Assembly: GCF_005938105.1 (NCBI RefSeq)
Contig: NZ_VCPE01000024.1
Span: 1-54,237 of the forward strand
Direction of reading: 5' to 3'
Source: Brucella haematophila
GTDB lineage: Bacteria; Pseudomonadota; Alphaproteobacteria; Rhizobiales; Rhizobiaceae
DNA: 54,237 nucleotides
Each line of letters starts with the position of its first letter. Within the stretch, counting starts at the first letter, position 1. The notes under the pieces were generated by a model that was not told the DNA's origin, did no database searches, and saw nothing but the letters and a program-made list of their open reading frames with translations. Below are positions 1-54,237 of the stretch, one piece after another. Made by a program: the position numbers and the translations under genes.

Positions 1-223
1 GCCAAACGACTGGCAGGTTGGCCAGACGGGCAAGGTTGTTGCACCGGAGCTTTACATCGCTGTCGGCATTTCCGGCGCGATCCAGCATCTGGCAGGCATG
101 AAAGACAGCCGCGTCATCGTCGCCATCAATAAGGACGAAGAAGCGCCGATCTTCCAGGTTGCCGATTACGGCCTCGTCGGTGATCTCTTCACCGTGCTGC
201 CGGAAATGGAAAAGCTGGCCTGA
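1..223 (+). CDS. etfA: Electron transfer flavoprotein alpha subunit, C-terminal part (partial)
   Basis: The window opens inside this gene; the frame runs from base 2 to a TGA at 221-223. The visible 73 residues contain [20 protein letters not shown] and an [13 protein letters not shown] segment, the hallmark FAD-binding C-terminal domain of EtfA. With EtfB it forms the soluble flavoprotein that passes electrons from acyl-CoA and other dehydrogenases to ETF-ubiquinone oxidoreductase. The start and any neighbouring etfB lie outside the window. It ends just before a double-hairpin repeat whose flanks end in runs of A and T, so that repeat probably also terminates transcription. Confidence 0.93.
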
Positions 224-250
224 TCCATTCCCGCAAAGGGACAGATTGAA

Positions 251-368
251 AAAAAGCCGCTTAGAGCGCCGATCTGATTGGATCAGATCGGCGCTCTAAA
301 TGTTTATTTTAACGCGCATCCCGAAAACCGTTTCACACTTTTCGGGATGCGCTCTAAGCGGGTTTTTT
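251..368. repeat. Two-hairpin mosaic palindromic repeat (RIME-like), probable bidirectional terminator
   Basis: The first hairpin has perfect 18-bp arms at 261-278 and 282-299 around TGG. The second has perfect 14-bp arms at 314-327 and 339-352. An outer arm near 258-267 (CGCTTAGAGC) pairs with 351-360, so the whole element can fold as a cruciform. It is bounded by AAAAAAG on the left and GGGTTTTTT on the right and lies between the convergent etfA and ABC ATPase genes, as expected for a two-way terminator. A variant of both hairpins recurs near 38877-38975. Confidence 0.85.
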
Positions 369-373
369 ATTGT

Positions 374-1435
374 TCAGTCTGCCAGCACCAGCAGATCATG
401 GGCTGCGAAATGCACGGTCACCTTGTCACCGCGCTGTGGCGGCGGCTGCGTCGGATCGTTGAACGTGTCGAAGGACAGGCGGTTTTTGCCGAGCGCCACG
501 CGCGTGCGGATGACGGAGCCGAGGAAATGCACATCCTCGATGGTCGCATCCAGCGAAGTGTCGTGGCTCTTGCGCGCTTCAAGGCTGATGGCTTCAGGGC
601 GCAGCGCCAGCGTCACCGGCTTGCCCTTCGGATGATGGCCAAGCGTGTCGCGCACGGTGATCATGCGACCGTCGAGGTCGATACCGTTCTTCTCCGGTTC
701 GCTGACCGAAGCTTCCAGCATATTGAGCGTGCCCACGAAGGACGCCACGAAACGCGAGGCCGGACGGTTGTAAATGTCGAAAGGCGAGCCGATCTGGTCG
801 GCGCGACCTTCATGCATGACCACGATGCGATCGGAAATCGACAGCGCTTCTTCCTGATCATGCGTCACGAAGACCGTCGTGATGCCGAGCTTTTGCTGGA
901 TGGTGCGGATTTCCTCACGCAGGCTGATGCGGATCTTGGCATCAAGCGCCGAGAGCGGCTCATCGAGTAGCAGTACCTGCGGCTTGGTGGCAAGCGCGCG
1001 GGCAAGCGCCACACGCTGTTGTTGGCCGCCGGACATCTGATAGGGATAGCGGTCCGCCAGATGGTCGAGGCGGATGAGGCCGAGCATTTCCTTCACCGTG
1101 GCGTCGATTTCCGCCTTCGGCTTGCCAGCAACGCGCAGGCCGAACGAAACGTTCTGCGCAACCGTCATGTTGGGAAACAGCGCATAGGCCTGAAACACCA
1201 TGCCGATATTGCGCTGGTTCGGCTTGAGGTCGACCACGTCGGTGCCGTTGATCTCGATGGAGCCGTTATCCGGGTCTTCGAAACCAGCGATCATCCGCAG
1301 CACGGTGGTCTTGCCGCAGCCCGATGGCCCGAGGAAGGAGACGAATTCGCCCTTTTCCACGGCGAGGTTGAAATCGTGGACGACGGTATTGGCGCCGAAG
1401 CTCTTTTTCAGGTTCTTGATATTGAGAAAAGCCAT
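374..1435 (-). CDS. ABC transporter ATP-binding protein (Fe(III)/polyamine/phosphosugar-type)
   Basis: Cytoplasmic ATPase that powers the importer encoded just upstream. Walker A GPSGCGKTT is at residues 36-44, the signature SGGQQQR at 135-141 and the Walker B/D-loop LLLDEPLSALD at about 155-165. The C-terminal 120 residues fit a TOBE regulatory domain. The 353-residue length is normal for the CUT1/FbpC/PotA group. It is the last gene of a binding protein, permease, permease, ATPase operon. Similar systems are often annotated as iron(III) transporters, but substrates in this group include iron, polyamines, phosphonates and sugar phosphates. The sequence does not settle which. Confidence 0.9.
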   Translation of the reverse strand: MAFLNIKNLKKSFGANTVVHDFNLAVEKGEFVSFLGPSGCGKTTVLRMIAGFEDPDNGSIEINGTDVVDLKPNQRNIGMVFQAYALFPNMTVAQNVSFGLRVAGKPKAEIDATVKEMLGLIRLDHLADRYPYQMSGGQQQRVALARALATKPQVLLLDEPLSALDAKIRISLREEIRTIQQKLGITTVFVTHDQEEALSISDRIVVMHEGRADQIGSPFDIYNRPASRFVASFVGTLNMLEASVSEPEKNGIDLDGRMITVRDTLGHHPKGKPVTLALRPEAISLEARKSHDTSLDATIEDVHFLGSVIRTRVALGKNRLSFDTFNDPTQPPPQRGDKVTVHFAAHDLLVLAD

Positions 1436-1440
1436 GAACG

Positions 1441-2238
1441 TTACCCGGCGGTTGTCTTGAATTTATTGAGGCGCGAAACGAGCTGCAACATGATGATCGC
1501 CAGCCAAGTGATGCCAAACGAAATGATCGCCAGCGCAGACGGTTCGTAAGCGCGGTTGGCGCCCACCAGCTGGAGATAGGGTCCGAAAGCCGGACGGTTC
1601 AGAAGCGAAGCCAGCGTGAACTCGCCGATGACGATGGCGAAAGTGATGAAGGCGCCGCTCATCACGCCCGAAATAACATTCGGGAAGATGACCTTGAACA
1701 TGATCGTGGGCCAGCTTGCACCAAGGCTCTGGGCGGCTTCCGTCAGCGTATTCACGTCGATGGTGCGCATGGCTGTGTCGACCGCGCGATACATGTAAGG
1801 CAGCGACAATGTCATATAGCCAAACATCAACAGCACGTCGGTTGCACGCGTGGATGCGGTGAACGGCAGCCAGGAAGACGAGTTGTAGATGCGCAGATAG
1901 CCGAACACGATGACGATGGCCGGAATGACCAGCGGCATCAGAGTGATGAATTCCATCACTGGGCGCAATTGCGGCAGGCGCAGACGCACCCAATAGGCGG
2001 TCGGTACAACCAGCAGGACACCGAAAATGATGGTCAAAATGCCCAGCAGGATCGAATAGCCGAAGGTTGCCTGGAAATTCGGATCGGTGAAGACGACGCG
2101 ATAGGCGTCGAAGGAATATTCGCCGCGCCGCATGCGCAGCGAGAACTCGAACGTGCCAATGAGCGGCACGAGGAAGTAGACCGCGCCAATGAAGAAGGCG
2201 ATCCACGCTCCGATTTTCTGAGCCGTCGAGCCTTTCAT
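1441..2238 (-). CDS. ABC transporter permease (second membrane subunit)
   Basis: Integral inner-membrane protein of about 265 residues with six predicted hydrophobic segments, first one IAFFIGAVYFLVPLIG. The binding-protein-dependent permease (EAA) loop is at about 175-200, around AAQSLGASWPTIMFKVIFP. I chose the ATG at 2238 because it forms an ATGA overlap with the stop of the upstream permease and has AAAGG 8 bases before it; a GTG at 2247 would add three residues. It pairs with the upstream permease to form the channel. Confidence 0.88.
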   Translation of the reverse strand: MKGSTAQKIGAWIAFFIGAVYFLVPLIGTFEFSLRMRRGEYSFDAYRVVFTDPNFQATFGYSILLGILTIIFGVLLVVPTAYWVRLRLPQLRPVMEFITLMPLVIPAIVIVFGYLRIYNSSSWLPFTASTRATDVLLMFGYMTLSLPYMYRAVDTAMRTIDVNTLTEAAQSLGASWPTIMFKVIFPNVISGVMSGAFITFAIVIGEFTLASLLNRPAFGPYLQLVGANRAYEPSALAIISFGITWLAIIMLQLVSRLNKFKTTAG

Positions 2239-3137
2239 CGCTGCCACCTTTCGGCGCGCATACGCAGCCAGATATAGATCAGGTTGGATATGCCGGTGAT
2301 GACGATCATGCCGAGCGCCAGCGCATAGCCGAGATTCTGGTTATGCAGAACGTCACCGCGGATCTGCGCATAGAGCAGGATCGGCACGATGTTGAGCGAC
2401 GAGCCGGTCAGCGCATAGGCGGTTGCAATAGCGCCGAAGGCATTGGCGAAAAGCAACAGCGTCGTGCCGAGCAGGCTTGGCCACAGGATCGGGAAGGCCA
2501 CCATGCGCCAGTATTGCGCATTGGTTGCGCCGAGGATCGAGGAAGCCTCGCGCCATTCCTTCTTCAGACCGTCCAGCGCTGGCGTCAGGATGAGCACCAT
2601 CAGCGGGATCTGGAAGAAGAGATAGGTCAGCGTCAGGCCGAAGAAGCTGAGGAGGTTAAAGCCGGTCGAATAGAGATTGAAGCCGAACCACTCTCGCAGC
2701 AGGATCGTCACGAAGCCAGTGCGCCCGAGCGTCGCCAGAAAGGCGAAGGCAAGCGGCACGCCCGCAAAGTTGGAGGCCACGCCGGAAAAGGTCAGAACGG
2801 TCGGGCGCAGCCAGGACGGCAGATTGCCCAACACCACGGCCCAGGCCAGAAAGAAGCCGATGATTGCGCCGCCGATGGCCGATGCAAGGCTGACCTTGAT
2901 TGAAATCCAGTAGGCGCTCATGATCTGCGGCTGAAACAGGTCGTTGATGTTCTGGAGCGTGAAATTGCCCGCCGGGTCCTGAAACGCACCGATGATGAGA
3001 TACATCGTCGGCCAGATCAGGAAGAGAATGGCGAAGAGGAAAAACGGCGCCACGCCAAGCCATGTCAGCGGTAGTCGGCGTTTGCGAACGCTACCGACCG
3101 GACTGGCTGGGGCTGCTGTATCGGCTACTGAACTCAT
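2235..3137 (-). CDS. ABC transporter permease (first membrane subunit)
   Basis: About 300 residues: a short charged N-terminus, a first membrane segment LGVAPFFLFAILFLIWP and several further helices. The cytoplasmic EAA loop is EASSILGATNAQYWRMVAFPILWP. The ATG at 3137 (MSSVADTAAP) follows a purine-rich GAAGAAAGAG and gives a normal N-terminus; the open frame reaches up to 3197, but that would add a non-homologous-looking leader. It is separated from the binding-protein gene by a hairpin that probably lowers expression of the membrane subunits relative to the binding protein. Confidence 0.87.
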   Translation of the reverse strand: MSSVADTAAPASPVGSVRKRRLPLTWLGVAPFFLFAILFLIWPTMYLIIGAFQDPAGNFTLQNINDLFQPQIMSAYWISIKVSLASAIGGAIIGFFLAWAVVLGNLPSWLRPTVLTFSGVASNFAGVPLAFAFLATLGRTGFVTILLREWFGFNLYSTGFNLLSFFGLTLTYLFFQIPLMVLILTPALDGLKKEWREASSILGATNAQYWRMVAFPILWPSLLGTTLLLFANAFGAIATAYALTGSSLNIVPILLYAQIRGDVLHNQNLGYALALGMIVITGISNLIYIWLRMRAERWQR

Positions 3138-3240
3138 GCGCTCTTTCTTCGGCTGTTCGTTTCGCATGCGCTGCATGCGAAAACAGGCAAGATACACGAC
3201 AGATCCGTCGAGTAGAGGCCAAAAAACGGGAAAATTGGAA

Positions 3241-3273
3241 TTGGACCAACCGGGAAACGCCCGGCTGGTCCAA
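3241..3273 (-). terminator. Intercistronic hairpin between binding protein and permease genes
   Basis: The arms 3241-3254 and 3260-3273 form a 14-bp stem with a single G-T type mismatch and a five-base loop. In the direction of transcription it is followed by T-rich sequence (AATTTTCCCGTTTTTT). This fits partial termination or 3-prime protection of the abundant binding-protein message, common in importer operons. Read-through must occur if the operon is single. Confidence 0.6.
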
Positions 3274-3315
3274 TACCTTTTTCACAGGTCCATCGTCAGA
3301 AACGAACGAAGTCGC

Positions 3316-4419
3316 TTACTTGACGTTGGCGCCGACGACGCTGTCCCATTCCTTGGTGATCGTTGCCTGTGCGGCGTCAATCTGTTCCAGGGTCGGGAAG
3401 ATTGCCTTTTCATAGGCGGTTGCGTCCGGCAGCTTGTCGAGCAGATCCTGCGGGATCTTGCCAGCCTTGCTCATCGCGTTGAAGCGGATCGGGTGGCAGT
3501 AGCCCTTCAGATAGCCGATCTGGCCTTCATCCGAATAGATGTATTCCATCCAGAGCTTGGCAGCGTTCGGATGCGGTGCGTAAGCGCTGATGGCCTGCAC
3601 ATAGACGCCGGCAATCACGCCCGACTTCGGGATGATGGTTTCAACTTCCGGGTTGCCCTTCAGCGTGTCGCGGTCGGCGAGCGCGTTGTAGTCCCAACGG
3701 ATGATGATCGGGGTCGAGCCCTGTGCCAGCGAAGCGGCCTTGCCGATAACCGGAACGAAGTTGCCCTTTGCATTCAGGTCCTTGAAGAATTCCAGGCCCT
3801 TCTTGCCAGCGGCTTCGCCCGGCTCTGCGCCAGCTGCGATGCCGGCGGCATGAACGCCGAGAATAGCCTGTGCCGAAACGCGCGGATCGCCAGCCAGCGA
3901 AACGGCATTAGCATAATCGCTCTTCAGAAGGTCAGCCCAGTCCTGCGGCGCGTCCTTGATGATGTCCTTGTTCACTTCGAAGGCCAGAACGCCGTAATAA
4001 TCGCCGTACCAGTAGCCTTCGGCATCCTTGGCGCTATCCGGAATTTCGTCCCAGGTCGAAACCTTGTAAGGCTGGATCAGGCCGTCTTTCTTGGCCGAGG
4101 TGCCGAAAGCAAAGCCGACGTCGATCACGTCCGGAGCCTGCGGGCCCTTATTGTCCTTGTTGGCCTTGATGGCTTCAATTTCATCGCCCGAACCGGCATC
4201 CGGGTTCAGTTCGTTGACCTTGATTCCGTACTTGTCCTTGAAGTTCTTGATGATATCGCCATAGCCGCACCAGTCGTGCGGGAGTGCGATGGTGGTGAGT
4301 TCGCCTTCTGCCTTGGCTGCAGCGATCAGTTCGGCTGACGGCTCGGCAGCGGCGATGGAAACTCCGGCAACGGCGATAGCGGTCGAAAGCGACAGCAGAC
4401 GCGCTGTATAGCTAAGCAT
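3316..4419 (-). CDS. Periplasmic substrate-binding protein of ABC importer
   Basis: A 367-residue secreted binding protein. The N-terminus MLSYTARLLSLSTAIAVAGV ending in AAAEP is a Sec signal peptide with cleavage near residue 25. The rest is a type II periplasmic binding fold of the iron(III)/spermidine family, with features such as PDVIDVGFAFG and KGYCHPIRFNA. A strong ribosome site AGGGGAG lies seven bases before the ATG. First gene of the minus-strand operon. The ligand cannot be read from sequence; no clear tyrosine pair typical of ferric-binding proteins was identified, so an iron role is only a guess. Confidence 0.88.
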   Translation of the reverse strand: MLSYTARLLSLSTAIAVAGVSIAAAEPSAELIAAAKAEGELTTIALPHDWCGYGDIIKNFKDKYGIKVNELNPDAGSGDEIEAIKANKDNKGPQAPDVIDVGFAFGTSAKKDGLIQPYKVSTWDEIPDSAKDAEGYWYGDYYGVLAFEVNKDIIKDAPQDWADLLKSDYANAVSLAGDPRVSAQAILGVHAAGIAAGAEPGEAAGKKGLEFFKDLNAKGNFVPVIGKAASLAQGSTPIIIRWDYNALADRDTLKGNPEVETIIPKSGVIAGVYVQAISAYAPHPNAAKLWMEYIYSDEGQIGYLKGYCHPIRFNAMSKAGKIPQDLLDKLPDATAYEKAIFPTLEQIDAAQATITKEWDSVVGANVK

Positions 4420-4611
4420 TGTTTGACTCCCCTAATATAGGTCGACGAAAGCCCCCGGCCAATTCCGGAGCCCGCCTACCCGTTACCCGCCCGACATGAC
4501 GGTTGGATGACAGTTTGCTGCTTGTCACAAATTGCCAACAGCAGAAAGTGAAACACGTTTTCAGTAGCTTAGCAATTCATCCCTGTGGGGAAGGGGCATT
4601 TTTATGACAAG

Positions 4612-4644
4612 AAATGTGACAGAAGTTTCGCGGTTGTCACATTT
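4612..4644. promoter_or_regulatory. Inverted repeat upstream of the importer operon (candidate operator)
   Basis: Ten-base arms AAATGTGACA (4612-4621) and TGTCACATTT (4635-4644) are separated by 13 bases, and a further TTGTCACAAA lies near 4525. The sites fall within about 225 bases upstream of the binding-protein start and outside any convincing gene. A dimeric regulator site is an inference from symmetry only. Confidence 0.4.
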
Positions 4645-4712
4645 TGAACGGAAGCTGTTCCCGCTACGACAAGGATTTGCCTGCTCGCGGCGTGGTTGTG
4701 TTTTCCAACCCT

Positions 4713-4754
4713 TCAAACGAAAAAACCCGAAAGGCTTGTGAACCTTTCGGGTTT
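4713..4754 (-). terminator. Intrinsic terminator of emrB
   Basis: A perfect 12-bp stem (4723-4734 with 4743-4754) has an eight-base loop. Reading the minus strand, the stem runs directly into TTTTTTCGTTT. It lies 56 bases beyond the emrB stop and separates emrB from the promoter region of the importer. Confidence 0.85.
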
Positions 4755-4809
4755 CGTATGAAAGCTTGGGAGGGTGCTTTCAGGGTGTCTTTTCCGGTCG
4801 GTCGGACGG

Positions 4810-6387
4810 CTAGTGCCCGCCGCCGCCACCGGCCACTTGCTTTGGCTTGCGCAACAGGATGGCGCAGACGGCCAGCGAGCAGAACATCATCGTCAGAATG
4901 AAGAACACGTCGATGAAGGACAGAAGCGTCGCCTGCTGCCGGACCATACCCGACAATTTGGAAATCGCGATTGTTGCGCCGTCGAGACCAGCGGCGTTGT
5001 ATTTCGCTGTCAGGTTGGCGAGCATCTGCTCGGCTTCCGCATTGCCCCAGCGCACATGTTCGGCAAGCCGGTCATAATGCATGTCGCCGCGGCGCGTCAG
5101 GATGGTGTTGATGACCGCAAGGCCGACTGCACCGCCGAGGTTACGCGTCAGGTTGAAGAGGCCGGAGGCGTTCTTCAAAAGGGCAGGCGGCAGCGTGCCC
5201 AGCGCCAGATTGTTGATCGGCACCATGCAGAGCATCAGCGAACAGCCGCGCAGGATCTGCGGGATCAGCAATTCATGGAAATCCCAGTCGGCGGTCAGGC
5301 CGGTGACGGTCCATGTACCAGCGGCAAAGCCGAGGAAGCCGATCATCATCATCAGGCGCGGGTCCATGCGATTGGACAGGAAGCCAGCAACGGGTGCGGT
5401 CATGAACATGGCAAGACCGCTGACGAACAGCGCTTCGCCGATCTGCAACGCATCATAGCCGCGCACACTGGCGAGATAGAGCGGATAGAGATAGGTCAGC
5501 CCGTAAAGTCCCACGCCCATGACGAAGGAAAACAGCGAGCCAAACGCGAAATTGACGTTCTTGAAGGCACGCAAATCCACGATGGGTTCTTCGGATGTGA
5601 AGGCGCGATAGAAGAAGAGGATGCCGCCGACGGTCATGACAATGGTCAGGATGAATATGGCCTGATCCTGCAACCAGTCGTTACGCGGGCCTTCTTCCAG
5701 CACATATTCCATGGAGCCGAGGAAGGCTGCCATACCGATAAGACCCCACCAGTCGAACTTGCTGAGAAGCGAGCTGTCGCCTTCGTCGAAGTCGATCAGG
5801 TTCCAGGCGGCGATGGTGACCAGAATGCCGGGGCCGACATTGACCAGAAACAGCCAGTGCCAGGAAAAGGCGTGGCTGAGATAGCCGCCGACCGTCGGGC
5901 CGATGGTCGGTGCAAGCGTGGCCACAAGGCCGATCATCGGCGAGACGATGGAGCGCTTGGAGGGTGGGAAGATGGTGAAGGCTGCCGCGAACACGCTGGG
6001 GATCATGCCGCCGCCGATGAAGCCCTGAATGGCACGATAGACGATCATCTGATCGATATTCGTCGCGGTGGCGCAGAGCATGCTGGCCAGCGTGAAGCCC
6101 GCCGCCGAAAGCGTAAACAGCACACGTGTCGACAAGAGCCGCCCGAGGAAGCCGGACAGCGGGATCATGATGACTTCCGCGATCAGATAGGATGTCTGCA
6201 CCCACGAAATTTCGTCGGAGCTGGCGCTCAGGCCCGCCTGAATTTCGGACAATGATGCCGAGACGATCTGGATGTCGAGAATCGCCATGAACATGCCGAA
6301 GACCATGGCCAGAAAGGCGACAGCCTTTTTGGGGTCGATGCGGTCATCTGCCGGGGCTATTGGCCCCATTGTCGTGTCTGCGGCCAT
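4810..6387 (-). CDS. emrB: Multidrug efflux MFS transporter, EmrB/QacA (DHA2) family
   Basis: A 525-residue inner-membrane antiporter of the 14-helix DHA2 class. Helix 1 carries the family motif around MFMAILDIQIVSASLSEIQ, and RAIQGFIGGGMIPSVFAAAF fits the motif C region. Length is normal. The C-terminus is unusual, ending in GGGGGH. It works with a periplasmic adaptor, here the emrA product next door, to export hydrophobic compounds and proton uncouplers. The gene is preceded by GGAG nine bases before the ATG. Although emrA precedes it on the same strand, a terminator and repeats lie between them, so it may have its own promoter. Confidence 0.92.
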   Translation of the reverse strand: MAADTTMGPIAPADDRIDPKKAVAFLAMVFGMFMAILDIQIVSASLSEIQAGLSASSDEISWVQTSYLIAEVIMIPLSGFLGRLLSTRVLFTLSAAGFTLASMLCATATNIDQMIVYRAIQGFIGGGMIPSVFAAAFTIFPPSKRSIVSPMIGLVATLAPTIGPTVGGYLSHAFSWHWLFLVNVGPGILVTIAAWNLIDFDEGDSSLLSKFDWWGLIGMAAFLGSMEYVLEEGPRNDWLQDQAIFILTIVMTVGGILFFYRAFTSEEPIVDLRAFKNVNFAFGSLFSFVMGVGLYGLTYLYPLYLASVRGYDALQIGEALFVSGLAMFMTAPVAGFLSNRMDPRLMMMIGFLGFAAGTWTVTGLTADWDFHELLIPQILRGCSLMLCMVPINNLALGTLPPALLKNASGLFNLTRNLGGAVGLAVINTILTRRGDMHYDRLAEHVRWGNAEAEQMLANLTAKYNAAGLDGATIAISKLSGMVRQQATLLSFIDVFFILTMMFCSLAVCAILLRKPKQVAGGGGGH

Positions 6388-6408
6388 GACGGCGCACTCC
6401 GGAATGAA

Positions 6409-6563
6409 GCATTTCCAGCAAAAGTGCGAAGCGGTTTTGCGTTGGACAATGCGGTGCGAAACAAGACTGCATTTCCAGCAAAAGTGCGAAGCGGTTTTGC
6501 GTTGGATAATGCGTAAAAATAACTAGAGCGGTTCCGGCGATTCCGTAAAGCGGGAACCGCTCT
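6409..6563. repeat. Tandem copies of the palindromic mosaic repeat between emrA and emrB
   Basis: Two almost identical 44-base units (6409-6452 and 6469-6512) of the form GCATTTCCAGCAAAAGTGCG ... AATGC lie head to tail. A second hairpin follows with AGAGCGGTTCC (6525-6535) facing GGAACCGCTCT (6553-6563). The units recur singly at 10026, 20373 and 50414. The tandem duplication is unique in this window. Confidence 0.85.
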
Positions 6564-6564
6564 G

Positions 6565-6600
6565 GAAGAAAAGACGGCGCGGAACACAAAAGCCGCGCCG
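6565..6600 (-). terminator. Probable terminator of emrA
   Basis: The arms CGGCGCGG (6575-6582) and CCGCGCCG (6593-6600) pair perfectly. On the minus strand the stem is followed by TCTTTTCTTCC. It lies 36 bases past the emrA stop. Its position suggests that emrA and emrB are not transcribed equally. Confidence 0.65.
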
Positions 6601-6635
6601 CTGCTTATCCTTGCGACAATCGCATCGTCGAACTG

Positions 6636-7874
6636 TTAGTTCGACTTGTCTTCAGGGGCGGTACGCGTATCGATGTCCACGACAACGCTTAGACCGGCGC
6701 GGATTTTACCGGAGTCCAGCGCATCCTGAGGAATGGCGATACGGACCGGTACGCGCTGCACCACCTTGGTGAAGTTGCCGGTGGCGTTTTCCGGCGGCAA
6801 AAGCGAGAACACAGCGCCCGAAGCGGGAGCGACCGAAACGACCTTGCCGTCAAACTTGGTGCCGTCGATGGCGTCGACATAGATATGTGCCGTCTCGCCG
6901 GTCTTGATGTTGGCGAGCTGCGTTTCCTTGTAATTGGCGTCGATATAGAGCTGACCGACCGGCACCAGTGCTGCGATCTTCTGACCGGCGGATACGAGGT
7001 CGCCCTTCTTGCCGGAGAGATTGCCGACCACGCCGTCGAACGGTGCGCGTAATGTAGTGAAGGCCAAATCACGAGCCGCTTTATCACGAGCAAGTTCTAG
7101 CGATTTCGTGCCGCTGTCGGTTTCTCTATACTGCGCATTGAGAACGTCGATATTCGCCTTGGCGGAAGCGATCTGTGCATCGGCGCTGGCAACATTGGCG
7201 CGTGCCTGATCGAGCGACGACTGGGCCGTGTCGAGATCGGCCTGCGCAACAAAACGCGTGGCGTGCAGTTTTTGCATGCGCGTCAGGGTGGCCTGCGCAT
7301 TGATCAGGACGGCATTGGCCGCCTGCTTCTGGGCCTCAGCCTGCTGCTGAGTGGCCTGGGCTGCAGTCGTCTGCGCGACGATGCGGGCCAGGGTTTCCTT
7401 TTGCGTGGAAAGCTTGGCTTCCGTCTCGTCGAGAGCGATCTGATAATCGCCGGAATCGAGCTGGAAGATCACATCACCAGCCTTGACATGCTGGTTGGCG
7501 ACGACCGGAATATTGTCGATATAGCCCGTGACTTTCGGCGCGATGGACGCGATATCGCCCTGTACATAGGCGTCGTCGGTCGAAACCATGAAGCGGCCCA
7601 CGGTCCAATAATCATAGCCATACCAGAGGCCTGCGGCCACGGCGACGATCAAAACACCTGGCAGCACAACGCGTTTGCCGAAGCCCTTTTTCTCGCCACC
7701 TTTCACGGTTTCCTTATGCGGCGTCTCCTGTGGACGCGCATTGGGTACAGCGTGGGGCTGCGTTCTCTCGTTCTGCGGTGCATCATTTGTCGCCGGAGCT
7801 TCGTCCGGCGTAAAGGTTTTGGCCGTCGGAAACTGGCGAATATCGGCCTGATCTACAGACTTCTTGGCAGTCAT
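6636..7874 (-). CDS. emrA: Membrane fusion (HlyD/EmrA-family) efflux adaptor
   Basis: About 412 residues. A proline- and charge-rich cytoplasmic N-terminus is followed by one membrane anchor (VVLPGVLIVAVAAGLWYGY). Next come the lipoyl/barrel-sandwich halves (DDAYVQGDIASIAPKVTGYI and LRAPFDGVVGNL) flanking a long alanine/glutamine-rich coiled-coil hairpin, and a C-terminal beta-barrel. It links the EmrB pump to an outer-membrane channel. I prefer the ATG at 7874 (MTAKKS); a GTG at 7892 is in frame. The gene starts next to two identical palindromes shared with the divergent tetR gene, so it is probably repressed by that regulator. Confidence 0.9.
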   Translation of the reverse strand: MTAKKSVDQADIRQFPTAKTFTPDEAPATNDAPQNERTQPHAVPNARPQETPHKETVKGGEKKGFGKRVVLPGVLIVAVAAGLWYGYDYWTVGRFMVSTDDAYVQGDIASIAPKVTGYIDNIPVVANQHVKAGDVIFQLDSGDYQIALDETEAKLSTQKETLARIVAQTTAAQATQQQAEAQKQAANAVLINAQATLTRMQKLHATRFVAQADLDTAQSSLDQARANVASADAQIASAKANIDVLNAQYRETDSGTKSLELARDKAARDLAFTTLRAPFDGVVGNLSGKKGDLVSAGQKIAALVPVGQLYIDANYKETQLANIKTGETAHIYVDAIDGTKFDGKVVSVAPASGAVFSLLPPENATGNFTKVVQRVPVRIAIPQDALDSGKIRAGLSVVVDIDTRTAPEDKSN

Positions 7875-7902
7875 AGGAGAAACTTTCTGCACATCCAGTG
7901 GA

Positions 7903-7980
7903 TTGAACCGCTCGGTTCGATGTTGACATAATCCAATAAGATGCGCATATCAAGCGATATCGAACCGCTCGGTTCGAAAA
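7903..7980. promoter_or_regulatory. Divergent promoter with two TetR-type operators
   Basis: The core GAACCGCTCGGTTC occurs at 7905-7918 and again within the longer perfect palindrome TCGAACCGCTCGGTTCGA at 7960-7977; centres are 57 bases apart. Between them a plus-strand TTGACA (7923-7928) with a CATATC-like -10 about 17 bases on, and a minus-strand TTGATA with TTATGT, form overlapping divergent promoters. Flanking operators of this kind are typical for autoregulated TetR repressors of efflux pumps. Confidence 0.8.
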
Positions 7981-7999
7981 AATATAAGAGTTTTGTGAT

Positions 8000-8806
8000 A
8001 TGAAGCCCGAACGGCACACCGAAGGAAGCCCCGAAACGCTCACCACGCCTGATCTCGATCGGCATGATGCGGGCGAAGTTGCGGCCAATTTCGTCAAGAC
8101 GGGCTCAAAATCCGAAAAGCTTGCAAAGTCCGAAAAATTTAAAGCCAGTTCACTTGCATGCGCGCCTGAAACCGAATGCGGACGCACAAGGCTCGGCGCG
8201 GGTCAGGACCCGGCAAAGCGCAGCCAGATACTGGAAGGCGCGCAAAGCGTATTCCTGCGCATGGGCTTCGATGCCGCCAGCATGAACGATATCACCCGTG
8301 AAGCGGGCGTGTCGAAGGGCACGATCTACGTCTATTTCAACAGCAAGGAAGACCTGTTCGTCGCTTTGTGCGAGCATTACCGTCACACCATGTTCAGCAC
8401 GCTGATCGGCAAGCTGGACAATGGTTTTTCCAATCGTGAAGAACTGACGGAGTTCGGCATCGCGCTGGTGACGCTGATTACGTCTTCGACCGCCATTCGC
8501 GCACAGCGCATCGTTCTGGGTGTCAGCGAGCGCAAGCCGGAGCTTTCCGCCCGTTTTTATGATCGGGGTCCGAAGCGCAGTCTGGTCGCCATGGCCGAAT
8601 ATCTGGAAAAGATGATCGAGGACGGCGTTCTGGAACCATTCGATGTCGATCGGGTCGCCTATCAGCTCTCCGATCTGTTTCTGGCCGGGCTTTATCGCCC
8701 GCGTCTGTTCGGTGTGATTGCCGACGAGCCATCGGACGAAGCCATCCGCAAAAACGTGGAAACGGCGGTGGATTTCTTCTTCAGAGCCTATGGCAAGACT
8801 AGCTAA
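8000..8806 (+). CDS. TetR/AcrR-family transcriptional regulator of the divergent efflux genes
   Basis: A 268-residue regulator. The TetR_N helix-turn-helix lies at about 74-120, with recognition segment around MNDITREAGVSKGTIYVYFN, and a ligand-binding C-terminal domain follows. The first 70 residues are a charged, serine/lysine-rich extension not usual for TetR proteins; internal starts such as ATG 8261 would destroy the DNA-binding domain, so the extension may be real or the start may be a non-ATG codon nearer the domain. Divergent from emrA with twin palindromic operators between. Probable repressor of the pump and of itself. Confidence 0.88.
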   Translation: MKPERHTEGSPETLTTPDLDRHDAGEVAANFVKTGSKSEKLAKSEKFKASSLACAPETECGRTRLGAGQDPAKRSQILEGAQSVFLRMGFDAASMNDITREAGVSKGTIYVYFNSKEDLFVALCEHYRHTMFSTLIGKLDNGFSNREELTEFGIALVTLITSSTAIRAQRIVLGVSERKPELSARFYDRGPKRSLVAMAEYLEKMIEDGVLEPFDVDRVAYQLSDLFLAGLYRPRLFGVIADEPSDEAIRKNVETAVDFFFRAYGKTS

Positions 8807-8815
8807 GCGGCGTAT

Positions 8816-8839
8816 TTGTTCCAATTGGGAACAAGCTTT
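8816..8839 (+). terminator. Probable intrinsic terminator of tetR
   Basis: TTGTTCC (8816-8822) and GGAACAA (8828-8834) form a perfect stem around AATTG, followed by GCTTTTTG. It begins ten bases after the tetR stop. Confidence 0.65.
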
Positions 8840-9041
8840 TTGAAACTGTGCCTTATTTTCACTCTGTTCTTGTGTGTAACAACTTGCGGCACAATAATTG
8901 CGAGTTGCCATGAGGCGTATTTTTTTTGTCACTTATAAACAATTAAGCAGTTTGTCGGGCGCGATTCGAAACATGGTCGCCAGCAGGACATAAGGCGACG
9001 GACCGAAAGCTTAAGCGGCTTGATTCTTAAGGATATTTCGC

Positions 9042-9824
9042 ATGACTCTTGACCTGATTCATTTTCCTAATTTCAAGAAGACGTTTTTTGGAGCAGCATT
9101 TCAGAGCGATACGCTCACACTTTTGACCCGCATCCGCGATGAAGTCGGCTGCCGGCACATCATGCACGCCTATCGTGGCCGCATGAATGAGTGTGCCAAG
9201 CTCAATTCCAACGATCTGACGCTGGTGATGACCGTTCCGACCGCCTGGTCGGCGCGCTATTCGACGAAGAACTACTTCGCCATCGATCCTATCTTCCAGG
9301 AGGATGCACCCTATTTCTCCAATGACGGCAGCGGCATCGTGCATGATCTGCAGGAAGACGCCAATATTTGTCCGTCAGTTGCGGAACTGTTGCAGGATGC
9401 TGAAAAGCACGGGCTCGGCAATATTTTCATTGCCGTTTCCGCGCGCAATCCGAAAGGCGCTTCCGGCTGCACGCTGTTCTCGTTCGAGATCGACAAGGAC
9501 GAGGATCGCGAACAGTTTGTGGCCAAGCTGCGTCCGCGTCTGCTCAGTGTGTCTGGCGTGATCCACAATGCGCTGTGCGGCCATAAGGACGCCAGCTCTG
9601 TGGCAAGCCTGCTCACACCGCGTGAGGTGGATTGCCTGCGTTGGGCGGCCAATGGCAAAACCGACGGCGAAATTGCTGATATTCTCAGCATCGCCCGCTG
9701 GACGGTGGTGACCTATTTGCAAAACGCGAAAATCAAGCTGAATTGCTCGAACCGCACTTCGGCTGTGGCAACAGCTTTGTCGCTTGGCATTATCGAAATG
9801 CCGGGCACAGAACATCTTATGTAA
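9042..9824 (+). CDS. vjbR: LuxR-type quorum-sensing regulator VjbR
   Basis: 260 residues with two domains. An N-terminal autoinducer-binding domain (about 15-165) keeps the family residues W69, Y73, D82 and P83. A C-terminal LuxR helix-turn-helix (191-250) begins with [21 protein letters not shown] recognise the overall sequence as the Brucella VjbR type, known to control the type IV secretion system and flagellar genes and to respond to long-chain acyl-homoserine lactone. AAGGA lies nine bases before the ATG. It stands alone between tetR and the flagellar cluster. In rhizobia the two LuxR-type genes visN and visR occupy the corresponding place. Confidence 0.92.
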
Positions 9825-9980
9825 TTCAGTACTTGCCGGCTCGGTGACGGGCCGGTCATGATGCTTACGGACAGACCGGAAGCGCAAACTGTTTTGATTT
9901 ATTTGGTTTTATTGATTGCATTTTCGAACGCGGGGCGTTCAGCCCCGCTGGAAATACACTAGCCGCTTGAACTGCTTGAT

Positions 9981-10018
9981 GGCACCGGATGCGTTTGCTC
10001 GCGTCCGGTGTCATTTTT
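9981..10018 (+). terminator. Terminator downstream of vjbR
   Basis: A 13-bp stem with G-U wobbles (9981-9993 with 10000-10012) is followed by ATTTTTC. A second GC-rich hairpin (9930-9936 with 9942-9948) lies just before it. The convergent flagellar gene ends at 10071, so this separates the two units. Confidence 0.7.
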
Positions 10019-10025
10019 CAAGCCC

Positions 10026-10069
10026 GCATTGTCCCGCGCAAAACCGCTTCGCACTTTTGCTGGAAATGC
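10026..10069. repeat. Single mosaic palindromic repeat unit (inverted orientation)
   Basis: This is the reverse complement of the 44-base unit found at 6409, 6469, 20373 and 50414 (GCAAAACCGCTTCGCACTTT core). It fills the gap between the vjbR terminator and the stop of the next minus-strand gene. Confidence 0.85.
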
Positions 10070-10070
10070 T

Positions 10071-10499
10071 TTAAGCCCGCTTCTTCAGGGGCAGTCTGGC
10101 CTCGCGGAAAGCGTTGCGCAGGCGCGCCGTGTTTTTTGTAGGATCCTGATCGGCATCTTCAAAAGTAATGTGGTTCAGCTCCACACCAGCCGTTTTATCC
10201 GTCAGGATCAGCCGGAAATAGGCATAGACGCCCTGATTGCGGAATTCCATGTCCAGCACCACCGATGGCGGTGATTGCCAGTCGCAGCGATAATCGCCGC
10301 CATGGCCCAGTTCCAGCGTGCCGGGGAAGAAGTAAAGCTCCGTCGCAGAGCTGACGACATCGGCAATATTGGCAAAAAGCTCGCAGCGGATGAAGGCGAT
10401 GTAGTCAGCCGGATCGACAAGACGCAGCTCCGTCACCACTTCATGCAGGTTCTCGGCGATGATCGCTTCGCGTTCGTTGGAAAATTGCAGACTCTTCAT
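10071..10499 (-). CDS. Conserved hypothetical protein downstream of flhB
   Basis: 142 residues, soluble, no signal peptide or membrane segment. I do not recognise a named domain. It has mixed acidic N-terminal sequence (EREAIIAENLHEVVTELRLV), a hydrophobic middle and a basic tail ending in KKRA. It lies 69 bases after flhB on the same strand. As I remember, Sinorhizobium also has a small unknown gene between visR and flhB, so a flagellar or regulatory role is likely by position only. Confidence 0.75.
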   Translation of the reverse strand: MKSLQFSNEREAIIAENLHEVVTELRLVDPADYIAFIRCELFANIADVVSSATELYFFPGTLELGHGGDYRCDWQSPPSVVLDMEFRNQGVYAYFRLILTDKTAGVELNHITFEDADQDPTKNTARLRNAFREARLPLKKRA

Positions 10500-10568
10500 C
10501 GCGTCACCATCGATCGTTGAGAACAGGTCAATAATATTTGGGAATATAATGAAATCATAGTACTACCA

Positions 10569-11639
10569 TTAGTGTACTGCATGCCGCGTATTGATGATGC
10601 GGATGAGTTCGGCAACGGCTTTATAGAATTCCGGTGCGATCATCTGGTCTACATTCACCTGTTTATAAAGTGCACGTGCAAGAGGCACGTCCTCGAAGAC
10701 TGGTATCGAGTGCTGGGCGGCCACTTCTCTTATCTTAAGCGCGATCAGATCCTGCCCCTTTGCAACGACGACCGGTGCGGCGTCTTCATTCGGCTTGTAG
10801 CGCAGTGCTACGGAGAAATGCGTCGGATTTGCGACAATCAGTGTGGCGGTCGGCACGGCGCTGATCATACGGCGGCGGGCGCGATCACGTCCAAGTGAGC
10901 GCAGGCGCGATTTGACCAGCGGGTCGCCTTCGGACTGCTTCAGCTCGTCCTTGACTTCCTGCCGCGTCATGCGCAGTTCCTGACGCCAGTGGATGCGCGA
11001 CCAGGCAAGGTCGAAGGCTGCGATGGCTGTAATCGCCAGCACATTGGCAACCAGCAGGCGCACCATGTTTTCGCGCAGGAATTCCGGCAGGGCGCTCGGT
11101 TCGGTCGCAATCGCGTCCGTGAACAGGCTGTTGCCCTGAAAGAAGACGATGAAAACGATGAGGCTGGCGGCGAGAAACTTCGCCACCGATTTCAGAAATT
11201 CCACCTGACCGCTGCGGCCGAAAATGCGCTGCCACCCCTTGAGTGGCGAGATGCGCGAAGCCTGCGGGCGAATGCGCTCACCGACGATGCGCGGCGCGTT
11301 CTGAAAGGCGGATGACGCGATGCCTGCCAGCGGAATGATGATGAAGACCGGCACAAGTGCTGCGCCGACCGCCAGCGCCAGCACGCTGAACAGGCGGCTT
11401 GCATCCTCGGCGCTGTTGAGAACCCAATCCTCGGGACGGTCGATCAGTTCGCGCAGAAACATGGCGAGCTTTGTCGTGGCGGGTGCGGCGACAAAGACGG
11501 CGATGATCAGAAACGAGGCGACGCCAGCGAGAATCGGCGTTTCGCGGGAGAAGGGCATATTGCCCTTTTCCAAGGCGTCGCGGATCTTCTGCTCGGTCGC
11601 TTCTTCTGTTTTGCTTTCCTTATCGGTATCGTCCGCCAT
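10569..11639 (-). CDS. flhB: Flagellar export switch protein FlhB
   Basis: 356 residues. Four membrane helices fall in the first 210 residues, followed by a cytoplasmic domain with the self-cleavage motif NPTH at 271-274 (VANPTHFSVALRY). FlhB is part of the type III export gate; cleavage after the asparagine switches export from rod/hook to filament substrates. It is the sixth gene of the minus-strand motA-fliM-DUF6468-fliN-fliG-flhB arm, 14 bases after fliG. The intact motif argues for a functional switch. Confidence 0.97.
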   Translation of the reverse strand: MADDTDKESKTEEATEQKIRDALEKGNMPFSRETPILAGVASFLIIAVFVAAPATTKLAMFLRELIDRPEDWVLNSAEDASRLFSVLALAVGAALVPVFIIIPLAGIASSAFQNAPRIVGERIRPQASRISPLKGWQRIFGRSGQVEFLKSVAKFLAASLIVFIVFFQGNSLFTDAIATEPSALPEFLRENMVRLLVANVLAITAIAAFDLAWSRIHWRQELRMTRQEVKDELKQSEGDPLVKSRLRSLGRDRARRRMISAVPTATLIVANPTHFSVALRYKPNEDAAPVVVAKGQDLIALKIREVAAQHSIPVFEDVPLARALYKQVNVDQMIAPEFYKAVAELIRIINTRHAVH

Positions 11640-11653
11640 GCGTCACACCGGCC

Positions 11654-12700
11654 TCAGGCAGAAGCTTCGTTCGCGTCGAGGGTGATGATGCCGCGCTCGG
11701 AAAGATCAATGGCAATGCGCGAGATCGTACGGCGTGCGTCGGCGATATTCTGGGCGGTGATGTTGCCCTGCTCGGCGCCAAGTTCCGTTTCCACCATGCG
11801 GCGACCGCGGGTGGAGAGCGAGGACAGGACGAGTTCCTGAAGCTTGGCGTCTGCGCCACGCAGCGCGGTTGCGATCTGTTCGGTCTGCACTTCATCGAAG
11901 AGCAGCAGACGCGCGCGCTGCGACAGGCGCTCGATGTCTTCGAAGGTGAAGAGCTTGGCCTTGATGCGATTGAGATCGTCGCGGTTGAGGTCCTCAAGGC
12001 TTGCCATCAGTTCTTCCATCTCGTTCTTGTCGAGCTGATTGAAGATATTGGCAATCTGGCCGTGATGGGCTTTGACCGGGCCGGAATCGCTGCGGCCCAG
12101 AAGGTCGCGGCGCAGCACATCTTCCAGCAGTTCGGCTGCGGCGGGCGCGACATTGCCGATATGCAGCGAGCGCTGCACGACGGCATTGCGCAGCTGCGGC
12201 GGCAAGGCGACGAACAGACGCGCGGCAAGGTCTGACGGCAGTTTGGAGACGATATAGGCGATGATCTGCGGATGCTGGTCGGCCAGATAGGCTTGCAGGC
12301 TGTCGACCGGCAGGCGACCGAGCTGTACCCAGACCGATTCCTGTACCAGCTGCGGCTGCACGCGTTCTTCGAACACGGCATCCACTTCTTCCTGCGGCAG
12401 CGTATCGCGCAGCAGGCCTTCGAAGCGTTGCCCCGCTTCCGAAACCGGCGCGCCCTCGGCGAACGAATCCTCGAACTCCTTCACAAGCTGTTCGAAATCG
12501 AGCGGCGAGATCGGGTCCAGCGTGCGGGCATGACCGGCAAGCTTGCGCAGATCCTCGGCGCTGAAATGCTTGAGAAGGCGCGACGCAGCCGGGCGGCCGA
12601 TAGCCACAAGAATGGCTGCCGCCTTTTGCGCGCCGCTCAGCGTATCGATGATGCCGCTGGCGCTTTCTTCAGCGAGGTTTTGCTGCTCTTTTTCGGTCAT
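11654..12700 (-). CDS. fliG: Flagellar motor switch protein FliG
   Basis: 348 residues, normal length. The N-terminal domain (GAQKAAAILVAIGRPAASRL) binds FliF; the middle domain contains the EHPQ-like segment seen here as DQHPQIIAYIVSKL; the C-terminal torque domain carries the charged helix. FliG is the rotor protein facing the MotA stator and sits at the top of the C-ring. It lies 21 bases after fliN and just before flhB. Confidence 0.97.
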   Translation of the reverse strand: MTEKEQQNLAEESASGIIDTLSGAQKAAAILVAIGRPAASRLLKHFSAEDLRKLAGHARTLDPISPLDFEQLVKEFEDSFAEGAPVSEAGQRFEGLLRDTLPQEEVDAVFEERVQPQLVQESVWVQLGRLPVDSLQAYLADQHPQIIAYIVSKLPSDLAARLFVALPPQLRNAVVQRSLHIGNVAPAAAELLEDVLRRDLLGRSDSGPVKAHHGQIANIFNQLDKNEMEELMASLEDLNRDDLNRIKAKLFTFEDIERLSQRARLLLFDEVQTEQIATALRGADAKLQELVLSSLSTRGRRMVETELGAEQGNITAQNIADARRTISRIAIDLSERGIITLDANEASA

Positions 12701-12721
12701 GGAGATGTCCGGGCCGTTCTG

Positions 12722-13069
12722 TTACTTGCCGATGATTTCGGTGAGGCTGACGCCGAAACGCGAAGAATCGTCTTCGAGCACGATGACTTCACCACGTGCG
12801 ATCACACGACCGTTCACGACGATATCGACGGGATCGCCGATCTGCTTGTCGAGGGTGATCACCGCGCCGCGACCGAGCTTCATCAGATTGGCCACCGGCA
12901 TGGTCGTGCCGCCGAGAACCACCTGCACATCGACGGGAATGCCCATGATGAGTTCGAGATTGGGCTTGGAAGCACCTTTCTGTGCACTGCGCGGCTTATC
13001 TTCGCGCAGTTCCTCGATGGCTTCGTCCAGTTCCTGCTGCATGTTCTTGTCCTTGTTGTCAGCGCTCAT
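12722..13069 (-). CDS. fliN: Flagellar motor switch protein FliN
   Basis: 115 residues. An acidic N-terminal helix ([14 protein letters not shown]-like) leads to a SpoA/FliN domain from about 37 to the end ([40 protein letters not shown]). It forms the lower part of the C-ring with FliM and is a docking site for FliH. The ATG overlaps the preceding stop as ATGA. Confidence 0.96.
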
Positions 13070-13521
13070 GCCTGCCCCGCAATTTCAACGGTTGCCTTGC
13101 GGACCGCGCGATGCACGAACACCGGCAGCGCATTCTTTTCTTTTTGTTCGACGGCTGGCTCGCGGTTGCGGCCAGCACTGTCCGCGACCGAGCGGGCCAG
13201 GGTGTCTGCCTGACGCATGTCGCGGGAAAGTGCCTTGCGCAGGCGGTTCAGTTCCTCAATGGCTTCTTCCATCTCGCGGCGCACGCGCTGTGTTTCGCCA
13301 AGGCGGGCTTCCAGCTTCACATTCTCATCGACGAGATCGGTGCGCTCGCTCTGGATCGCCTTCACGGCGCGTTCCAGACCATTGGAGGCAGCCGCGACGC
13401 GCAGCGCCAGCACCTTGCCGAGCTTGATCGTTTCGTTGGCCTTGCGACCGACCACGATCAACGCGCCCAGCGAAGCAAGAGCCATCAGCGTGGAAAGAAT
13501 ATTAGCCAGCAACAAGCTCAT
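13066..13521 (-). CDS. DUF6468-type flagellar protein (possible PflI-like)
   Basis: 151 residues. A single N-terminal membrane helix ([21 protein letters not shown]) is followed by a long coiled coil (about 45-100) and a basic, low-complexity tail. It sits between fliM and fliN, overlapping fliM by 20 bases and fliN by four, so it must be translated with them. From memory, a bitopic coiled-coil protein next to fliM in Caulobacter, PflI, affects flagellar placement and shares this layout; I cannot confirm homology here. Confidence 0.7.
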
Positions 13522-14491
13522 CGATGAAATCCTCTTCCTGATTGACCGGGTCGCCGACCTTGACGGTGAAATGAATGCCCGACTTGCCGAGCGAGCATTT
13601 GAAAAGCTGCTGGTTGCCTGCGCGCAGACGCACCTGCTCCATGGCGTCGGCAGGCAGCTTCAACACCTGTCCGATCTCCAGTTTGGACAGCGCGTCCAGC
13701 GTCATCGAACCTTGCTGAATGAAGGCTTCAAGCTCGATGCGAGCGCGGCTGACTTCATTGCGCAGCTTCTTGGCCCAGGTCGGGTCGGCCTGATTCATGG
13801 GGCGACGCAGAAAAGCGGCGACGGCATCCTGCATCGGCTTGTGGGTGCTGCGCGGCAGCAGAAGATGCACTTGCCCGGTCTTGCCCGCTGCCGTCACATC
13901 GATCCGGCAGGCGAAAAGACGCGACCGTTCGAAATTGGTGCGGTCGAATTCGGCGATGTCGACACATTCACCGGCGGCGAACATTGACTGCGCGCCGCCC
14001 GCCCAGCCCGACAGGGAGCCCGCGTTGAACACCTGATCCAGCGCTCCGGCCAGATGACCGGCGAGAAGAGCGGAAATCTTGTGTTCGACCATGCCGAACG
14101 GGCGCTCGACATCGACATTGCCGAGATTGCCCTGCGCGCCATACATGGCTTCGATGATCGAGAAGACCAGCGGCGCATCAACAGTCAGATAAAGCGTCGA
14201 GCCCCAGCGTTCCACCTTGAGCGGCGCAATGATGGCGGCGCTGTCGAGAATGGCGGAGAAAGCCGCATCGTCCGCGCTTTCCACCGCACCGGCTTCAACT
14301 TCGAAAGCCGCCGCGCAACCATGCTTCAACCGCTCGCAGAAATGCGTGGAGGCATCCTTGAACACATGGGCAAGCGACTTCAGATCGTCGCCGGACAGTC
14401 CGGCTGCGCGCAGCAGATTGTCGGCCAGCACGTCATTCTTGCGGTGTTGTTCCGACATGGTCGCTTCAACAGTCGTTTCGGACGTTGTCAT
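13502..14491 (-). CDS. fliM: Flagellar motor switch protein FliM
   Basis: 329 residues. The N-terminal region includes RKNDVLADNLLRAAGLSG; the middle CheC-like domain and C-terminal SpoA domain (DALSKLEIGQVLKLPADAMEQV) follow. FliM binds CheY-P and joins FliG to FliN. The N-terminus lacks the classical LSQxEIDxL CheY-binding peptide, as in other rhizobial FliM proteins. The start is taken at 14491, one base after the motA stop; an internal ATG at 14458 (MSEQHRK) with an upstream GAAG is possible. Confidence 0.94.
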   Translation of the reverse strand: MTTSETTVEATMSEQHRKNDVLADNLLRAAGLSGDDLKSLAHVFKDASTHFCERLKHGCAAAFEVEAGAVESADDAAFSAILDSAAIIAPLKVERWGSTLYLTVDAPLVFSIIEAMYGAQGNLGNVDVERPFGMVEHKISALLAGHLAGALDQVFNAGSLSGWAGGAQSMFAAGECVDIAEFDRTNFERSRLFACRIDVTAAGKTGQVHLLLPRSTHKPMQDAVAAFLRRPMNQADPTWAKKLRNEVSRARIELEAFIQQGSMTLDALSKLEIGQVLKLPADAMEQVRLRAGNQQLFKCSLGKSGIHFTVKVGDPVNQEEDFIDELVAG

Positions 14492-14492
14492 C

Positions 14493-15365
14493 TTATGCGG
14501 CCTGCTGTGTCGGCGCGCTCGCCATGGTTTCCTGCTCGACCACGTCGATGGTCGGGCGGTCGTAAGCGGAGATGGTCTTGCGTCCGTATTCCACGGCGAT
14601 CTGCGGCAGCGAACCGTTCATATAGGCAAGCAGCGTCTGCTTCACGACGACATAAAGACGGTTCTTTTTCTCGCGGGTCGATTTGATCTTGGTCGCGATG
14701 GGACCGACAACGCCATAGGAAAAGAAGATACCGGCGAAGGTGCCGACAAGGGCCGCACCAATCAGGTGGCCGAGAACTTCCGGCGACTGGTCCAGCGCGC
14801 CCATGGCCTTGATAACGCCGAGAACGGCGGCAACGATGCCAAGCGCTGGCAGGGCTTCCGAGATCGTGACCATGGCCTGATAAGGCTTCAGCTTGTCGCG
14901 GGCGATGGTGTGAATTTCCTCGTCCATCAGCGCTTCGATTTCGTGCGAGCGCACATTACCGACAATGATGAGGCGGCAATAATCGCAGATGAAGTGGGTG
15001 AGGTCTTCGTTTTTCAGAACGCTCGGATAGGCCAGAAAAATCGGCGATTCCTTGGGATTGTCGATATGGACTTCCACTTCATTGCGCGACTTGGCGCGCA
15101 ATTCCCGCATCAGGCTGTAGAGCAGGCCGAGAACATCCAGATAATCGCGCTGCTTGGGCACGGCGTTGGTGAACGCTTCCATGCAGGCGCGGCCGGTATC
15201 CTTCACAAGCGAAAACGGGTTGGCGACGAAGAACGTGCCGAGCGCCGCGCCCAGAATGATGACAAACTCCCATGGCTGGATGAGCACGCTGACATGTCCG
15301 CCCATGGCGATAAAGCCGCCCAGCATACAGCCCAGTGTGATGGCGAGACCAATGATAATGCCCAA
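14493..15365 (-). CDS. motA: Flagellar motor stator protein MotA
   Basis: 290 residues from a TTG start at 15365 (read [20 protein letters not shown]), with GGGAG nine bases upstream. Homologous MotA proteins begin exactly there, and the longer open frame to 15476 would add a 37-residue cysteine/arginine-rich leader. Four membrane helices are visible; [17 protein letters not shown] contains the conserved prolines at the proton channel. With MotB it forms the inner-membrane stator. First gene of the minus arm, divergent from the DUF1217 gene across about 158 bases that must hold both promoters. Confidence 0.95.
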
Positions 15366-15523
15366 AGCCCGAGACTCCCGCAGAATAGTTCTTTGAATCG
15401 AACATAGGCAGCGCGGCTTGCGCGAAACTTGCCGATGATCGCCCGAGGGCCACGGAGTTTCATCAGCTTCGGACAAGCTTGATCTCGCATAAAGGATGGA
15501 ACTATCAGCAGGGGGTCATGCAC

Positions 15524-16312
15524 ATGGTCGATACGATGACGAGCTATCGCCTGATCGCGTCGGATATGACGCGGTCTTTGCAGCGCGTTTCGAAAGAACC
15601 GGTAGTGTCTCGGGAAACGGCGTATTTCCAGGAAAACATCGGCAATGTGAAATCAATCGACGATTTCATGTCGGATACCCGCCTTTTCAATTATGCGATG
15701 AAGGCGTTCGGTCTGGAAGACATGGCCTATGCCAAGGCTTTTGTGCGCAAGATCCTGACGGAAGGCGTCACGGATGACGACGCCATGGCCAACAAGTTGA
15801 CCGACAAGCGCTATAAGGAATTTGCGACCGTTTTCGACTTTGCGGGCAAGGGCGCCGAGGCAACCCAAAGCACCGATGCACAGCAGGGCGTGGTGGATAA
15901 ATATCTGCGCCAGACGCTGGAAACTGAAGCCGGTGACCAGAATGAAGGCGTGCGTCTGGCGCTCTATTTCCAGCGCAAGGCTTCGACCATCACCAATGCT
16001 TATGAAATCCTTGGCGACAAGGCTTTGCTGACCACCGTGCAGACCATGTTCGGCTGGCCGGCCACCATGTCCAATGCCGATATCGACAAGCAGGCGAAGA
16101 TGGTCGAAGGCAAGATCGATATCTCGCAATTGTCCGATCCCGACTATGTGTCGAAACTCATTTCGCGCTTCACGGCCATGTATGAAATGAACAATCCGAG
16201 CGCCAGCAGCCCCGCCTCCATCGCGTCGTTTCTGCTCGGTAGTACGTCGTCCATCGGCATTTCGACGGCCATTCTTACCACCTTGCAGAACTTCAAGCCG
16301 GGCGGTCGCTGA
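15524..16312 (+). CDS. DUF1217 family flagellar-region protein
   Basis: 262 residues from the ATG at 15524 (MVDTMTSYRLIASDMTRSL), chosen because AGGGGG lies eight bases upstream; upstream in-frame ATG codons at 15479 and 15518 are poorly placed. Mostly helical and soluble with no signal peptide. It contains FGLEDMAYAKAFVRKILTEG and LALYFQRKA, which I recognise as the DUF1217 family found next to flgF in rhizobia. Function unknown; co-directional with flgF three bases away, so presumably flagellar. Confidence 0.85.
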   Translation: MVDTMTSYRLIASDMTRSLQRVSKEPVVSRETAYFQENIGNVKSIDDFMSDTRLFNYAMKAFGLEDMAYAKAFVRKILTEGVTDDDAMANKLTDKRYKEFATVFDFAGKGAEATQSTDAQQGVVDKYLRQTLETEAGDQNEGVRLALYFQRKASTITNAYEILGDKALLTTVQTMFGWPATMSNADIDKQAKMVEGKIDISQLSDPDYVSKLISRFTAMYEMNNPSASSPASIASFLLGSTSSIGISTAILTTLQNFKPGGR

Positions 16313-16315
16313 TCC

Positions 16316-17047
16316 ATGCAGAATAATTCGATCTATGTCGGGCTTTCCTCGCTCATTACGCTTGAACGGCGAATGGATTCGATTGCCCAGAATGTCGCCA
16401 ACGTTTCGACCGTCGGTTTCCGGGGCGAGGGCACCAAGTTCGATTCGATTGTCTCCAAAAAGGCAAGCGACGATGTGAGCTTTGCCAGCGCGGGCAAGAG
16501 CTATATTCGCACCGAGCCCGGCCCGATGGTCAAGACGGACAATCCGCTCGACATCGCCGTCAAGGGCGATGCGTGGCTGTCGCTCAACACGCCGCAGGGC
16601 CAGATTTACACGCGCGACGGGCGCATGAAGATGCTGGCGACCGGCGAGCTGGTTTCGATGATGGGCTATTCGGTGCTCGATGTCGGCGGTGCGCCGATGA
16701 TGCTCAATCCGGACGGCGGCGCGCCCAAGATTTCCGCCGATGGCGCGGTCTATCAGAATGGCGCGCAGATCGGTTCTCTTGGTCTTTATTCCATTCCTGC
16801 CGATGCCGAGCTGAAATATGCGGGCAATTCCGGCGTGATCCCCAACAAGGCTGCAACGCCGGTCTTTGACGATAACAGCGTCGGTGTGGTGCAGGGCATG
16901 ATCGAAGGCTCGAATGTCGACGCCATGACGGAAATGACGCGTCTCATCAGCGTCAGCCGCGCCTTTGAACAGGTCAATAATCTGCTGTCCCAGCAGGAAG
17001 CGACCGTGTCTGAAGCCATCAAGACGCTGGGCTCCAAAAACGGATGA
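16316..17047 (+). CDS. flgF: Flagellar proximal rod protein FlgF
   Basis: 243 residues. The N-terminal rod signature (IAQNVANVSTVGFRGEGTKF) and the C-terminal helix (NVDAMTEMTRLISVSRAFEQ) pair to form the coiled-coil core of rod proteins. Secreted through the flagellar export apparatus without a cleaved signal. Overlaps fliI by ATGA. Confidence 0.95.
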   Translation: MQNNSIYVGLSSLITLERRMDSIAQNVANVSTVGFRGEGTKFDSIVSKKASDDVSFASAGKSYIRTEPGPMVKTDNPLDIAVKGDAWLSLNTPQGQIYTRDGRMKMLATGELVSMMGYSVLDVGGAPMMLNPDGGAPKISADGAVYQNGAQIGSLGLYSIPADAELKYAGNSGVIPNKAATPVFDDNSVGVVQGMIEGSNVDAMTEMTRLISVSRAFEQVNNLLSQQEATVSEAIKTLGSKNG

Positions 17048-18402
17048 CGCCAGATTTACCGCTCGCGCGGCTTGCCGCCTTTGCCCGTCAACAGGCCGTG
17101 GAACCGAAGCCCTTATCCGGCATCGGCGGCACGGTCAGCGACGTGTCACGCTCGGCGATAGCCGTGCGCGGGCTGTCGCGCGATGCGCGGCTTGGCGATG
17201 CGGTGGCGATAAGGGCTGCGGGCGGCACCAGTCTGGCGGAAATCATCCGCGTTGCGGATACGCAGGTTCTCGTAAAGCCTTTCGATGACCGGATCATTCC
17301 CTCATTGGGGGCAGCGGTTTTCGAGGAAGGTCAGCTTAGCATCCGCCCCGCGCTCGAATGGCGCGGGCGGGTGATCAACGCGCTGGGGCAGCCGATTGAC
17401 GGCAGGGGTGCGCTTCTGCCCGGTCCGCGTCCGATGGCGTCTGAAAATCTGGCGCCGGCTGCTCTGCGCCGGGGGCGTGTGGATCGCGGGCTTCGCACCG
17501 GCGTCGATGTGATCGACATTTTCACGCCGCTTTGCTTCGGACAGCGTATCGGCATTTTTGCCGGTTCCGGCGTCGGAAAATCCACGCTGCTGGCCATGAT
17601 GACGCGTGCTGCCGATTTCGACACGGTGGTGCTGGCGCTGACCGGCGAGCGCGGACGCGAAGTGCGCGAGATGCTGGAAGAAACCATGGCCGGCCATCTC
17701 GACAAGACCATCACCGTCGTCGCGACAGGCGATGAAAGCCCGATGATGCGCCGTCTCGCACCCAACACGGCGACGGCCATTGCGGAATATTTCCGCGATC
17801 TTGGCCAGAATGTCCTGCTGATCGTCGATTCCGTCACACGCTTTGCCCATGCGGCGCGCGAGGTGGCAATTGCGGCGGAAGAGCCGCCGGTTTCGCGCGG
17901 TTATCCGCCGAGTGTGTTCAGCCAGCTGCCACGCCTTCTGGAACGTGCCGGGCCTGGGAGCGCCGATACAGGCGGCAGCATTACCGGCATCTATTCGGTG
18001 CTCGTCGATGGCGACGATCATAATGATCCGGTATCCGACACCATTCGCGGCACGCTGGACGGCCATATCGTGCTCGACCGTACGATTGCGGCGCTGGGGC
18101 GCTTTCCGGCGGTCGATGTACCGGGTTCGGTTTCGCGTCTTGCCAAGCACAACTGGACGGCCGAACAGCGCAAGCTCGTCAGCCAGCTTCGCAGCATGGT
18201 GGCCCGCTTCGAGGAAACACGCGATCTGCGCGCCATTGGCGCGTATCAGAAGGGACATGACGGGATCCTCGATCAGGCGGTGGATCTCGTTCCGCGCATC
18301 TACGATGCCTTGCAGCAATCGCCCGAGACACCGCGTTCAGACGATCCCTATCAGAAACTCGCCGCCGCGTTGCGCGGGGAAAAACAGGCATCCAATCCAT
18401 GA
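17044..18402 (+). CDS. fliI: Flagellar export ATPase FliI
   Basis: 452 residues, F1-beta-like. Walker A AGSGVGKS at 174-181 and Walker B VLLIVD at about 257-262 are intact, as is the GERGREVREM motif. It energises unfolding and delivery of export substrates, regulated by FliH and FliJ-type proteins encoded elsewhere in this window (28804 and 44243). Starts within the flgF stop and ends overlapping the next gene. Confidence 0.97.
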   Translation: MTPDLPLARLAAFARQQAVEPKPLSGIGGTVSDVSRSAIAVRGLSRDARLGDAVAIRAAGGTSLAEIIRVADTQVLVKPFDDRIIPSLGAAVFEEGQLSIRPALEWRGRVINALGQPIDGRGALLPGPRPMASENLAPAALRRGRVDRGLRTGVDVIDIFTPLCFGQRIGIFAGSGVGKSTLLAMMTRAADFDTVVLALTGERGREVREMLEETMAGHLDKTITVVATGDESPMMRRLAPNTATAIAEYFRDLGQNVLLIVDSVTRFAHAAREVAIAAEEPPVSRGYPPSVFSQLPRLLERAGPGSADTGGSITGIYSVLVDGDDHNDPVSDTIRGTLDGHIVLDRTIAALGRFPAVDVPGSVSRLAKHNWTAEQRKLVSQLRSMVARFEETRDLRAIGAYQKGHDGILDQAVDLVPRIYDALQQSPETPRSDDPYQKLAAALRGEKQASNP

Positions 18403-19013
18403 TGACGGGCAACAAGAACCGACGCAAAAACGCCGAAGAAAAGATTTTGGCCGATCTGGAAGCGGAAGTGGAATCCGTCGCCGCGCAAGAGGGCGGCAAG
18501 AGACCGCATAGCAAGGTCGATCGCTATCTCAAGATTGCGGCGGTCACGCTGGCTGCCGGTTGCGCCATGCTGCCTTTCATCACCTATCTCCAGCGCATCG
18601 AGCTTGCGCCAGCCGAAAAGGCGGAGCGCAAGATCATCGATCCGCTGGACCGTTCGGAACAGAAGACGGTGCGCCGCTTTCCGTCCTTTCGCCCCTCGGA
18701 TCGTGTTGCCCCCAATGCGGATATCGACAACACCCTGACCGGCTCGGTCATGTCCAACGGCAAGGGTCTGCCGGGGACAGGTGCGGGCAATGGCGACGAA
18801 GGCGGTGGTGACGGACAGGCTTTCCCGAAGCCGGTTTTCGCGCTGCGCGAAGTCGTGGGTGGCATGGCGATGATCGAGGATACATCCGGCTACTGGTTCG
18901 TGGAAAAGGGATCGCTGCTGCCGGATGGCAGCCGCCTTGTTTCCATCGGTCAGGGCTCCGGAACCTGGCAATTGACCACGTCGTCGGGCGACGTGATTGA
19001 AATGCGGAGGTAG
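18399..19013 (+). CDS. Hypothetical bitopic membrane protein between fliI and flgB
   Basis: 204 residues; not a family I can name. A lysine/glutamate-rich cytoplasmic N-terminus (about 1-45) precedes one membrane helix (IAAVTLAAGCAMLPFITYL). Next comes a basic stretch, then a glycine/aspartate-rich linker (GTGAGNGDEGGGDG), and a compact C-terminal domain from about 140 (FALREVVGGMAMIEDTSGYW). The arrangement suggests a periplasmic domain on a flexible tether. Rhizobia carry an unknown gene at the same place. Its stop codon (TAG at 19011-19013) lies inside the first unit of the octamer repeat array, so the C-terminus may have been set by the repeat. Confidence 0.85.
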   Translation: MMTGNKNRRKNAEEKILADLEAEVESVAAQEGGKRPHSKVDRYLKIAAVTLAAGCAMLPFITYLQRIELAPAEKAERKIIDPLDRSEQKTVRRFPSFRPSDRVAPNADIDNTLTGSVMSNGKGLPGTGAGNGDEGGGDGQAFPKPVFALREVVGGMAMIEDTSGYWFVEKGSLLPDGSRLVSIGQGSGTWQLTTSSGDVIEMRR

Positions 19014-19153
19014 GGGAGTAGGGGAATAAGGGAATAGGGGAGTATGTTTTGGTTGCGGACGACCGCAGCGACCGTAATCTCCTACTGCCCTACTGCCCTA
19101 CTGCCCTACTGCCCTACTGCCCTACTGCCCTACTGCCTTATTCCCCTACTCCC
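19010..19153. repeat. Inverted octamer tandem arrays (Brucella HOOF-print-type VNTR)
   Basis: The left array (19010-19044) holds four degenerate copies of GTAGGGGA plus three bases. The right array (19082-19137) holds seven perfect copies of CTACTGCC, followed by TTATTCCC and CTACTCCC. The reverse complement of CTACTGCC is GGCAGTAG, a rotation of AGGGCAGT, the octamer of Brucella HOOF-print VNTR loci. The two arrays are opposed around a 37-base spacer with its own small hairpin (TGCGG/CCGCA), so the transcript could form a long slipped stem just upstream of flgB. Confidence 0.92.
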
Positions 19154-19220
19154 TTAACCCCCGCAAGCTTGACGCAAGTTCCGCCCCGTAAATTAACGAA
19201 CGGTAAAGGCGGGAAACTCC

Positions 19221-19601
19221 ATGAGCTCCATTCATCTTTTCGATCTGGCCGCAAGGCAAGTGCAGTGGCTGTCGGTTCGGCAGGCGACTGTCGCTGGCAA
19301 TGTCGCCAATGCGAACACGCCGGATTTCAAGGCGCGCGACGTTCAGCCCTTCGCCGATGTGCTGGACAAGACGCAGCTCACCATGGCGGCGACCAGTCCG
19401 CAGCATCTCGAAGCCGAATCAAACGGCATCGCGGGCGCACGCCTGCGCCCCGACGACATCACCGAGGAAACCCATTCGGGAAATACCGTCGATGTCGAAC
19501 AGGAAATGATGAAGGCAGGCGAGATTTCCCGCGAATATTCGCTCAACACCAGCATCGTCAAAGCGTTCCATCGCATGATGCTGTCAGTCGCGAAGGGATA
19601 A
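19221..19601 (+). CDS. flgB: Flagellar proximal rod protein FlgB
   Basis: 126 residues. N-terminal GNVANANTPDFKARDVQPF is the rod-protein signature and the C-terminal helix NTSIVKAFHRMMLSVAKG matches FlgB. A purine-rich GGCGGGAAA precedes the ATG. It follows the octamer repeat by about 65 bases; a repeat-dependent effect on its expression is possible. Followed at once by flgC and fliE. Confidence 0.95.
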   Translation: MSSIHLFDLAARQVQWLSVRQATVAGNVANANTPDFKARDVQPFADVLDKTQLTMAATSPQHLEAESNGIAGARLRPDDITEETHSGNTVDVEQEMMKAGEISREYSLNTSIVKAFHRMMLSVAKG

Positions 19602-19604
19602 TCC

Positions 19605-20027
19605 ATGTCTTCCGACGCCTTGCAGAATTCACTGAAGATCGCAGCCTCGGGCCTTTCGGCCCAGTCGACACGTCTGCGCATCGTTTCGGAAAACATCGCC
19701 AATGCCCAGTCGACGGGCAAGACGGCGACCGACGATCCCTATCGCCGCAAGACGGTTTCTTTCCGCACCGAGCTGGAACATGGCACGGGCGCCGCAGAAG
19801 TGCGCGTGGCGGAAGTGGGTAAGGATACCTCGCCCTTCGTCGAACAATACGATCCGAGCCATCCCGCTGCCGATGAGCGCGGCTATGTCCGTTACCCGAA
19901 CGTCAACATGGTCGTCGAAATGGCGGACATGCGTGAAGCCAACCGTTCTTATGAAGCCAATTTGCAGGTCGTCAAGCAGGCGCGTGAGCTGATCTCGATG
20001 ACCATCGATCTCCTGAGGAGCACATAA
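19605..20027 (+). CDS. flgC: Flagellar rod protein FlgC
   Basis: 140 residues. [24 protein letters not shown] and the C-terminal [20 protein letters not shown] are typical. Forms part of the proximal rod with FlgB and FlgF. Its stop shares one base with the fliE start (TAATG). Confidence 0.95.
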
Positions 20028-20371
20028 TGTACGACTCGATCATGAGCATTTCGGCGCGCAATGCCCTGTCGCGCCTTTCCGAAACCGTCGCCGAGAATGG
20101 CGTCGGTTCTGCCGCTTCCACGACTGCGCCGCAGGCTGTTCCGACAGCGCCTGGCGCGTCCTTCGGCGATGTGCTGTCGCAGATGACGGATTCGGTCGGC
20201 CAGAAATTGCAGGCGGCGGAAGCCACTTCCATTCAGGGCATCAAGGGCAATGCGCCGGTGAACGAGGTGGTCAGCTCGGTCATGGAAGCAGAGCAGTCGC
20301 TCCAGACGGCAATCGCGATCCGCGACAAGATCGTGCAGGCCTATCTCGAGATCAGCCGCATGTCGATTTAA
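20027..20371 (+). CDS. fliE: Flagellar hook-basal body protein FliE
   Basis: 114 residues. The C-terminal part has the FliE signature ([26 protein letters not shown]). FliE joins the MS ring to the rod and is an early export substrate. The stop is directly followed by a mosaic repeat copy. Confidence 0.93.
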
Positions 20372-20372
20372 A

Positions 20373-20471
20373 GCATTTCCAGCCAAAGTGCGAAGCGGTT
20401 TTGCGTCGGATAATGCGTAAAAACAAATAGTTAGAGCGGCTTCAATGATACCGTTCTAACTGAGCCGCTCT
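20373..20471. repeat. Mosaic palindromic repeat between fliE and flgG
   Basis: Unit 1 (20373-20416) matches the 44-base GCATTTCCAGC ... AATGC unit. Unit 2 is a hairpin with AGAGCGGCT (20433-20441) and AGCCGCTCT (20463-20471). The element begins two bases after the fliE stop and ends 35 bases before flgG, so it is inside the operon and would be transcribed. Confidence 0.85.
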
Positions 20472-20506
20472 CATCCCGCATACGCTCAGCAGATCAAGGA
20501 CGCGCC

Positions 20507-21301
20507 ATGAAAGCCCTGACGATTGCCGCAACCGGCATGAACGCCCAGCAGCTCAATCTGGAAGTGATCGCCAACAATATCGCCAATATCAATACAACGG
20601 GCTTCAAGCGCGCGCGTGCCGAATTTTCGGATCTGCTCTACCAGTCCGAGCGCACGGCGGGCATCCCCAATCAGGCCAATGAGAGCATTGTGCCCGAAGG
20701 CGCGCTGGTCGGCCTTGGCGTCCAGACGGCAGCCGTTCGCAACCTGCATATTCAGGGCAGCTTCAACCAGACCGGCAATCCGTTCGATCTGGCGCTGACC
20801 GGGCAGGGCTGGTTCCAGATCCAGAGCCCGACAGGCGAAACGCTCTATACCCGCGCTGGCGCATTCAACAAGAATGCCGACGGACAGATCGTGACGCTCG
20901 ACGGCAATATCGTGCAGCCGGGTATCGTGGTTCCGGAAAATGCGCTTGAAGTCACCGTCAGCGACACAGGACAGGTCTTCGCGAAGGTGCAGGAGCAGAA
21001 CGGCATTCAGATCAACCAGATCGGCCAGCTTCAGCTTGCGAATTTCACCAATGAAGCTGGTCTCGAACCGCTGGGCGATAATCTCTATCGCGAAACGGAA
21101 GCCTCCGGCGGACCACTGGTGGGCGATCCGGGCGATCCGGGCTTCGGCTCGATCAAGCAGGGTTATCTGGAAGCATCGAATGTCGATCCGGTGAAGGAAA
21201 TCACCGATCTGATTACGGCGCAGCGCGCCTATGAAATGAATTCCAAGGTCATTCAGGCCGCCGACGAAATGGCGGCGACCGTATCGAAGAACATGCGCTA
21301 A
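20507..21301 (+). CDS. flgG: Flagellar distal rod protein FlgG
   Basis: 264 residues, normal length. Contains [20 protein letters not shown] near the N-terminus and [20 protein letters not shown] at the C-terminus. Builds the distal rod. Preceded by GGACGCGCC close to the ATG. First gene after an intercistronic repeat. Confidence 0.96.
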
Positions 21302-21312
21302 CGGTGATCGCC

Positions 21313-21822
21313 ATGAAACGCGCCAAAGGAAGTGACATCAAAGCCCGGTCCTGGTTCAGACGCGCCGCATTGGCGGCTGCCGGAGCGGCCGGTCTTGCAG
21401 CTGCTGCGATTTCGGGGGCTTCCGCCACCGACCGCATCGCTTTCGTCGTGCCTTCGGCGACCGTTTACCCGGGACAGGTCGTCAGCAATGTCGCGCTGGT
21501 CGAGAAGAAGTTCTACATCAGCGCTCCTGCTGCGCAGCAATATGTGCTGTCGGTGGATCAGGCTGACGGAAAGGTCGCGCGCAAGACGCTGATCGCGGGC
21601 AAGCCGATCCTCGTTGCTGCCCTTTCGGAGCCGTCGCTGGTCAAGCGCGGCGTGCCGGTGACGATGGTGTTCGATTCCGGCGTCATGACAATTACCGCCG
21701 TCGGCATTCCGCTCGAATCCGGCGCGGCAGGAGATTTCATCAAGGTACGCAACAGCGACAGCGGCGTCATCGTGCCCGGCACGGTGCTGGCTGATGGCCG
21801 TATTCAAGTGGGGATGCGGTGA
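21313..21822 (+). CDS. flgA: Flagella basal body P-ring assembly chaperone FlgA
   Basis: About 169 residues with an N-terminal signal (RRAALAAAGAAGLAAAAISG, ending near ASA). The C-terminal SAF-like domain includes LIAGKPILVAALSEPSLVKRGVPV and GDFIKVRNSDSGVIVPGTVL. Chaperones FlgI in the periplasm. GGTGA precedes the ATG; a GTG nine bases earlier is in frame. Stop overlaps the flgI GTG. Confidence 0.92.
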   Translation: MKRAKGSDIKARSWFRRAALAAAGAAGLAAAAISGASATDRIAFVVPSATVYPGQVVSNVALVEKKFYISAPAAQQYVLSVDQADGKVARKTLIAGKPILVAALSEPSLVKRGVPVTMVFDSGVMTITAVGIPLESGAAGDFIKVRNSDSGVIVPGTVLADGRIQVGMR

Positions 21823-23048
21823 GAAAAACCTGGGCTACGCTGATCGCCATTCTGGCTCTCGCGCTTCAACCCGTTGCGGTTCTGGCGGATGAGTCGGCCA
21901 AGAACGTGAAGGATTTCGGCAGCGCCGTGGAAGCGGATGCCGATTGGCTTGGTGCGGGCGGCGATCCGTCCAAGATGGCCTATGCGGAGCTTGGCCGTGG
22001 CAGCGCTGTCGCGCGCCTCAAGGACATCGCGACCATTCAGGGCGTGCGCGAAAACCAGCTTGTCGGTTACGGTCTGGTGATCGGCCTCAAGGGTACCGGC
22101 GACAGCCTGCGCAATTCGCCTTTCACCGAACAGTCCATGCGCGCCATGCTCGATAATCTCGGTATCAATGCGCCGCGCAACTCCACGCGTTCGAAGAATA
22201 CCGCTGCGGTCATCGTAACCGCCAATCTGCCCGCCTTTGCCGGTTCCGGCTCGCGCATCGATGTGACCGTTTCGTCCATTGGCGATTCCACCTCATTGCA
22301 GGGCGGCACGCTGGTCATGACGCAGCTGATGGGCGCGGACAATCAGATCTACGCTGTCGCGCAGGGCAATATGATTGTCTCCGGCTTTACCGCTGAAGGT
22401 GATGCGGCCTCCGTCACGCAGGGCGTGCCGACATCGGGCCGCATTCCGAACGGCGCACTGGTCGAGCGCGAGGTTGCCGGTAACTTCGGCAAGGACAGCG
22501 AGATGATCGTCGAGCTGCGCGATCCCGATTTCACGACTGCCGTGCGCACTGCCGATACGATCAATATTTTCGCCAAGCGTCGTTATGGACGCGGCGTTGC
22601 GCTGGCGCGCGATGCCAAGACGATCCGCCTGTCGCGTCCGAAAAATGTGCCAGCCGCCCGCTTCCTCGCGGAGCTGGAAGGGCTGCCGATCACCACGGAT
22701 GAAGTGGCGCGTGTGGTCGTTGACGAACGGACAGGCACCGTGGTCATCGGTGCGAAGGTGCGCATTTCCAAAGTGGCGATCAGCCATGGCAGCCTGACGG
22801 TGCGCGTGACGGAAACGCCGATGGTTGTGCAGCCTGAACCCTTCAGCGACGGCGTGACGGCGATGGAGCCGAACACTGATATTGCCGTCAACCAGCCAAA
22901 CGCCAAGATCGGAATTCTGACCGGCGCCAATCTGGAAAATCTGGTCAAGGGCCTCAACCAGATGGGCGTGAAGCCGACGGGCATCATCGCCATCCTTCAG
23001 GCGATCAAGTCGTCCGGCGCGCTTCACGCGGAACTGGTGGTGCAATGA
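21819..23048 (+). CDS. flgI: Flagellar P-ring protein FlgI
   Basis: 409 residues from GTG. Signal peptide (LIAILALALQPVAVLA) then the P-ring domain starting SAVARLKDIATIQGVRENQL. Forms the ring in the peptidoglycan layer. An insert of about 30 residues between signal and ring domain is slightly longer than in enterobacteria. Overlaps flgA and motE at both ends by four bases. Confidence 0.96.
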   Translation: MRKTWATLIAILALALQPVAVLADESAKNVKDFGSAVEADADWLGAGGDPSKMAYAELGRGSAVARLKDIATIQGVRENQLVGYGLVIGLKGTGDSLRNSPFTEQSMRAMLDNLGINAPRNSTRSKNTAAVIVTANLPAFAGSGSRIDVTVSSIGDSTSLQGGTLVMTQLMGADNQIYAVAQGNMIVSGFTAEGDAASVTQGVPTSGRIPNGALVEREVAGNFGKDSEMIVELRDPDFTTAVRTADTINIFAKRRYGRGVALARDAKTIRLSRPKNVPAARFLAELEGLPITTDEVARVVVDERTGTVVIGAKVRISKVAISHGSLTVRVTETPMVVQPEPFSDGVTAMEPNTDIAVNQPNAKIGILTGANLENLVKGLNQMGVKPTGIIAILQAIKSSGALHAELVVQ

Positions 23049-23689
23049 TGAAGCCGGGGATGAGAGCGGACATGATGGTGAAGCAGGCGATCCGCTATGG
23101 TTCGGCTCTGGCGCTCCTTTTTGCGAGCGCCTTGCCGGCATTGGCCCAGGAAACACCGGCTGCCGCGTCGCAGCCAGCCGTGCAGGCAAGCGCGCAGCCT
23201 TCTGCGACGCCAGCCTCCATGCCGCCCGCAAATCTCGGCAATCTGGATGAAATCCGCAAATATTGCGGCAATATCGACAATCAGGCGGCAGATGCCCGCT
23301 ATTCGTTGCAGGCCAAGCAGCTCACCGATCTCAAGGCCGAGGTTGACGAGCGGATGCAGGCGCTGGAAGAAAAGCGCAAGGAATACGAGATGTGGCTGAA
23401 GCGCCGCGACGACTTCGTCAGCAAGGCGCAGGATTCGCTGGTCGACATCATTTCCAAGATGAAGCCGGACGCGGCGGCAGCCCAGATGGCGATGATCGGC
23501 GATGAGGCCGCAGCCGCCTTGATCCTCAAGCTCAATCCGCGCGTTTCGAGCATCATTTTGAATGAAATGCCGCCAGACAAGGCGGCAAAGCTTGCGCGCA
23601 TCATCGTCGGCTCGCAGCGCACAACGACCCCGCCGCCAGCGGCGAAGGACCAGCGCGCCCAGGCGCAAACCGGGAATACGGTGCAATGA
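23045..23689 (+). CDS. motE: Periplasmic chaperone MotE (MgtE-N-like)
   Basis: 214 residues. A signal peptide (SALALLFASALPALA) and an alanine/proline-rich region are followed by a coiled coil (LKAEVDERMQALEEKRKEYEMW). A MgtE intracellular-type domain (MKPDAAAAQMAMIGDEAAAALI) comes next. In Sinorhizobium MotE stabilises MotC and belongs to the same flgI-motE-flgH order. ATGA overlap with flgI and flgH. Confidence 0.88.
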   Translation: MMKPGMRADMMVKQAIRYGSALALLFASALPALAQETPAAASQPAVQASAQPSATPASMPPANLGNLDEIRKYCGNIDNQAADARYSLQAKQLTDLKAEVDERMQALEEKRKEYEMWLKRRDDFVSKAQDSLVDIISKMKPDAAAAQMAMIGDEAAAALILKLNPRVSSIILNEMPPDKAAKLARIIVGSQRTTTPPPAAKDQRAQAQTGNTVQ

Positions 23690-24414
23690 CAGGAAGCATG
23701 AACAAGACTATTTTCGCTGCGACCGCTCTGGCGCTTCTGGCGGGTTGCGCCGTGAAGCCGGAAGAAATTGGTCGTGCGCCGGACCTGTCGCCGGTCGCCG
23801 CCAATCTCGGCATGCAGAACAATCCGCAATATAACGGCTATCCATCGCGTCCGGCCAAGCCGGATTATTCGTTGTGGAACCAGCGCTCGACCAATTTCTT
23901 CAAGGATCCGCGCGCTGCCGAGCCGGGCGATGTCTTGACCGTGATCATCTCCATCAATGATCGCGCCAATCTCGACAACAAGACCGACCGCGAGCGTGTG
24001 TCGAAGGGCATTTATGGCGCTGGCGGTTCGTTCAAGACCAGCAGCAGCACCGGTGCCGGTGCTGGCGGCGACATGGATGGTTCCATCAACACCCATTCGG
24101 ACACCTCGGCCAAGGGCAAGGGTACGATCAAGCGCAGTGAGGATATCAGCCTTCAGGTTGCGGCTATCGTCACCGACACCCTGCCCAATGGCAACATGAT
24201 CATTCGCGGTTCGCAGGAAGTGCGCGTCAACAATGAGCTGCGTGTGCTGAATGTCACGGGTGTCGTGCGTCCGCGCGATATTTCCGGCTCCAACACCATT
24301 TCCTACGACAAGATCGCCGAGGCCCGCATTTCCTATGGCGGTCGCGGACGGTTGAGCGAGGTGCAGCAGCCGCCTTACGGCCAGCAGATCCTCGATCAGG
24401 TTTCGCCTTTCTGA
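23686..24414 (+). CDS. flgH: Flagellar L-ring lipoprotein FlgH
   Basis: 242 residues. A lipoprotein signal with lipobox LLAGC (Cys21) leads into the L-ring domain (AEPGDVLTVIISINDRANLDNKT; VTGVVRPRDISGSNTISYDK). Forms the outer-membrane ring around the rod. Start at ATG 23686 overlaps motE; ATG 23698 (MNKTIF) would give a more usual signal peptide length. Confidence 0.95.
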   Translation: MTGSMNKTIFAATALALLAGCAVKPEEIGRAPDLSPVAANLGMQNNPQYNGYPSRPAKPDYSLWNQRSTNFFKDPRAAEPGDVLTVIISINDRANLDNKTDRERVSKGIYGAGGSFKTSSSTGAGAGGDMDGSINTHSDTSAKGKGTIKRSEDISLQVAAIVTDTLPNGNMIIRGSQEVRVNNELRVLNVTGVVRPRDISGSNTISYDKIAEARISYGGRGRLSEVQQPPYGQQILDQVSPF

Positions 24415-24428
24415 CCTTTTGTTTCCAT

Positions 24429-24453
24429 GCACATCCCCATTTTCGGGATGTGC
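24429..24453. repeat. Short hairpin relic between flgH and fliL
   Basis: GCACATCCC (24429-24437) and GGGATGTGC (24445-24453) form a perfect nine-base stem. The sequence resembles the outer arms of the repeat at 38877-38919 with the middle missing, so it may be a collapsed copy. Without a T-run, termination is unlikely. Confidence 0.5.
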
Positions 24454-24470
24454 TTCAAAGTTGAGCATCG

Positions 24471-24965
24471 ATGAGCGACACGGCACTGGACAAGAATGAC
24501 GGCAAGGCGAAGGGCTCCATGATGGGGCTGCTGGCGGCTGTCGTTGCTCTCACCGCTATCGCTGCCGGTGGCGGCTGGTATCTGGGCGGGATGATTTCTG
24601 CCGACCAGCAGGCAACCGCCAAGACGACGGGCAAGGAAGACAAGCCGAAGCCGGGCGATTTCGAATCGCGTTCCATCGGCGCAGTCGTGCCGTTGAAGCC
24701 GATTGTCACCAATCTGGGCATTCCGCAGAACACCTGGGTCCGGCTGGAGGCGTCTCTGGTCGCCAAGCCCGGCCATGAAATACCGGCGGCCATGGCTGCC
24801 AATGTTGGCGATGATTTCCTGAGCTTTCTGCGCAGCGTCAATCTCATGCAATTGCAAGGCGCGGCAGGACTTGCCTATCTGCGCGCCGATCTCGAAGAAC
24901 GCGCCCGCCTGCGCTCGGAAGGCGCGGTGGACCGGGTCTTTATTTCGGCACTGGTCGTAGAATGA
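24471..24965 (+). CDS. fliL: Flagellar basal body-associated protein FliL
   Basis: 164 residues. One N-terminal membrane helix (MMGLLAAVVALTAIAAGGGW) and a periplasmic stomatin-like domain. FliL supports stator function around MotAB. Stop overlaps fliP by ATGA. Confidence 0.9.
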   Translation: MSDTALDKNDGKAKGSMMGLLAAVVALTAIAAGGGWYLGGMISADQQATAKTTGKEDKPKPGDFESRSIGAVVPLKPIVTNLGIPQNTWVRLEASLVAKPGHEIPAAMAANVGDDFLSFLRSVNLMQLQGAAGLAYLRADLEERARLRSEGAVDRVFISALVVE

Positions 24966-25711
24966 AAAAACTCCTTGGTCTCGGCGTTCTCCTGACGCTT
25001 GCATTCACTGTTGCTGCCCATGCGCAGCAGGCCCAGCCCGCGCTGACGCTGGAAAATCTGCTGCCCGCAGGCAGCGGCGCGGCCAGCGGGCAGATCGTCC
25101 AGCTCTTCGGCCTCCTGACGGTGTTGTCCATCGCGCCGGGCATTTTGATCATGGTGACGAGCTTCACGCGCTTCGCCATCGCCTTCTCGCTTCTGCGGTC
25201 AGGCCTTGGTCTTCAGACCGCGCCTGCCAGCATGGTGATGATCTCGCTTGCTCTGTTCATGACTTTCTATGTCATGGCGCCCGCCTTCGACCGCGCCTGG
25301 AACAATGGCGTGCAGCCCCTGATGCGTAACGAGATAACGCAACAGGCCGCCTTGACCGAGATTTCGCAGCCATTTCGTGAATTCATGATGGGTCAGGTGC
25401 GCGACAAGGACCTGCGCCTGTTCGAAGACCTTGCCGATCCGTCTTTCCGCACCGGTGAGGACGGCATCGTGGATTTCCGCGTGCTGGTTCCCGCCTTCAT
25501 GATTTCGGAATTGCGCCGTGGCTTTGAAATCGGCTTCCTGATCGTGCTGCCGTTTCTGGTGATCGATCTCGTCGTGGCGACGCTCACCATGTCCATGGGC
25601 ATGATGATGCTACCGCCAACAGTAATTTCGCTGCCGTTCAAGATTCTGTTCTTCGTGCTGATCGACGGCTGGAATATTCTGGTCGGAAGCCTGATTCGCT
25701 CGTTCTCCTGA
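24962..25711 (+). CDS. fliP: Flagellar export gate protein FliP
   Basis: 249 residues. Cleavable-signal-like N-terminus (LLTLAFTVAAHAQQ), then four helices with the family motifs PGILIMVTSFTRFAIAFSLL and FKILFFVLIDGWNILVGSLI. Forms the export channel with FliQ and FliR. Last gene before the flagellin promoter region. Confidence 0.97.
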   Translation: MKKLLGLGVLLTLAFTVAAHAQQAQPALTLENLLPAGSGAASGQIVQLFGLLTVLSIAPGILIMVTSFTRFAIAFSLLRSGLGLQTAPASMVMISLALFMTFYVMAPAFDRAWNNGVQPLMRNEITQQAALTEISQPFREFMMGQVRDKDLRLFEDLADPSFRTGEDGIVDFRVLVPAFMISELRRGFEIGFLIVLPFLVIDLVVATLTMSMGMMMLPPTVISLPFKILFFVLIDGWNILVGSLIRSFS

Positions 25712-25941
25712 CCCGATTTGGTACAGTTGCGAAAGCGCCCGGCAAAATTCGGCATCAGAATCTAAGTGTTCGTTAAAATTCGACCGAATAAATTAGTATT
25801 TCTTTAATGTTTGGGTCTTAAGTCTCGGCACATGGTGGGTTTCCGCGTCTTAGCGGAGACAGGCATGATGCCGCTCCACTATGCCGGTATCCCTCAAGTC
25901 CGGCCTGTCCCTCAGTTTGATTTTTCCCAAGGGGCAAAACA
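25712..25941 (+). promoter_or_regulatory. Flagellin promoter and structured 5-prime leader
   Basis: A 230-base gap. Its first half (25735-25820) is AT-rich and probably holds the promoter, but no consensus pair could be assigned with confidence. The second half is structured: TCCGC/GCGGA (25842-25846 with 25853-25857) and GACAGGC/GCCTGTC (25858-25864 with 25903-25909). The strong ribosome site AAGGGG lies eight bases before the ATG. In alphaproteobacteria FlbT and FlaF act on the flagellin 5-prime leader, making this a candidate target. Confidence 0.55.
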
Positions 25942-26829
25942 ATGGCTAGCATTCTTACAAATTCGTCGGCTCTGACCGCTCTCCAGACTCTGGCTTCGAC
26001 CAACAAGGCTCTGGAAACCACGCAGAACCGCATTTCGACCGGTCTGCGCATCGGCGAAGCTTCGGACAATGCTTCGTACTGGTCCATCGCAACGTCGATG
26101 AAGTCCGACAACAAGGCCAACTCGGCTGTTCAGGACGCTCTCGGCCTCGGCGCTGGTAAGGTTGACACGGCTTACACCGCGATCAACGACATCAAGGACC
26201 AGGTCGACAAGATGAAGACCCTCCTGATCAGCGCGCAGGGCGCAAGCCTGGAAGATCAGCAGAAAATTTCGACTGAAATCACGGCTATTCAGGGCCAGAT
26301 CAAGTCGTCTGCAACCAACGCTAACTACGCTGGCGCTAACCTGCTGGTAAACGACGGCGCTGCTACGGAAGACCTGAAGGTTGTCGCTTCGTACAACCGC
26401 GTTGGCACTGACGTAACCATCGACACTGTTGATGTTGCTGCTGCTGACGTTCAGGTTCTCGACACGGCTGGCACGGGCGGCATCGTCGGCGGTCTCCTTG
26501 CTTCGACCTTCTTCGACACGACCGGCACGACCGCTCTGGATTCGGCTGCGATCAAGACCGCTCTGGAATCCGTTGAAACCGCGCTGGGCAAGCTCACCAC
26601 CGGTGCAGCGACCCTCGGTGCTGCAAAGTCGCGCATCGAAACCCAGACGAGCTTCATTTCGAAGCTGTCGGACTCGGTTGAAAAGGGCGTTGGCCAGCTC
26701 GTCGACGCTGACATGAACGCTGAATCTGCTCGCCTTTCGGCTCTGCAGACCCAGCAGCAGCTCGGCATTCAGGCTCTCTCGATCGCTAACTCGTCGAGCC
26801 AGTCGATCCTGTCGCTGTTCCGCGGCTAA
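25942..26829 (+). CDS. fliC: Flagellin
   Basis: 295 residues, short for a flagellin. The D0/D1 N-terminal domain runs from MASILTNSSALTALQTLAST to about 140. A small variable centre (about 140-205) and the C-terminal D1/D0 domain ending in SSQSILSLFRG follow. Codon choice is strongly skewed (GCT for alanine, AAC, GAC, TCG) compared with neighbours, fitting very high expression. Only one flagellin gene is seen here, unlike Sinorhizobium with several. Own promoter region and downstream hairpins make it monocistronic. Confidence 0.97.
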   Translation: MASILTNSSALTALQTLASTNKALETTQNRISTGLRIGEASDNASYWSIATSMKSDNKANSAVQDALGLGAGKVDTAYTAINDIKDQVDKMKTLLISAQGASLEDQQKISTEITAIQGQIKSSATNANYAGANLLVNDGAATEDLKVVASYNRVGTDVTIDTVDVAAADVQVLDTAGTGGIVGGLLASTFFDTTGTTALDSAAIKTALESVETALGKLTTGAATLGAAKSRIETQTSFISKLSDSVEKGVGQLVDADMNAESARLSALQTQQQLGIQALSIANSSSQSILSLFRG

Positions 26830-26852
26830 TCGATAACTGAGTAGACAGCAAA

Positions 26853-27000
26853 GGAGCCGGTTCGCTGGCTCCCGCGAGTTCTCAGGCAAATCAGGGGTTC
26901 GCATCCGGACCGACCTGATCGGACCGGATGTCTTTGGGCGGAAAAGGGGCGCGGGATTTATTCCGCGCCCCGCTTCGTTGTCGGGACTTCTCGCTCCCGA
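26853..27000 (+). terminator. Cluster of hairpins downstream of flagellin
   Basis: Four stems follow one another: GGAGCC/GGCTCC (26853-26872); a 12-bp stem with one mismatch (26902-26913 with 26919-26930) followed by TCTTTGGG; GGGGCGCGG/CCGCGCCCC (26946-26971); and TCGGGA/TCCCGA (26981-27000). Together they probably terminate and stabilise the flagellin message. None has a long T-run, so the exact end point is uncertain. Confidence 0.6.
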
Positions 27001-27061
27001 AAACTCCTGCTTTATCAGCCGCCACTTTCGCGCAAGCTTCGCGGTCTAGTTTGCATCCATC

Positions 27062-28801
27062 ATGATGGCGGTGGTGTCGATGCAGCAGAATTTCCAGCAA
27101 TTGATCGAACAACTCAGGGGAACGCTTGGCAAGCTTGGCGTGCGCAAGCTTGTTGCGCTCGGGCTTGTGGGTGCCGCTCTGATGGGTGCGATCCTCTACA
27201 CGAGCTTCTATCTCAGCCGTCCATCCTATGAGACGCTTTATGTCGGTCTGTCGCGCGACGACGTGAACCGCATGGGTCTGGCGCTCGGCGAGGCCGGTAT
27301 TCCTTTCGATGTGAAGTCGGATGGTTCGTCCATTCTGGTGCCGATCGGCAAGGCTGAAACCGCGCGCATGTATCTGGCCGAAAAGGGCCTGCCCACCTCG
27401 AACAATGCCGGTTATGAGCTGTTCGACAATATGGGTTCGCTGGGCCTCACCTCATTCATGCAGGAAATCACCCGTGTTCGCGCGCTTGAAGGCGAGATCG
27501 CCCGCACAATTCAGGCGATTCGCGGCGTGAAGGCCGCCCGCGTGCACATCGTTCTGGCTGAAAAGGGCTCGTTCCGTCGTGGCGACCAGAAGCCGTCTGC
27601 TTCGGTGGTCATCCGCGCGGAAGGCGGTTTTGCAGCCGAATCGGCACAGTCGATCCGCCAGCTCGTTGCCGCCGCCGTGCCGTCGCTCGATGCATCGTCC
27701 GTTACAGTTCTTGATACCAATGGCCGTCTGCTGGCCTCCGCAGGCGAAGCCGCCAATGGTGCTGCCCTCCTGACAGCCTCGCTGGAACAGCAGGTTGCCG
27801 GTAATGTCGACGACAGCATCCGCAAGGCGCTGGCACCTTATCTCGGTCTCGGTCATTTCCAGACCAGCGTGCAGGCAACGCTCAATACCGACCGCCGCCA
27901 GATCAACGAAACGACCTTCGATCCCGAATCGCGTGTCGAACGTTCGGTCCGCGTGGTGCGCGAAAGCGGCGATTCCCGCAACAATCGCGATAACAACGCG
28001 ACCGGCGTGGAGCAGAACATTCCGCAGGAAGAAATTCAGAACCGCAATGGCGAGACCTCGTCGGAGAAGACCGACCGCCGTGAGGAACTGACCAATTACG
28101 AAATGAACAGCAAGACGATTGCGACTGTCAGCGACGGCTATTCCGTCAAGCGCCTGTCGATTGCCGTTGTCATCGATCAGGCCCGCCTGCTGCAAACCGC
28201 CGGAACCACGCCGCCGCCTGCCAATTTCGTCGATCAGCAGATCACCAAAATTCGCGATCTCGTTGCGACTGCCGCTGGACTCAATGCAGACCGCGGCGAT
28301 GTCATCAACGTAACGGCCGTCAACTTCCTTGATCCGGCAGGCGCCGACATGGAGCCGGTTTCGGCGCCATGGACCGATACGCTGCTGCGCCAGAGCGGAA
28401 GCTACGTCAACGCGCTGGCCATCCTCGCCGCCGTCGGTCTGCTGATCTGGTTTGGTCTGCGTCCGCTGCTGCGTGACCAGACGGCCAAGCCAGCGGGCAC
28501 GGAAGTTGCCATCCGTGAAGCCGGCGAAATCGCAGCGCCGAATTTCGTCGGTACACAGGCAGGCACCGAAGGTCATCAGGCTGTCATTGGCGGACCGGAA
28601 GCCTATGCCGATCAGATGAAGACCAGTCTGAGCGATCTGCGCCAGCGTATGCGTATGCCCGCCAAGCTTCGTCTGGAGCAGATGATCGAGATGGATGAAG
28701 AACGTGTTGCTGCCGTTCTCAAGCAGTGGATCGGCGGAAATGTTGCAAAGCAGCCTGTCCCTGCCGAACGGGTCAATGCACCGGAGCTTGAGGCTGCCTG
28801 A
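27062..28801 (+). CDS. fliF: Flagellar MS-ring protein FliF
   Basis: 579 residues. Membrane helix 1 at about 30-50 (LVALGLVGAALMGAILYTSF), periplasmic ring-building motifs (QEITRVRALEGEIARTIQ; KAARVHIVLAE) and membrane helix 2 at about 455-475 (ALAILAAVGLLIWFGLRPLL). A C-terminal tail binds FliG. An internal ATG at 27080 (MQQNFQ) with GGTGG upstream is a likely alternative start. In Sinorhizobium fliF lies far upstream near visN; here it follows the flagellin gene. Confidence 0.96.
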   Translation: MMAVVSMQQNFQQLIEQLRGTLGKLGVRKLVALGLVGAALMGAILYTSFYLSRPSYETLYVGLSRDDVNRMGLALGEAGIPFDVKSDGSSILVPIGKAETARMYLAEKGLPTSNNAGYELFDNMGSLGLTSFMQEITRVRALEGEIARTIQAIRGVKAARVHIVLAEKGSFRRGDQKPSASVVIRAEGGFAAESAQSIRQLVAAAVPSLDASSVTVLDTNGRLLASAGEAANGAALLTASLEQQVAGNVDDSIRKALAPYLGLGHFQTSVQATLNTDRRQINETTFDPESRVERSVRVVRESGDSRNNRDNNATGVEQNIPQEEIQNRNGETSSEKTDRREELTNYEMNSKTIATVSDGYSVKRLSIAVVIDQARLLQTAGTTPPPANFVDQQITKIRDLVATAAGLNADRGDVINVTAVNFLDPAGADMEPVSAPWTDTLLRQSGSYVNALAILAAVGLLIWFGLRPLLRDQTAKPAGTEVAIREAGEIAAPNFVGTQAGTEGHQAVIGGPEAYADQMKTSLSDLRQRMRMPAKLRLEQMIEMDEERVAAVLKQWIGGNVAKQPVPAERVNAPELEAA

Positions 28802-28803
28802 TA

Positions 28804-29547
28804 ATGAGCGCGCTCCCTCTCAGCCGTTATCTTCCTGATTTTTCGACCCATCGCATTGCCGATGAGGCGGTGGAGATCATTGCTGCCCCGGTGCAGCCGC
28901 AGCCATTGAAGCAGGAGCCGACCCAGCGTGCGCGTTCAGCCGAACGCGCAAAGGAAACCAAGGCTCCCCATTTCGCCGACAAGCTTGATGCCGCTGAACA
29001 AGCGGAAGTGGCGGCGATTATCGCGGTCGAGGAAGAAAAGCGCACGGCCTTCGAGACCGGTCACGCGCAGGGCCACACGCTTGGCCGCGAGGAAGGCCAT
29101 AAAGAGGCCGAGGCGCTTTACGAAGCTGAGAAAGCCCGGCTGCTTCGCGAGCATGAGACGGAAATCGAAGATCTTCGCGCCGCCTTCTCGCGTGAACAGG
29201 CGCTGTTGCTGGCGCGCAGCCTGACGGAAGCGCTGACCGCGCTGGAACAGAACTGTTCCGCTCAGATTGCCGAGGTTCTGGCGCCGCTTCTCGCGGGGAA
29301 GCTTGAGCACGACGCGGTTGCGGAATTTGCCCATCGTATTGCTGCGCTGGCGCTGGAAGGCGAAGCGCCGGAAATCTCCGGCCCGGCAAGGCTGCTGGCC
29401 CCGCTGCGCGATCATGCGGCCCTGCTGCCATCCGGTTGCCGGTTTGCCGAAAACGCATCGGATGAACTGTCCTTTTCCTTTGGCGAACGGGTGCTGGAAA
29501 CGCGCATCGCGCCGCTTCTTGAAGAATTGAAGGCTGCGGTCCAATGA
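28804..29547 (+). CDS. fliH: FliH-like flagellar export ATPase regulator
   Basis: 247 residues. A proline-rich N-terminus is followed by a helical region with a GxxxG ladder at Gly86, 90, 94 and 98 (TGHAQGHTLGREEGH), a hallmark of FliH. A coiled coil to about 160 and a C-terminal domain complete it. The position between fliF and motB agrees. FliH holds FliI as a stator and docks it on FliN. Usually annotated as hypothetical in this group; I call it FliH from the GxxxG repeat and length, not from a database match. Starts two bases after fliF and overlaps motB. Confidence 0.75.
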   Translation: MSALPLSRYLPDFSTHRIADEAVEIIAAPVQPQPLKQEPTQRARSAERAKETKAPHFADKLDAAEQAEVAAIIAVEEEKRTAFETGHAQGHTLGREEGHKEAEALYEAEKARLLREHETEIEDLRAAFSREQALLLARSLTEALTALEQNCSAQIAEVLAPLLAGKLEHDAVAEFAHRIAALALEGEAPEISGPARLLAPLRDHAALLPSGCRFAENASDELSFSFGERVLETRIAPLLEELKAAVQ

Positions 29548-30671
29548 GCATCGATCCCGAAACCAAGCGCGAAATCATCATTGTTCGCCGTGGCGGGCAT
29601 GACGACCATGACAGTCACCATGGCGGCGTGTGGAAGATCGCCTATGCCGACTTCATGACCGCCATGATGGCCTTCTTCCTCGTCATGTGGCTGATCAACG
29701 CCGCCAATGAGGAAACCAAGGCGGCTGTCGCCAGCTATTTCAATCCCGTCAAGCTGATGGACCGGCAGTCCAGCCCGAAAGGCGTGCAGGACATTGACGA
29801 GAAAGACGGCAAAGTTCGCTTTGACAGTGACCAGAAGGTTGATGATAGCACTAAGGTCATCAACGACACCAAGGTGCAGCCACCGAGCGAGCAGGAAGAG
29901 CGCCAGCTTTTCCGCGAGCCTTATGCGGTTTTGTCGGAACTGGCGCATGAAACCGGCGTGTTGCAGAATCAGTCTGCCAAGGGCGATGGCGGCACATCGC
30001 AATCCGGCCCGGCCACGGGTGCCGACGGAGGTGACGCCTATCGCGATCCGTTCAGCCCGGATTACTGGTCGAGCAAGGCTGCGGACGAGCTGACGCCTCC
30101 AAATGCCGCTCCCTCCACGCCGCCCAAGCCGGAAACGGCGGAGGCAAAGCCGGAAGAGGCTACAAAGCCTGCCGAAGCGCCTGCAAAAGATCAGGATCAG
30201 CTCATCGCGGAACTGAAAAAGGCTGCGGAAGGCGAAAAGTCCACAGCGGCCAAGCAGGGCAGCAAGGCTGAACCCATGCCGGATGTGACGGTGGTGCCCG
30301 TTGATGGCGGTGTGATGATCCAGCTTACCGACAAGATCGATTATGGCATGTTCACCATCGGCTCTGCCAAGCCCGATGCGCGCGTGGTCCAGATGCTGGA
30401 ACGCATAGCGCAGGTGATTTCCCGTCAGCCAGGCGAAGTCATCATCAGCGGCCACACCGATTCGCGTCCGTTCAAAAGCGCCAGCTATGACAACTGGCGT
30501 CTGTCTTCGGCGCGTGCGCAGATGGCCTATTACATGCTGGTGCGCGGCGGGCTGGATGAAAAACGCGTACTGCGCGTCGAAGGCTACGCTGATCGCCAGC
30601 CAAAAATCGCCAATGATCCGAATGCGGCAGAGAACCGCCGCATCGATATTTTCCTCAAGTCTGCCCCATGA
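29544..30671 (+). CDS. motB: Flagellar motor stator protein MotB
   Basis: 375 residues. The N-terminal KIAYADFMTAMMAFFLVMWL helix holds the proton-binding Asp36. A charged, proline-rich linker (about 160-235) and a C-terminal OmpA-like peptidoglycan-binding domain (VIISGHTDSRPFKSASYDNW) follow. The linker is longer than in E. coli, as in other rhizobia. Overlaps fliH and motC by ATGA; motA is transcribed separately at 14493. Confidence 0.95.
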   Translation: MSIDPETKREIIIVRRGGHDDHDSHHGGVWKIAYADFMTAMMAFFLVMWLINAANEETKAAVASYFNPVKLMDRQSSPKGVQDIDEKDGKVRFDSDQKVDDSTKVINDTKVQPPSEQEERQLFREPYAVLSELAHETGVLQNQSAKGDGGTSQSGPATGADGGDAYRDPFSPDYWSSKAADELTPPNAAPSTPPKPETAEAKPEEATKPAEAPAKDQDQLIAELKKAAEGEKSTAAKQGSKAEPMPDVTVVPVDGGVMIQLTDKIDYGMFTIGSAKPDARVVQMLERIAQVISRQPGEVIISGHTDSRPFKSASYDNWRLSSARAQMAYYMLVRGGLDEKRVLRVEGYADRQPKIANDPNAAENRRIDIFLKSAP

Positions 30672-32005
30672 AGCGGTTCGTTCAGCGCTCCCTGATGATT
30701 GCTCTGACCGTGAGCCTGCCTCTGGCGGGAACGCCGATGCGTGGCTATGCGCAGGCGCAACAGGGCGGCAGCATAGGCGCTACCTTGCCGGTACTTGAGC
30801 CTTATAAGCTCGTGCGTTCGCTGCGCATGTTGCAGGATCAGGTGGTGGCCGGAAAGCCGGAAGCCGTGGTCATGCTGAATAAGCTGCTGGCCTTCATCAG
30901 CGCCGATATGGCGCGCGCGCCGAAGGAAGCCTGGCATAATCCCGACAACATCTATGCGGCGATTATCTACCTCTTCAATGGCGGTAATCCCGATGCCGTG
31001 CGTAAGGTTCTGGCTGATCTCAACACGGATGTCGTGCCGCAGGAGCTGGTCAAAGGCGCTTTGGCCTATGCCTCCGGGCAGATGATCGAAGTCGTGAAGC
31101 TGTTCTCCGTTCCGCTGTCGCCCGATGTGCCTTCGGAGTTAAAGGCTTCCATCGTGCTCGTGACTGCAAGCCAGATGACCGCCTTCGATCCGGCCACAGC
31201 GCTGCTGCGGCTCGATCAGGTGCGGCTCGAAGCGCCGGGCACGCTGTTCGAAGAAGCGGCGATCCGCCGTTCGATGCCGATTGCCGCCAAGCTGGGCGAT
31301 GCCGAAAAGATCAGAATGCTGGCGCGCAACTATCTTCAGCGCTTTCCCCGCTCACCCTATATGCGTGATTTCATGGGACAATTCGTCAGCGCGGCGCTCA
31401 AGCTCAATGACCGTATTGGCAATGCTGAACTGGTGAAGCTGATCGCTGCCGCCGATCCGGTGATGCAATATTCGCTTTACCTCCAGATTGCGCGCGGCGC
31501 TCTGGTGGACGGCCAGACCGAGCGGGCGCGTTTCATGTCTGCCGAGGCGCGCAAGCTCGCCGACCGGCTGAAGGCCGATCCGACACGCGCTAATCTTTAT
31601 GCGGCGGCCAGCGGTGTCGCTTCCGATTCGGCGGGAAGCGCCTTGCGTGAACTGTCGCAGATTTCGCCTGATCGCCTGCAGGAACCGGACCGCAAGTTGT
31701 TGAAGGCTGCCGAGACGGTGGGTTCGGTCGTGACCCGCGCGCCAGACGCCCTGCCGCCAGCCAAAGCAGCGCCTGAGCCCGATCCGGAAGACCGGAATGT
31801 ACCCGCCATGGCGGTGGCCGATGTGCCCGCTACAGCACCTGTCGCAACGCCCGTTGCCACACCTGTGGCGGCACCGGTTTCGTCGCCGGTTGCGGGCTGG
31901 AAACCGACTCCGGCGCAGCCCGCAGACGATTTGCAGAAGACCATGGACGATGCCCGGCGCAAGCTTGCCGAGATCGACGCTTTGCTAGGGGAGACCATTC
32001 GATGA
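30668..32005 (+). CDS. motC: Chemotaxis/motility protein MotC
   Basis: 445 residues. Signal peptide (IALTVSLPLAGTPMRGYAQA), an all-helical periplasmic domain, and a C-terminal low-complexity stretch rich in Ala-Pro-Val-Ala (about 385-405). In rhizobia MotC binds the periplasmic part of MotB and is stabilised by MotE. Matches the rhizobial order motB-motC-fliK. Overlaps both neighbours. Confidence 0.92.
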   Translation: MKRFVQRSLMIALTVSLPLAGTPMRGYAQAQQGGSIGATLPVLEPYKLVRSLRMLQDQVVAGKPEAVVMLNKLLAFISADMARAPKEAWHNPDNIYAAIIYLFNGGNPDAVRKVLADLNTDVVPQELVKGALAYASGQMIEVVKLFSVPLSPDVPSELKASIVLVTASQMTAFDPATALLRLDQVRLEAPGTLFEEAAIRRSMPIAAKLGDAEKIRMLARNYLQRFPRSPYMRDFMGQFVSAALKLNDRIGNAELVKLIAAADPVMQYSLYLQIARGALVDGQTERARFMSAEARKLADRLKADPTRANLYAAASGVASDSAGSALRELSQISPDRLQEPDRKLLKAAETVGSVVTRAPDALPPAKAAPEPDPEDRNVPAMAVADVPATAPVATPVATPVAAPVSSPVAGWKPTPAQPADDLQKTMDDARRKLAEIDALLGETIR

Positions 32006-33288
32006 GCGTGGATATTTTGCTCGGTCAGGCTGGACGGATGGCGTCGCCGACCCGCAGTCTGGCGCCCCAGCAGGCTAACGGACAAGGCAAGGCAGCAGTG
32101 GATGGGCAGGAAAATTCCGATCCGTCGCAGCTGTTCGGCGCGCTTCTGGAAAAGCCGCATGGCAAGCCGGTCGCCAAGGGAGAAGATGCCGACACAGCGC
32201 AGGCCGAAGAGCAGGACGAGCAGAAATCGGATGCCTCAACGCAGGCTTCATCCTGGGTGGTGTCGCAGAATGTCCTTTCTTTAGCCGCGAATATGCCCAA
32301 TTTGAATGGCGAAAGCCACAATTCCGCCACAGAAAATCTGGCGAAAAAGACTGGAAAGGCTGCGCTTGCACAAGCTGATGGCGTGGATGCAGACGCCATC
32401 GAAGGCAAGGAAGCGCAGGTCGGGGCAGACGCCGCCATCGACGTGAAGCGCAAGGGCGAAGCAACCCAAAATCTCGCGCCAGCTGCAAACACAAAGCCGT
32501 CTTCCAAATCCGCTCAGGCCGCGTCCAGCGAGGCAACTGCCACGCAACAGGACACAGTTGCCGAAAAGCCCGAAGCCGACCTTGCTGATCTCTTGAAAGC
32601 TGACAAGCCAGCCGGTAGTCAGCCGGCTAATTCCGGTGCTGCTGATCGCGGTTTCTTCCAGCCGCAGCAGACCGCCAGCAAGTCCGCCGGACCAGCGGAA
32701 GGCAAGGCTGCGGCTGCCACCCAGCAGGCTGTACGGGTGGCAGATGTGCAGGTGGTTTCCGAGCGCAGCTTCGGCTCGGTGAAGACGCTGCAAATCCGGC
32801 TCGATCCGGTCGATCTGGGGCAGGTGACGGCGCGCATCCGCGTTGTGCCGGATGGGGTGGAAGTGCACCTTGTGGCGGATAAGGCGCAGGCTGCCGAAGC
32901 GCTTTCCGCCGACCGCTCGGTGATTGAAAAAGCGCTGAAAAGTGCAGGTATCGGAGACGATGCACGTATTACCGTGACAGTCGCTGACCGCAGCGCCGCA
33001 AGCGCGGTGCAGCACGCCGCTGCAAGCCAGAATGCTGGTCAGCAACAGGCGGGCGCACAACAGCAATCATCCGGCCAACAGCAGGCTTTCAACATGCAAG
33101 GCGGCTTCGATGGCCGCAATGGCGCGCAGTCTCAGGCACAGGCACAGTTTGCAAGCGGCGAGGGCAGGCAGAATGGCGATTCCAGCCAAACGGGACAAGA
33201 CCGGTCCGGCAAGCAGTCAGGTTCCGAAACTGCGGCGCGTGACACTGTTGCAGGCACTGCTGGCCGCAGTCGCGGTCTGGTTGTGTAG
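32002..33288 (+). CDS. fliK: Flagellar hook-length control protein FliK (formerly MotD)
   Basis: 428 residues. A long low-complexity Ala/Lys/Glu/Gln-rich ruler region is followed by a compact C-terminal Flg_hook domain at about 245-335 (VKTLQIRLDPVDLGQVTARI, GVEVHLVADKAQAAEAL). A Gln/Gly-rich tail (QQQ runs) extends to the end. Sets hook length and triggers the FlhB switch. The tail shares about 116 bases in another frame with the next gene. Confidence 0.92.
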   Translation: MSVDILLGQAGRMASPTRSLAPQQANGQGKAAVDGQENSDPSQLFGALLEKPHGKPVAKGEDADTAQAEEQDEQKSDASTQASSWVVSQNVLSLAANMPNLNGESHNSATENLAKKTGKAALAQADGVDADAIEGKEAQVGADAAIDVKRKGEATQNLAPAANTKPSSKSAQAASSEATATQQDTVAEKPEADLADLLKADKPAGSQPANSGAADRGFFQPQQTASKSAGPAEGKAAAATQQAVRVADVQVVSERSFGSVKTLQIRLDPVDLGQVTARIRVVPDGVEVHLVADKAQAAEALSADRSVIEKALKSAGIGDDARITVTVADRSAASAVQHAAASQNAGQQQAGAQQQSSGQQQAFNMQGGFDGRNGAQSQAQAQFASGEGRQNGDSSQTGQDRSGKQSGSETAARDTVAGTAGRSRGLVV

Positions 33289-33799
33289 CACCAGCATTGC
33301 AGCAGCGGAGAATGTCTGCGAGCGCGAAATGCACCGTGCTTCCGCGCGCTATGATGTGCCGCTCGGCATTCTCTACGCTGTCGGACTGACGGAAACCGGA
33401 CGCAAGAATTCATTGCAACCTTATGCGATGAATATCGAGGGCCGGGCAGAATTTCTCCCGTCACAAGGTGCGGCCCTGAAGCGCTTTACCGAGGTGCGTG
33501 CCGGGGGCGCAAAGCTGATTGATCTTGGTTGCATGCAAATCAACTACTACTATCACGGGCAGGAATTTCCGTCAGTCGCGTCCATGCTGATACCGAGCCT
33601 CAATGTCGATTACGCGGCCCGTTTTCTAAAGCAGCTTCGTACCCGTGAAGGCAACTGGACGATGGCCGTCGCACGCTATCATGCAGGCCCGAACAACAAC
33701 CCGGCACAGAAGCGATATGTCTGCCGGGTGATGGCGAATATGGTCGCGACCGGGTTCGGAAACTGGACGCCGGACGCAAAAATATTTTGCGGTGTCTAA
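33173..33799 (+). CDS. Lytic transglycosylase (SLT domain), flagellar-cluster type
   Basis: About 208 residues from ATG 33173 (GTG 33239 is also possible). A membrane-targeting N-terminus (LLQALLAAVAVWLCSTSIAA) precedes an SLT domain with the catalytic glutamate in GLTETGRK (about Glu74) and the GCMQIN motif. The C-terminus has a further AVARYHAGP motif. Cleaves peptidoglycan to let the rod pass. Begins inside the fliK frame; lies directly upstream of the gap before ftcR. Confidence 0.85.
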   Translation: MAIPAKRDKTGPASSQVPKLRRVTLLQALLAAVAVWLCSTSIAAAENVCEREMHRASARYDVPLGILYAVGLTETGRKNSLQPYAMNIEGRAEFLPSQGAALKRFTEVRAGGAKLIDLGCMQINYYYHGQEFPSVASMLIPSLNVDYAARFLKQLRTREGNWTMAVARYHAGPNNNPAQKRYVCRVMANMVATGFGNWTPDAKIFCGV

Positions 33800-34151
33800 A
33801 ACCTGTCCTCGCAATATCACTAAAATTTTAACGGTTGTAGAGCGGCGCTCCATACACGCCGTTCGAGGCTGTACAATCAGTGATTGTCTTTCGGATTGCA
33901 GACTAATTTAGGTTAGCAATAATTAAGCCCTTGTAATGAATCGTAAAACATCGTGAGCCGTTAACGTCTCTTTAAGGGTCGGCCCGCTATTCTTCCCATG
34001 TGCAATGCAATCTGCACGATTCCCTTTAAATTAGATAATGCTAAAGTGCCTCCCAATTTATTGCGGGCAATTTCTTGCCATTGTCGCCGAGTCACTCCGC
34101 CAGTTACCTCTGTCTTGCTTGGGCTAACATATTGATTCGGAAGGCGGGCCG
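33800..34151 (+). promoter_or_regulatory. AT-rich non-coding region upstream of ftcR
   Basis: A 352-base gap with no convincing gene. It is richer in A and T than its surroundings (for example TTAGGTTAGCAATAATTAAG near 33908). It carries a good ribosome site GGAAGG ten bases before the ftcR ATG. It must hold the ftcR promoter and the end of the upstream operon; no clear terminator or promoter consensus was found. Confidence 0.5.
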
Positions 34152-34835
34152 ATGATTGTCGTCGTGGATGACAGAGATATTGTCACTGAAGGCTATGCCT
34201 CATGGTTTGGCCGTGAAGGCATCACGACGACGGGCTTCACACCGGCAGATTTCGACGAATGGGTAGAGACCGTTCCGCGGCAGGATATTATGGCCGTCGA
34301 AGCGTTCCTCATTGGCGAATGCGCAACCCAGCATCGTCTTCCCGCCCGAATTCGTGAACGCTGCAAGGCCCCCGTCATTGCGCTCAACGACCGTCCCTCG
34401 CTCGAGCATACGCTGGAGCTTTTTCAATCCGGGGTTGACGATGTTGTGCGCAAGCCCATCCACGTTCGCGAGATCCTGGCCCGCATCAATGCGATCCGCC
34501 GCCGCGCGGCTGGTGCGCAGAGCGTTGCAGAGGCCGGCACCGATCTCGGCCCCATCCGCGTTTTCTCCGATGGGCGCGATCCGCAGATCAACGGCGTTGA
34601 TTTTCCGCTGCCGCGCCGTGAGCGCCGCATTCTGGAATATCTAATTGCCAATCGCGGTCGCCGCATCAACAAGGCGCAGATTTTCGGCGCGATCTACGGC
34701 ATTTTCGATAGTGAAGTCGAAGAGAACGTCGTGGAAAGCCACATCAGCAAGCTGCGCAAGAAGTTGCGCGAGCAGCTTGGCTTCGACCCCATCGATTCCA
34801 AGCGCTTCCTCGGCTACTGCATCAGCATCGAGTAG
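34152..34835 (+). CDS. ftcR: Flagellar two-component response regulator FtcR (Rem-type)
   Basis: 227 residues. A receiver-like domain (1-118) is followed by an OmpR-type winged helix (about 130-227; [40 protein letters not shown]). The receiver keeps Asp6/Asp7 and Lys101, but the phospho-acceptor position appears to be Glu50 ([10 protein letters not shown]), and no histidine kinase gene is nearby. FtcR in Brucella and Rem in Sinorhizobium are master activators of flagellar genes. Single gene with its own long promoter region. Confidence 0.93.
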
Positions 34836-35000
34836 TGCCCCATTCGTTCTTTGAATGGTTTGCTTGTTTCAGGTTCTGAGTTCCCAGTCAGTGTCTCAGT
34901 GTAGTTCAGAGCCGGATTCCGGTCTTTCAAAAGCTGCGCCCGTGTCCCGGTAAAAAGGCAAAAATCTCGCGACGCTACAGCTTCACGCAAGCATGGCACG

Positions 35001-35037
35001 TTAGAATCGTAACAAGTTCTAAAATTCTCGGCTAGAA
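35001..35037. promoter_or_regulatory. Inverted repeats upstream of flgE
   Basis: TTAGAA (35001-35006) and TTCTAA (35017-35022) form an inverted repeat with centre spacing fitting a dimeric regulator. It is followed by TTCT (35025) and AGAA (35034). They lie 17-53 bases before the flgE start, so they could be an operator or part of the leader. A link with FtcR is speculative. Confidence 0.35.
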
Positions 35038-35053
35038 ATGTCAGGAGCTGGCA

Positions 35054-36241
35054 ATGAGTCTCTACGGTATGATGCGGACGGGTGTTTCGGGCATGAATGC
35101 TCAGGCAAACCGTCTCTCGGCTGTCGCGGACAATATCGCGAATGCGAGCACGATCGGTTACAAGCGCGCTGAAACGCAGTTTTCGTCGCTTGTTCTCCCG
35201 AGCAGTGGCGGCCAGTACAATTCCGGCAGCGTGCTGACCTCGGTGCGTTACGGTATTTCGGATCAGGGCGGCATCCGCTCCACATCGTCGACGACCGACC
35301 TTGCCATTGACGGCAACGGCTATTTCCTCGTGCAGGGCGCGGATGGCGCGACCTATCTGACGCGCGCGGGATCGTTCGTGCCCGACAAGGATGGCAATCT
35401 GGTCAATACGGCTGGCTATTACCTGCTTGGTTCGGCTGACGGCAGCGTTGCGCCGGACCTGAACGGCCTTTCGATCGTCAATGTCAATGCGCCTGATCTG
35501 ACGGCTATCGGCAGCACGGCGGGCACGTTCACGGTCAATCTGCCGACAACCGATACGCCGCCTGCGACCGCGGGTGACTATAATCACAAGACCTCGCTGA
35601 TCTCCTACAACAATGCCGGTGAGGCGGTTAAGCTCGACGTCTATTTCACCAAGAATGCGGATGATACCTGGTCGGTTTCGGTCAAGAACGCTGCCGACAA
35701 TGTCGAAATCGGCACCGGCACGCTGACCTTCGATCCGGTAACGGGTGCGGTGGTTTCCGGCGGTAACGTTTCTGTCGACCTGACCGGCTACAATGGCGGC
35801 ACACTGGACCTCAATCTCGGCGCATCGACGGCGCGTACAGGCAGCTACACGATTTCGCAGGCCACCATCAACGGCCAGGCGCCGTCGTCGCTGCAAAGTG
35901 TCGATGTGGGCGCGGATGGTTCGGTTGTCGCGATTTACGAAAACGGCTCGCAGCAGGTGCTCTACCGTTTGCCGCTGGCAACCGTGGCCAGCCCCGACCG
36001 CATGACGGTGGTGAGCGGCAACGTGTTTTCGCCAAGCGCTGCATCGGGCGCGGTTACGGTCGGTTATCCGCAGAGCGATGGTATGGGCAAGATCATGTCC
36101 GGCTCGCTTGAGGAATCAAACGCCGATATCGCGCAGGAGCTGACCGACATGATCGAAGCCCAGCGCAGCTATACGGCCAATTCGAAAGTCTTCCAGACCG
36201 GCTCAGAACTGATGGACGTTCTGGTCAATCTGAAGAGATAA
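35054..36241 (+). CDS. flgE: Flagellar hook protein FlgE
   Basis: 395 residues. Starts MSLYGMMRTGVSGMNAQANR with the rod/hook signature DNIANASTIGYKRAETQFSS. The central hook domain is threonine/serine-rich and the C-terminal helix is EESNADIAQELTDMIEAQRS. Transcribed from its own promoter region; a strong terminator follows. Confidence 0.97.
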   Translation: MSLYGMMRTGVSGMNAQANRLSAVADNIANASTIGYKRAETQFSSLVLPSSGGQYNSGSVLTSVRYGISDQGGIRSTSSTTDLAIDGNGYFLVQGADGATYLTRAGSFVPDKDGNLVNTAGYYLLGSADGSVAPDLNGLSIVNVNAPDLTAIGSTAGTFTVNLPTTDTPPATAGDYNHKTSLISYNNAGEAVKLDVYFTKNADDTWSVSVKNAADNVEIGTGTLTFDPVTGAVVSGGNVSVDLTGYNGGTLDLNLGASTARTGSYTISQATINGQAPSSLQSVDVGADGSVVAIYENGSQQVLYRLPLATVASPDRMTVVSGNVFSPSAASGAVTVGYPQSDGMGKIMSGSLEESNADIAQELTDMIEAQRSYTANSKVFQTGSELMDVLVNLKR

Positions 36242-36245
36242 GTTA

Positions 36246-36292
36246 AGCGTTTGCGGGAAGCCTGACCTTCCCGCAAACGCTCTATTTTGTTT
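36246..36292 (+). terminator. Strong intrinsic terminator between flgE and flgK
   Basis: A perfect 15-bp stem (36246-36260 with 36267-36281) with loop CCTGAC is followed by CTATTTTGTTT. It begins four bases after the flgE stop. Some read-through or a separate promoter must serve flgK. Confidence 0.88.
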
Positions 36293-36306
36293 ATGAGGGG
36301 AAAAGG

Positions 36307-37764
36307 ATGTCACTCAGTTCTGCTCTATCGACGGCCAAAAGCTCGCTTGCGGCAACGTCCAAGCAGACATCGGTTGTTTCGCGCAACATTGCTGGCGTGA
36401 ACGATCCCGACTATTCGCGGCGTACCGCCTCCCTCGTTTCTGGGCCTTACGGCTCTCTTTATGTGAATGTCACCCGCTCGGCGGATGAGGCGCTGTTCAA
36501 TCGCTACATCCAGTCCAACAGCACGGCGGCCTCTTCTTCGGCTCTTGCAAGCGGTCTCGACCGCCTTTCGTCGATTTATTCGGCAGACAATTACTCTGGC
36601 TCGCCATCGGCTCTGATGGGCGATCTGCGCGATGCTCTCCAGACCTATGCGGCCTCGGCGTCCAATTCGTCGCTCGGCGACAGCGTCGTGTCCACGGCGC
36701 AGGCGCTTGCCAATGCGCTGAACGACGGCACCAAGCAGGTGCAGGCGCTGCGCGAGGATGCCGATAGCGAAATCGCCGTGTCGGTCGCCAATATCAACGA
36801 TCTTCTGTCCAAGTTCGAACAGGTCAACAAGGACGTTGTCAGCGGCACGCGCGCGGGGCGCGACGTGTCGGACGCGCTGGATCAGCGCGACGCGCTTCTG
36901 AAGCAGATTTCGGGCGAACTCGGCATCACCACCATGACGCGCGGCGACAACGACATGGTGATCTTCGCCGATAATGGCGTGACGCTGTTTGAAACCACCG
37001 CACGCGCCGTGACCTTTGCGCCATCGGGCAGCCTGACTGCCGGTACCGCGGGCAATGCCGTGCTGGTGGATGGCGTGCCGCTCAGCCACGATACGTTCGA
37101 CCAGCCTTATGGCACGGGCCGCCTCAGCGGGCTTCTGCAGTTGCGCGACCAGATTGCGCCGCAATATCAGATGCAGCTCGATGAGATTGCGCGCGGCCTC
37201 GTCTCGATGTTTTCCGAATCGGATCAGTCCGGTAATGGCGGCGCGGACAAGACGGGCCTCTTCAGCTGGTCGGGTTCGCCAGCCGTGCCGGGCGCAAGCC
37301 TGACATCCGGGATAGCAGGAACGATCAAGGTATCGTCGGCCTTCATTTCGTCGGAAGGCGGCAGCCCGAGCTATCTGCGTGACGGCGGCGCAAATGGCGC
37401 CGACTACGTCTATAATTCGAACAACGCCGCCGGTTTCACAGACCGTCTGCTCGCGCTCAATGAAGCGTTTTCGACGCCGTTCAGCTTCGACGCTGCGGCC
37501 GGGCTCAAGGCCAATTCGAGCCTGATCGACTATGGTTCGTCCTCGGTCAGCTGGCTTGAAGGCAAGCGCAAGACGGCCAACAACGAATATACCTACAACC
37601 AGACGGTAGCGACCCAGGCCGATCAGGCCATGTCCAACGCCAACGGTGTCAATATCGATACCGAAATGGCGCTGCTTCTCGATCTGGAACATTCCTATCA
37701 GGCATCGAGCCGCGTGCTGACGACGGTCAATTCGATGCTCGACGATTTGCTCGCGGCGGTGTGA
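36307..37764 (+). CDS. flgK: Flagellar hook-associated protein FlgK
   Basis: 485 residues. The N-terminal SRNIAGVNDPDYSRRTASLV and C-terminal DTEMALLLDLEHSYQASSRV helices are typical. First hook-filament junction protein. GGGGAAAAGG precedes the ATG closely. Overlaps the GTG at 37761. Confidence 0.95.
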   Translation: MSLSSALSTAKSSLAATSKQTSVVSRNIAGVNDPDYSRRTASLVSGPYGSLYVNVTRSADEALFNRYIQSNSTAASSSALASGLDRLSSIYSADNYSGSPSALMGDLRDALQTYAASASNSSLGDSVVSTAQALANALNDGTKQVQALREDADSEIAVSVANINDLLSKFEQVNKDVVSGTRAGRDVSDALDQRDALLKQISGELGITTMTRGDNDMVIFADNGVTLFETTARAVTFAPSGSLTAGTAGNAVLVDGVPLSHDTFDQPYGTGRLSGLLQLRDQIAPQYQMQLDEIARGLVSMFSESDQSGNGGADKTGLFSWSGSPAVPGASLTSGIAGTIKVSSAFISSEGGSPSYLRDGGANGADYVYNSNNAAGFTDRLLALNEAFSTPFSFDAAAGLKANSSLIDYGSSSVSWLEGKRKTANNEYTYNQTVATQADQAMSNANGVNIDTEMALLLDLEHSYQASSRVLTTVNSMLDDLLAAV

Positions 37765-37769
37765 GGCTC

Positions 37770-38816
37770 ATGAAAGCGCAATCAGTTTCCAACTATGGTG
37801 CAGCTTCCGCCCTCCGGGCGCTTGTCAGCAAGAGCAAGGCTGATCTGGTCAAGGCCCAGCAGGAAGCGACGACGGGAACCGTCTTCGATGTCGGGCTGGC
37901 ACTTGGCACGAAGTCCGGCCAGAGCGTTTCCTTGCGCAAGGAATATGACCGGCTGAGCGTTTTGCTGGACATGAACAATCTTGTGCAGCAGCGGATGACG
38001 ACGACGCAGACCGCGACGAGTTCCGTCATTGAAACGACGCAGGATTTTCTCGCCAGTCTGACTGGCGTGAGCAATTCCAGTGAAAGCGGCCAGACGATTG
38101 CCGAAACCGCCCGCGCCGCGCTGAACAGCGTTACGGGTCTGCTCAACACCAGCTATAACGGCGAATATATCTTCTCCGGCGTCAATACGGATGTGAAGCC
38201 CATTGCCGACTATACCGACGGCGGCACCGCGCAGACCGCGATCCGCGACGCTTTTGCAGCGCATTTCGGCTTCACGGTGGACGATCCTCAGGTCGCCAAC
38301 ATCACCGCTGACGAAATGACCACATTTCTCCAGGGCGATTATGCCGACCAGTTCAACGATGCCAATTGGGACGCCAACTGGTCCGACGCATCGGATACGG
38401 CCATCAAGAGCCGTATTTCACCGACCGAAACGGCTGATACCTCGATCAGCGCCAATGCCAACGGCTTCCGCAAGGCGATCATGTCTTTTGCGATGATCGC
38501 AGAGTTTTCCAATATCGGGTTGAACGACTCGGCGTTTCAGGCGCTGACCACCGAGGCGATGCAGACAACCACGCAGGCCGTGACCGCGGTGACGGCGTCA
38601 CAGACCACGCTTGGCCTTGCGCAGTCGCGCACCTCGCAGGCAGTAACGCGCATCACCGCGCAGCAGAAAATCCTGAACGACTCGGTTCTCAATCTCGAGG
38701 AAGTCGATCCTTACGAGGCAGCGACCCGCGTCAACGATCTGAAGACGCAGATCGAAACCTCCTATCAGCTGACGGTTCAGCTCCAGAGCATGAGCCTGCT
38801 CAACTATTTGAAATAA
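37770..38816 (+). CDS. flgL: Flagellar hook-filament junction protein FlgL
   Basis: About 348 residues. The N-terminal flagellin-like region (SNYGAASALRALVSKSKADL) and C-terminal helix (VDPYEAATRVNDLKTQIETS) match. Second junction protein. I take ATG 37770 with GTGAGG upstream; a GTG at 37761 overlaps the flgK stop. Ends just before another mosaic repeat. Confidence 0.93.
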   Translation: MKAQSVSNYGAASALRALVSKSKADLVKAQQEATTGTVFDVGLALGTKSGQSVSLRKEYDRLSVLLDMNNLVQQRMTTTQTATSSVIETTQDFLASLTGVSNSSESGQTIAETARAALNSVTGLLNTSYNGEYIFSGVNTDVKPIADYTDGGTAQTAIRDAFAAHFGFTVDDPQVANITADEMTTFLQGDYADQFNDANWDANWSDASDTAIKSRISPTETADTSISANANGFRKAIMSFAMIAEFSNIGLNDSAFQALTTEAMQTTTQAVTAVTASQTTLGLAQSRTSQAVTRITAQQKILNDSVLNLEEVDPYEAATRVNDLKTQIETSYQLTVQLQSMSLLNYLK

Positions 38817-38876
38817 AGCGGGCAACATCATAACAGCGGTAGCATGAGGCGACCCGCACCGGTGGTGCCCATCGGA

Positions 38877-38975
38877 GCACATCCCGAAAAGTGTGAAACG
38901 GTTTTCGGATAAGATGTGCGTAAGAACAACCATATAGAGCGCCGATCTGATCTAATCAGATCAAAAGGCGCTCTA
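38877..38975. repeat. Two-hairpin mosaic repeat between flgL and flaF
   Basis: Hairpin 1 has arms GCACATCCCGAAAA (38877-38890) and TTTTCGG ... GATGTGC (to 38919), imperfect. Hairpin 2 runs TAGAGCGCC ... GGCGCTCTA (38935-38975) with an internal GATCTGAT/ATCAGATC palindrome. It is the same two-part design as the element at 251-368. It ends 11 bases before flaF, whose ribosome site (CGGAG) lies just outside it. Confidence 0.85.
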
Positions 38976-38986
38976 GCGGAGACGAC

Positions 38987-39331
38987 ATGTATCAGTTGCG
39001 CTACGAAGATGTCATGAATGACGATATGGCGAGCGCCAAGGACCGCGAACGGATGCTTTTCGACCGTTCGATAGACATGCTCGCGGCTGCCAAGGTCAAT
39101 GGCGCCGGTTCGCGTGAAGGCATTGATGCCGGCTATTTCACGATGCGGCTCTGGACCACGATCATCGACGATCTGGGTTCGGAGGAGAATGCGCTGCCGA
39201 AAGAGCTGAAAGCGGCAATCATCTCCATCGGCATTTTCGTGCTCAAGGAGCTGGAACGCATTCGCCAGGGCGAAAGCAACGATTACGATACGCTGATCGA
39301 TATTACGCGGTCGATCCGGGACGGTCTTTGA
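38987..39331 (+). CDS. flaF: Flagellin biosynthesis regulator FlaF
   Basis: 114 residues, helical and soluble. [20 protein letters not shown] and [20 protein letters not shown] mark the family. FlaF is needed for flagellin synthesis and secretion and works opposite FlbT in Caulobacter. It sits in the canonical flaF-flbT-flgD order. Confidence 0.93.
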
Positions 39332-39332
39332 A

Positions 39333-39791
39333 ATGGCGGTCAACGGCAAATCGGCAATCCGCCTGTCGCTTCGGGCGGGCGAGAAAATCTACATCAACGG
39401 CGCAGTGCTGAAGGCTGACCGCAAGGTATCGCTGGAACTGCTCAACGATGCGACGTTCCTTCTGGAAAACCATGTGCTCCAGCCGGACCAGACGACGTCA
39501 CCGCTGCGCCAGCTTTATTTCGCGGCGCAGATGATGCTCATCGAGCCTTCCTTGCGCGAGCAGGCGCGCCAGACCTTCGGGCAAATGCTGAAAGGCATGT
39601 TCAAGGCATTTTCCGATCCGGAAATCCTGAATGCGCTGAAGATCGTCGACGAGCTGGTGCATAACGGGCGCGTTTTCGAAGCATTGAAAACGATCCGCGC
39701 GCAATATCCGCGCGAGGCGGAGCTGATGCCGGAACAGAGCGTCATGCCGCGAGCCAAGAATCCGGATCAGGTCAGGGAGACAGGTCTATGA
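39333..39791 (+). CDS. flbT: Flagellin mRNA regulator FlbT
   Basis: 152 residues. [20 protein letters not shown] opens the conserved FlbT domain. FlbT acts on the flagellin 5-prime leader; in Brucella it is reported to be needed for flagellin production. One base after flaF and overlapping flgD. Confidence 0.93.
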
Positions 39792-40195
39792 CCACGACAA
39801 CAGCGGTTACCAATACGACGACCACCACCAATAATTCGTCGAGCTCCAGCTCGGCGGCGAAGGCGGACGTCGATTACAACTCGTTTTTGAAACTGCTGGT
39901 CGCCCAGATGAAGAATCAGGACCCGACGCAGCCGATGGACGCGACGCAATATGTCTCGCAGCTCGCGACCTTTTCCGGCGTCGAGCAGTCCGTGCAGATG
40001 AACACCAAGCTGGAAACGCTGATCGCCAACTCGTCGCTGTCGCAAGCGGAAGGTTGGATCGGTCGCACGGTGACCAGTGCCGATGGCACGATTTCCGGCG
40101 TGGTGAAATCGGTCACGATCCAGCAGTCCGGCATGCTCGCCGAGCTGGAAGACGGGCAGACCGTCACCATCGGCCAGGGCGTCAAGGTCAGCTAA
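39788..40195 (+). CDS. flgD: Flagellar hook capping/scaffold protein FlgD
   Basis: 135 residues, a short FlgD with only the N-terminal conserved domain ([40 protein letters not shown]) and a brief C-terminal part. A Thr/Asn/Ser-rich N-terminus precedes it. Needed for hook assembly. Short forms are usual in Rhizobiales. Confidence 0.92.
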
Positions 40196-40206
40196 GGACT
40201 ATCCCG

Positions 40207-40473
40207 GTGAACGAAGCTGATGCGCTGGATATCGTCAATTCGGCGGTATGGACCGTACTGATGGCCAGCGGCCCGGCGGTTCTTGCCGCCATGCTTATCG
40301 GCATCGGCATCGCGCTGTTTCAGGCTCTGACGCAGGTGCAGGAAATGACCCTGACCTTCGTTCCGAAGATTGTCGTCATCTTCATCGTGCTGGCCGTAAC
40401 CGCACCTTTTGTCGGCGCGCAGATCAATTCCTTCACGCTGCTCGTCTATTCGCGCATCGAAAAGGGATTTTAG
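40207..40473 (+). CDS. fliQ: Flagellar export gate protein FliQ
   Basis: 88 residues from a GTG start (VNEADALDIVNSAVWTVLMA) with AAGGA eight bases upstream. Two membrane helices (VLAAMLIGIGIALFQALTQV and VVIFIVLAVTAPFVGAQINS) match FliQ. Part of the export channel with FliP and FliR. Confidence 0.95.
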   Translation: MNEADALDIVNSAVWTVLMASGPAVLAAMLIGIGIALFQALTQVQEMTLTFVPKIVVIFIVLAVTAPFVGAQINSFTLLVYSRIEKGF

Positions 40474-40479
40474 CGCTCC

Positions 40480-41025
40480 TCATAAGTCGCAGGACATGAC
40501 GACGGAAAGCGATTGGAAGCCCAGGCGGTGAAACAAGGCATGAGCCTGCTTGTTATCCAGATTGCTTTCGAGGAACATTCTGCGAATACCACCCGCACGG
40601 CATTGATCGCGAACCCAATTCAGCATCGATGAGCCGATTCCTTTGCCGCGACTGCTTTTGCTGACCAGTAAATCTTCCAGTATCGCATAGGGGCAAGCGG
40701 CATCGAGCCTAACAGTCACGAAACCGATGCCCACAAGGGTATGATTTTTCATGGCGATGGCCAGGGATATACCCGACCGGGCCGATCCTGCGCACTCGTT
40801 TCCCTTGGCTTGGATTGCGAGCTTCTCGATATTTTCACGCAGTCCGGGGCTCCATTGCCCGATGCCCGATGCACGTCCCCACTGAATATCCGTGTGGGAA
40901 ATATATGTCGGGCTGACATTGGAAACGAAGAACTCGGCGACATCGTTTGCATCAGGCTGACCGTCGTACCAACCGAAAATGACGTCCTCCGCTTCGGGAA
41001 AGCTGCTTTTGCCATTTGAAATCAT
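40480..41025 (-). CDS. GNAT-family N-acetyltransferase inserted between fliQ and flhA
   Basis: 181 residues from ATG 41025 (MISNGKSSFPEAED) with AAGAG upstream. The C-terminal half has the acetyl-CoA loop SRGKGIGSSML (RGKGIG at 126-131) and the closing NKQAHALFHRLGF motif. The N-terminal half is less conserved and has a WGRASGIGQW segment. The substrate is unknown. It is transcribed against the flagellar operon and ends seven bases from the fliQ stop, so it looks like an acquired gene; base composition is slightly lower in GC than the flanking genes by eye. Confidence 0.85.
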   Translation of the reverse strand: MISNGKSSFPEAEDVIFGWYDGQPDANDVAEFFVSNVSPTYISHTDIQWGRASGIGQWSPGLRENIEKLAIQAKGNECAGSARSGISLAIAMKNHTLVGIGFVTVRLDAACPYAILEDLLVSKSSRGKGIGSSMLNWVRDQCRAGGIRRMFLESNLDNKQAHALFHRLGFQSLSVVMSCDL

Positions 41026-41164
41026 GTTGTTCTCTTGAAAAGGAACAGCTTCCGCCGCTGGCGACACGGTCGTCAATACCAACAACTTGCTCCGGCGTTT
41101 TGCCGTTGCGAAGTCCTCGCGCAAGCTTCGCAAGCTAAGGTCCGCTTCGTAACAGGAGACGGAC

Positions 41165-43255
41165 GTGCAGCAGGCAGCGGCTAAACCCTTCATAAAAAGC
41201 GGATTTCTGACCGGCAGCGATATGGGGCTGGCGGCAGGCATGATCATCATCCTGACGGTGCTTTTCCTGCCCGTTCCAGCTATGGTGCTGGATATCGGTC
41301 TGGCCTTTTCCATCGCTTTCTCGGTGTTGATTCTGATGGTGGCGCTGTGGATTCAGCGGCCGCTTGATTTCTCGGCCTTTCCGACCGTCCTGCTGATCGC
41401 GACCATGATGCGCCTCTCGCTCAATATTGCGACGACGCGTGTGATTCTCACCCACGGCAATGAAGGCTATCTCGCTGCGGGCCGCGTGATTCACGGCTTC
41501 TCGCAATTCGTGATGGGCGGCGATTTTGTCATCGGTCTCGTCGTTTTCTGTATCCTGATCATCGTCAACTTCCTCGTCATCACCAAGGGTGCGACGCGTA
41601 TCGCGGAAGTGGGCGCACGCTTTACCCTCGACGCCATCCCCGGCAAGCAGATGGCCATTGATGCCGACCTTTCGTCGGGCCTGATCGATGAAAAGGAAGC
41701 CCAGCGCCGTCGCCGTGAACTGGAAGAAGAAAGCTCCTTCTTCGGCTCGATGGACGGTGCCTCGAAATTCGTGCGCGGCGACGCCATCGCCGGTCTGATC
41801 ATCACCGCCGTTAACATATTCGGCGGTATCATCATCGGCGTTACCCGCCATGACATGAACATTTCCCACGCGGCTGACGTCTTCACCAAGTTGTCGGTCG
41901 GTGACGGTCTCGTCACGCAGATTCCTGCTCTTATCGTTTCGCTCGCCGCCGGTCTTCTGGTGTCGAAGGGCGGAACGCGCGGCTCTGCCGATCAGGCGAT
42001 TTTCGGCCAGCTTGGCGCTTATCCAAAGGCGCTTCTGGTTGCGTCCATGCTGCTGTTCGTTCTCGGCATCATGCCGGGCCTTCCGGCATTTCCGTTCTTC
42101 ATGCTGGGTGGCGCAATGGCGTTTGTCGGTATTGCCGTCCCCCGCCGTCAGGCGCGCCAGCGCGAGGCCGAAGCCGCTGAAGCCGGCAAGAAGCAGCGCG
42201 AGGCCGAGGATCAGGAGCGCAATTCCGTCAAGGCATCGCTGGAAACCAGCCAGATTGAACTGTGCCTTGGCAAGCAGCTTTCCGCACGCCTGATGGCGTC
42301 GCAGCAGGAGCTGGCGCATCGCGTCAACAAGATGCGTCGCAAATTCGCGCAGGAATACGGCTTCGTTATTCCCGAGATCAAGGTGACGGACGACCTTGCC
42401 CTGCCGCCGAAAAGCTACCGGATCAAGATTCATGGTACGTCGGTGGCCAGCCATGAACTGCGCGTCGGTGAAATTCTGGTGGTGCTGGGCGAGCGCCCGA
42501 TTCCGTCGATCCCCGGTGAGGAAACCCGCGAGCCGGCCTTCGGCATGCGCGCCTATTCGGTGCCCGAAACCTTCGCTTCGGATTTGCGCCGCGACGGCTA
42601 TATGACGGTCGATAATCTGTCCGTCCTGCTCACCCATCTCAGCGAAATCGTGCGCAACAATCTGGCTCAGCTCCTGTCCTACAAGGATATGCGCATTCTG
42701 CTGGATCGTCTGGGGCCGGAATATCGCAAGCTGGTCGAGGATATCAGCCCGGCGCATATTTCCTATTCCGGTTTGCAGGCCGTGCTGAAGCTGCTGCTGG
42801 CCGAGCGGGTGTCGATCCGCAACCTGCATCTCATTCTCGAAGCCATTGCGGAAATCGCGCCGCTGGTGCGCCGTCCGGAAATGATTGTCGAACATGTGCG
42901 CATGCGCATGGCGCAGCAAATCTGCGGCGATCTTTCCGATAATGGTGTGCTCAATGTGCTGCGTCTCGGCAACCGCTGGGATCTGGTGTTCCACCAGAGC
43001 CTCAAGCGCGACGCCAAGGGTGAAATCGTCGAGTTCGATATCGACCCGCGCCTGCTGGAACAGTTCGGCACGGAAGCATCGACAGTTATTCGCAAGCATT
43101 TCGACAATGGCGAGCGATTCGTCCTCGTATCGTCGCCGGAAGCGCGGCCCTATATCCGGATGATCATCGAGCGCCTGTTCGCAACCTTGCCGGTGCTGTC
43201 GCATGTCGAAATCGCACGCGGCGTGGAAGTGAAGTCGCTCGGCGCGATTTCATAG
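41165..43255 (+). CDS. flhA: Flagellar export gate protein FlhA
   Basis: 696 residues from GTG with AGGAG upstream. Seven to eight membrane helices fall in the first 330 residues, including the FHIPEP-domain motifs [14 protein letters not shown] and [18 protein letters not shown] cytoplasmic ring-forming domain (about 360-696) binds late chaperone-substrate complexes. It starts 139 bases after the GNAT gene start, so it needs a promoter between or within that stretch. Confidence 0.97.
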
Positions 43256-43274
43256 GTCCAGGTTCTTCGATTCC

Positions 43275-43428
43275 CTTGACCCCTCGATCCTTCGAGACGG
43301 TTCCCTTCGCTGCGCTCAGGGCACCTCCTCAGGATGAGGGGAAAGTCTGGCTCCCCCTCATCCTGAGGAGACCCTCCGAGCTTGGCGAAGGAGGGGCGTC
43401 TCGAAGGATCGAAGGACGAGGGGATCAA
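43275..43428. repeat. Large palindromic intergenic repeat between flhA and fliR
   Basis: The inner stem has 17 perfect pairs (43325-43341 with 43354-43370) around a 12-base loop. The outer arms GATCCTTCGAGACG (43286-43299) and CGTCTCGAAGGATC (43397-43410) are perfect. Flanking CCCCTCG/CGAGGGG and CTTGA/TCAAG lengthen it. About 150 bases in total. The CTCATCCTGAGGAG core resembles a widely dispersed alphaproteobacterial repeat. It is distinct from the mosaic family elsewhere in the window. Confidence 0.85.
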
Positions 43429-43467
43429 GAGGACGGTTATATGATTCTTATGCGGAAAGGGGCCTGA

Positions 43468-44235
43468 GTGCCGATCGCGCAACTGCCGCTCAACGACATC
43501 ATTCTGGCAGCCGTTCTGGCGTTCTGCCGCGTCGGCGCATGCCTGATGCTGATGCCGGGGATTTCGAGCGCGCGCATTCCCTTGCAGGTCCGGCTCTTCA
43601 TCGCGCTGGCGTGCTCCTTCGCAGTGTTGCCGCTGGTGTTGTCACGCATTGTCACAGCCGTTGATGGCGGCGCGCCGTGGACGCTGTTCCGCCTGATGGC
43701 GAGCGAGATGTTTGTCGGCGCGGTGATCGGCATTCTGGCGCATATCTATTTCTGGGCGCTGCAATTCATGGCCAACACCATGGCGATGGCCATAGGCTTT
43801 AGCGGCGCGCCCGCGGACGCGATTACCGAATCGGAGCCGCAGGCAACATTGGCGACCATCGTGACATTCAGTGCGCTGTTGTTGTTCTTCGTCACAGACA
43901 TGCATCTGGAAATTCTGCGCGCGCTGCTCAATTCCTATACGGCCATTCCGGTGGACGGACGATTCCGGCCCGATGCGGCGATGATCGATTTTACCGATGC
44001 GCTGTCATCGGCCTTCATGGCCACGTTGCGAATCGCAGCGCCATTCATCGTCTTTGCGATTCTCGTCAATTTCGCGATTGGTCTGGTCAACAAGCTGACG
44101 CCGTCGATCCCGATCTACTTCGTGTCGATGCCTTTCGTGCTGGGGGGCGGGCTGCTGGTGATCTATTTCATCCTGCCGGAACTCCTGCGCTTCTTTACGA
44201 ACGAAACCGCTACGCAAATGCGCGCTTTGTTTTGA
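43468..44235 (+). CDS. fliR: Flagellar export gate protein FliR
   Basis: 255 residues from GTG with AAAGGGG upstream, so it restarts cleanly after the repeat. Multiple membrane helices; GFSGAPADAITESEPQATLA and NKLTPSIPIYFVSMPFVL are family motifs. Completes the FliPQR channel. Confidence 0.95.
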   Translation: MPIAQLPLNDIILAAVLAFCRVGACLMLMPGISSARIPLQVRLFIALACSFAVLPLVLSRIVTAVDGGAPWTLFRLMASEMFVGAVIGILAHIYFWALQFMANTMAMAIGFSGAPADAITESEPQATLATIVTFSALLLFFVTDMHLEILRALLNSYTAIPVDGRFRPDAAMIDFTDALSSAFMATLRIAAPFIVFAILVNFAIGLVNKLTPSIPIYFVSMPFVLGGGLLVIYFILPELLRFFTNETATQMRALF

Positions 44236-44242
44236 GGTGGCT

Positions 44243-44650
44243 ATGGCCCAGACCAACACACGCAACCTCAAGAAGCTGATCGATTTGCAGAAGCTCGGCA
44301 GCGCCCGGCTCGAATCGGCGCTTGCCGTTTCCAATGCGCGCAAGCTGGCGCTGGAAGAGGAGCGCCTGGCGCTCATCGCCATGCAGGACCGGCGCTATGA
44401 CGGCGCGGCCTTCGATATCGATCCGTCGCTGCTCATCAAGCGTCTTGGCGCAAACGCAGTCGAATCGATGGCGCTCGAATCAAAGCTCGAGTCGGAGCGC
44501 AGCGCGCTTTTGAAGGAACAACGGCGGGTTGAATTGCTGGAAGATCGGCTGGAAGAGGCCAAAAGCGAGCTGGACCGGCACGAACTGGCCAGTCTGATCG
44601 AGGAATTTGTTAGCCGGAAAACCACGAAAACGCCGTCTGGGCCGCGCTGA
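44243..44650 (+). CDS. Coiled-coil protein in FliJ position
   Basis: 135 residues, almost entirely helical with heptad-like Leu/Glu/Arg spacing (ESALAVSNARKLALEEERLA; ERSALLKEQRRVELLEDRLE). It has no membrane segment. Size, coiled coil and place after fliR suggest a FliJ-like general export chaperone, but no diagnostic motif was seen. GAGG lies five bases before the ATG. Could also be an export-chaperone of another type. Confidence 0.7.
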   Translation: MAQTNTRNLKKLIDLQKLGSARLESALAVSNARKLALEEERLALIAMQDRRYDGAAFDIDPSLLIKRLGANAVESMALESKLESERSALLKEQRRVELLEDRLEEAKSELDRHELASLIEEFVSRKTTKTPSGPR

Positions 44651-44675
44651 ACTCGCCCACAAGTTTCAGTCAAGT

Positions 44676-44703
44676 TTGACCCATTATGGTGCACTCATAG
44701 GAT
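44676..44703 (+). promoter_or_regulatory. Possible sigma-70 promoter before flgJ
   Basis: TTGACC (44676-44681), a 16-base spacer and TAGGAT (44698-44703) lie just upstream of flgJ in a 70-base gap. The -35 matches five of six and the -10 four of six consensus bases. It could serve flgJ and the two genes after it. Confidence 0.35.
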
Positions 44704-44720
44704 GAAGAAGGAAACCTTGC

Positions 44721-45308
44721 ATGGCGATCAACCCGCCGTCAGATCTGGTGATGGATGTAGCCCGCGCGGCCGATCCGCAGGCCTATCGCATGGCGGCGGA
44801 ACGGTTGAAGTCGGTATCCGGCACCATGCAGGCGACGGCGTCGTCCGTGACGGGACTGACGCGGGACAATTTCGCGAGCTTTTCCGACAGTCTTTCGGCG
44901 GGCGTGACCATGCGGCCCGACGCGCAGAATACGATCAATCCGGCCTATCGGAAATTCGAGGCCTTCATGCTGCAATCCTTTGTCCAGTCGATGTTTACCA
45001 GTGACACGACCGCGACCTTCGGCAAGGGCATAGCAGGCGATTACTGGAAGTCGATGATGGCGGAAGCCATGGCGAACAAGATGGCGGATGTCGGCGGTGT
45101 CGGCATTGCCAAACTGCTTGAGGAGCAGGCGGCGCGCAAAGGGCGGGCAGATGCGCCGACCACTGCAGCATTAGGAGATGTGATCAACAATCTGGGAGAG
45201 ACTATGAGCAACAATGCGGTTTCGAAAGACATTGTCCATGGCTTCGAACGCACGCTCATCCAAAAGCAGCTTGAGAAAAACGACGACGCGGATAGTGCGC
45301 GCGGCTGA
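44721..45308 (+). CDS. flgJ: Rod-binding protein FlgJ-like
   Basis: 195 residues. The FlgJ N-terminal rod-capping domain is visible (NPAYRKFEAFMLQSFVQSMF, GKGIAGDYWKSMMAEAMANK). It lacks a C-terminal muramidase domain, which is common in alphaproteobacteria; the SLT protein at 33173 can supply that activity. AAGGA lies eight bases upstream. Confidence 0.85.
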   Translation: MAINPPSDLVMDVARAADPQAYRMAAERLKSVSGTMQATASSVTGLTRDNFASFSDSLSAGVTMRPDAQNTINPAYRKFEAFMLQSFVQSMFTSDTTATFGKGIAGDYWKSMMAEAMANKMADVGGVGIAKLLEEQAARKGRADAPTTAALGDVINNLGETMSNNAVSKDIVHGFERTLIQKQLEKNDDADSARG

Positions 45309-45363
45309 ACGATAAATGCCGCAGAGCGCAACGCGACGTCCCCCGAAATTGAGGAACCTTGAA

Positions 45364-45849
45364 ATGACCGAGACAAGCTCTGAAACCAGCCTGCCGCCGG
45401 AAGAATCGCTGGTTCTCGCCCAGGCGAGCGAACAGGTGCATGATTTGGCGAAGTCGGAACTGGCAATGGAACCGGTGCAGAACCCGACTTTGAAGCCGGT
45501 GGTTCGTGCAATCCAGCGTCTTGAGGACGTCATCGATACCGAAACGCGCCTTCTCATGGAAGGTGGCAATCCCGATCTCGCTGAAATCAATTCGCGCAAA
45601 AGCCGCGGCCTCTATGATTTCAACAAGGCTATCAAGAAGGCTGCCGGTCTGGCCGAGCCTGCGTCGCTGAAAGGCTTGCAGCCGCTGCTCGACAGCCTGA
45701 AGCAGAAGCTTGAGAAGAACTGTGAAGCGTTGCAGCTGCATCTGCGCGCAGTCGGTGAGCTTGCCGACGTGATCCGCGGCGCATTGGAAACGCAGGAAGC
45801 CGACGGCACCTATTCCATGCAGAGCGCGAGGCTCGGTCACGCGCGATGA
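45364..45849 (+). CDS. FlgN-like flagellar chaperone (probable)
   Basis: 161 residues from ATG 45364 with GAGGA upstream. Helical and acidic, with ENPTLKPVV-type middle and long helices (RAIQRLEDVIDTETRLLMEG, DSLKQKLEKNCEALQLHLRA) in the FlgN pattern. A chaperone for FlgK/FlgL is likely by fold and place; identity not certain. Overlaps the next gene by four bases. Confidence 0.68.
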   Translation: MTETSSETSLPPEESLVLAQASEQVHDLAKSELAMEPVQNPTLKPVVRAIQRLEDVIDTETRLLMEGGNPDLAEINSRKSRGLYDFNKAIKKAAGLAEPASLKGLQPLLDSLKQKLEKNCEALQLHLRAVGELADVIRGALETQEADGTYSMQSARLGHAR

Positions 45850-46400
45850 TCCGCATTTTCGTCATTGGCCTGTGGATTTGCGCTGTCGCCTTCGGGTCGC
45901 TGTTTATGGCGACCCGTCAGAATGCGGGATCGTCCGGTGAGACGCAGGCCGCTGTTGGCGGCTTCGGCGGCGTGGATTACGTCAAGACGGACGTGATGAG
46001 CGTGCCGATCATCTCCAATGGCGGTGTCGCGGGCTATGTCGTGGCTCAGCTCGTCTACACGGTCGATTCGAATATCCGCAAGAAGCTGAGCGTGCCGCTG
46101 GAGCTGTTCATCAGCGACGAGATTTTCCGCAAGTTCTACGGCAGCTATTCGGATACGAAAGAGGTTGAGAAAGTGCAGTTCGAGGATGTCCGCGCCTCGA
46201 TCATCTCAGACCTGAATGCGCGGTTCCCGGAACCGGTGATCAAGGACCTGCTGGTCGAGCAGTTCAACTATATTTCTGCTGAAGAAATCCGCGCCATGAA
46301 CATGCGCGGCGAGCCGACATCAACCGCCCCGGCCAACCAGACGCCCGGAAAGCAGGCCAATGCCAATATCAATAATGGGCAGGCGGCTCACAGCGAATAG
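45846..46400 (+). CDS. Hypothetical FliL-like membrane protein at the end of the flagellar cluster
   Basis: 184 residues. A single N-terminal helix (RIFVIGLWICAVAFGSLFMA) and a periplasmic domain with VAQLVYTVDSNIRKKLSVPL and FPEPVIKDLLVEQFNYISAE resemble the FliL/stomatin layout. The C-terminus is Asn/Ala/Gln-rich. Not clearly named; conserved in rhizobial clusters by position, as I recall. Tail-to-tail overlap of 13 bases with the PilZ gene. Confidence 0.72.
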   Translation: MIRIFVIGLWICAVAFGSLFMATRQNAGSSGETQAAVGGFGGVDYVKTDVMSVPIISNGGVAGYVVAQLVYTVDSNIRKKLSVPLELFISDEIFRKFYGSYSDTKEVEKVQFEDVRASIISDLNARFPEPVIKDLLVEQFNYISAEEIRAMNMRGEPTSTAPANQTPGKQANANINNGQAAHSE

Positions 46401-46723
46401 TATTTTCCGCCAAGCTGGGCCAGCCGTTCGCTGTCCAGCGGTGTGACGGTCGGATCGGTGATCAATTCGACGCCGATTTCCCGGCCGTTGCGCCAGGCGA
46501 TGCGGGCCAGAAGGGCGCGCTTGTAATAGTCGTCGAACAGCCAGAACCTGTCGGGCAAGGTCGGGGTTTCCATGGTTCTCAGCTTGGCGCCATGAGGGGA
46601 CAAGTCGCTGAACTGGCACTCAACGATAAACTGTCCGTCCAGGTCTATCAGTTTCCCCGAACGTAACCTTGTCCTCTGTCTTTCTTCCCTGCGCCGCTCC
46701 TGCGGCGACTTCATGCGCGCCAT
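46388..46723 (-). CDS. PilZ-domain protein (putative cyclic di-GMP receptor)
   Basis: 111 residues, a single PilZ domain. The RxxxR-type basic patch (RRREERQRTRLR, 10-21) and DLSPHGAK (40-47) are the two c-di-GMP-binding motifs. Small stand-alone PilZ proteins often act on the flagellar motor. Its place at the edge of the flagellar cluster makes motor braking plausible, but that is an inference. Confidence 0.88.
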   Translation of the reverse strand: MARMKSPQERRREERQRTRLRSGKLIDLDGQFIVECQFSDLSPHGAKLRTMETPTLPDRFWLFDDYYKRALLARIAWRNGREIGVELITDPTVTPLDSERLAQLGGKYYSL

Positions 46724-46857
46724 ATGAAAATCTTACCCACTAATCCCCTGAACTAGGTATTTTTAGCAGATTTCGATTTCCGAAGCGTTACTTTTAAAGT
46801 TTCACTTCCAAAATTAGGTACTTCCAATGGGTTAGGCTCTTGTTAGGCTTGGGGGAC

Positions 46858-47277
46858 CTAGTGATCGCCACAGGCCTGGCACAAGCCGCGCAGTTCGAGC
46901 GTCGTCTTGCGCGACTTGAAACCGTTTTGCAGGCTCCAGGCGCTGACGAGATTTTCGATCGCAGCATCGGAAAATTCAGTTACCTGACCGCACTTCTCGC
47001 AGATCGCAAAGGCGACAAGACCCTGCTGATGGCATTGCGGATGCGCGCAGGCCACGAAAGCATTGAGGCTTTCGAGGCGATGGATAAGTCCATAATCGAG
47101 CAGCTTTTCCAGTGCACGATAGACCTGAAGCGGCGCGCGAAAGCCGTCATCCCGCAGCTGGTCGAGTATCGTATAGGCGCTGAGCGGCCCTTCCGCCTTG
47201 GACAGAACATCGAAAACGAGGGTCTGGTTGCGGGTCAGATCCTGTTGCGTGTGATGATGGTGGTGATGCGTGCTCAT
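46858..47277 (-). CDS. zur: Zinc uptake regulator Zur (Fur family)
   Basis: 139 residues. The winged helix (AYTILDQLRDDGFRAPLQVYRALEKLLDYG region, about 33-65) precedes metal sites CEKC at 93-96 and CQAC at 133-136. The CAHPQCHQQG segment adds ligands. Residues 4-9 are six consecutive histidines. Zur represses zinc import when zinc is plentiful. It overlaps znuB by ATGA, so it is co-transcribed with znuC-znuB and may control its own synthesis. Confidence 0.93.
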   Translation of the reverse strand: MSTHHHHHHTQQDLTRNQTLVFDVLSKAEGPLSAYTILDQLRDDGFRAPLQVYRALEKLLDYGLIHRLESLNAFVACAHPQCHQQGLVAFAICEKCGQVTEFSDAAIENLVSAWSLQNGFKSRKTTLELRGLCQACGDH

Positions 47278-48087
47278 TGTTCAGCAGTCCGTTCCGGTGT
47301 GGCCTCAGCTCTCTTATGTAAGGGCAGAAGGCTGAAAATGAAAATGGCAAGCGCCGCGACCACGATGGAAGGGCCTGACGGCGTGTCGAAATGGATGGAG
47401 CCGAAAAGCCCGCCGACAACGCCTGCCGCGCCGATCAGCGATGAAAGCACCGCCATTTGCTCAGGCGTGGAGGCGAAACGGCGGGATGTCGCAGCCGGTA
47501 TGATCAGCAGGGATGTGATCAGCAGAATGCCGACAATCTTCATCGCAATGGCAATCACGATTGCCAGAAGCAGCATGAAGATGACGCGCGAAACGGCGGG
47601 GTTCATCCCTTCGGCCCGTGCGATATCTTCGCTGACGGTCGCGGCCAGCATGGGCCGCCACAACCAGGCCAGTATAGCGAGAACGAAAGCGCCGCCAGCA
47701 TAGATATAGACGATATCCATCCGCGAAACGGCCAGAAGATCACCGAACAGGAAAGAAAGAAGATCGACGCGAACCCAAGTCATGAAGGCGACGATCACCA
47801 GACCGAGCGACAGCGTGGCATGGGACAGGATGCCGAGCAGCGAATCCGCCGACAATGTGTGGCGGCGCTGCAAGAGCAGCAGGATCGCGGAAATCGCGAC
47901 CGACACAGCGAAAACGCCGATCATCAGATTGATGTCGAAGATCAGAGCCAGCGCCACGCCAAGCAAGGCGGAATGGGCCATGGTGTCGCCGAAATAGGCC
48001 ATGCGCCGCCAGACGATGAAGCAGCCGAGAGGGCCAGTCGTCAGCGCCAGCCCGATACCGGCAATCAAAGCGCGGGTGAAAAAGTCG

Positions 48088-48095
<8 letters not shown>
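47274..48095 (-). CDS. znuB: Zinc ABC transporter permease ZnuB
   Basis: About 273 residues from GTG 48095 (LDDFFTRALIAGIGLALTTG), chosen for the GGGAAGG ribosome site eight bases upstream and agreement with other ZnuB N-termini. An ATG at 48113 and the frame up to 48179 are alternatives, but the latter would read a serine-threonine repeat created by the znuC histidine codons. Eight or so membrane helices. The start overlaps the znuC stop by eight bases. Confidence 0.92.
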
Positions 48096-48987
<892 letters not shown>

Positions 48988-49325
48988 TGCAATCGGGGCT
49001 TTCGCTACCTGTATCTTCGTATCGATCTCATTCAGTCAGATCGATACGCGTTCTAACGGATCATCCGCCGATTCGGACTTTTTCCCAGCGTCTTTTTCGG
49101 GCGGCGTGACACGCCATATCCCGATTATGAAATCCACCCGCCCATGCTGTCACACAGGACAGCAATTTCAGGATGAATGCGATATCGCCAAAAAAGCCGG
49201 GGTGAATTTCTCCAAAAAAGGGTTGCTTGACCTTATGGCAGACGTTATAGCATAACGCAACTGATGTAATAAAATAACATATCATCAGATATGATGTTCA
49301 TCCCCGCTCATTCAAGAGAGATAAC
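48988..49325. promoter_or_regulatory. znuC-znuA divergent control region with two Zur-box-like sites
   Basis: Within this 338-base gap, 49241-49259 (core GTTATAGCATAAC) and 49263-49281 (GATGTAATAAAATAACATA) lie in tandem. Both resemble the enterobacterial Zur box (AATGTTATANTATAACATT), the second at about 14 of 18 informative positions. They are about 45-85 bases before znuA, with AAGAGAG as ribosome site. A third small palindrome CATATC/GATATG (49278-49293) follows. Confidence 0.75.
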
Positions 49326-50387
49326 ATGAAACATTTGCGTTCCCTGCTGCTCGCCTCCGCATTTCTCACCGGTCTGGGCGGCAGCGCCTTTGCCGCTGAA
49401 CGAGACGGCGTTGTCGTTTCGATCAAGCCGCTCCATTCGCTTGTTTCTGCTGTCATGCAGGGCGTCGGCGAGCCGAAACTGATCGTGCAGGGCGCGGGTT
49501 CGGAGCATGTCTATAGCCTCAAGCCTTCGGATGCGGAGGCCATCGAACATGCCAAGGTGATCTTCTGGGCAGGCCCGTCGATGGAAACCTTCCTCGACAA
49601 GCCAATCGACACATTGGGCGAAGGCGCAAAGGTCGTCGCGCTCGGTGAATCGGAAGGGCTGACACGGCTGAAATTCCGCGAAGGCGGTCCGTTCGAGGCA
49701 CATGATCATGGCCATGAGGGTGAAGGTCATTCGGAAGCGGGCGAGGGACACTCCCATGAAGGCCACGACCATGCCGATAAGCATGACGATGATGACAAGA
49801 AGGAAGCGGAAGCTGGTCATGATCACGCTGCCGAAGCGAGTGAAGGCGCGCATGAGCATCATCACCACGGCGAATATGATCTGCATTTCTGGCTCGATCC
49901 GGAAAATGGCAAGGTGCTGGTCACCAACATTGCCAAGGTTCTGAGCGAAAATGATCCGGCCCATGCTGCACAATATGAGCAGAACGCAAAGAACTATGCC
50001 GAAAAGCTGGACGCACTGACCAAGGACATTGCGACGGAATTGCAGCCGGTGAAGGACAAGCCGTTTGTCGTGTTCCACGATGCCTATCAGTATTTTGAAA
50101 ACCGCTTCGGCGTTAAGGCTGCGGGCTCCATCACGGTCAGCCCGGAGAAGGCTCCCGGTGCTGCCCGCATCCAGCAGATCCACGACAAGATCAAGTCGCT
50201 CAAGGTGGCTTGCGTGTTCTCTGAACCCCAGTTCGAACCGAAACTCGTCAATACGGTTATCGATGGAACGGATGCCAAGACCGGCGTTCTGGATCCGCTT
50301 GGCGCAGAATTGAAGGACGGCCCCGATCTTTATCCGCAGTTGATCCGCAATCTGGCGGATTCGCTGAAAGGTTGCCTGTCCTCGTAA
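49326..50387 (+). CDS. znuA: Zinc ABC transporter periplasmic binding protein ZnuA
   Basis: 353 residues. Signal peptide (LLLASAFLTGLGGSAFAAE), cluster A-I binding fold with metal ligands expected at His37, His61 and His187. A histidine- and acid-rich loop at about 126-181 (HDHGHEGEGH to HEHHHHGEYD) is typical of zinc ZnuA proteins. Captures zinc in the periplasm for ZnuBC. Divergent from znuC. Confidence 0.96.
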   Translation: MKHLRSLLLASAFLTGLGGSAFAAERDGVVVSIKPLHSLVSAVMQGVGEPKLIVQGAGSEHVYSLKPSDAEAIEHAKVIFWAGPSMETFLDKPIDTLGEGAKVVALGESEGLTRLKFREGGPFEAHDHGHEGEGHSEAGEGHSHEGHDHADKHDDDDKKEAEAGHDHAAEASEGAHEHHHHGEYDLHFWLDPENGKVLVTNIAKVLSENDPAHAAQYEQNAKNYAEKLDALTKDIATELQPVKDKPFVVFHDAYQYFENRFGVKAAGSITVSPEKAPGAARIQQIHDKIKSLKVACVFSEPQFEPKLVNTVIDGTDAKTGVLDPLGAELKDGPDLYPQLIRNLADSLKGCLSS

Positions 50388-50413
50388 TAGCTGCGGTTGC
50401 TGTCCCTTCCCGG

Positions 50414-50512
50414 AGCATTTCCAGCAAAAGTGTAAAGCGGTTTTGCGTTCGGAAATGCTTAATACAAACAGATAGAGCGGTTCCGACGATCAGATTGAAG
50501 CGGGAACCGTTC
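50414..50512. repeat. Mosaic palindromic repeat downstream of znuA
   Basis: Unit 1 (50414-50458) matches the 44-base unit with GTAAAGC in its centre. Unit 2 has AGAGCGGTTCC (50474-50484) facing GGGAACCGTTCC (ending 50513). It starts 27 bases after the znuA stop. Confidence 0.83.
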
Positions 50513-50541
50513 CCGGTGTCAGCCTGTTTGCAACCGCAACG

Positions 50542-50573
50542 GCGTCGGGCCATTCCCTCGGGTGGCCCGACGC
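50542..50573 (+). terminator. Hairpin terminator candidate after znuA
   Basis: GCGTCGGGCCA (50542-50552) pairs perfectly with TGGCCCGACGC (50563-50573) over a ten-base loop. No T-run follows, so it may be a weak terminator or a stabiliser of the 3-prime end. Confidence 0.5.
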
Positions 50574-50620
50574 AAGATAATCCGTCAATGGCGGCGTTGC
50601 CGCCTGTTTTTTGAACTTCG

Positions 50621-50639
50621 AATGTAATGATATAACATT
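50621..50639. promoter_or_regulatory. Zur box upstream of the DUF4198 gene
   Basis: AATGTAATGATATAACATT matches the E. coli Zur consensus AATGTTATANTATAACATT at all but about two informative positions. It lies 12-31 bases before the ATG at 50652, where a bound repressor would block transcription or initiation. Confidence 0.78.
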
Positions 50640-50651
50640 AAGGATGGAGAG

Positions 50652-51386
50652 ATGCACAACTTCTCAAAACTGTGGTCGGTAGGCTTGGCGGCGATCTTGC
50701 TGGCACCTGTTACCGCCGGCGCACATGGCATCTGGATTGCTGAGCGCCACGGCACGCAGGCGGTGGTCTATGGTCACGGTGCCAGCGATGAGGCTTACGA
50801 TCCGCAAAAACTCAAGACGGTTTCCGCCAAGGATATGGATGGCAAGGCGGTGGCCGTCGAGATCAGGCGGCAGGACGACCATGCCCTTCTCGATGTGCCG
50901 GAAAATGCAGTGGTCGTCAGCACTATATTTGATAACGGTTTCTGGGCCGAAGGTCCGGACGGCAAATGGGTCAACAAGCCGAAAGCCGAGGTGCCCGGCG
51001 CAAAGCAATCCAGCAAGAGCCAGAAATTCGCGGTCGCCATACTCGATCACCTGCGCAAGAAGCCGCAAGCTCAGGGACTGCCTTTCGAAATCGTGCCTCT
51101 GGTGGATCCGACGATTCTTGCAGCGGGCAATGATCTGCCGGTGCAGGTTCTGTTCGACGGCAAGCCCGTGGAAGGGGTTTCCGTCACGGCGGATTACGTC
51201 ACTGACAGCCACGCCGCGCCGGTGAAAACCAATGCCGAGGGCATGGCCACGATCAAAATCCGCAATGCGGGGCTGAATGTCGTCGGGGCCGCTCATTCCA
51301 GCCCCACGCCCGATTCCAGCGATGCGGACAAGCTCAGCTACTTCACTACGCTGACCTTCAATCTCGATCAGCATCATCACGACTGA
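50652..51386 (+). CDS. DUF4198-family periplasmic protein, Zur-controlled
   Basis: 244 residues. Signal peptide [24 protein letters not shown] with a predicted cut after Ala24, giving a mature protein that starts [11 protein letters not shown]-terminal histidine followed by Trp is seen in DUF4198/NikK-like metal proteins. The middle shows a jelly-roll-like pattern ([20 protein letters not shown]). The C-terminus ends QHHHD. With its Zur box and the downstream COG0523 GTPase, a role in periplasmic zinc capture or delivery is inferred; no function is established. Confidence 0.85.
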
Positions 51387-51421
51387 CCCCAACCCAACCT
51401 CTGAATTCAAGGAACGGTGTC

Positions 51422-52624
51422 ATGAGAAAAAGGCTTCCCGTTACAGTTCTTTCCGGCTTCCTCGGTGCCGGAAAGACGACGCTTCTCAATCATGTGCTCA
51501 ACAACCGCGAGAAGCGCCGCGTTGCGGTCATCGTCAATGATATGAGCGAGATCAATATTGATGCGTCTCTGGTGCGCGAAGGGGGTGCCAATCTCTCGCG
51601 TACCGAAGAGCAGCTGGTGGAAATGACCAATGGCTGCATCTGCTGCACGCTGCGCGACGATCTTCTGAAGGAAGTCTCACAACTGGCCGAGCAGGGGCGC
51701 TTTGATTACCTCCTGATCGAATCGACAGGCATTTCGGAGCCGCTGCCCGTGGCGGCGACCTTCGAGTTTCGCGACGAACAGGACAAGAGCCTGGCCGATG
51801 TGGCGCGGCTCGATACGATGGTGACAGTCGTGGATGCGGCCAATCTGTTGAAAGACTATGCGTCGAACGATTTTCTGCGCGACCGGGGTGAGTCGCTGGG
51901 CGATGAAGACGAGCGAACCCTTGTCGATCTCCTAGTCGAGCAGATCGAGTTTGCCGATGTGGTGGTGCTGAACAAGGTTTCGACGGCGTCGCCCGAAGAG
52001 CGAGATCTGGCCCGCAAGGTCATTCATTCGCTCAACCCCGATGCGCGTATCGAAGAGGTTGATTTCGGGCAGGTTCCGCTGGATGCCATACTGGACACGC
52101 GCCTGTTCGACTTCAACAAGGCGCATGAACATCCGCTTTGGTATAAGGAGCTTTACGGCTTCAACGATCATGTGCCGGAAAGCGAGGAATATGGCGTTCG
52201 TTCCTTCGTCTATCGCGCGCGTCGGCCTTTCGACCCCGCAAAGTTCCAGTCATTTCTCGATAAGAGCTGGCCGGGCGTTGTGCGGGCCAAGGGTTTCTTC
52301 TGGCTGGCGACCCAGCCGGATTTCGTCGGCGAGATCAGTCAGGCTGGCGCATTGGTGCGCACAAACAAGCGCGGGCGCTGGTGGTCGGCGGTGCCGAGGA
52401 ACTATTGGCCGACCGAGCCGGGCTGGACGAGCGCGATGGAGCCTTACTTCCACAAGGTCTGGGGTGATCGCCGTCAGGAGATCGTCTTCATCGGTGTCGA
52501 TCCGATGCGCGAGGAAGCGCTGACCGCCGAGCTGGACACATGTCTGGTGGAAGATGAAACCTTTGCGCCAGAACGCTGGTCGGCGCTGACCGATCCGTTC
52601 CCGAACTGGTCGGTTGCCGCTTAA
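51422..52624 (+). CDS. COG0523 GTP-dependent metallochaperone (ZagA/ZigA-like)
   Basis: 400 residues. Walker [10 protein letters not shown] at 12-20, the metal motif CICC (72-75) in [13 protein letters not shown], Walker [11 protein letters not shown], and an NKxS-type guanine motif ([11 protein letters not shown]). The C-terminal CobW domain follows. Delivers zinc to target proteins using GTP. 35 bases after the DUF4198 gene with AAGGA upstream, so probably in one Zur-controlled unit. Cobalamin or nitrile hydratase roles are less likely given the context. Confidence 0.92.
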
Positions 52625-52632
52625 GCTCGCGC

Positions 52633-53058
52633 CTACTCCGACAGCGAGGCGAGCGCCTTGCTGTCGGCAAGCGTGCGGTGATCCAGCACATTGGCAATGG
52701 CCTCTCGCACATCCAGCATCATCAGGCGCACTTCACATTCTTCTTCGTCGCAGTCGTCGCAAGGGTGATAGTCGGTCTTGCTTGCACAGGCGATGGGAGC
52801 CAGCGCGCCATCCAGCGCACGGATGATATTGCCGATGGCAATTTCATTGGCCGGACGTGCCAGACAAAATCCGCCGCCCTTGCCTTTGCGGCTGACGACG
52901 AAACCGGCATTGCGCAGCTCGGTGAAAATATTGTCGAGGAATTTTCGCGGAATATGATGCTTTTCGGCGATCTCACTGGCTGAGGCCAGTTGTCCATCGG
53001 CAATTCCCGCCAGATGAACCATGGCTTTCAGGCCGTATTTGCCTTTCTTGGTAAGCAT
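52633..53058 (-). CDS. Rrf2-family transcriptional regulator
   Basis: 141 residues. The winged helix begins TKKGKYGLKAMVHLAGIADG and the wing contains RKGKGGGFCLARP. Cys91, Cys100, Cys103 and Cys108 form a CX8CX2CX4C cluster, fitting an iron-sulfur or redox sensor as in IscR-like proteins, but spacing differs. It is convergent with the COG0523 gene (eight bases apart). Not the RirA iron regulator by sequence; targets unknown. Confidence 0.9.
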   Translation of the reverse strand: MLTKKGKYGLKAMVHLAGIADGQLASASEIAEKHHIPRKFLDNIFTELRNAGFVVSRKGKGGGFCLARPANEIAIGNIIRALDGALAPIACASKTDYHPCDDCDEEECEVRLMMLDVREAIANVLDHRTLADSKALASLSE

Positions 53059-53139
53059 GCCACCCCTGCGAGACTTTCAGATAAAAAGCGTAGCGGCTAA
53101 ACCGAGCTGCGACAAGTCTTTTCGCCCCGCCGGCTCATC

Positions 53140-54015
53140 TTATTGGCCGTCCCGCAAAGCTAGCGCCAATGCGCCTTGCAAAGCATCGCCAAGCGGTTGC
53201 TTATAAAGTGCGCGGTACGGCAGACAGGGCAGCGCGGCATAGGCATTCGCCAGCCCGCCGGTCATGCTGAAGCGACCAAGCTTCTCTACGCCCAGACGAT
53301 CCAGTCCGCGACGGAGGGAATCGCAGGCTCGTTGTGTGATCCAAAGGCCGACAGGGTCACCTTCCATCGCCCATTTAAAGACCAATGGCGCAAAAGCAGC
53401 GTAGTCGGCAGCGGTAGCCCCGCGAGAAAACGTGGTGATCTCACGCGCATCATTCTTAAACTGTGCGAGTACCGCGTTGATCAACTCACTGCGCGCGGCC
53501 ATGCCATCTGCAACGAGCAATGCTTCTTCCAGCAGCTCGCGTCCCAACCGCGCGCCGCCCGCATGGTCGCTGAGCATGAAGCCACGCCCGCCGACAATCT
53601 CAACGGTCTCGTCTGTACGCTTGATAAAGGCCGAGCCGGTACCGACAATGACCATCACGCCGTCGCCATCGCCGAGTGCGCCTTGCAGCGCAGTGACCGC
53701 ATCCGACACGATCCTGACTTGCCCGAAAGGCAGCGCATTATAATGCGCCTCGCGGTTGGCCAATGAGTTGGCCCCGGCGAGACCCAGCACTGCACGTGCT
53801 TCACCTAAGACTGCAATGTCGAGCCCGGCATTCACAGCGGCCTGTTCTGTCACTTCTATTATATGTGCGAGAGCGGCTGGCGTATCGGCGCCAATATTGG
53901 CTGGACCGCTGGTGGCGCGGCCCAGAATGTTTCCGGCTCCGTCCGTCAGGATTGCCCTGCATCCGGTTCCTCCGCCATCAACGGCAATGCGATACGGTAT
54001 GTCCTTGATTGTCAT
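53140..54015 (-). CDS. BadF/BadG/BcrA/BcrD-type ATPase, putative N-acetylglucosamine kinase
   Basis: 291 residues with an actin-like ATPase fold. Phosphate-1 loop DGGGTGCR at 13-20, second loop IVGTGSA near 127-133, and FSMTGGLANAY near the C-terminus. Sugar kinases of this family phosphorylate N-acetylglucosamine or related amino sugars in cell-wall recycling. No transporter or deacetylase lies next to it, so the substrate is uncertain. Divergent from the strong promoter at the window edge. Confidence 0.82.
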   Translation of the reverse strand: MTIKDIPYRIAVDGGGTGCRAILTDGAGNILGRATSGPANIGADTPAALAHIIEVTEQAAVNAGLDIAVLGEARAVLGLAGANSLANREAHYNALPFGQVRIVSDAVTALQGALGDGDGVMVIVGTGSAFIKRTDETVEIVGGRGFMLSDHAGGARLGRELLEEALLVADGMAARSELINAVLAQFKNDAREITTFSRGATAADYAAFAPLVFKWAMEGDPVGLWITQRACDSLRRGLDRLGVEKLGRFSMTGGLANAYAALPCLPYRALYKQPLGDALQGALALALRDGQ

Positions 54016-54122
54016 ATGTTTGTCGCAACTGTTCGAATCGACAGGTTTTGTCGGTTGATTTTACGTTAAAAGACACCATATTGGCTGTGGAAAAGAAAAT
54101 CGCTTTTTTGGTGAAACGCGTG

Positions 54123-54237
54123 TTGACAGTTTGAGAGCTGGGGGCCTATATAGCGCCACAACGAGGGCGGCGACGCTGCTAGCGGCAGGTTGCTTCGTCC
54201 TTGAGTTCTGGTGAAAGTGGTTGACTTAGTGTTGGCT
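54123..54237 (+). promoter_or_regulatory. Strong sigma-70 promoter and leader, probably of an rRNA operon
   Basis: TTGACA (54123-54128), an 18-base spacer and TATATA (54147-54152), within GGGGGCCTATATAGCGCC, resembles alphaproteobacterial rRNA promoters. The sequence after it is GC-rich, non-coding (GAGGGCGGCGACGCTGC) and runs off the edge. The 16S gene itself is not in the window, so this is an inference. Confidence 0.65.

What the first reader, a model, noticed from the sequence alone, without database searches (positions are those of the whole stretch)
19010..19153. HOOF-print-type octamer arrays in opposed orientation directly before flgB
Seven perfect CTACTGCC copies (a rotation of the Brucella VNTR octamer AGGGCAGT, complement strand) face four degenerate GTAGGGGA copies across 37 bases. 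The array is inside the transcribed flagellar operon, encodes the TAG stop of the upstream gene and ends about 65 bases before flgB. Copy-number change would alter a long RNA stem in the middle of the rod operon, a possible phase-variable control of motility. I know of no description of an octamer locus in this place.
Basis: partly seen in the sequence, partly recalled or inferred. Interest (0 to 1): 0.78.

Follow-up and report, generated by a model that had tools for sequence, protein, structure and literature searches.

The report
Dispersed octamer-armed hairpin before flgB
The two facing octamer arrays before the flagellar gene flgB are the arms of one copy of a scattered palindromic repeat, the kind that carries the Brucella typing octamers, and the same arms enclose a small four-helix-bundle protein gene related to 23S rRNA intervening sequences, a link I did not find described.

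Summary
In detail: four degenerate and seven perfect octamers face each other at 19011-19156. The arrays are the arms of one palindrome; at least 23 such elements lie in this genome. Units fit TARGGSAR, as do the Brucella MLVA octamers I saw in print, and the core shares 18 nt with the Bruce09/TR8 primer, so it is Bru-RS-like. Octamer number differs from the nearest relative (right arm 9 against 6 units); other relatives have another core here, or nothing. A nearly invariant 21-nt block lies between element and flgB in 19 of 19 rows, with or without the element, so flgB probably has its own promoter; motility phase variation is unsupported. Unexpectedly, this genome and 12 of 34 congeners carry one PF05635 four-helix-bundle gene, and 13 of 13 copies sit between the same octamer arms. 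Those 13 genomes are octamer-rich, against 1 of 22 without the gene; independent events are few. In the wider family 106 of 120 such loci lie between opposed, mostly 7- or 8-nt, arrays. I propose a repeat family tied to this protein, like REP/RAYT in logic; action of the protein is inferred.

The parts
18399..19013 (+). upstream flagellar-cluster gene (204 aa, unnamed); its TAG stop is the TAG of the first octamer
19011..19042 (+). left arm: 4 octamers of the type TARGGSAR (G-rich on the + strand)
19043..19084 (+). core TATGTTTTGGTTGCGG...; its first 13 nt with the 5 nt before them equal the first 18 nt of the published Bruce09/TR8 primer (compared by eye)
19085..19156 (-). right arm: 9 octamers of the type TARGGSAR on the - strand, including the seven perfect CTACTGCC as read on +; 24 of 44 arms in this genome have exactly 4 units
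19162..19182 (+). nearly invariant block CGCAAGCTTGACGCAAGTTCC between element and flgB (contains an 11-nt direct repeat); candidate flgB promoter or regulator site, present with and without the element (function inferred)
   Evidence: (19 of 19 rows, one base different in one row), position; one search finds one other exact match to its core pattern in the window, 15417-15431 (-)
19221..19601 (+). flgB (126 aa)

Best explanation
The feature is one non-coding member of a dispersed palindromic repeat family (Bru-RS-like) whose two arms are tandem octamers TARGGSAR and whose middle is variable. Shown: at least 23 members in this genome; in the 21 with both arms the arms always face each other in the same way; four units is the commonest arm, so this right arm of nine looks expanded; outer edges lie on or close to stop codons; the same arms enclose a single-copy gene for a PF05635 (23S rRNA intervening-sequence, Avd-like) four-helix-bundle protein in this genome and 12 relatives. 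Inferred: the small elements are non-autonomous relatives of that gene-bearing element and depend on its protein for spread or upkeep; when transcribed they form a long hairpin that is a likely RNase III substrate or 3'-end hairpin, as the rRNA intervening sequences are; at this site the hairpin follows the upstream gene while flgB starts from its own conserved block; octamer number drifts by slippage with little effect on flgB.
For: Family and anatomy. Unit and core match to Brucella octamer loci: (table passage of PMC11434918; passages and section 3 of PMC1513380). Bru-RS as dispersed palindromes: passages of PMC2267715 and PMC10800456. Unit number and core change at this site. Stop-codon edges: 27 of 43 outer edges have the stop of an ORF of at least 150 codons within -8..+16 nt, against 30 of 733 control TAR sites. 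Gene-bearing element; 13 of 13 such genes in the genus lie between octamer arms. Co-occurrence: 13 of 13 against 1 of 22 with 50 or more di-octamers, Fisher 9.5e-9, not corrected for kinship; in the family 25 of 26 genomes with an octamer-armed gene have ten or more, against 16 of 271 (p 1.7e-24). Opposed arms above all 100 shuffles at 106 of 120 PF05635 loci, best period 7 in 65 and 8 in 37 of these. Arm unit and protein tree: 36 octamer rows need 3 changes (shuffled mean 31), 11 TGAATGG rows need 1. Genomes with TAGGCAG- or TGAATGG-armed genes hold arrays of the same unit. Hairpin. RNase III cutting of rRNA intervening sequences: passages of PMC4990558.
Against: G028 has 112 di-octamers and no PF05635 gene. 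In the family G063, G131 and G315 have 20-28 and no PF05635 match, and G041, G083, G257, G281 and G291 have 26-56 with no octamer-armed copy among those read. Kinship: only 3 independent pairs on supported branches (4 on all), all concordant, sign test p 0.25. Other arm labels cluster weakly on the protein tree: GCGAATA 7 changes for 8 rows (62 of 500 shuffles as low), TAGGCAG 5 for 7, TGAGTAG 3 for 4; 43 of 118 rows fitted no listed unit. 14 of 120 loci had no arms above the shuffles. G192, G226, G179 and G045 hold TAGGCAR arrays and G187 and G285 TGAATRG arrays without such a gene copy among those read; counts include the gene copy's own arms, which make up at least 4 of the 5 in G281. PMC4990558 concludes that the Coxiella protein is probably not made in the cell, against a trans-acting role there. 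The window element has no gene; no target-site duplication was established; no transcription data. Bru-RS sequences were not at hand.
Confidence: 0.68

Rival explanations
1. Phase-variable control of motility: gain and loss of octamers changes an RNA stem in the rod operon and switches flgB expression.
For: Octamers of a type known to be hypervariable in Brucella typing (passages); 9 against 6 right-arm units in the nearest relative; strong predicted stem, whose pairing register differs between the two alleles.
Against: Hairpin energy hardly changes between the two alleles (-70.9 against -67.5 kcal/mol); the same kind of repeat lies at at least 22 other places outside this window; 6 of 21 named relatives have no octamer at the site and keep flgB with the same block.
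Confidence: 0.08
2. An ordinary MITE of an insertion sequence such as IS711 (which inserts at YTAR with TA duplication; passages of PMC3163539 and PMC2266754), with octamer arms as terminal repeats; the four-helix-bundle gene merely hitch-hikes in one copy.
For: Palindromic, dispersed, mostly beside gene ends; TA in each unit; many gene-bearing copies sit after the same gene end (by eye), as expected of one old capture.
Against: Octamer-armed gene copies occur at more than one kind of site (18 rows at one, 18 elsewhere by a rough motif call) yet nearly group by protein; other arm units enclose relatives of the same gene; octamer abundance tracks the gene. No transposase search was done.
Confidence: 0.22
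3. Selected bidirectional 3'-end hairpins: the palindromes are kept because they end or protect transcripts of neighbouring genes; mobility is incidental.
For: Edges hug stop codons, often on both sides; at one gene pair the relative G021 has a GC-rich hairpin followed by T-rich sequence (by eye) where this genome has an octamer palindrome (L298).
Against: Patchy presence among relatives at the flgB site and in the family (62 of 297 genomes); tolerance alone would also leave insertions beside stop codons.
Confidence: 0.3

Closest known systems
Bru-RS1 / Bru-RS2 palindromic repeats of Brucella (Halling and Bricker 1994, not read; described in passages of PMC10800456, PMC2266754, PMC2267715)
   Same: Dispersed, palindromic, intergenic, about 100 bp (members with 4+4 units here are 76-127 bp), many copies; core shared with a HOOF locus primer.
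   Different: Here in a genome whose named relatives are mostly Ochrobactrum or environmental Brucella; right arm expanded; cores very variable. Bru-RS sequences were not at hand, so membership by alignment is not proven.
HOOF-Print / MLVA octamer loci (Bruce04, 07, 09, 16, 18, 30 seen in print)
   Same: The four unit strings printed in PMC11434918 (three distinct units) are rotations of TARGGSAR; variable copy number.
   Different: Those are typing loci in Brucella; this one lies before flgB in another lineage, and within-species variation is not shown.
23S rRNA intervening sequences with an S23/IVP gene (for example Coxiella, PMC4990558 passages)
   Same: Palindromic element around a PF05635-type gene; the Coxiella one has tandem heptamers of variable number near its 5' end, at an RNase III cut.
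   Different: The elements here lie between protein genes; no rRNA match in 20 of 20 loci tested; the window member has no gene.
REP repeats with a single-copy RAYT gene (recalled)
   Same: Many small palindromes plus one gene copy enclosed by the same palindrome.
   Different: The protein is a PF05635 four-helix bundle, not a Y1 transposase; no cutting enzyme is known.
Avd accessory protein of diversity-generating retroelements (PMC10053308 passages)
   Same: PF05635 resembles Avd, which is essential to retrohoming.
   Different: No reverse transcriptase was searched for in these elements.

Membership tests
Bru-RS palindromic repeat | palindrome of about 103-106 bp | tested here: met
   39-nt inverted arms at 85%; the 8 members with 4+4 units span 76-127 bp; this one spans 146 bp because of its right arm
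Bru-RS palindromic repeat | dispersed copies in one genome | tested here: met
   at least 23 elements
Bru-RS palindromic repeat | sequence identity to Bru-RS1/2 | tested here: inconclusive
   only indirect: 18 nt shared with the Bruce09/TR8 primer; Bru-RS sequences not held
Bru-RS palindromic repeat | preferred landing site of IS711 | not tested
   reported in passages of PMC2266754 and PMC3163539; not examined here
HOOF-type octamer VNTR | tandem octamer AGGGCAGT | tested here: met
   seven perfect copies of its complement in rotation
HOOF-type octamer VNTR | copy number varies among isolates of one species | tested here: inconclusive
   9 against 6 right-arm units in a relative at 96-98% flank identity; no isolates of one species available
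23S rRNA intervening sequence | lies in 23S rRNA | tested here: not met
   window element lies between protein genes; gene-bearing loci gave no Rfam hit in 20 of 20
23S rRNA intervening sequence | excised by RNase III | not testable with these tools
   only predicted hairpins
MITE | target-site duplication | tested here: inconclusive
   sites compared show occupied, other-core and element-free states but no clean single-insertion junction
REP/RAYT | Y1 transposase in the gene-bearing copy | tested here: not met
   only PF05635 in Pfam and four-helix-bundle or hypothetical-protein models in NCBIfam
phase-variable contingency locus | expression changes with repeat number | not testable with these tools
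   no expression data

The most novel reading that the evidence does not exclude
PF05635 four-helix-bundle proteins, known from 23S rRNA intervening sequences and related to the retrohoming factor Avd, are the trans-acting partners of a large class of bacterial palindromic repeats with tandem 7- or 8-nt arms, with at least some protein lineages having their own arm unit. The Brucella typing octamers are the worn or expanded arms of non-autonomous members, and where the gene is lost the arrays fade.
Probability: 0.38. Interest if true: 0.85.

Novelty: new variant of a known kind. Interest (0 to 1): 0.67.

Why it matters
HOOF and MLVA octamers are widely used to type Brucella, yet no passage I read says what spreads them. 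The data here give one frame for Bru-RS, the octamers and gene-bearing intervening-sequence-like elements, and make an open question (what S23/IVP four-helix-bundle proteins do) testable: does the protein bind its own arm unit, and do arrays move or decay without it? For the finding as given it removes a tempting but unsupported claim of motility phase variation.

Tried and rejected
Rejected: coding use of the octamers (an 8-nt unit starting TAR gives an in-frame stop within three units); a 23S rRNA place for the gene-bearing elements (Rfam, no match in 20 of 20 loci); a decayed PF05635 gene in G028 (protein search gave only E 0.9). A comparison with element-free sites was tried at three own-genome sites; rows too weakly placed by the script were dropped: 8 of 14 at the first (L287, L290-L293, L296, L297, L299), 11 of 14 at the second (L287, L290-L299), 8 of 14 at the third (L300, L304-L308, L310, L313), probably from orientation or distance. 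The flagellar motif search gave 3 matches with one mismatch allowed against 1.14 expected, so it is weak.

Literature: ten searches. I saw listings for all of them; of nine papers I saw passages (PMC2267715, PMC2266754, PMC10800456, PMC11434918, PMC1183211, PMC7589603, PMC3163539, PMC10053308, PMC4990558), of PMC2743711 passages too, and of PMC1513380 passages and section 3. No listed paper was seen to join Bru-RS or HOOF octamers with PF05635; only one search put such terms together (three papers, none with Bru-RS), and one search found 0 papers with both Ochrobactrum and Bru-RS. The library lacks most subscription papers. Bricker 2003 (PMC183870) is not held; Halling and Bricker 1994 is known to me only through papers that cite it.

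Limits: the list is cut, so 23 elements is a lower bound; two of them (L145, L153) show one arm by my threshold. One search left out L258 and L264 (short flanks). One search left out L189, L247, L258, L269, and L158 as a duplicate of L170. Some fragmentary or weak PF05635 matches (for example in G058, G162, G165, parts of G106 and G187) were not fetched. Shuffles keep base composition only.

Full report
What is there. The window has a left array of four octamers (19011-19042) and a right array of nine octamers on the other strand (19085-19156), seven of which read CTACTGCC on the + strand. All units fit TARGGSAR, that is TA(A/G)GG(G/C)A(A/G). The arms pair: 39 nt at 85%, and the RNA folds to -70.9 kcal/mol, z -6.1. 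The upstream 204-aa gene ends on the TAG of the first octamer, and flgB begins 64 nt after the right arm.

It is one of many. A search of the own genome with the element gave 58 matches, and the pattern of two tandem units occurs 147 times against 0 for the reversed control. After reading 20 stretches plus the window I count at least 23 elements, 21 with both arms and two with one arm by my threshold. In all 21 the G-rich arm comes first on the top strand. Of 44 arms 24 have exactly four units, so the window's right arm of nine looks expanded. The 8 members with four units in both arms span 76-127 bp. Inner ends often read TATGTT and AACATA; the rest of the core differs from copy to copy.

Relation to Brucella octamers. 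The MLVA unit strings that I saw printed (AGGGCAGT, GAATAGGG, TAAGGGAG, AGTAAGGG; table passage of PMC11434918; three distinct units) are rotations of TARGGSAR. The Bruce09/TR8 primer (same passage, and PMC1513380) shares 18 nt with the window's arm-core junction. [quoted passage not shown] So the element is Bru-RS-like; the Bru-RS sequences themselves were not available for alignment.

The site in relatives. Of 21 named flgB loci (L061-L081; Brucella, Ochrobactrum, Falsochrobactrum and two records named only Rhizobiales), nine have paired arms at this place (L061-L064, L068, L069, L071-L073), three have only single octamer-like units (L075, L077, L081), six have none (L065-L067, L070, L074, L078), and three have an unlike flank (L076, L079, L080). 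Unit numbers (left, right): window 4, 9; L061 4, 6; L062-L064 4, 4; L068 3, 8; L069 7, 5; L071 6, 6; L072 4, 2; L073 4 and 3, 2. L061, the nearest, is at 96% identity upstream and 98% downstream, so unit number differs between close relatives, though variation within a species is not shown. By eye, L062-L064 and L072 have another core between similar arms, and L069 and L071 a third, which may be native spacer. At a second own-genome site relatives also differ in core (L288 and L294). In L074, without the element, the upstream gene already ends in TAG at the matching place.

Why control of flgB by the array is unlikely. Between element and flgB lies CGCAAGCTTGACGCAAGTTCC (19162-19182), with one base different in one of 19 rows, with or without the element. 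I infer a flgB promoter or regulator site; a flagellar regulator such as FtcR or Rem is a recalled candidate and was not tested. The L061 allele, with three units fewer in the right arm, has nearly the same hairpin energy (-67.5 against -70.9 kcal/mol), but its left arm pairs with the inner instead of the outer right octamers, so an effect of unit number on the fold is not excluded.

Position rule. Of 43 outer edges in this genome, 27 have the stop of an ORF of at least 150 codons within -8 to +16 nt, against 30 of 733 control TAR sites; with 200 codons 24 of 43 against 21 of 694. ORFs were called mechanically. At one gene pair array-free G021 has, by eye, a GC-rich hairpin followed by T-rich sequence where this genome has the palindrome (L298).

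The unexpected partner. One own-genome element (L158) has 391 bp between its arms holding a 120-aa ORF that matches PF05635 (23S_rRNA_IVP, E 1.9e-36) and NCBIfam four-helix-bundle models, with a solved relative, 2gsc (E 2.3e-25). In the genus 13 of 35 genomes, the own one included, have this gene, one copy each, and 13 of 13 copies lie between TARGGSAR arms. These 13 genomes have 68-147 di-octamers; of the 22 without the gene one has 112 (G028) and the rest 0-26 (Fisher 9.5e-9, not corrected for kinship). On a tree of 29 genomes with flgB, 3 independent pairs on supported branches (4 on all) agree; G034, G002 and G019 lack the gene inside clades that have it and hold 16, 5 and 3. Three pairs cannot reach significance (p 0.25). 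G028 could not be placed on that tree, as no flgB was found in it.

In the wider family (coded f1), 62 of 297 genomes hold di-octamers and 93 of 297 a PF05635 gene. Of 122 distinct PF05635 loci read, 38 have TARGGSAR arms on both sides. Of 26 genomes with such a copy, 26 hold di-octamers and 25 hold ten or more, against 16 of 271 others (p 1.7e-24). Most other copies also lie between opposed arrays of other units, such as TAGGCAG, TGAATGG, GCGAATA or TCGGCAG; 49 of 118 stand before a nuoD-like start by a motif call (gene name from recall). Over 120 loci with enough flank, 106 have opposed arms scoring above all 100 shuffles, best period 7 in 65 and 8 in 37 of these; 14 do not. On a protein tree the octamer label needs 3 changes for 36 rows (shuffled mean 31) and TGAATGG 1 for 11, but GCGAATA needs 7 for 8 and TAGGCAG 5 for 7, and 43 of 118 rows fitted no listed unit. 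In 20 genomes that I chose, TAGGCAR arrays occur in 5 of 5 with a TAGGCAG-armed gene and 4 of 15 others, and TGAATRG arrays in 8 of 8 with a TGAATGG-armed gene and 2 of 12 others. These counts include the gene copy's own arms; in G281 at least 4 of its 5 TGAATRG matches are those, while in G242 seven places are listed and one is the gene copy.

Meaning. PMC4990558 (passages) reports that the Coxiella 23S intervening sequence is bordered by complementary sequences around the same kind of gene, is cut by RNase III, and has tandem heptamers of variable number near its 5' end, at the cut; it also concludes that the protein is probably not made there. PMC10053308 (passages) says PF05635 resembles Avd. 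I therefore read the octamer palindromes as relatives of a gene-bearing, intervening-sequence-like element outside rRNA. That the protein acts on the repeats is inference. The exceptions (G028, and eight family genomes with 20 or more di-octamers but no octamer-armed gene among those read) mean that arrays can exist without it, perhaps after loss. Ten searches of the held library showed me no paper that makes this link, but few of them paired the terms directly, and this does not prove it unpublished.

Verdict. The element is ordinary as a member of its family, but the family's link to the four-helix-bundle gene is of real interest.

Noticed in passing
L158:1577-2023 (own genome C34): Single PF05635 four-helix-bundle gene enclosed by the same octamer arms, between a glutamine-synthetase-like and an oxidoreductase-like ORF (names from recall).
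   Followed up: yes
L174-L282, many loci: PF05635 genes between opposed 7-nt arrays, often just before a nuoD-like start, with the first unit on or beside the stop of the preceding gene.
   Followed up: partly
L153:1600-1770 (own genome C12): A second dispersed repeat family of about 150 bp (many hits to query 518-666) lies inside or beside an octamer element of which only one arm was found.
   Followed up: no
L073:1650-1900: In Brucella oryzae a reversed ORF resembling a CopG-type antitoxin (by eye) stands upstream of the octamer element before flgB; G007, G008, G012, G019 and G029 have about 0.6-0.8 kb of extra DNA between the two matched parts there.
   Followed up: no
L298 (G021) against the first element of L151: Terminator-like hairpin (by eye) at a gene pair where the own genome has an octamer palindrome.
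   Followed up: partly
window 48128-48159: Perfect hexamer repeat TGCTCG, 5.3 copies.
   Followed up: no
window 15417-15431 (-): Exact match to the direct-repeat pattern of the flgB upstream block, near the start of the ORF at 14493-15476 (-).
   Followed up: no
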